Shown: positions 1 to 27,780, numbered from the stretch's first letter. The stretch is 27,780 bases of DNA from a virus (IMGVR_UViG_3300030012_000731:1-27780), one strand, 5' to 3'. Numbers and translations are program-made. Notes: a model not told the origin generated them from the letters alone.

Positions 1-63
1 TTGTTAAATAAAGTCAAAGGTAAAACAATTCTAGGCGGTAAAATAGGCAATAGACCAAGGTGA
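1..63 (+). CDS. C-terminal end of an upstream gene (partial)
   Basis: Frame 1 is open from the first base and reads LLNKVKGKTILGGKIGNRPR before a TGA at 61-63. The peptide is basic and glycine-rich, too short to assign to a family. Its stop codon lies inside the AGGTGAT ribosome binding site of the next gene, the same arrangement seen at several later junctions. This supports a real coupled gene end over a chance open frame. Given the order of the module, the missing upstream gene could be a packaging or portal gene, but that is only a guess from position. Confidence 0.5.
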   Translation: MLNKVKGKTILGGKIGNRPR

Positions 64-86
64 TTGAAATGAGTTGGCAAGATATA
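57..86 (+). repeat. 30-bp direct repeat, copy 1 (RBS plus start of gene)
   Basis: Bases 57-86 and 627-656 are identical over 30 bases. They cover the AGGTGAT ribosome binding site, the ATG and the codons for the first residues MSWQDI. A diverged third copy lies at about 311-339. Beyond the repeat the three genes do not resemble each other. Confidence 0.9.
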
Positions 87-320
87 CTCAAGAACATGCC
101 TGAAAGATGGGACGAAATGGGCAATTTGTTCCGAGCGTATATTTTTGATGGTGGTAGGGATGCTAGGACTGCTGAATCAACATTATTACAATTATACGAG
201 ATTTATTCCGGTGGCAAGACATTCAATGACGCCTTAATGGGTGAAGATACGCAAATGTTTCCGACTTACCGTTCAATTAATGATGAATCACGCAGTCCTG
301 AAGTAATGAGAGATGATTGA
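69..320 (+). CDS. small protein with N-terminal MSWQDI tag (1 of 3)
   Basis: This is an 83-residue protein of unknown function. A GTG at 60 would add three residues, but that GTG is part of the AGGTGAT ribosome binding site. The ATG at 69, four bases downstream, is therefore the better start. The N-terminus reads MSWQDILKN, a tag shared with the next two genes. The rest is acidic, probably helical, with no cysteine pairs, signal peptide or membrane segment. Its stop at 318-320 lies two bases before the next ATG, so translation is probably coupled. By position before the ligase, protease and capsid genes it could be a minor capsid-interior protein, which is inference. I do not recognise a family. 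Confidence 0.75.
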   Translation: MSWQDILKNMPERWDEMGNLFRAYIFDGGRDARTAESTLLQLYEIYSGGKTFNDALMGEDTQMFPTYRSINDESRSPEVMRDD

Positions 321-321
321 A

Positions 322-633
322 ATGAGTTGGGAAGATGTGATTAAAATATACAGTGGTCGCTCTAATATGGAAAAGGCCAAGAAAGTAGAAGCCAAGTTGG
401 AAACAATGTTTGATGCATTGAAAGCAGGGGAACTTGATGATACAATAAGATTTGCAAAGAACGAAAGAAACTTCCGTGATGAAGACGTTGAATCTTTAAA
501 ATTATCAAAAGAGGAACTTATTGAAATATTTAAGGCACTATTAGTTGGTGTGGATGGTCTGATAGATGTTGCCGGAGACCAAATAATGGATGATGATGGA
601 GATAGAGCATTTGCTTCTCAATTTGAAAGGTGA
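322..633 (+). CDS. small protein with N-terminal MSWEDV tag (2 of 3)
   Basis: This is a 103-residue acidic protein of unknown function. The ATG at 322 is chosen over an ATG at 313 because it restores the same tag start (MSWEDVIK) and lies just behind AGATGAT. After the tag it is predicted helical, with a lysine- and glutamate-rich stretch (residues about 17-45) and a hydrophobic helix near residues 65-85, too polar overall for a membrane anchor. It ends in an acidic DDDGD patch. The stop codon is part of the AGGTGAT site of the following gene. It shows no clear similarity to its two tagged neighbours outside the first 8-9 residues. Confidence 0.75.
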   Translation: MSWEDVIKIYSGRSNMEKAKKVEAKLETMFDALKAGELDDTIRFAKNERNFRDEDVESLKLSKEELIEIFKALLVGVDGLIDVAGDQIMDDDGDRAFASQFER

Positions 634-656
634 TTGAAATGAGTTGGCAAGATATA
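627..656 (+). repeat. 30-bp direct repeat, copy 2
   Basis: Identical to bases 57-86. It contains the AGGTGAT site at 628-634, whose TGA (631-633) is the stop of the preceding gene, then the ATG at 639 and the tag codons. Confidence 0.9.
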
Positions 657-980
657 ATCAAAAATGAGGGTATGGAAGGAAGAGCGTTCTATATTGATAG
701 AGAGAATGCTAAGAGCAAAGTAAAGAGTCTACCGAGGATGAAGCGAATGTTGGATAAATCACTTACAGAATTGAAAATGTTTGTAGAGGAAATAGGTGGT
801 GAGTCAATCGATAAGATGTTCGATGGCCCTGATGGTCAAGAGTTAGGAAGCACTACTCAATTGATGGAAGACTTCAATGAGTTCAAGAACAAGATTGAAA
901 ATGCATATGAGAATGCTTTATCATTTAATACTCAAGTTGCAGAAATGTCATTTAATGAAGCAAAGTATGGTAGGCGATAA
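639..980 (+). CDS. small protein with N-terminal MSWQDI tag (3 of 3)
   Basis: This is a 113-residue protein of unknown function starting MSWQDIIKN. The start is the ATG at 639, four bases after the AGGTGAT site. A GTG at 630 is the binding site itself. Past the tag it is rich in charged helices (lysine-rich around residues 25-40, then acidic) and likely forms a helical bundle or coiled coil. There are no cysteines and no membrane segment. The near-perfect repeat of the start region with the gene at 69 suggests duplication of a leader-plus-tag cassette onto unrelated bodies. A virion-interior role is inferred from neighbours only. Confidence 0.75.
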   Translation: MSWQDIIKNEGMEGRAFYIDRENAKSKVKSLPRMKRMLDKSLTELKMFVEEIGGESIDKMFDGPDGQELGSTTQLMEDFNEFKNKIENAYENALSFNTQVAEMSFNEAKYGRR

Positions 981-981
981 A

Positions 982-1056
982 GTGAACATGAAAGGAATAC
1001 TAAAAAGAAATCTTAAGGAAAAACTAAATGAGTTCAGGAAGGAGGAAGACGCATGA
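982..1056 (+). CDS. possible 24-residue basic microprotein
   Basis: An open frame begins at GTG 982 (or ATG 988) and ends at TGA 1054-1056, overlapping the next ATG (1053) by four bases in an ATGA junction. The peptide from the ATG is MKGILKRNLKEKLNEFRKEE plus DA, amphipathic and highly charged. An AGGCGAT sequence at 972-978 could serve as its ribosome binding site. It fills what would otherwise be the only sizeable gap in this part of the operon. The frame is short enough to be chance, so confidence is limited. Confidence 0.4.
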   Translation: MNMKGILKRNLKEKLNEFRKEEDA

Positions 1057-1286
1057 GTGACGAGAAGAACGAAATGCTACTGCTCCTGAAAGAACTGGTT
1101 GGCAAGGTGAAATCCTTGGAAGAGGTAGTCTATCAGAAAGATAATCTACTGATGAAGAGCGGGCTTGTGGTAGTCGATAGTCCACGACCATCGATGAACA
1201 ACGAGCAATCGGGAATTTCAGGAGACACAATAGCGAAGATGGACTGGTCGGAAATCAATCAAATCATAGAGACAATAGAGGGATAG
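1053..1286 (+). CDS. small coiled-coil protein with C-terminal DWSEI motif
   Basis: This is a 77-residue protein with a strong ribosome binding site (GGAAGGAGGAAG) before its ATG. Residues 5-35 look like a short coiled coil with leucine and valine spacing. A polar linker follows, and the last 16 residues read KMDWSEINQIIETIEG. That ending closely resembles the last residues of the protease-scaffold protein (EISWSDIHSIVERYQ) and the N-terminal tag of the three small upstream proteins. The scaffold C-terminus normally contacts the capsid protein, so this could be a small capsid-interior or scaffold-associated protein. That is inference, and no family is recognised. Confidence 0.75.
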   Translation: MSDEKNEMLLLLKELVGKVKSLEEVVYQKDNLLMKSGLVVVDSPRPSMNNEQSGISGDTIAKMDWSEINQIIETIEG

Positions 1287-1287
1287 A

Positions 1288-1542
1288 ATGGGAGAAGAGG
1301 AAATCATACAGGAAGCCATTGCGAAGGCAAAGGAGATTATACAGGAAGCAGGACATCTAGGAATCCTTGAGAACAAGGATGACCTGATGGGAGAGGAAGT
1401 CAAGGTCAAGAAGCCGAAGAAGAACCCGTCAGAAGAGCCAATCCCGAAGACAAGCAACATCGAAGGGAAGGAAAACAAAACAAATGATGGCACTCTGAGA
1501 AAGTCGTCTTGGTTCAACACTGGTGAAGCGAGACAGGTGTGA
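1288..1542 (+). CDS. small charged hypothetical protein
   Basis: This 84-residue protein begins one base after the previous stop (ATG at 1288). Residues 1-25 form a predicted amphipathic helix with EEII, EAIAKAKEII and QEAGHLG segments. The middle is lysine- and glutamate-rich and probably disordered. The end reads RKSSWFNTGEARQV. There are no membrane segments, cysteines or recognisable domains. It is followed six bases later by the ligase gene, so it is presumably co-expressed with it. A regulatory or virion role cannot be told from sequence. Confidence 0.65.
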   Translation: MGEEEIIQEAIAKAKEIIQEAGHLGILENKDDLMGEEVKVKKPKKNPSEEPIPKTSNIEGKENKTNDGTLRKSSWFNTGEARQV

Positions 1543-1548
1543 GGATGA

Positions 1549-4137
1549 ATGCCTCGTTCCGGTCTAGCATTTGAGAAGGAAGAAGACGGACTCACGAAGA
1601 GAGTCCTTGATTTCTTTGAGCGCACCAGATTTGCATACCTCTCAGCGAAGGAAGACCCATCCGAGTATGGGAAGAAGTGGAAAGATATTGTCAAGAAGAT
1701 TCGTGAGGACTTCGACCAGATGAGCAACTTCGCTAGAGAGTTGAAGGAGTATGTAACAGAGAAGATTCTGTTCGATGATGATGTCTATGACCCGAAGTCT
1801 GGAACAGCCGAGCGTCTGTTCAAGGAAATAAAGGAGATGAGATTCAAATCGGAGAAGATAAGCGACCCCTTCTCCAAGTTGCTAGGTGATGATGTAATTG
1901 ACACATTCATGGAGAAACCAGATGTCTTCATATCATTCATCCACTATGCAATGCGCTCCCATCCCAACAAGATGCCTGACAAGATATACGAGTCACAGGA
2001 ACTCAAGCCCGACCAGATAACACAGGGAACGATGGGACTCGACTTGAAGGTAGAGGACATCCCGCTTTACATCATAGAGCATTATGGTGCAGAGGGGAAG
2101 GACACTCGTAGGGTCAAGAGCAAGTTCAAGTCAGCATTCTCTAGATTGAAGGAGATGTACAACGAGACCTATCCGGAAGACAAGTGGGATTCTCTTGTCG
2201 ATTTGGATGTAGTGAAGGCAGAGAAGAGCGAGGAGGAGAAGCAGGAAGTTGACTTCATCATACCCAACAAGCCGATGTATCGAATCTTTGAGACTGATGA
2301 CTTGAAGCAACTCAAGGGGTTCAGTGGTGAGTGGCTGGTTCAAGAAAAGTATGATGGGATGCGAATACAGATTCACAAAGATGGGGACAGCATCAAGATA
2401 TACTCCTTCAACAAGAAGGACATCACAGACAAATGCCCATTGCAAGTCAAGGAGATGGAGAAGAAAAACTTCGGGGATTGCATACTAGATGCTGAACTTA
2501 CACTCTTCTTAGACGATGAGCCATTGCATCGTGCAGATACGGTATCTCATGTGTTCAAGAAGGAAACCAAGGGAAGACTATCTGCTCACGTTTTCGACAT
2601 TATGAAGCATGAAGGGAAGATGATTGCAGATGAGCCATTGAGAGAGAGGGTCAACATTCTCTTCTATCAGTACAGTTCCCATTCAACTGAGAACCTAGCG
2701 TTCCCATCCAAGAAAGACACTAGGATAGCAGATTCAATCAAGGAAGTCGAAGAATACTCCAAGGTGATAATGGAACTACCATCATCAGAAGGAGTCGTAA
2801 TCAAGGACATTGAATCGACATACATCATTGGAAAGCAGAAGAATGCCAAGTGGATAAAGTGGAAGAAGTTCGTTGATTTGGATGTCGTGGTGTTAGAATC
2901 CAAGAAGACAGGAAGCGGTCTCTATTCATACACCATGGGAATAGGGCCAGTCAATGCCGAGACATCTAGGAATTACAAGACGACAGAACTAGGAAACAAG
3001 GCATACCTTCCAGTTGGCAAAGCATTGAACACGAAAGAGAAAGTAGAAGTCGGTGATATAGTCAGAGTCAAGGTAGACGAAGTGAAGAAGAGCAAAGATG
3101 GTTTCAGTCTCTATTCTGCCAAAGTGATAGAGATACCAGAGGTAACCGAGTCTGATAAAGTAGAAACCCTAGAGCAACTATCTACGAAGACGAAGAAATC
3201 CCTTGACTCGGCAATAGAGGCTGTTGCTGGTAAAGGAATGGAGAGATTCAAGGTAATGAGTGGTGTTGATGAGAAAGTCAAGAAGGGCTACTACATCACA
3301 GATGACATACACGGCACTGCTGAGATAATAATCAAATCCGACCTAGATGGATTCACTATTTACGGTTTCAGTGGTGATGACCTGATGCAGAAGAATGCCC
3401 TGTACAACATTGACATCTGGAAGGAACAGGTAACAGAGATACTCAAAACGAAAAGGTCTGAATTAAGGCTCGGAATAAGAAATGACATCATAGAATACGG
3501 TGATGACCCAAAACCATTCGACAAGATACTAGAGTTCGTAGAAGAACACTACAAGGAAGTCTATGAAGAACTGTTTGAGATGAAGCCTGAAAAACTCATG
3601 TCGTGGTTGAAGAAGCAAGAAGACATACAGTATGTTCATCCCAACAAGTTTCAAGCAAGAGATGACGTTCTTGAAAAAGACGTTGAGGAGTTAAAAAAAA
3701 AGGATACGCCTAATGAAGGCAGATTCAAGTTGTTCCAACGAGAAGATGGGAACATAGACTTCGTAATCAGAGCAGGTGGTGAGAAGATGGCTTGGACAAT
3801 AGACATAGAAGACACAGAAGATATATTCAATCTATTTGGCAAGTCAGGTAAGTTTCCAGCAATCGTAGCAACGACTGTCAATGAGGAGAAACTTCTAGAT
3901 GCAGGTGATTTGGAACTAGGAGTTCAGAAGGATGGATACCATGAGTATAGATTAGATGGTGATAAGTTCCAGACTAGAATGCATGTGCGAGTTGTTCCAT
4001 TGGATGAGCAAAAGACATGGTTGGCTTGGACTGGAAAGAAGCAGGAAATGTTAGACAAAACAGATGATGAAGGAGTATGGATAATATCAGAAGATAAGTA
4101 TGCTGATTTGCCGTTTCCGGAAGAAAATAGCGAGTAG
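1549..4137 (+). CDS. ATP-dependent DNA ligase-like protein with long N- and C-terminal extensions
   Basis: This 862-residue protein contains the covalent nucleotidyltransferase core that joins DNA nicks using ATP. Motif I is EKYDGMR with the predicted adenylated lysine at K267. DAEL is at 314-317, EGVVIKD starts at 414 and KWIKWKK at 434. An OB-fold follows to about residue 540. Residues 1-245 are helical and are not clearly a normal ligase DNA-binding domain. Residues 545-862 are an unrecognised extension. Its last third has a stretch (YHEYRLDGDKFQTRMHVRVV) faintly like the 3'-phosphoesterase domain of LigD, without that family's catalytic HxDxRLE motif. The start at ATG 1549 follows GAGGATGA. 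Placement directly before the protease and capsid genes, away from visible replication genes, is unusual and may mean it is packaged or acts at genome packaging. Ligase activity is likely from the intact motifs, but the biological role is inferred. Confidence 0.85.
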   Translation: MPRSGLAFEKEEDGLTKRVLDFFERTRFAYLSAKEDPSEYGKKWKDIVKKIREDFDQMSNFARELKEYVTEKILFDDDVYDPKSGTAERLFKEIKEMRFKSEKISDPFSKLLGDDVIDTFMEKPDVFISFIHYAMRSHPNKMPDKIYESQELKPDQITQGTMGLDLKVEDIPLYIIEHYGAEGKDTRRVKSKFKSAFSRLKEMYNETYPEDKWDSLVDLDVVKAEKSEEEKQEVDFIIPNKPMYRIFETDDLKQLKGFSGEWLVQEKYDGMRIQIHKDGDSIKIYSFNKKDITDKCPLQVKEMEKKNFGDCILDAELTLFLDDEPLHRADTVSHVFKKETKGRLSAHVFDIMKHEGKMIADEPLRERVNILFYQYSSHSTENLAFPSKKDTRIADSIKEVEEYSKVIMELPSSEGVVIKDIESTYIIGKQKNAKWIKWKKFVDLDVVVLESKKTGSGLYSYTMGIGPVNAETSRNYKTTELGNKAYLPVGKALNTKEKVEVGDIVRVKVDEVKKSKDGFSLYSAKVIEIPEVTESDKVETLEQLSTKTKKSLDSAIEAVAGKGMERFKVMSGVDEKVKKGYYITDDIHGTAEIIIKSDLDGFTIYGFSGDDLMQKNALYNIDIWKEQVTEILKTKRSELRLGIRNDIIEYGDDPKPFDKILEFVEEHYKEVYEELFEMKPEKLMSWLKKQEDIQYVHPNKFQARDDVLEKDVEELKKKDTPNEGRFKLFQREDGNIDFVIRAGGEKMAWTIDIEDTEDIFNLFGKSGKFPAIVATTVNEEKLLDAGDLELGVQKDGYHEYRLDGDKFQTRMHVRVVPLDEQKTWLAWTGKKQEMLDKTDDEGVWIISEDKYADLPFPEENSE

Positions 4138-4167
4138 GTTAAATAGTAAAAGAAACAGGTGATTGGA

Positions 4168-5400
4168 GTGTCGGGAAAGACAGGAGTATTATTGAAGGCA
4201 GAAACTAGTGCTGAATTTAACATATTAAAATCAGATAATCTAGTAATTGGAGGGTATGCATCTATAGAAATTGTAGACAAGCAAAATGACCTGATTACAC
4301 TAGAAGCGTTGGAAGAAGCAGTCAAGAAATACATGGAAGAAGAAAAATACAGAAATGTAATGTCAAATCATTCAAATGTTCAAGTTGGGGAGGTCATAGA
4401 AAAATACCGAGATTCAAACGGTGTCTTACACAAAACTAGTGTGGATGACGTTGGATTCTATGTAGTAATCAAGATGCGCGATGACATCGAGAAGGCTAAG
4501 GAAATCTCAAGAGGTATTAGGAAAGGAACATTACGGTCTTTCAGCATAGGTGGACAAGCGATATCAAAGAGACAGAGAAAATCTGAGGAGTTTGGGGAAT
4601 ACAACGAGATAGAAAAACTTGAGTTGCATGAAGTTACTGTCTGTGAAAAAGGAATAAACCCGGAAGCGAAATTCGACATTTTAAAAATGGAGGAAAAAGA
4701 AATGAGTGAAAAACTGGAAAAAGCACTTGAGGAGTTAAATGACTTGATGAAGCAAGTCAATTCCCTCCGCAAGGAAGAGGAAGAAGAAATGGAGAAAGGT
4801 GACATGTCAGAGATGATGGACACTGATGAAGACGAGAAGATGATGTCTGAAGAGGAGAAAATGGGCGGCGAGATGAAGATGGCCGATGAAGACGAGAAGA
4901 TGATGGGAGACAAGGAGGAGAAGGCTCTTGATGAGGATTCAACAAGAGACTACGAGGCCGGAGAAGAAGTCGTCAGTGGCGGAAACCCCGTCGCAACCCC
5001 AGCACCTCTAAAGGTATCAAAGGGATTGGAGAACAGCGATTTCTCCACTCTTGACCTAAGCGTTGAGAATGTCGAGAAGGCATACGAAGCGTTCAAGGCC
5101 GAGAAACTGGAAGCAATGGCTTACGAGTCCCTCAACAAGGAATTCAGTGACCGTCTAGAGGCAGAACTATCCGTCAAGAAGTCAGCCGCAGAGAGAGCAG
5201 AGTACGATGCTCGCAACGATGTGGCCGCTCTTAAGGAAGAGTTCGCTGAACTACGCAAGTCTCTTTCGGCAGAAAGCGAAGAAATAAGGAAGGCAAAGGA
5301 AGTTGCATTTGAGTTACCAGAAGGTATCCCAACCAACCTAAAGGAAGCCGCCGAGATTTCATGGAGTGACATTCACAGTATTGTGGAGAGGTATCAGTGA
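4168..5400 (+). CDS. prohead serine protease fused to a scaffolding domain
   Basis: The start is GTG 4168, placed four bases after AGGTGAT as in the tagged genes. A GTG at 4159 is inside that site. Of 410 residues, about 1-165 match the prohead protease fold (XkdF or U35 type). The predicted catalytic histidine is H68 in NHSNVQVGEV, and the predicted serine is S126 in RSFSIGG. Residues about 175-270 are a coiled coil followed by an extremely acidic, methionine-rich stretch with an internal duplication. The rest is helical, as expected of a capsid scaffold that is digested after shell assembly. The final residues EISWSDIHSIVERYQ match the C-terminus of the 77-residue protein at 1053. The protease sits directly before the major capsid gene, the usual order. 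The assignment is strong, and the exact catalytic residues rest on motif reading. Confidence 0.85.
   Translation: MSGKTGVLLKAETSAEFNILKSDNLVIGGYASIEIVDKQNDLITLEALEEAVKKYMEEEKYRNVMSNHSNVQVGEVIEKYRDSNGVLHKTSVDDVGFYVVIKMRDDIEKAKEISRGIRKGTLRSFSIGGQAISKRQRKSEEFGEYNEIEKLELHEVTVCEKGINPEAKFDILKMEEKEMSEKLEKALEELNDLMKQVNSLRKEEEEEMEKGDMSEMMDTDEDEKMMSEEEKMGGEMKMADEDEKMMGDKEEKALDEDSTRDYEAGEEVVSGGNPVATPAPLKVSKGLENSDFSTLDLSVENVEKAYEAFKAEKLEAMAYESLNKEFSDRLEAELSVKKSAAERAEYDARNDVAALKEEFAELRKSLSAESEEIRKAKEVAFELPEGIPTNLKEAAEISWSDIHSIVERYQ
4825..4905 (+). repeat. duplicated acidic, Met-rich segment in the scaffold
   Basis: A 21-base sequence encoding DEDEKMM occurs perfectly at 4825-4845 and again at 4885-4905, exactly 60 bases apart. 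This implies a 20-residue in-frame duplication within the scaffold linker. The surrounding residues are nearly all D, E, K and M. Confidence 0.85.
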
Positions 5401-5411
5401 GGTGATTAAGT

Positions 5412-6791
5412 ATGAGTAAAGGACATATTAGAACAATAGCAGACCTAGAAGCCAGCACCTATGGCATGGTCGGAGGAACAGGGAATGCACTGCTCAAGAG
5501 CAGTGGAGTGATTGGAGGATTCGGAGTCCCACACGATGCGACATCGAACCCCTTCAACGCGGCGGCAGATGGGCTTGGTGACCTATACAACGTGCTGTAC
5601 GGACAGAAAGTCTGGTCGATGCTAAATCAGGAAGTCAACGCACTTTCGATGATTTCCAAGAGGCCATACACTTCCAGCGGTTGGAGGATTCTAAAGAGCC
5701 GACCTGCTGGTGGTAGTGGAAACGCCTTCGGTCTTGGTACGACTAACCCCGGTACGGATACATCTGACCTATCTGGAATATCAGCAGATATGATTGGTGG
5801 TGTTGGTGAGAACGCTTCTCTGGACAACAATGCTCAACTAAGGGCATTGTCTCCTGAGTACACCAAACTCTACGTCAGTCCAAAGACTGTGGCACACCTC
5901 TTTGAGTTCTCCGAACTCGGAATGGAGTTGGCCGCAATCGATGACGGTGTTGGTGACATCCGCTCCATAGTCCGTGAGGACATGGGTAAGCATCACGCTG
6001 AGGTTCAGAACAAGATGCTTCTGATGCCACTAGAGCATTACGACAACGCAGAGTACGAACTGATTGAGGACAACTACACTTCTCTATTGAAGATAGTATC
6101 CTCTGCTAGCGAACTAGCCGCAATGGGTGACGCAGACATGACTGCAACCAGTGCAGGTGGAAGCCCCGGTGACCTACCAACACAGATGATTAGGATTTTC
6201 AACGCTAACAGGAGTCTATCACGAAGCGGTGGAGACTACACTGGTACGGATGACTTCCTATCGGCTGAGGTTGACTTTGGAGACACATACGCCGCAAATG
6301 ACGCAAGAGTTCTAACTCTGACCATCCTTAACGATATGATTAGGAGAATCAGGCAGAACGGAGGTAACCCCAAGGTCATGCTAACTGGATACGATACTAT
6401 CCAGCACATATCTGACCTACTACAGAGCCAAGAGAGGTTCATGGACAGGAAGGAAATCGTACCCACCCACAACGGAGTTCGTGGAGTCAAGGGTGCAGAG
6501 GTTGGTTTCAGAGTTGCAACATACTACGACATACCAATCATTCCAGCCAAGGACATGCCTCAGACTGGTAATGCAACCGCGAACAAGTTGAGTGACATAC
6601 TCATCCTAGACACTGACCATCTGTGGCTATCGGTGATGAAGCCTACTCAGTACTTTGAGAATGGTATTACCAACGGTGACCCATTCGGTGTTGGGAAACT
6701 TGGGAACCAAGGCATGTACCGCACAATGGGCGAGACAGGCTGTTCGTTCTTCAAGGGCCAAGGAAAGATTACCAACATAAAGAGTGCGTAG
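5412..6791 (+). CDS. major capsid protein, HK97-like
   Basis: This 459-residue protein follows the protease-scaffold gene, with AGGTGATTAAGT before its ATG. It is inferred to form the icosahedral shell. Supporting features are its position, its length, a flexible glycine-rich N-terminus (about 1-50), and a stretch with alternating hydrophobics around NALSMISKRPYTSSGWRIL (residues about 76-95), as in HK97-fold shells that begin after an N-arm. There is a long central region with PEYTKLYVSPKTVAHLFEFS and a C-terminal beta segment ending near FFKGQGKITNIKSA. There are no cysteine clusters or membrane segments. It lacks an obvious cleavage site, although the neighbouring protease implies N-terminal processing. 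It is probably the most highly expressed gene here. Fold assignment comes from context and general sequence character, not from a match I can run. Confidence 0.8.
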   Translation: MSKGHIRTIADLEASTYGMVGGTGNALLKSSGVIGGFGVPHDATSNPFNAAADGLGDLYNVLYGQKVWSMLNQEVNALSMISKRPYTSSGWRILKSRPAGGSGNAFGLGTTNPGTDTSDLSGISADMIGGVGENASLDNNAQLRALSPEYTKLYVSPKTVAHLFEFSELGMELAAIDDGVGDIRSIVREDMGKHHAEVQNKMLLMPLEHYDNAEYELIEDNYTSLLKIVSSASELAAMGDADMTATSAGGSPGDLPTQMIRIFNANRSLSRSGGDYTGTDDFLSAEVDFGDTYAANDARVLTLTILNDMIRRIRQNGGNPKVMLTGYDTIQHISDLLQSQERFMDRKEIVPTHNGVRGVKGAEVGFRVATYYDIPIIPAKDMPQTGNATANKLSDILILDTDHLWLSVMKPTQYFENGITNGDPFGVGKLGNQGMYRTMGETGCSFFKGQGKITNIKSA

Positions 6792-6805
6792 GCGGGTGAT
6801 TTCGT

Positions 6806-7168
6806 ATGACTGAGGAAGTTTTTACGGTATCTATCCTACCAGACCACAAGGGACACACTGCTCCCCACGTTCACGGCGACGAGTATTACGTGGATGCAGT
6901 AGTGGATGTTTCGACATATGACTCATCTGGTGTAGTGTTCAGTGCATCTAACTTCGGACTATCGACAGTTAATGCAGTGACGCTGACCGGAACTGCGAAT
7001 GTGAAGTTCTATCCGACCTTTGTAATCTCGGAAGCAGGAAAGTATACATCCGGCAACTCGTTTACTATGTTAATAGTAGACGCTCTACAAGCCACACCAG
7101 CAGAACAAACTGATGGTAATACCCACAGTGGTATGCAGTTTAGACTTAGAGTCTACGGCTTAGTTTGA
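6806..7168 (+). CDS. probable head decoration or accessory protein
   Basis: This 120-residue protein starts at ATG 6806, behind GCGGGTGATTTCGT and 14 bases after the capsid stop. It is rich in V, T, S and Y in an alternating beta pattern, with a histidine-containing N-terminal loop (DHKGHTAPHVHGDEYYVDA). The size, the beta character and the place right after the capsid gene fit a decoration protein or shell-stabilising protein. The histidine cluster H14, H17, H21 and H23 could bind a metal ion, which is speculative. A strong hairpin follows 12 bases after its stop, so it shares a transcript segment with the capsid gene. No family is recognised. Confidence 0.6.
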   Translation: MTEEVFTVSILPDHKGHTAPHVHGDEYYVDAVVDVSTYDSSGVVFSASNFGLSTVNAVTLTGTANVKFYPTFVISEAGKYTSGNSFTMLIVDALQATPAEQTDGNTHSGMQFRLRVYGLV

Positions 7169-7180
7169 GTAAAACATAAA

Positions 7181-7222
7181 GTAGCGGCCCTCTTCCTAGA
7201 GTAACAGGAAGGGGGTTGCTAC
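7181..7222 (+). promoter_or_regulatory. 17-bp RNA hairpin with AGAGTAAC loop downstream of the capsid genes
   Basis: Bases 7181-7197 (GTAGCGGCCCTCTTCCT) pair along their whole length with 7206-7222 (AGGAAGGGGGTTGCTAC), allowing three G-U pairs, and leave an 8-base loop AGAGTAAC at 7198-7205. It lies in the gap between the decoration gene and the SAP-protein gene. No T-run follows directly, so it is not a classical intrinsic terminator. An mRNA-stabilising, processing or attenuating element is more likely. A second hairpin with almost the same loop lies after the tail tube gene. Confidence 0.75.
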
Positions 7223-7226
7223 CCCC
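7211..7226 (+). promoter_or_regulatory. competing GC-rich hairpin
   Basis: GGGGGT (7211-7216) can pair with ACCCCC (7221-7226) around the tetraloop TGCT. This uses the 3' arm of the 17-bp hairpin, so the two structures cannot coexist. It sits 17 bases before the start codon of the SAP-protein gene. A switch between the two is possible but untested. Confidence 0.45.
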
Positions 7227-7243
7227 CAATTTATGGTGTGAAT

Positions 7244-7723
7244 ATGGCAGTAGTTAGGAGCAAGAGTGGTCGCAAAATTCAGTGGCAGGGATATACTTTC
7301 GATAGAAATGGTACGAGGGTTCCTACGCGCAAAGGCATTGTCCTTTACGGTGATGGGAATGTACATGTCGAGTTCACAGCAGATGACAAGAGAGAGATTC
7401 AAAGGCTGATGGAAACATCGCCTCACAAGGTAAAGCACCTATCAAAAGCACTACGTCTACGTGGCCCTGATGGTAAAGGTGTGGTGGATAGCCTATATCC
7501 AAAGACCAGAACAGAGAAACTAATGGGAAGAAAGAAAGTTCCTGAGCCTGAGATAGCAGAGGTAAAGGAAGAGCCAAAAGAAGAGAAGAAGGAGGGAAGT
7601 CCACTTCCTCCTGACTTGAACAAACTCACAGTGAAAGTCCTAAAGGAACTCTTGGAGGAAAGAGGACTTTCTACAGAAGGTAGAAAAGCAGACCTAATTA
7701 AGACGCTAACCGAGGGAGCATAA
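7244..7723 (+). CDS. SAP-domain protein
   Basis: This is a 159-residue protein counted from ATG 7244, with the GGTG at 7235 acting as ribosome binding site. A GTG at 7238 would add two residues. The C-terminal 35 residues (LTVKVLKELLEERGLSTEGR, then KADLIKTLTEGA) are a textbook SAP motif, a helix-turn-helix-like DNA-binding hairpin. Residues 1-60 hold a basic segment (VVRSKSGRKIQWQGYTF) with beta character. Residues 85-120 are a charged, proline-containing linker (PEPEIAEVKEEPKEEKKE). In phages such proteins can bind the genome near the head interior or act at packaging. Here it lies between the head genes and the accessory cassette and overlaps the next start by one base (TAATG). DNA binding is well supported by the motif, and the role is inferred. 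Confidence 0.8.
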   Translation: MAVVRSKSGRKIQWQGYTFDRNGTRVPTRKGIVLYGDGNVHVEFTADDKREIQRLMETSPHKVKHLSKALRLRGPDGKGVVDSLYPKTRTEKLMGRKKVPEPEIAEVKEEPKEEKKEGSPLPPDLNKLTVKVLKELLEERGLSTEGRKADLIKTLTEGA

Positions 7724-8034
7724 TGGCAACCAGCGGAACTTGTTTTACTAGTGGCGTAAGAGATGCTGATGCTATCATACACAAAGGTAGATGCAAACTA
7801 GTTTCCATACACGCATCTACAGTTACATCTGGAACATTCACCGTCAAGGTCTTTGACAGTGCTGATAACGACCCAAGTTCAGCAGGTGAAATAGAGGTGG
7901 CACGATTGCAGATTAGTTCGACAGGAGCGACTAACGGGCAATCAATGGAATATGACATGCATGGGGTAGTATGCCAAAACGGTATCTTTGTTGATATAAC
8001 TGGTACTGGTGCTTACTCGATAGAATTTGCGTGA
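7723..8034 (+). CDS. small beta-rich protein, possible decoration or fibre-base protein
   Basis: This 103-residue protein starts at ATG 7723, overlapping the previous TAA. It shows a beta-sandwich pattern with alternating residues (KLVSIHASTVTSGTFTVKVF), a DSADND loop and a C-terminal strand GTGAYSIEFA. It has three cysteines (near residues 7, 25 and 84) but no signal peptide. Small beta-sandwich proteins of this kind with SGTFTVKVFD-like strands are common as virion surface or neck proteins in tailed viruses. That is analogy only. The stop at 8032-8034 forms part of the next ribosome binding site. Confidence 0.6.
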   Translation: MATSGTCFTSGVRDADAIIHKGRCKLVSIHASTVTSGTFTVKVFDSADNDPSSAGEIEVARLQISSTGATNGQSMEYDMHGVVCQNGIFVDITGTGAYSIEFA

Positions 8035-8039
8035 TAAAT

Positions 8040-8462
8040 ATGCCAAGTATAGACACAGACACAAGACTAGTGATGACAATACTGTTCGTAGGAGCAGTCA
8101 GCGGAATAAACATCTACTTCTATTCCCAGTACGGGATGAGTTTCCCATACGGAGCAGAGGAACATGCTGTCCTCTTCGGGATATCCACTATAGGTGGGAT
8201 TATGATTTTGAAAGCCCTATTCGATATGATTCTCAATGATTGGATTGAGGAATTCTTGCTACAGAGGAGAATAGATGCTTATTGGGCTAGGAAGGCTAGA
8301 GAAGAGGAGAACAGAAAGAGAGTCAGGGAGTCTTTCAGGCAGTTTCAACAGAACTGGAACCAGACAGTGGTTTCGCCACCAAACGTCTACGGTGACAGCA
8401 ACCTTCCAAATCTGAACCCAAACACACCGGGTTCATTCTTAACCTTGGAAACAGAACAGTGA
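8040..8462 (+). CDS. two-pass membrane protein with helical tail
   Basis: This is a 140-residue protein with start ATG 8040, four bases after GCGTGAT. Two hydrophobic segments, residues about 9-28 (LVMTILFVGAVSGINIYFYS) and 43-63 (VLFGISTIGGIMILKALFDMI), are followed by a long charged helix (about 65-110) rich in R, E and Q. The end is proline- and asparagine-rich. Topology would place the charged tail on the inner side by the positive-inside rule. It could be a holin-like protein, a membrane anchor for the GTPase encoded two genes later, or an internal virion membrane protein used at entry. Nothing in the sequence chooses between these. It sits at the start of the accessory cassette. Confidence 0.7.
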   Translation: MPSIDTDTRLVMTILFVGAVSGINIYFYSQYGMSFPYGAEEHAVLFGISTIGGIMILKALFDMILNDWIEEFLLQRRIDAYWARKAREEENRKRVRESFRQFQQNWNQTVVSPPNVYGDSNLPNLNPNTPGSFLTLETEQ

Positions 8463-8475
8463 GGGAGTGATGTGA

Positions 8476-8700
8476 GTGGTCAGCGAAATCCTATTTGGAA
8501 TGGATGAGTCAACTCTCGCATATGACTTACAAAGAGCGCACTCTGCTGATATCTGGTTTCTCAGGGCTAGGTTTTGGTTTTGGGGTGCAGTGGCCTCAGT
8601 TACTAGTTTTGTCGTGGGACAAGCGTTTGCCATAGCAGGAATAAATACACTATCAATTGCTTGGAACGGAGCAGTAGATTTCTGGAATCACCTGTGGTGA
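8476..8700 (+). CDS. small membrane protein
   Basis: This is a 74-residue protein. The GTG at 8476 follows the GAGGGAGTGAT binding site at 8461-8471, so I prefer it to the in-frame ATG at 8500. Residues about 28-55 contain a tryptophan- and phenylalanine-rich membrane segment (FWFWGAVASVTSFVVGQAFA), and the end is aromatic (FWNHLW). A short polar N-terminus precedes it. Its stop TGA (8698-8700) is inside the GGTGAT site of the GTPase gene, so the two are probably translationally coupled. A partner or membrane recruiter of the GTPase is a reasonable but untested idea. A holin role is the alternative. Confidence 0.65.
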   Translation: MVSEILFGMDESTLAYDLQRAHSADIWFLRARFWFWGAVASVTSFVVGQAFAIAGINTLSIAWNGAVDFWNHLW

Positions 8701-8701
8701 T
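8696..8701 (+). promoter_or_regulatory. ribosome binding site deciding a TTG start
   Basis: GGTGAT at 8696-8701 lies three bases before TTG 8705 but twelve before ATG 8714. Spacing of three to four bases is what most other genes here show, which favours the TTG start. The site also contains the stop codon of the preceding gene. Confidence 0.5.
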
Positions 8702-8704
8702 ATC

Positions 8705-9376
8705 TTGTCAGTAATGGCAGGATTCGCCATACTGATAGTCGAGGGACTTAACAAGATATACCAGAGAATACACGCAATCAACTTCGGAATATATGGAGCA
8801 AGCCAAGCAGGAAAGACAACGTTGAATCACCAGTTGAGAACAAGAGGCGAGGTTCCTGATATTCGACATAGGACAGAGGGATTACAACGTGCAACTAGAA
8901 AGTATGTCAAACTAGATGGAGATGCACATACAGTGAAGACCGCTGACTTAGGAGGGCAGACGGTCTACTGGCAAGAGTGGATTAAGGACATGAAAGAAAG
9001 GAGAGTCAAGTATGTTATATTTATGATTGACGACAGACACATGAACAAGCACTATGACATCGAACAGCAGTTGTGTTGGACATTCCTAGTTGATACAATC
9101 TGTGAACCATACTGGCATCACAATGGGAGAAAGAAGAAGAAGAGAGAGGCAGACTACCCAATTGCAGTATCAATATGGGCTAACAAATACGACCTATGGA
9201 AAGACAGGTATGACTACGATGGCCCAATAGAGGGACATCCGATATTCGCCGCATTCAGAGAGGGAATGCAGAAGTTAAACGACAAGGGAATACCCTGTCA
9301 TAAATACATAGTCAGTGCTAAATCCGATTCAGAGATGGTCTACAGGGGTGTCCTAACAATGATAAAGGACTACTAG
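8705..9376 (+). CDS. Arf/Ras-like small GTPase
   Basis: This 223-residue protein has a full set of small GTPase motifs. The P-loop is GASQAGKT (31-38), the G3 motif DLGGQ is at 81-85, NKYD is at 160-163 and SAK at 204-206. The double glycine plus glutamine of DLGGQ is the form seen in Arf, Sar and SRbeta-type GTPases, and the glutamine is the residue expected for hydrolysis. A hydrophobic N-terminus (VMAGFAILIVEGLNKIYQRI) could be an amphipathic or membrane-inserting helix, again Arf-like. A lysine/arginine-rich insert (GRKKKKRE, about 141-148) precedes G4. It follows two membrane protein genes, coupled through a stop-in-RBS junction. GTP binding is well supported by motif order and spacing. 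What it does in a virion gene cluster is unknown. Assembly, egress or host membrane traffic mimicry are candidates. Confidence 0.85.
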   Translation: MSVMAGFAILIVEGLNKIYQRIHAINFGIYGASQAGKTTLNHQLRTRGEVPDIRHRTEGLQRATRKYVKLDGDAHTVKTADLGGQTVYWQEWIKDMKERRVKYVIFMIDDRHMNKHYDIEQQLCWTFLVDTICEPYWHHNGRKKKKREADYPIAVSIWANKYDLWKDRYDYDGPIEGHPIFAAFREGMQKLNDKGIPCHKYIVSAKSDSEMVYRGVLTMIKDY

Positions 9377-9388
9377 AGGTGAAAGGGC

Positions 9389-10066
9389 ATGAGTATGCAG
9401 TTTACACCACCTAGCCTCATCGGGGCTAACTCAACTAATGTAACGAATAAAGCATTCATGGACAAGGAGGATGCCGCAAGAGCGGCGGGTCCAGTAATGC
9501 AATACGAGTACAAAAACCACAAGCCAAAGAAACAATTGAAGGAGATTATGAAAGTCCTCAAACCAGAAAGCAAAACCTTCCTCAAAGTTCCTTACAAGTT
9601 CAAGTACAACATAAAGGACAGATGCGTTGTCTGTGGAACCCACAAGGTTTGGGAAGCAGGTGACAACCTGAGACCACCACTGCCATTGCACAAGGTACGC
9701 AAGGGATATCCAATGAGAGGAACCTATTGTGAGAAACACGCCGCTATACACAGGCAATATGAGATGCTAGAGCAACAGATACTAGCAGAGGAACACGGTC
9801 TCTCTTTCAGTGCATACATACCCAAGGCTCCTTCAATGCCAACAACATTGAATCCACTAGCGAGTGGCCCGTTGACTAGTTTGAAAGCAAGCGATATCGC
9901 TTCTTTGAGTTCATTAGGATGGACTATCAAACCACCAGCGTCTAATGAAGAGAGTAAAGAAGAAGAACTATTCCGTCTGACTGTGGAATCAGACGCAGTT
10001 AACTCAAGAGTGAAAACATTATTGACTGAGGGTACTAAGGTTCCTGTCGTGGAGAGTGAGCAGTGA
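9389..10066 (+). CDS. zinc-binding (CxxC...CxxH) protein
   Basis: This is a 225-residue protein with ATG 9389 behind AGAGGTGA. A likely zinc site is formed by C79 and C82 (CVVCG) with C114 and H117 (YCEKH), 31 residues apart, resembling a zinc-ribbon or treble-clef arrangement with basic residues between (LHKVRKGYPMRG). Residues 1-70 are lysine-rich after a glycine/asparagine start. Residues 118-140 form a helix, and the C-terminal part is serine-, alanine- and glutamate-rich. It lies between the GTPase gene and the Q/N-rich gene, its stop overlapping the next ATG (TGATG). The metal site could mediate nucleic acid or protein contact. No specific family is recognised. Confidence 0.65.
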   Translation: MSMQFTPPSLIGANSTNVTNKAFMDKEDAARAAGPVMQYEYKNHKPKKQLKEIMKVLKPESKTFLKVPYKFKYNIKDRCVVCGTHKVWEAGDNLRPPLPLHKVRKGYPMRGTYCEKHAAIHRQYEMLEQQILAEEHGLSFSAYIPKAPSMPTTLNPLASGPLTSLKASDIASLSSLGWTIKPPASNEESKEEELFRLTVESDAVNSRVKTLLTEGTKVPVVESEQ

Positions 10067-10773
10067 TGGGATTATTCGGTACTAGCAATAGCACTTTGAT
10101 GAATACAATGCAGTCCAATCAACAGTCTCAGTTCAAGACAATGAACAATCTGTTGACTCTACAAGAAAACCATGTAGAGGACTTCTTTCAATATCATGGA
10201 GAGGCATTCCTAGCGGCATTGGCTCAACTCATTGAGGATACTGTACAGAAGGTGTTGGGACAGATGCTCCCTGAGTTGAAGTTCACAACTGACAGTGCTG
10301 GTGTGATGAACATGCACTCCGATGCCACTTCCGCGTTTGGCACAATTACAGAGGCTAACATCAACCTAGACCTACAGACACTCCTTGCCTCTGCAATCAA
10401 CTCAGAGGTAGTAATGCAAAGGAGAATGGCAAAAGCACAGTATTTGGAATCTCAAGGTTTCGCTACGCCAGCAGGGGAGCAACAACAATTATCGATGGGA
10501 GGAGCGGGAATGAGCAATCCCGGTGGAGTAGACCCGTCAATGATACAGGGTAACAGTGCCGCAGTTGGAATGAACAATGCAATGATGCAACAGCAGATGG
10601 CATTCAACAACCAGTCAGGTTATCCAGTGCCACCTGCTGGATATGACAACATGAATAATCCATACTGGATTGACCCCGTTTCGGGTCAGATGTCCTATAC
10701 ACCACCTTCAAGTGGTCTTGGTCTTGCTAATGCCATGAGTAAGGGCATTGCATGGGCTAAGTGGCTTGCATAG
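10066..10773 (+). CDS. hypothetical protein with Q/N/M/G-rich C-terminal half
   Basis: This is a 235-residue protein with start ATG 10066 (a GTG at 10063 is less likely). Residues 1-125 are helical, with QSNQQSQFKTMNNLLTLQEN followed by a conserved-looking FLAALAQLIEDTVQKVLGQM helix. Residues 140-215 are low complexity, rich in M, Q, N, G and P (for example MQQQMAFNNQSGYPVPPAG), probably disordered. No membrane segment or catalytic motif is visible. Low-complexity tails of this type occur in virion-associated and phase-separating proteins, but no function can be assigned. It closes the accessory cassette that begins with the membrane proteins. Confidence 0.6.
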   Translation: MGLFGTSNSTLMNTMQSNQQSQFKTMNNLLTLQENHVEDFFQYHGEAFLAALAQLIEDTVQKVLGQMLPELKFTTDSAGVMNMHSDATSAFGTITEANINLDLQTLLASAINSEVVMQRRMAKAQYLESQGFATPAGEQQQLSMGGAGMSNPGGVDPSMIQGNSAAVGMNNAMMQQQMAFNNQSGYPVPPAGYDNMNNPYWIDPVSGQMSYTPPSSGLGLANAMSKGIAWAKWLA

Positions 10774-10782
10774 GTGGGGTGA

Positions 10783-12468
10783 ATGGGCAGAATCTATCTG
10801 GATGAAGACGTAAGCGCAGATGGGCAGACGTTAATTCTAGATGCTAACAAGAACGCAGATTACCAGACTCTCATTGAAGAGAAGTTCTTTCGACAGATGT
10901 TAGCATATCCTTTCTCTTGGATAAGCAACAGGAAGTCGAACTCCAAACTAGATATGATACAAGGTCGAATGGGTGGGCTTCTGACATACACCCAAGAGGA
11001 GTTCGATAGAGAACCAGACAACGAAGGATATGAGTTTGATGAGCAGGACTTCAAGGACTATCAGAGAAAGTTCCTAGACACTATGGAGAAGCAGTTGATT
11101 GATGAGATAGTCAAGGACTTGAAGCGTGAGAACTTGCTTCCAGACGATATCCTATCCACTTCGATACTTACAAAGATGAAGGAGATGGGTTTCATCCTCT
11201 CTGATTTGGACAACAACAACAAACTCCAAAGAACGATGAAGGGGAAGAAGACCGCAGAGGGGTTCAAGGAAGGATTGCCATTTGGTGCTATAGATGATGA
11301 TACTACAGGCGGATTCATAGGAGCCTTCCTTGATTCTAGGCCAATACTGTATGAGGAGATAAAAGACCACATAGAGGTAAAAGATAACCAAATCACATTC
11401 GATACTGAGAAGTACATTGAACAGATATCAGTAGCAGAGGGCTATGGAAAGTTAGAGAAGAAAGATTCCAAACTAACTATCGCCAGCCCGAAGAGTGGTG
11501 AAGTAGACGAGACCGTTGAGATATTCAGCATAGACAGGACTAATGATGGTAGATACAGGATGGAAGGATTTGGTAAGACCAGACTCATCGATGACGTAGA
11601 AGAGACATGGGATGTCTATCAAAACCTACTTTCATTGAAGAATCTAGAGAAGTACATCGAGAAAGTAATTCTATCACAGAAGCAATCACCATTGAAGAAC
11701 GTTCTATTGTCTCTAGTCGAACCAGAGGATAGGATGTTGAACGTGGGTAAACTGGACATATTCGTGGATAACCTATCTGCTGGTGATTTGAAGAACGTTG
11801 GTTTCGGGCTGAACAATCCACTGACTAAGGAGACTTGGATGAAGTACGTGAGAAAACTAGAGGGCAAGGCTGTAGAGGGAAGTACGAAGATTAAGCCAAT
11901 TGTAAAACTGATGGAGTATGCATTTAACAAATTCACACAAGACAAACCATTCAGCGAAGTGGATGACTCTGCGCAATTGGAAAGGGTAAGACGATTAAAA
12001 GACTCCAAGAAGAACCAGATACTAGACGATTTGACCTCCGAACAATTGTATGACATTTGGGAGGACAACGGCAAGCCTACGATAGTAGATATAGAAAAGA
12101 TTGATGATTTGGCAAATGCCCTATACAATCAAGCCATGGGTAAAGATGTCATTGAGGAAACAAAGGACAAAGGCGGCAATACAGTACCAGTTATGGAATC
12201 AGGAAAGGAGAGAAAAGGCATGATTAGACTAAGGGTGAATTTCAGACCAACAAAACTAGTCAGTGCTAGGGACTATGAGATATATCAAAAAAGAGTTGAC
12301 GAGAAGGGCAAGCCGATGAAAGACCTCGGAAGAAGACCCTTGGGTGGTGAGGGGCCAAGAACCGCCGTAGAATTAGACAGGCAGAAGATGCAAGATACAG
12401 AGAAGGATTTCAAAAGCCTAATGGAGTTGAAGTTAGGCTACAATAGATTGAAGGGACTGGTGGGCTAA
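10783..12468 (+). CDS. large hypothetical structural-region protein
   Basis: This is a 561-residue charged, soluble protein with ATG 10783 behind TAGGTGGGGTGA. It appears mostly helical (for example residues 85-140 with KDYQRKFLDTMEKQLIDEIV) and includes a beta-rich part around residues 200-265. The C-terminal 90 residues carry a basic strand segment (MIRLRVNFRPTKLVSARDYE) followed by GEGPRTAVELDR. There is no Walker motif and no membrane segment. Location directly before the connector gene could suit a portal-proximal or neck protein, but it does not read as a portal to me. The stop TAA overlaps the next ATG. Confidence 0.6.
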   Translation: MGRIYLDEDVSADGQTLILDANKNADYQTLIEEKFFRQMLAYPFSWISNRKSNSKLDMIQGRMGGLLTYTQEEFDREPDNEGYEFDEQDFKDYQRKFLDTMEKQLIDEIVKDLKRENLLPDDILSTSILTKMKEMGFILSDLDNNNKLQRTMKGKKTAEGFKEGLPFGAIDDDTTGGFIGAFLDSRPILYEEIKDHIEVKDNQITFDTEKYIEQISVAEGYGKLEKKDSKLTIASPKSGEVDETVEIFSIDRTNDGRYRMEGFGKTRLIDDVEETWDVYQNLLSLKNLEKYIEKVILSQKQSPLKNVLLSLVEPEDRMLNVGKLDIFVDNLSAGDLKNVGFGLNNPLTKETWMKYVRKLEGKAVEGSTKIKPIVKLMEYAFNKFTQDKPFSEVDDSAQLERVRRLKDSKKNQILDDLTSEQLYDIWEDNGKPTIVDIEKIDDLANALYNQAMGKDVIEETKDKGGNTVPVMESGKERKGMIRLRVNFRPTKLVSARDYEIYQKRVDEKGKPMKDLGRRPLGGEGPRTAVELDRQKMQDTEKDFKSLMELKLGYNRLKGLVG

Positions 12469-13565
12469 TGGGCAAGGTATCCTCCCCAAGTGATTTTACC
12501 TCGATAAATCCTGACTATACAAACGGTAGAGGGTTCTACACAACACACACCGATGTATCCAATCTGTTGCAGATAAACTCATTCACATCATCCACCACAC
12601 CTACGATAGCAGAGGTAGGCAAGATAATCAAGAGAGTCGAGGAGAAGGTTGATGACAAGACTAAGACATCCTATCGACCAACCATCTACAAGGATGAGTT
12701 CCATGACTTTGAGGGATTCACAAAGAGCGCATATCCTCTGAGAACATACAGGGATTATGTTGGTTTTGTTCAATTGTCATACCCAAAAGTTCAGAAGATT
12801 GTTAGACTAGAAGTGTGGCAAGGAAACGAATACAAGGACTTGGCATCTGCAACTGCATCCCTCGATGTTCCTGAGTCAGCAACCACAAGTGATTGGACAA
12901 TCACACTCACCGTTGGTATACCGACAACATACACATTCACGCTTAGAAACCTAGCAGATAACTCAGTTAGAGATTTCTTCGATAATTTCGGTGCAAAGAC
13001 AACTGCCAGTCAGATAGTAGATGCAATCAACGAGGTATATCCAATGAAGACAGCCAAGTTCACTGGTGAAACAGCGGCAAAGACATTGAAGGACACAACT
13101 AATACAGTCAATATCTCCGACTTCTTCTACGCTACAACAGACAGCGAGGACAGTTCAAAGGTGATTATCTCTTCACTTCTGATGGGTGAGGACGGAACAA
13201 ATTGCACTATAGCCTCTACATTCGGCTCAGTGAAAGGATTCACAGATAACCAAGACCAACGTAGATTGGGTGAATATTGGAGCATCGGAGATGAGGGAAA
13301 GATATTCTTCCATACAGAATATCCCTTCATATCCCACAATGGAATACGAGTTACCTATCTTGCAGGGGAGGGGAGAGTACCTGCTACGATACACGATGCC
13401 GCTACTAAGTTAGTAGCCGCAGAAGTGATACGACACGATGACAATTCGATTCTGATTGCAGAGACCAACTCTAACATCGATTTGAAGACCAAACATGACA
13501 TCCTGATAGAAGAAGCCAACAAGACCCTAGAGGGCAAGTCGAACATGGTGTACTTCATTGGGTGA
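12468..13565 (+). CDS. head-tail connector (adaptor) protein with inserted beta domain
   Basis: This 365-residue protein probably joins the portal to the tail. Residues 100-135 (KIVRLEVWQGNEYKDLAS) and 270-345 have the layout of connector proteins of the gp6/YqbG type. A strand pair GEYWSIGDEGKIFFHTE and GIRVTYLAGEGRVPATI leads into a helix DAATKLVAAEVIRHDDNSI and a final helix. Between them, residues about 140-265 are an extra beta-rich domain with TASQIVDAINEV and GEDGTNCTIAS segments. These resemble the repeats of the large fibre protein at 18569. The position between head and tail genes supports the call. The start overlaps the previous stop in TAATG, and the stop (13563-13565) lies inside the next gene's GGTGAT site. 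Confidence 0.7.
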   Translation: MGKVSSPSDFTSINPDYTNGRGFYTTHTDVSNLLQINSFTSSTTPTIAEVGKIIKRVEEKVDDKTKTSYRPTIYKDEFHDFEGFTKSAYPLRTYRDYVGFVQLSYPKVQKIVRLEVWQGNEYKDLASATASLDVPESATTSDWTITLTVGIPTTYTFTLRNLADNSVRDFFDNFGAKTTASQIVDAINEVYPMKTAKFTGETAAKTLKDTTNTVNISDFFYATTDSEDSSKVIISSLLMGEDGTNCTIASTFGSVKGFTDNQDQRRLGEYWSIGDEGKIFFHTEYPFISHNGIRVTYLAGEGRVPATIHDAATKLVAAEVIRHDDNSILIAETNSNIDLKTKHDILIEEANKTLEGKSNMVYFIG

Positions 13566-13569
13566 TGAA

Positions 13570-13770
13570 ATGCTAAGTAACAATCCTACTCAAATTCTAG
13601 AACAAATTCTACAAAGAGAAGTAGAAAGAAACGAGTTGTTGAAGGACAGTGCCTATGCCGCTTTCGCCCTATCTGATGAGTCAGTGGTAGAAGAAGCACA
13701 AAAGGCATATCACGCTCGTATGTTGAAAGAGATACAAAAGGCGACAAAGGAGGTGTTGAAGGGTGGATGA
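13570..13770 (+). CDS. small helical protein
   Basis: This 66-residue protein starts at ATG 13570, three bases after GGGTGAT. A TTG at 13558 would overlap the connector. The sequence is almost entirely helical with heptad-like leucines (TQILEQILQREVERNELLKD) and ends KEVLKGG. It overlaps the start of the next gene by eight bases. Small coiled-coil proteins at this place can be neck or tail-completion helpers. I recognise no family. Confidence 0.65.
   Translation: MLSNNPTQILEQILQREVERNELLKDSAYAAFALSDESVVEEAQKAYHARMLKEIQKATKEVLKGG
13748..13755 (+). promoter_or_regulatory. strong ribosome binding site deciding a GTG start
   Basis: AGGAGGTG at 13748-13755 is a near-perfect Shine-Dalgarno sequence seven bases before GTG 13763. 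It lies inside the preceding coding region. Confidence 0.65.
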
Positions 13771-14290
13771 GGTTACTTTCATCCTACGGTTGTTGAGCGA
13801 CAACTGGTCATCTGCCGCATCTGCATTGATTTCAAGCGGTGAGATAACATCCAATCACAACGAGACTCCAAACTTTATCGATGTGCGTTCCATTGCTCCC
13901 AACGAGGGAAGAAGGGTTGACATGGATTCCAAGTCCGTAATAATAGCATATGAGGACAGTGGAGCAACCGAGTACCCAACGATAGACTATGCAGTGAGGA
14001 ACGAGGTATTCGGTTTCACATTGCACATCAGAACAATGCATAGAAGGGACTTCTCGGAGTTGACCTTCTCAAGAGACAGATTACAGGCATTGTACAGAAT
14101 AACAAGATATATCCTTGAAAATAACAGTTTGCAACCGAAAGTCTATGTAAATGGCAACAGTGGGAATGCCGTAGAGGATAGTGCGCAACTAATCAAATTA
14201 CAGAGTCGAAGTGAAGCCAATGATAGGAACAAAAGGTTATTGGGCTACAAGTTAACAGTAGAAATGAAGAGGATGGCTATCAGCGTATAA
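13763..14290 (+). CDS. probable tail-completion or tail terminator protein
   Basis: This 175-residue protein starts at GTG 13763, supported by a strong AGGAGGTG site. It has an N-terminal helix (MDEVTFILRLLSDNWSSAAS), a central set of strands (SKSVIIAYEDSGATEYPTID and FGFTLHIRTMHRR), a helix (SRDRLQALYRITRYILENN) and a final strand pair (KLLGYKLTVEMKRMAISV type). That helix-strand-helix-strand order and size match tail terminator proteins (gpU/gp17-like), which cap the tail tube. It lies between the connector and the tail tube gene, where such proteins are encoded. The assignment rests on fold-like pattern and position, not on a signature motif. Confidence 0.55.
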   Translation: MDEVTFILRLLSDNWSSAASALISSGEITSNHNETPNFIDVRSIAPNEGRRVDMDSKSVIIAYEDSGATEYPTIDYAVRNEVFGFTLHIRTMHRRDFSELTFSRDRLQALYRITRYILENNSLQPKVYVNGNSGNAVEDSAQLIKLQSRSEANDRNKRLLGYKLTVEMKRMAISV

Positions 14291-14302
14291 GGAGAGAGAT
14301 AA

Positions 14303-15955
14303 ATGGTTACAAGTACAACACTCAATCAACAAGTATGGGTTGGTGCAGGAGCATCGGCAACAATGATTCCTGAGATGAATATCTATCTAGACCAATGTGA
14401 CGGAAAAGGCGCAAACCCAACAACAGTTGACAACATAATGAACGGGTCTATGGGTACGGGAGACAATGCTTTTACTTTAGTGCCTAATCTATATGTCGGG
14501 TGTCTAGCAGAAATTAGGAACAACACTGATACTAATTTCAGCGGAACCGCTATGATTACAGCAAATACAGTAGATGAAATTACTTTTGATAGAGTAATAG
14601 GAAATGGTTCAGACAACAACGATATTGATGTAACTATACTAGCATTTGGTGCGCCATCCCCAGCACCTAGCATAACCATGAGACAGGATACTAGCACTAA
14701 CACTGCCAAAAAACCTGCACTTCTAGGAGATAACTGGCTAGGTCTAGTGAACACTGTCAGCCCCCCAACCGTAGATGTTGAACTAGGACAACTTTCTCTA
14801 GCATTGGCTGGTAGGAACTATGGTTATCAATTCAAGAAGAACGAGACTGTGAGCGGTGGCTCTATCGATTTGTCCTTGAGCAATGGCTCTTGGTTGTATT
14901 ATGCTCTAGGAACAATAGCAAACGTTACACATACTAGAACTACAGATGATATGCCAACGTCAGGAACAGGTACATTTGCTCTAACAGGTGACACTGATGG
15001 GTCTAATGATAGTAGCACTACAAGCACTGATACTAAATTCATTAGGTCAATCAATGGAAGGGCTTTCCCACCAACGGAAGCAAGCACATTTACCGGAGGT
15101 GCTGATGGACAAATCGCGGATGATGGAGAACTACACAAAATTGGAACAGGGCCGATAACCTATGGCTTTGGGGAGTCTGATGGAGATGCGTTACCATCAT
15201 TCGCATTAGAGATAACATATGAGAAAGATGGTCTCGCTACAGATGACTACTTCGTGGGTTCAGAGGGGGACTCTAACGAGGCTACTGCTAGACCATTCAA
15301 AGATATCTACTCAAGAATATTCACAGGTTGCCAAGTGAATACACTAACGTTGAACTTTGAGGAGGGACAGGAAGTTAAGACGAATCTAGACCTAGTATCA
15401 AGAAGAGCATTTGACTCACCAGAGACATATGTGCCAAAGAGAAATGTAAGGACTGCAAGCAGTCTATTCAATTATAGTGCTACAGATGATGACAACCAGC
15501 CCTATCTCTTCTCAGGTGGAACGATAGAGATATTTGGTCAGACCGTTGCTAGAGTAAAGAGCGGTTCATTCACTGTAAATAATAACATCGCTCCTCAGAG
15601 ATTCATAGGCAACTATAGCAGACAAGTAACATCTGCACACATACCCGGTCAGAGAACCTACGAGGTTTCAATGAATTTATTGGTTACAGATACAGATATT
15701 TGGGACAACTTGAGAACGCAGGGTGAGAACACGACGGAGACATTGACACTCAAGTTCCAGAAGTCTGCTAATGATGTCATACAAATTCAACTAAATGATT
15801 ATCTAGTCCAATCACTAGATGTCCCGTTTCCCGAAGACAAGGGGCCAATCGAGTATGCCATGACCGTATCCGCTAGAAGCCTAGTTGAGGGAAATGCGTC
15901 TGCATCTACTGGTACTTTCTACAAGGGCAAGTGGGTAATTCAAAACACAGATTAG
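14303..15955 (+). CDS. major tail tube protein
   Basis: This 550-residue protein follows GGAGAGAGATAA. It is beta-rich throughout, with repeated strands separated by glycine- and asparagine-rich loops. The C-terminal 200 residues carry the tube-like pattern of a strand GTIEIFGQTVARVKSGSFTV, then ITSAHIPGQRTYEVSMNLLV-type strands and a final beta hairpin. Tail tube proteins polymerise into the hollow tube through which DNA passes. At 550 residues it is much longer than the usual 150-250. The N-terminal half (about 90-330) probably holds inserted or surface domains. Its place immediately before the frameshifted chaperone and the tape measure is diagnostic for this role. A strong hairpin follows one base after the stop codon region. 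Confidence 0.75.
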   Translation: MVTSTTLNQQVWVGAGASATMIPEMNIYLDQCDGKGANPTTVDNIMNGSMGTGDNAFTLVPNLYVGCLAEIRNNTDTNFSGTAMITANTVDEITFDRVIGNGSDNNDIDVTILAFGAPSPAPSITMRQDTSTNTAKKPALLGDNWLGLVNTVSPPTVDVELGQLSLALAGRNYGYQFKKNETVSGGSIDLSLSNGSWLYYALGTIANVTHTRTTDDMPTSGTGTFALTGDTDGSNDSSTTSTDTKFIRSINGRAFPPTEASTFTGGADGQIADDGELHKIGTGPITYGFGESDGDALPSFALEITYEKDGLATDDYFVGSEGDSNEATARPFKDIYSRIFTGCQVNTLTLNFEEGQEVKTNLDLVSRRAFDSPETYVPKRNVRTASSLFNYSATDDDNQPYLFSGGTIEIFGQTVARVKSGSFTVNNNIAPQRFIGNYSRQVTSAHIPGQRTYEVSMNLLVTDTDIWDNLRTQGENTTETLTLKFQKSANDVIQIQLNDYLVQSLDVPFPEDKGPIEYAMTVSARSLVEGNASASTGTFYKGKWVIQNTD

Positions 15956-15984
15956 GAGGGATATCAGGAGTAACGATATCTCTC
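15956..15984 (+). promoter_or_regulatory. 10-bp RNA hairpin with AGGAGTAAC loop after the tail tube gene
   Basis: GAGGGATATC (15956-15965) pairs with GATATCTCTC (15975-15984), with one G-U pair, closing a 9-base loop AGGAGTAAC. It begins directly after the TAG stop and is followed by AAAAAC, not a T-run. The loop is nearly the same as that of the hairpin at 7181-7222 (AGAGTAAC). A role in mRNA stability or in lowering expression of downstream tail genes is plausible. Confidence 0.7.
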
Positions 15985-15990
15985 AAAAAC

Positions 15991-16036
15991 ATTCCACCAA
16001 CACTGTTTGTTTGTTGGTTCGTGAAATAGGTGGAAT
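15991..16036 (+). promoter_or_regulatory. stem that can hide the chaperone gene's ribosome binding site
   Basis: ATTCCACC (15991-15998) is a perfect 8-bp inverted repeat of GGTGGAAT (16029-16036), which contains most of the AGGTGG ribosome binding site of the gene at 16042. An alternative 7-bp stem, ACCAACA (15996-16002) with TGTTGGT (16012-16018), uses some of the same upstream bases and would leave the site free. The pair looks like a translational on/off arrangement. Confidence 0.55.
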
Positions 16037-16041
16037 AAAAA

Positions 16042-16401
16042 ATGACAAATGTAGTAAATGATAAGAGTATGCTGTTCGCAAGAACAGAAACAGAATGCCA
16101 TGAGTTGAAGGTCAGCCCTGACTCAGATGAAATAATGAAAGTGTGGGTGAAGGAACCTACTTGGCTTCAAGTCGAGAAGGCTACCTCTAAATTGATGAAG
16201 GTTAATCCTAGAACCCAAGAGATGGAGGTTGACATGAACAACCTCTACAAATATCTAGTAACGGAGTTCATAGAGAAAACTGAGCCTCCACTAGAGCCGT
16301 TGGACATGCTGAGGCTAAGTCCTTACATTGGCGCACAACTCAAAGAAGTTCTCCCAAATCCGTTTATGGATGTGGGGGATGATATGGGAAAAGCAAATTA
16401 A
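16042..16401 (+). CDS. tail assembly chaperone, short form (gpG-like)
   Basis: This is the 119-residue product made when no frameshift occurs. It lies between the tail tube and tape measure genes, where lambda gpG sits. There these proteins bind the tape measure and recruit tube subunits, and they are absent from the finished virion. The sequence is acidic, with a beta N-terminus (ECHELKVSPDSDEIMKVWVK) and a helical C-terminal part. It is preceded by AGGTGG eight bases from the ATG, and that site can be sequestered in a stem. Its last codons contain the slippery site for the long form. Position plus the frameshift makes the call, since sequence alone would not. Confidence 0.75.
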   Translation: MTNVVNDKSMLFARTETECHELKVSPDSDEIMKVWVKEPTWLQVEKATSKLMKVNPRTQEMEVDMNNLYKYLVTEFIEKTEPPLEPLDMLRLSPYIGAQLKEVLPNPFMDVGDDMGKAN

Positions 16402-16604
16402 TCAAAAAAGCATTAGCAGGAGGAAACGTAGAGATAGAAACAGCATTCAAGATGTTACTATACTCATACTGTAGAATATTCAAAATAAACCCGATGGAGG
16501 CACAGCACACACCAATGAAGATAATGACAGAGATGTTGCTTATACATGGGGAAACAGAAGCATACAAAGCAGAACAAATTGAAAAGAAAATAAAAAAAAG
16601 GTGA
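16042..16604 (+). CDS. tail assembly chaperone, long form made by -1 frameshift (gpGT-like)
   Basis: The reading frame from 16042 runs to the AAA codon at 16390-16392. A -1 slip then continues from base 16392 for 70 more codons to TGA 16602-16604, giving a predicted 187-residue protein. The extension reads SKLIKKALAGGNVEIETAFK onward and ends EQIEKKIKKR. It has no start codon with a convincing ribosome binding site of its own near its beginning, and its frame is closed by TGA at 16380-16382, just before the slip site. The T-like extension is expected to bind the tape measure. Its stop is inside the AGGTGA site of the tape measure gene. The frameshift is inferred from site, context and open frame. 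Frequency is unknown. Confidence 0.8.
16386..16392 (+). promoter_or_regulatory. -1 frameshift slippery heptamer G GGA AAA
   Basis: The zero-frame codons are ATG GGA AAA, so the heptamer reads G GGA AAA in exact X XXY YYZ phase. Both tRNAs can re-pair after a slip of one base back (GGG AAA). It lies nine bases before the short-form stop window closes. Confidence 0.85.
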
Positions 16605-16608
16605 ATGA

Positions 16609-17844
16609 ATGGCAGAGAAAGAAATCTACTCCATCACAGAAGCCAACAAAGCACTTTCCGAAAGTTACGGTGATTTGACAAATAGCCTAATGATAGCGGC
16701 TAACAAATCAAAGGCTTGGAACTTTGTTAGTAGGATGACTTCTGGTAGTGGTTTCTGGAAGATACAAAACAAGATTCGTGCTATTACAGATGCTTATGTT
16801 GTGATGAACGACAACATGAAAGAATCCATAGAAACTCAGAGCAAGGCCGCAGAGACAATGAGAAAACTCAGAGAGGCCAAGGAGAAAATGGGAGCGATGA
16901 GAACCGAAGATGACGGTGGTTTCAGCATAGATAAAATGAAGGAAACCGAGGAATTCAAAAGTCAAATAGACGCATACAAGAATGTCTTTGGTGCAGAAGA
17001 AGGAGAAGATAGACTTCTTGATGTCATCGAGGAACAACTAAAGGCAAACGAAGACCTGCTTGGTGAACTACAGGCAACACAAGAAGATGCCCTGTATTAC
17101 GATAGTCTTGGATGGAGACTAGATAAAAAAATGGCATTCAAAACTAGGAAGTACATGAAAACAGTCAGTAACGTAGTAAAAATGGCTAGTAGGTTCTTTG
17201 TTCAAGCATCAATAGGAATGCTATTATTGATATTAGCCATTCCGGTAATATTGGCATTTGTTAAGAATTTCAAGGGTATCTTGGACAGTATGGGAATAAG
17301 TGTTGGACTCAAAGACATTAAAAACGCTTTCAAATTTATCAAGAAAATTTTAACCTCATTCTTTGAAGTATTCAAGAAATTATTTGAGGGAGATATTACA
17401 GGGGCATTAAAGCAATATTTTATGGAAATCGTAGTACCAGTTGGTAAACTTTTGTTGAAAGGAGTAGTCAAACTAGTAGAGATAGTCGCCGCACTATTTG
17501 CGGCATTGATTAAGACGGCTTGGAATGGTATTGCTGGTGCTATCAATAAAGTAGTACCCGGTAAGAGATTTGATATTCCTAAGTTAGCGAGAGGTGGTAA
17601 GATAGGAAAGGGAGGATTAGCAATAGTCGGTGAACAAGGAGCAGAGTTAGTCTCTTTACCAGCGGGAGCAACTGTTCATTCAAACACTCAGAGTAAGCAA
17701 ATGATGAGTGGTAACACAATCAATGTTCATGTGAATGGCAGAGTAGGTGCTAATGATGCAGAGATACGAGACATTGCTCAAAAGGTAGCGAGGGAAATCA
17801 ACCTACAGATGAACAGAACGACAAGTGCGGTAGGTAGATTCTGA
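16609..17844 (+). CDS. tape measure protein
   Basis: This 411-residue protein sets tail length and is ejected with DNA. Residues 1-190 are coiled-coil rich (KAAETMRKLREAKEKMGAMR and following). Residues about 197-219 are a strong hydrophobic segment (SIGMLLLILAIPVILAF), and a second one lies at about 281-311. Residues about 328-360 carry the glycine-rich signature of tape measure C-termini (ARGGKIGKGGLAIVGEQG, then AELVSLPAGATVHS). It follows the frameshifted chaperone gene, as expected. At roughly 0.15 nm per residue the tail would be about 60 nm, short for a siphovirus-like virion. ATG 16609 is preferred over ATG 16605, which is out of frame. The stop overlaps the next ATG (TGATG). Confidence 0.85.
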   Translation: MAEKEIYSITEANKALSESYGDLTNSLMIAANKSKAWNFVSRMTSGSGFWKIQNKIRAITDAYVVMNDNMKESIETQSKAAETMRKLREAKEKMGAMRTEDDGGFSIDKMKETEEFKSQIDAYKNVFGAEEGEDRLLDVIEEQLKANEDLLGELQATQEDALYYDSLGWRLDKKMAFKTRKYMKTVSNVVKMASRFFVQASIGMLLLILAIPVILAFVKNFKGILDSMGISVGLKDIKNAFKFIKKILTSFFEVFKKLFEGDITGALKQYFMEIVVPVGKLLLKGVVKLVEIVAALFAALIKTAWNGIAGAINKVVPGKRFDIPKLARGGKIGKGGLAIVGEQGAELVSLPAGATVHSNTQSKQMMSGNTINVHVNGRVGANDAEIRDIAQKVAREINLQMNRTTSAVGRF

Positions 17845-18566
17845 TGTCAGGCGAGAACTTTTCTAACTTCCAAGTCTTTTTGGAACTACAGAGGAGAAAT
17901 GATGAGGGTCTTGACCAAGCAGGTCATGCAAATAGAATACCATTGATGGTAGATTCGATTACCATAAACACATCAAAGACGGTGATGAACATGGGAGTTC
18001 CCTTCTCAGGAGCCGTAAGTGGTGAGTCATTGAATCTAGCCTTTGATACTGGCATGGCACAGAAGACGGTGAATCTAACTGGTACGCTTCTAGGACAGAG
18101 GATAGTAAAGAAAAGGGATGGTGAATCCGCGAAAGACAGAAAGATGACATCGTTTGAACTGGCTCAATTGATTCACTCATATGTAGATTCAAGCACGTTT
18201 CAAGATGACCAAAGCCTGAACAAACTCATCATACTGCTTCCAAGTCGAGTAGACCATGCCTTTGAATATAGGTCTACAGGAAGTGGTGACCCTCCTCTTG
18301 CTAACAACCATGAAACAGCAGATTTACTTGATTTACCAAGGATACCATTTACATTCAAGAATAGAGGATATGACAATGTATTTACTTCACAGGATTCCAA
18401 TAGTGAGTTTTTCAAACCCTTTGTTGAAACCGAGGACTCTGTTGGACTGATGGGCTTCATCCGTTCCTTCAACACCACGATAACAGGGGCAGAGTTCCCA
18501 GCAGTTCAATTTACTCTCGACTTTGAGGAGGCGTTCGTTCTCGCTGAGAACTTCTTGGATGGGTGA
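17844..18566 (+). CDS. tail hub or distal tail-like protein
   Basis: This 240-residue protein directly follows the tape measure gene, where distal tail proteins are encoded. Strand-rich segments include VDSITINTSKTVMNMGVPFS and AQKTVNLTGTLLGQRIVKKR, and the C-terminal part reads GFIRSFNTTITGAEFPAVQF before DFEEAFVL. The pattern resembles proteins that form the ring at the tail tip and connect tube to fibres. Residues 85-125 are helical and charged. No catalytic motif is visible. The stop (18564-18566) is within GGGTGAAT, just before the next start. Confidence 0.6.
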   Translation: MSGENFSNFQVFLELQRRNDEGLDQAGHANRIPLMVDSITINTSKTVMNMGVPFSGAVSGESLNLAFDTGMAQKTVNLTGTLLGQRIVKKRDGESAKDRKMTSFELAQLIHSYVDSSTFQDDQSLNKLIILLPSRVDHAFEYRSTGSGDPPLANNHETADLLDLPRIPFTFKNRGYDNVFTSQDSNSEFFKPFVETEDSVGLMGFIRSFNTTITGAEFPAVQFTLDFEEAFVLAENFLDG

Positions 18567-18568
18567 AT

Positions 18569-21500
18569 ATGGTCAATGCGTATATCGAAGACTCGTACAA
18601 ACTTGTCTTTCCATTGCTGTGTAATGGGTTTCTAAATCTAGATTATGACAAGGCTGTGAATCATGCGGCTGGTGCTGTTGAATCAAGTGGTGTTCTCGTC
18701 AACAACGGTAGTGGGATAAGTGCTGATTCAACCACAACGATAGCAGTTGATACCGTTGATGCCACGACCAAGTTCTCAGTCGAGGACAATGTGTTCGATG
18801 ACAATGACGCTTTAGTTGGAATCGTAAGTGCAGTAACAGCCACACAGATAACACTGGTAGCGAACAACTTGGTTCAGTTGAACAACAACGAGAACCTCAA
18901 GAAGAACGTAACACCGACATCATCATTACGAGACAGAAGCATCTGGTCTGACAATGCTGACATAGGCATAGCAAATGGTTTCGTGATAGAGGCCATAATT
19001 ACCCCATACGACGTGAATGGAGCGGGGTCTAGGGCTTCGGGTAGGCATGGGGTGCTGGACTCCCAAAAAACGCCCCCATATCCCACGGATGCGATAACCG
19101 ATAGAACCGTGTACGAAAGCATTGACTATCTCGGTGCGTCTGCTTATCTGACTCAGAAGATGATGCTGTTCCACAACCAGTATCTAAAGTTCTACTTGCA
19201 GAACACAACGAGCAGTTCGTACAACCAACCAGCAGAGTACAAGATAAAGGCAGAGTTGAGCAATGCGGCTGGAACTACGAAGACGATAGAGAGCGGTACT
19301 GTCATCACTGCTGAGAGTTCGCTACAGGGATACTATGACCCAACAGGATACTACAATGGTTTGACTACTAACCATCGTAGGATATCGGCTTCTGCTAGTG
19401 GTAGCAACCCTAGTAACGTTGTGACCATATCAGCCTTCAACAATCTTGAGAAGAACACCAAAGCAACTGGTCAGATTGTAGTATCAGGTGACATAGCGAA
19501 TTACGTCAGTCCTGCTAATGCCACGGCCAGCATTGGTATAGTGAACAGAAATGGCTTGAACACCGATGTATTTCCAGTACAAGAAGCAGGAGAGGTAATC
19601 TTCGGTCCAACGAATCCAACAGATGCAGTATCAGCAGGTCTTGTCAATAATCATATTCAACTGGTGAATGAAGCGGGTACTGTAACGACCAAGTGGTATG
19701 CTATTGCATCAGGCGGAAGCATAAGCAATGGCGATGCTCTATCAGGTGCATCTGGTGGTGGATTCACTTATCCTAGTGGTTCCAGAGCATATCTGATAGG
19801 AGGAAATCTCAGTACGACAGCATCTAACTTCGCAAGTGCTGTCAATGCATATGATGTTGGTTTCTCTGGTTCCGCTGGGAGTCCTAGAAGCACAACCGAT
19901 TTGCTAAGTGGGAATCCGACACAGAGCGTCACGTTGACTGTAGCGTTTACGGGTTCCGCCCCAAACAGAGTAGGAATCACCAGTGCCGCTCTGACCACTG
20001 GCGCACAGGTTTCTAATGGGCAAATAAAAGTGAACGACTTCGGTGTTACGACTGCCGGGGCCAATGAGTTGATTCTAGGTGAGACCACAGGCTCCAATGA
20101 CAACACAATCAACTACTTCACAATAACAGACAGTGCTGGTAACGTGAAGAATTACTTCCCATCGCATGATTCAACGAATCAGCCTACTGGTTCTACTGGT
20201 ACTAGGACATTCGACGATGGAAGCACCAAATCCGTCGTGTACTTCAACTTCGCTAGTAATGGAAACAACGAGGCCGCTGGTCTTGCTTTAGTCCAAGCAA
20301 TCAATGGGTCATCTGGACACCCAAGCACAATATCAGCACAGAACAATGGCAGTGGAAACGTTGGACTATCTCACGACATAGTTGGAACTGCTGGTAATAG
20401 TGCGGCACTGGCTAAGGCGAATATCGCCAACAGCGTAGCAACCATCTCTGGTGCTAATTTCACAGGGGGAGTAGATGAGGCTAATGCAACGAATACTCCC
20501 TTCATACAATTGATAGACAACGAATCCAGTCCAACGACGAAGAAGTATGTCCCAGTAAAGAACGGTGATGTATTGGGCAATGGAAACAATGGTGGAGGAA
20601 GCATTGGGGATGTCAGTGGTGGAATAGCGTTCCAAGAGGGAGCCAGTGCTTCCGCTACTGCTGACAATCTCAGACTAGCAATAGCGCATAGCAATGGGCA
20701 TAACGGAACCATACTGACAGATTCAGCAGGTAGTGCTACAATCAACCTGACTCAAAACAAGATAGGTGCTAACTCCACTGCGATAACTCTGACTAACCTT
20801 CCTTCAAACATCAGCAAGACTAACTTTAGTGGAGGTGGTACACCCGATAACTTCCTTGGTTTGACAGATGCCGCTGGTACATTGAAGAAGTATAAGGCAT
20901 CACAGCATGAGACCACTGGAACCACAGATGGCACATATGTATTCTACAAGGCAGAGAGCAATAACGACACGACTGCCGCGAATCTAGAGACTGCTATAGA
21001 TGGGGCGAATGGACACAATGGTACGCTCATCACAACTAGAACAAACAATGCAGTTACAGTGAAACTGAATCAAGCCCCAATAGGAAGTGCAACTGTAACT
21101 GAGAACGTAACTGGACTGTCTACGAACCCAACAAGCAGTTTCTCCACTACCACCTCTAATACCGTCGAGGTTGGAAGCGGCGAGGCAGAGGGAATCAGTG
21201 CAGGTAACAAGATATACGATTCATCAACTACTCTCATAGGAACAGTGCAAAGCGTATCAGGAGATACAATCACACTTGATGCCGCACCTGCTACTCCTAT
21301 CACTAGCACAGTATACACTGACCAATTGAAGGAAGCATTGTATCTTGAACAGGTATACAAGGTCTCCTTGGTTTACAGTAAAAGCACTCTGGAACTTTAT
21401 CTGAATGATGAACTAGTGAAGAAAGACACTCATACTCTCACTCCCTTCCATCTGCATCATAGTGATTGCAAGATAGGAAGGGGAGCGAACAATGCAGAGC

Positions 21501-21619
21501 AGTTCTTTGGTGAACTGTTTGAGATAGCGATGCACAAGGGAAAGAGACCATCTTCCACGCAAAAGACACTTACGCCGGGATTCTCGGACATCTTGTTTTA
21601 CTATACGTTTGGTGATTGA
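18569..21619 (+). CDS. large tail fibre protein with LamG/ConA-like lectin halves and internal repeats
   Basis: This 1016-residue protein starts at ATG 18569, the GTG at 18563 being part of the ribosome binding site. A ConA/LamG-like sandwich is visible in two pieces. The first is around residues 130-220 (NGFVIEAIITPYDVNGAG and MMLFHNQYLKFYLQN). The last 90 residues read YKVSLVYSKSTLELYLNDEL and IGRGANNAEQFFGELFEIAM. Between them, residues about 355-860 hold four diverged repeats with TA(D/A)NLxxAI and NGHNGT segments. Two copies of a short LIGxV-type module flank the repeats. Lectin-like sandwiches with repeats suit binding of a host surface sugar or glycoprotein at the tail tip. The gene follows the hub gene and abuts the next large tail gene. 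Receptor binding is inferred. Confidence 0.7.
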   Translation: MVNAYIEDSYKLVFPLLCNGFLNLDYDKAVNHAAGAVESSGVLVNNGSGISADSTTTIAVDTVDATTKFSVEDNVFDDNDALVGIVSAVTATQITLVANNLVQLNNNENLKKNVTPTSSLRDRSIWSDNADIGIANGFVIEAIITPYDVNGAGSRASGRHGVLDSQKTPPYPTDAITDRTVYESIDYLGASAYLTQKMMLFHNQYLKFYLQNTTSSSYNQPAEYKIKAELSNAAGTTKTIESGTVITAESSLQGYYDPTGYYNGLTTNHRRISASASGSNPSNVVTISAFNNLEKNTKATGQIVVSGDIANYVSPANATASIGIVNRNGLNTDVFPVQEAGEVIFGPTNPTDAVSAGLVNNHIQLVNEAGTVTTKWYAIASGGSISNGDALSGASGGGFTYPSGSRAYLIGGNLSTTASNFASAVNAYDVGFSGSAGSPRSTTDLLSGNPTQSVTLTVAFTGSAPNRVGITSAALTTGAQVSNGQIKVNDFGVTTAGANELILGETTGSNDNTINYFTITDSAGNVKNYFPSHDSTNQPTGSTGTRTFDDGSTKSVVYFNFASNGNNEAAGLALVQAINGSSGHPSTISAQNNGSGNVGLSHDIVGTAGNSAALAKANIANSVATISGANFTGGVDEANATNTPFIQLIDNESSPTTKKYVPVKNGDVLGNGNNGGGSIGDVSGGIAFQEGASASATADNLRLAIAHSNGHNGTILTDSAGSATINLTQNKIGANSTAITLTNLPSNISKTNFSGGGTPDNFLGLTDAAGTLKKYKASQHETTGTTDGTYVFYKAESNNDTTAANLETAIDGANGHNGTLITTRTNNAVTVKLNQAPIGSATVTENVTGLSTNPTSSFSTTTSNTVEVGSGEAEGISAGNKIYDSSTTLIGTVQSVSGDTITLDAAPATPITSTVYTDQLKEALYLEQVYKVSLVYSKSTLELYLNDELVKKDTHTLTPFHLHHSDCKIGRGANNAEQFFGELFEIAMHKGKRPSSTQKTLTPGFSDILFYYTFGD
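19640..21150 (+). repeat. four diverged ~100-135-residue repeats inside the fibre gene
   Basis: Units start near 19640, 20100, 20500 and 20850. Each opens with a strand like (I/L)xLxDxxGxxKxY, followed by a helix TAxNLxxAI (in the last three NNEAAGLALVQAI, ATADNLRLAI and TAANLETAI). The last two then read NGHNGT, with GHPSTI at that place in the second, and a VxLxQ strand. DNA identity between units is low, so they are old. Confidence 0.65.
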
Positions 21620-24600
21620 ATGGGTACGACGGACAAGGGCAAAGCCATCTTCGTGATGAACGCTGGTAAAACAGAGTCCGATATTACGGACGATAGTACG
21701 TCATTTAGTTATGCTAATCATGCTAGTAAGACAACCGAAGCGTATCTATCAACATCAGTAAATCCGCTCTTCGTACAAAACAATCTACAGTATGAAAATT
21801 CTGTCGCAGGTAGTAGTCTTGTTAACTCAGCAAACTTCATGGAAATAAGAAAGACCTCTCATGGTGGTTCTATCAGTAATGATTTTTCTGATAAAATAGG
21901 CAATAGACTCTATCCCGGTAACACAACGCTAACCTCGTTCGCTACTAATCGTGACGAGACCCATTCATTCAAGGTGAAGGTGTATGATTCACAAGTCGCT
22001 AACTCTGAGACAAACAGGAAGTTCGTATACTCCACATCCAACTATCCAGCAACAGAAGAGATAGGGTTGGACATAGAGAACTATGACTACTTCATATTGT
22101 TGAATCCTGATACTGTTCAAATGGGCGCAGATGCAGTTAGACCACACTTCGCTAAGGTTACCAAGATAATTGCCTTTGACGAGATGGGCGATGGTCTTGA
22201 GTTCAAACCAGCATATCCCACAGAGATTCCAATCAACACCAAGTTTGAGATATACAAGGGACCAGCAAAGACGGCTACTGATATCGTAGCAGTCAGTTAT
22301 GGATTACGAGGAGACACAGACTCTTCAACTCCAAAGCATGATGAAGTGAATGTATGCAGTAGACCAACTTGGTACTTCTATGATGAGAGACTGGATGAGA
22401 AAGACCAGTTGGATTACATGACCAAGTACAATGCCACTCATCTACGATGGTGGGGATATTCAACTAATATTGCAATGGCATCAGTGACCGACCATGCTCA
22501 ATTTGCTATTGGTATTGGTGGTGGAAGTCCTATAAAATTCGTAACTGATGGCAGTACCACAACTCAAAAACTATCAGTTGGTATGTCAATATTCAATTCT
22601 AGCGATGTCTATCTTGGTAATATAGAAAGCATATCAAGCAACGATGTTCTTTTGGATTTTGCAAGAGTGCAAATAAATTCTGCATCATCATTCAATGTCA
22701 AAGTTGGTAAGACGATACAGAATGTCGTATTCAGAACAGAGGGCAAGTTCGACAATACGATACCAAGTCTAGGCAAAGAGAGATTGGATGCCGTTCTTGT
22801 TGATGCGAGTCTGACTAGTGATGACTCAAACTCCAATGATTTCTACAGATGGCAACATGCATTCCCAAAGATGCATCGACACACAGCAAACTCAGACACA
22901 ACTACTGCTACCACATTGGATGGGAATCTTACTGGACCCGGAAAGTATGTTACCTTTGAATTAGCGAATTTTAAGAACAATAAGATTCCTCTCATAATTG
23001 ACGCTTTAGTTAATAATCCTCGCAATAAGATGAGCCAATTAGCCAAGTTCAAGGTATTGGACAATAGTGGCCTACAGCATTTGAAGATAAAAGAGGAAGC
23101 GGATTTTGTAATCCAAAAGAACATACACAATGATAATCTGAATCTGATTGAGTTCCATGGTAAAGTAGCAAGAGATTCATCTAATACCTCTCTTATCGTT
23201 CTGAGTGATATCAAGAAGGAGACAGAACTCAGAGCGATACTATCAACAAACGATATTGTCGAGATTGATGGGTTTCAGTATGTGGTCAACACGGTCAATG
23301 CTCAATCCGGTGGAACGCAGTCTTTCACCATCAAGGATAAGAAACTGAAAACTGCTAACACGTGGACAGGTAGTGCTGTCGCAGAGAACTTTAGCGATAA
23401 GAAACTGTTTCTGACTCCATATACAGGAGTGGTTAACACAACGCTTGAGCCTGATACGGAGTTTGATTTTACCCAAAGCAAGTTGAAGATGTCGGGTTCT
23501 ACCATAAACCAAGAGCATACTAAATTGTTCAACGCTAGATTAGTGAACGGCCCATTCAATGGACATGACAATAGAATAGAATATGGTGATAGGGATAATA
23601 AGTACCTCAAGATACAAGATGATGAAAGGGTATTCTATCAAAGAAGCAATGAAAATGTAAGCAGATTCTATTACTACAAGGGTGGATATGCAATCAGTGA
23701 CACGGTATTCAAGGGTATCATAGAAGACATAAGCAGTAGTGCAGAGAACGGATTGTCTACAATTAACATAGTAGGAAGAGATGAAACATCCAAACTATTG
23801 TCACGAACCGTAACAAAGAACACTACATTCATGGATGATATTCTGCATACATCTATTCCTCCACTATTGATTCCAAGGGCAATTACTGGAATATCTAGTG
23901 TTACGGTGACGGGAACAAACATTAGTTGGTCGGGTACTGTATCACCAGAGCCAAAGAGACATGGCTTAATTCTAAATCAAGCCGGAGAACTTATTGGCGA
24001 AGTTAAGACTTGGAATGGTGGAACTAGCATTACGTTATTCGATGATGCGTTGCCTACTCCAACGACTACGACTTCTCTGAAATACTATCATCCATATTCA
24101 ACCACTGATGTTAATTATATCACTGGGACAAAAGCACTATCCAGTAACAATGACCACAATTCGGGAATGAGCGGATTCACATCAATAAGCGAGAAGGCAA
24201 TAGGATTCAATGGTGGTCTTTCTTTATCAGGAACATATGGAAATAATTCTGCTACATTCACTCAATCTACTTTGAAGGCTACGTCAAATGACGGGGATTA
24301 CATATCAAACAGAACGTTAGGATACGATATTTCTAGCCCAAAAGCGATATCAACGAATGACTCCATCTTCGCATTCAATGCTGGTAATGAGAACGGAGTG
24401 ACTGTCGATAAGATAGACATCGCATCTGTGAACAAGGAATCCTTTGATATCGTTCAGGTAAACGAGAAAGATGAGGGAAACACCACAATATCAGTCGCTC
24501 CGAAGTTTCCCGTTGTACTAGGGAGACTCGATAGCAACACATCTGACACTAGAGGTAACTCAAACATCTACCTAGTCAACAACGGGATAGACACTGGTGG

Positions 24601-27600
24601 GTTTATACACAGACTGAATGACACATTCAGTGGAAGTGGATACTTCGGCCCAAAGGAGACAATGAGATATTGGGACTTGCAGAAGTTCAATCCCGGTACT
24701 CTAACTAAGACGCATGACAGCATTTACAACAATGGCATTCGCACACAGAAGATACAGGGATATGCAGTTGCTTATGGTGTGAAAGCAGACGGAACGGTGT
24801 TTACTCCTAATGCAACGAATGACAGTAAGCCACTGGCAGGTAGTAACACCGTGAATGGATGGACATATGTTGCCAACTTCCTCGGTAATCAAACGGACTT
24901 CCCATTGATTCAATCCTATCCTACCATAAGAAATCAAGGAGATATGAGTGCGATTCGTAGGGGTTATACTCCTGATGGGTATGAAGAGGACATACAATAC
25001 TCTCAGTTTGAGCAGATAGACCCAAGGGCAGAGACTTATGAGTTACTCGCAGTCGGTGACTTGTTCCCATCCTCTAAACTTAGACACAACAATCTAGGCT
25101 ATTACACCAAAGACTATTCCGATTATGCTGTTGTGCTAGAAGGAGAGTCAGCGACAACAGGAAGCACTTCTCATCAGAAGTACACTGGTCAAACGAAGCA
25201 GACGCTACAAACTGACAATATGTTTGAGGAGTCATCAATCTCTACTTCTACGCAGACGACGAATCAGGCTAGGAGATTCGGAGTGATGAGACTAGTGGAA
25301 GCGACATTTGACTGGCACTTCAACCCGATTGACTACGAGTCGCTACCAAAGGCAGAGGACATTCCAACCGTGAGAGCGTTTGACTATGTTCAAGCAGATA
25401 TGCCGCCTACTGCTGAGACTTCAAGCAACAATATAGCAACAGATAACGATGGAGTGCATATTAGCAACACTGTATCAGAAACTTCCGGTGATGTGTTCTA
25501 TAAGAAGAGCATAATAGGACAACATCCGGCTAGTGCAGTTCAGAATTTTGGATTTGCCGCTGGTATCAATGGCTTTGTAATGGCATTCAAACCTAGTGGA
25601 TTTGGCAGTAGATTTGCTCCTAACCTAATCTTCGACACTCTTGGTGCTACTACAACCACTGGGCTTCTGAGACATGAAGGAGCAGATGATTACTACGGGG
25701 TACAACCATTCAGGTTATTCTCCACGACTGATTTCAATATTGACAACCTATCTGCCAGTGATGGGAGTTTTGAAATGAAAGGAGATAGGTCAACTGGTAG
25801 GCATAACGTAAGATTCACGCATGTTTGGATTTGCTCTCCTACTGTGGTGAGTACCAACTTCAAATGGACTAAGCAGTTGGTTGACTCTAGTAATCCAGCC
25901 CATACATTCCAAGGTCACGATATTATTCTACCAATCATATCAGAGGAGTACAAAGGGGTCTTTTCAGGTGGCGGTTTAGCGAATTTCACTAGAGAACCAG
26001 ATAGAAAGGACAGGGATATATCCGCCTTCCATTATTTTGCTGATACTCATAGGCACATCTCAAGAGTGGTTGCTGGTCTATATCACAGGGAACTCAGTAA
26101 CACCAGTTCAACCAAGTCATTCCGATACAGCGTTGGACAATCAGCAGATAACAGTGCTTCATTGGCACACATATACGATGGTTGCATTGGTGTATTCAGA
26201 GGATTCAAACAAGGAGCAAATGTTCATGCAGAGGGTTTTGGTGCTGATATAATAGGAAACAACGATATCACGCTAAGTACACAACTATCTCTTACGGCTG
26301 ACTCCACATACTCTGACTTTGTTACTGGAAACAACAACGACTTTGAACAGACATCTAGGAACGTGATGGTGCAAGAGTATCTGGATGTCCATACTACAGT
26401 AGCAACTGCATACAGCGATGGCGATACTAGTCTGGTATTAGCAGATGCTAGTGGATTCGCTAGTGCAGGAAGCGGTTTCATAAACGGTGTAGCATTTACT
26501 TGGACTAACAAATCAAGCAATACTCTAACTGTTCCTGATTTAGATGCAGATTATGCTGTAGGAGTGTTAGTAGAGGCAAACCAAACTAGCCTTGCTATGA
26601 CTGGGACAAAGGCAACTGCGAGTATACTATCTAAGAATCCCACGCTAACCACAACTAACACTACTGGACAGAAAACTTTCACATCAGAAGCAACATTTAG
26701 GTCTTCAACTATAGATTCAACGCAAGATGCAGGTGGTGTATTCTGCGCTCAGATGATAGTCAAGCCTACGTTCAACATAACAAGTGGAAGCAATGGTGTC
26801 GTGAAATCAGGAAGCGACATTACCTTCACTCTCAATTCGGACACAGAACATGCTTGGTTGAGTTACATGCCTGATTTGACTGGATACTACTTGGTATCCG
26901 AAGCGACAGATTACACCGTATCTACAGGAAATAATACTACTCCGGCGACTCTAAGAAATAACACTGGTCACAATATACCCTCTAAGATTACAAGAATAAC
27001 CAATCATACCATATCTACAGCCCCAACGACAAGCAATACAGAGGCACACACAATCACAGTCGATGATTCATCCATAACAGGAAGATGTAGACTCATGCGA
27101 CCATCAGAGGTTGCGTTTGACAATGTAGAGAGAGAGATAAAACTCAACACCCTTCTTGATGATGAAAGGGGAAGAGATTGGAGAACTGGCGGTAGTCCCG
27201 AAACGGATGACCCGACATATTCGGAAAGCGTCTATCACATGTACCTGCTATTGGATGTGGATAACGCTAACAGCACAATCGAGAGGAGAACCACTACAAC
27301 TGCTTTGACTCCATTCGCTGATTTGTCTGATGGTGATGTATTGGACATGAACGTATCAGACGGTCAGAACAGTGAGCGCAAAAAGATAGTCGTGAAGAAA
27401 ACGATAGACATATCAGATGGTAGAACAAGACCGGGACTCACCTTGCAATTCGATGGGTCATTGAATGCAAATGGGGTTGCATCCTTTGGTGAAGTCTTTG
27501 AGATGACACTAGGAAGAAAGCCGAAACTAAAGAACATCAAGACATGTCATGTGGGAACAACGTACTCAATCGGCTCCCAACTAGAGAAGGAAGTGGAGAA

Positions 27601-27780
27601 CATAGTGAGAGAGGCCGGGTTGGATTACAACAACGCTCGTAGTTTCTCCGAGCCAACTGGCAACTTCATCAGCAACGGTGCTACATCTTCAACCACAATC
27701 ACATGCACTGAGAATGTGACAGGAATAAGCAATGGTGATGTCATATACTCACATGATGGTCATCTTATTGGCGAGGTAAG
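21620..27780 (+). CDS. giant tail-tip (hub/baseplate-like) protein, 3' end outside window
   Basis: From ATG 21620, three bases after GGTGAT plus the previous stop TGA, one frame stays open to the last base: 2053 codons with no stop. It ends in frame with ISNGDVIYSHDGHLIGEV. Residues about 690-735 (GGYAISDTVFKGIIEDISSS, then INIVGRDETSKLL) resemble tail hub proteins of the gp27/gp44 type, in which a ring domain carries a GRD...LL segment. The rest is asparagine-, threonine- and serine-rich beta sequence typical of fibres and baseplate proteins. It includes short LIGxV modules near residues 315-345, 760-815 and at the window end, and a VATAYSDGDTSLVLADASGF module near residue 1595. It probably closes the tail tip and carries host-contact domains. 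Total length is unknown. Confidence 0.75.
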   Translation, partial: MGTTDKGKAIFVMNAGKTESDITDDSTSFSYANHASKTTEAYLSTSVNPLFVQNNLQYENSVAGSSLVNSANFMEIRKTSHGGSISNDFSDKIGNRLYPGNTTLTSFATNRDETHSFKVKVYDSQVANSETNRKFVYSTSNYPATEEIGLDIENYDYFILLNPDTVQMGADAVRPHFAKVTKIIAFDEMGDGLEFKPAYPTEIPINTKFEIYKGPAKTATDIVAVSYGLRGDTDSSTPKHDEVNVCSRPTWYFYDERLDEKDQLDYMTKYNATHLRWWGYSTNIAMASVTDHAQFAIGIGGGSPIKFVTDGSTTTQKLSVGMSIFNSSDVYLGNIESISSNDVLLDFARVQINSASSFNVKVGKTIQNVVFRTEGKFDNTIPSLGKERLDAVLVDASLTSDDSNSNDFYRWQHAFPKMHRHTANSDTTTATTLDGNLTGPGKYVTFELANFKNNKIPLIIDALVNNPRNKMSQLAKFKVLDNSGLQHLKIKEEADFVIQKNIHNDNLNLIEFHGKVARDSSNTSLIVLSDIKKETELRAILSTNDIVEIDGFQYVVNTVNAQSGGTQSFTIKDKKLKTANTWTGSAVAENFSDKKLFLTPYTGVVNTTLEPDTEFDFTQSKLKMSGSTINQEHTKLFNARLVNGPFNGHDNRIEYGDRDNKYLKIQDDERVFYQRSNENVSRFYYYKGGYAISDTVFKGIIEDISSSAENGLSTINIVGRDETSKLLSRTVTKNTTFMDDILHTSIPPLLIPRAITGISSVTVTGTNISWSGTVSPEPKRHGLILNQAGELIGEVKTWNGGTSITLFDDALPTPTTTTSLKYYHPYSTTDVNYITGTKALSSNNDHNSGMSGFTSISEKAIGFNGGLSLSGTYGNNSATFTQSTLKATSNDGDYISNRTLGYDISSPKAISTNDSIFAFNAGNENGVTVDKIDIASVNKESFDIVQVNEKDEGNTTISVAPKFPVVLGRLDSNTSDTRGNSNIYLVNNGIDTGGFIHRLNDTFSGSGYFGPKETMRYWDLQKFNPGTLTKTHDSIYNNGIRTQKIQGYAVAYGVKADGTVFTPNATNDSKPLAGSNTVNGWTYVANFLGNQTDFPLIQSYPTIRNQGDMSAIRRGYTPDGYEEDIQYSQFEQIDPRAETYELLAVGDLFPSSKLRHNNLGYYTKDYSDYAVVLEGESATTGSTSHQKYTGQTKQTLQTDNMFEESSISTSTQTTNQARRFGVMRLVEATFDWHFNPIDYESLPKAEDIPTVRAFDYVQADMPPTAETSSNNIATDNDGVHISNTVSETSGDVFYKKSIIGQHPASAVQNFGFAAGINGFVMAFKPSGFGSRFAPNLIFDTLGATTTTGLLRHEGADDYYGVQPFRLFSTTDFNIDNLSASDGSFEMKGDRSTGRHNVRFTHVWICSPTVVSTNFKWTKQLVDSSNPAHTFQGHDIILPIISEEYKGVFSGGGLANFTREPDRKDRDISAFHYFADTHRHISRVVAGLYHRELSNTSSTKSFRYSVGQSADNSASLAHIYDGCIGVFRGFKQGANVHAEGFGADIIGNNDITLSTQLSLTADSTYSDFVTGNNNDFEQTSRNVMVQEYLDVHTTVATAYSDGDTSLVLADASGFASAGSGFINGVAFTWTNKSSNTLTVPDLDADYAVGVLVEANQTSLAMTGTKATASILSKNPTLTTTNTTGQKTFTSEATFRSSTIDSTQDAGGVFCAQMIVKPTFNITSGSNGVVKSGSDITFTLNSDTEHAWLSYMPDLTGYYLVSEATDYTVSTGNNTTPATLRNNTGHNIPSKITRITNHTISTAPTTSNTEAHTITVDDSSITGRCRLMRPSEVAFDNVEREIKLNTLLDDERGRDWRTGGSPETDDPTYSESVYHMYLLLDVDNANSTIERRTTTTALTPFADLSDGDVLDMNVSDGQNSERKKIVVKKTIDISDGRTRPGLTLQFDGSLNANGVASFGEVFEMTLGRKPKLKNIKTCHVGTTYSIGSQLEKEVENIVREAGLDYNNARSFSEPTGNFISNGATSSTTITCTENVTGISNGDVIYSHDGHLIGEV

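Follow-up and report, generated by a model that had tools for sequence, protein, structure and literature searches.

To our knowledge, little is known of how tailed viruses leave archaeal cells, and the locus described here raises the question of whether some of them bring a membrane machine of their own. In a 27.8-kb virus record (the window, by which we mean the whole stretch of DNA that was analyzed), a first-pass annotation had pointed to five co-directional, tightly packed genes at 8040-10773, in which two small membrane proteins precede a GTPase with full G motifs and a hydrophobic N-terminus. Our analysis bore this out. All five ORFs were found at this place; they share a strand and are separated by 13, 4, 12, and -4 bp, as follows:

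8040-8462, plus strand: TM140, module gene 1, 140 aa, with two transmembrane (TM) segments, a charged helix at the C-terminus, and a tail that is conserved
8476-8700, plus strand: TM74, module gene 2, a 74-aa one-TM protein whose N-terminal stretch DESTLAYDLQRAHSADIWFLRAR is nearly invariant
8705-9376, plus strand: small GTPase, favored as Arf-type by motifs and predicted fold, module gene 3, 223 aa, TTG start
9389-10066, plus strand: Cys/His (putative zinc) protein, module gene 4, 225 aa, CVVC...GTYCEKH
10063-10773, plus strand: LowC, module gene 5, 236 aa, with the conserved core NNLLTLQENHVEDFFQYHGE and a Q/N/M-rich tail

Hydropathy placed the TM segments of TM140 at residues 10-28 and 43-61 and the single segment of TM74 at about residues 38-56. 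The tail of TM140 is of the SPTFLT type in relatives. A search of PHROGs yielded no match that counts for any of the block proteins.

Genomic setting of the five-gene block

We class the window as a magrovirus-like cluster of morphogenesis genes, judging from its capsid protein, from the order of its genes, and from the size (80-115 kb) of the contigs on which its relatives occur. The group to which it belongs displays features expected of Magrovirales, namely a Druskaviridae-related HK97 capsid protein with head genes, and large marine genomes. Poseidoniales are taken from the literature as the host of magrovirus-type viruses (PMC10768690), and the carriers of the five-gene block are a large group of ocean viruses, probably with marine archaea as hosts. 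Two genes of the cluster serve as landmarks on either side of the block:

5412-6791, plus strand: HK97-fold major capsid protein of the HCTV-1 (Druskaviridae) type, by sequence match
12468-13565, plus strand: HCTV-1 gp117-like protein (head-tail connector region), the 3' limit of the genes inserted relative to HCTV-1

The capsid protein is ~25% identical to its counterpart in Haloarcula virus HCTV-1. Alongside its gene, the prohead protease gene is also found 5' of the block, and a tail-tube protein gene is found 3' of it, as is the gp117-like gene. Since the capsid-to-gp117 interval of HCTV-1 holds only four small genes, the block represents extra DNA relative to the HCTV-1 family. The earlier description of the block as lying between head and connector genes needs refining on the 3' side, where a variable gene (10783-12468) precedes the connector-like gene. 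This gene, the next after the block, encodes 561 aa and is the most variable of the cluster; its product is 21-27% identical in many relatives and unrecognizable in others. Elsewhere in the cluster, an 862-residue protein with a central ATP-dependent DNA ligase domain is encoded directly 5' of the head protease (1549-4137), and its gene is kept at the same place in related loci; in HCTV-1 that place is taken by a zeta-toxin-domain protein plus a small gene. Downstream of the capsid gene and ahead of the GTPase block, 7238-7723 encodes a small protein with a C-terminal SAP (DNA-binding) domain, which a simple search recovers in part of the relatives, not all.

Motifs, fold and family of the GTPase

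The following features were located within the GTPase gene:

8708-8770, plus strand: N-terminal hydrophobic helix, residues 2-22 (hydropathy, structure model)
8792-8821, plus strand: G1/P-loop motif YGASQAGKTT, residues 30-39
8945-8980, plus strand: G3 DLGGQ with W89 and W92, residues 81-92 (Arf/G-alpha-type DxGGQ-x6-W)
9125-9148, plus strand: GRKKKKRE, residues 141-148, Lys/Arg-rich, in the inserted hairpin region before beta-5

The window protein contains GASQAGKT, DLGGQ, NKYD, and SAK together with a switch-I Thr (RTEG, T57). Since G1, the switch-I RT, DxGG plus W, and the G4 NKxD are near-invariant across 252 distinct homologues (179 and 73 in the two lineages described below), these motifs are not a product of chance. 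At G5, the window lineage has SAK and the second lineage ATR; apart from this ATR, the proteins possess the motifs of the TRAFAC small GTPase superfamily. DxGG[Q/E] with W at +7 was present in each of the 250 sequences that were parsed (179/179 and 71/71). The catalytic Gln of G3 (window 8945-8959) is replaced by Glu in 109 of 179 proteins of lineage 1 and 18 of 73 of lineage 2, a change that, judged from sequence, suggests altered hydrolysis or dependence on a partner. Selection on the GTPase is strongly purifying (median dN/dS 0.03 in 80 close pairs), and it ranks among the best-conserved proteins of the morphogenesis cluster.

An AlphaFold model of the GTPase was obtained from 55 diverse sequences (pLDDT 77); an initial model from a shallow alignment (pLDDT 59) gave weak G-alpha matches only and was discarded. 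Structures were ranked by VIA-align on the best 1000 Foldseek matches, with Z gaps of <1 read as ties. Results showed that the closest structure was ARF6 (Z 18.7) and that ranks 1-33 were all Arf/Arl/ArfR (Z 18.7-17.6), with Arf6, Arf1, Arl1, and Arl3 at the top and Asgard ArfR1 lower down. The best non-Arf structures were RagO (Z 17.5) and Rab5 (Z 16.7), which corresponds to an Arf lead of 1-2 Z units. The predicted fold and the DxGG[Q/E]-x6-W signature agree with the Arf-type assignment made in the first-pass annotation, which is favored on these grounds, short of proof. With sequence profiles, the two-lineage GTPase profile matched Rab33B (2.4e-4) and an Asgard Arf (3.6e-4) in PDB, and weak Pfam matches among 55 GTPases were to SRPRB (54), MMR_HSR1 (53), and Arf (23). 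The window GTPase scored 18.9 bits against PF00025 (Arf; gathering score 22.3), a cut-off exceeded in 0/6 virus genomes, and 20.1 bits against PF09439 (SRPRB), under its gathering score of 25. NCBIfam small_GTP matched in 22/22 cases (best 2.5e-6), with the window protein under the curated cut-off.

The N-terminal helix (moment 0.1-0.32) is not clearly amphipathic, and the protein begins M-S-V, with no Gly2. The insertion before beta-5 is Lys/Arg-rich, being of the KKKKxK type in lineage 1 and of the RYRTLKSRWKGKK type in lineage 2. Either the helix or this basic insertion could touch a membrane.

Grouping with packaging ATPases had been named at the outset as a result that would speak against a membrane GTPase, and the protein does not so group. 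We reject a packaging ATPase in view of DxGGQ, NKxD, and the Arf fold, and the terminase is a separate gene in lineage 2. When phage and plasmid collections, which may omit near records, were searched by tblastn, the GTPase was unmatched, as was the Cys/His protein in the phage collection, to which the same reservation applies. Since the sole match to the GTPase among contigs of cellular genomes was a virus contig inside a Maricaulis MAG, no cellular origin could be traced. That genome record (Maricaulis sp. IN14 43523; L391, L083, L389, and L390) includes at least three magrovirus-type contigs, and the MAG is contaminated with virus DNA.

Conservation of the block in two virus lineages

A single-protein search of IMG/VR with the GTPase returned 128 relatives, 80 of which were kept, and a more diverse alignment gave 402; distinct GTPases of lineage 1 share at least 54% identity. 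A capsid-anchored search was also performed, with HCTV-1 first, so that loci were not picked by the GTPase itself. The block was found in every magrovirus-type capsid locus whose DNA extends far enough downstream, and it was absent from all of the HCTV-1-like (Druskaviridae-related) loci (L160-L179) in the same search.

On one of several virus contigs, the Maricaulis MAG that bears L083 contains a third copy that has diverged deeply. This contig encodes, in turn, a protein with two TM segments, one with a single TM segment, the GTPase, an AbrB-like small protein, and the Cys/His protein. A search with this copy recovered 170 viral relatives, which constitute the second lineage. Their GTPases are ~30% identical to that of the window, and their genomes encode a capsid protein of the type seen in the window (E 1e-58 to 1e-103). 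In these genomes the block precedes the large terminase by 7-9 kb and the capsid gene by about 21 kb. A terminase-anchored search found it in all second-lineage loci with enough upstream DNA, counting L558, whose contig has the block just beyond the examined stretch, as locus L461. The other result that the first-pass annotation took as refuting, a lack of conservation in related contigs, did not occur. All five genes keep their order in 134/134 loci of lineage 1 and 69/69 of lineage 2, each locus being counted by a distinct GTPase gene with sufficient flank.

The AbrB/MazE-like small gene between the GTPase and Cys/His genes (L414:9438-9617) occurs in approximately a quarter of second-lineage loci, and the remaining loci have a spacer of similar length there (169-259 bp overall). 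Near the second-lineage block, L414:3186-4037 appears by eye to be HMG-CoA lyase-like, and some second-lineage loci have a similar gene. An HMG-CoA lyase gene is known from Aoguangviridae (PMC10768690), and by this gene the second-lineage loci may be Aoguangviridae.

Profiles compared lineage against lineage matched for the GTPase (probability 100%), the Cys/His protein (94%, E 8e-8), and LowC (65%, E 6e-5), with nothing comparable among off-diagonal pairs. By hhalign, neither TM140 vs. TM184 nor TM74 vs. TM86 was significant; consensus shuffle tests gave p values of 0.07 and 0.015 for the TM pairs, which count as weak since the control (P120 vs. TM184) gave 0.02. Because profile similarity of the TM proteins between lineages is not significant, they are treated here as equivalents in position and architecture. 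Mirror-tree correlations did not separate the block (0.77-0.90) from its neighbors (P365 with the block, 0.84-0.91). The main reason to consider that the genes act together as one functional module is that the five-gene order is constant in two genomic places.

Possible roles of the module

The predicted TM segments and the hydrophobic N-terminal helix of the GTPase would link the module to membranes. Our preferred reading, to which we would give slightly less than an even chance, is that the module acts as a late Arf-like switch, which is bound to membrane and reshapes that of the host for the assembly or egress of virions. The core of the module would be a membrane-associated Arf-type GTPase switch, held at or recruited to the host cytoplasmic membrane by the TM proteins, and the Cys/His protein could be its regulator or effector, as proposed for ArvC on ArvA. 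The module would be produced late, together with virion proteins, and the membrane would be bent, marked or opened in the style of ArvA vesiculation, such that virions assemble there or exit. This reading is weakened by the related haloarchaeal tailed viruses, which leave cells without the block, and by the narrow Arf lead, the non-significant similarity of the TM proteins between lineages, and the results for OapB and OapC given below.

The position of the window-lineage block among head and connector genes, and its conservation at about the level of the capsid protein, would also be expected if the TM proteins, the GTPase, and their partners were packaged into the virion and acted on the membrane of the next host at genome delivery. 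However, in the second lineage the block precedes the terminase and is some 21 kb away from the capsid gene, a GTPase dependent on cytosolic GTP would be an unusual virion cargo, and TM proteins of such a kind are not known from tailed virions; we regard this route of entry as unlikely. An assembly platform, in which procapsids or packaging complexes are tethered to the membrane and GTP hydrolysis times head completion, would suit the position of the block in either lineage (flanked by head and connector genes in one, ahead of the terminase in the other), as well as its conservation in every tested locus. Since the related HCTV-1 viruses assemble without the block, this too seems to us an unlikely role.

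The module might instead take over the host membrane apart from virions, whether by blocking or redirecting vesicle formation, secretion or division, or by excluding other viruses. The Arf-like fold, the parallel with ArvA, and the change of genomic place as a unit are consistent with such a role, but genes of this sort are usually accessory and patchy, whereas the block is present in every tested locus, strongly constrained, and among late genes, which makes the proposal more unlikely still. Finally, as the subfamily is not settled by sequence profiles, the protein could come from another branch of the GTPases (of Rab/Ras/Rag or SR-beta type), serve a function that has nothing to do with membranes, and adjoin membrane proteins that are not its partners. 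Both DxGG[Q/E]-x6-W and the structural ranking favor Arf, and chance would not keep the five genes in one order in two contexts; we consider this reading very improbable.

Kept without exception in ocean viruses that are abundant, an Arf-type GTPase module would be a concrete candidate for the exit of tailed viruses from archaeal cells. Such a module would also place Arf-like membrane switches outside cellular archaea and eukaryotes, a matter relevant to how eukaryotic membrane traffic arose. It is conceivable, although we lean against it, that throughout an entire order of tailed archaeal viruses the host membrane is remodeled, for the release or entry of virions, by an Arf-type GTPase machine that the viruses themselves encode, composed of two TM adaptors, a switch, a zinc regulator, and a Q/N-rich partner. 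If true, these viruses would pass the membrane by a route distinct from holin-endolysin and pyramid-forming systems, and theirs would be the first Arf-like machine among viruses of prokaryotes. The five genes form a hallmark set for these viruses, and the literature searched names no such set. Our searches of the magrovirus literature found no mention of a GTPase, although it may be annotated in the founding paper (Philosof 2017), which lay outside those searches. Literature searches also found no description of a virus-encoded membrane machine for such viruses, and they concur with the first-pass annotation that a GTPase of this type has no standard virion role.

Comparison with known systems

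Druskaviridae (HCTV-1, HVTV-1) have in common with the window the capsid protein, the protease, and the gp117-like gene, with their order kept, but the GTPase block was not found in them. Small G domains also occur in giant viruses of eukaryotes (Pithovirus, Klosneuvirus, and others), which provided the best viral structural matches. However, the GTPases of giant viruses are mostly annotated as Ras/Rab-type, are outside the tailed viruses, and have no conserved TM-TM-GTPase-zinc block. No tailed virus was named among the best 50 viral structure-library matches to the GTPase.

Among cellular proteins, Arf/Arl (eukaryotes, Asgard ArfR) share with the viral GTPase the fold (Z about 18), DxGGQ-x6-W, the switch-I Thr, and an N-terminal helix. 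The viral protein differs in that it is without the myristoylation glycine, its helix is hydrophobic rather than clearly amphipathic, its Gln is often Glu, and it has an insertion before beta-5; identity in structural alignments is 14-23%. SR-beta (SRPRB), a membrane-anchored GTPase, likewise has its Arf-like G domain behind a hydrophobic segment at the N-terminus, and was the most consistent weak Pfam match (54/55 viral GTPases), but the window protein is below the cut-off and no SR-alpha partner gene was seen in the block.

The closest described system appears to be ArvA/B/C, with which the viral block was compared by description and Pfam. In Haloferax volcanii, the small Arf-like GTPase ArvA (OapA) bears an amphipathic helix at its N-terminus, and vesicle output is lowered by its deletion and raised by its overexpression (PMC10927574). 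In the same operon, arvB and arvC also influence vesicle production, and ArvC contains a zinc finger and is a proposed GAP (PMC10927574). Common to the Arv system and the viral block are a small Arf-like GTPase of one domain, which begins with a helix of membrane type, and a zinc-finger or Cys/His gene one or two genes downstream, and PF01926 and PF00025 are among the profile matches of both ArvA and the viral GTPase. The profile of OapB (PF09846), presumably ArvB, matched in 0/6 large virus genomes and does match in Haloferax volcanii. That of OapC (PF09845), which we take to be ArvC, had no match to the viral Cys/His protein and weak sub-threshold matches away from the block in 2/6 large virus genomes. 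Unlike Arv, the viral block is encoded by a virus, within a morphogenesis region, with two TM genes upstream and an extra basic hairpin before beta-5. Although we do not class it as a member of the Arv system, the likeness suggests that the viral block may work in a similar way.
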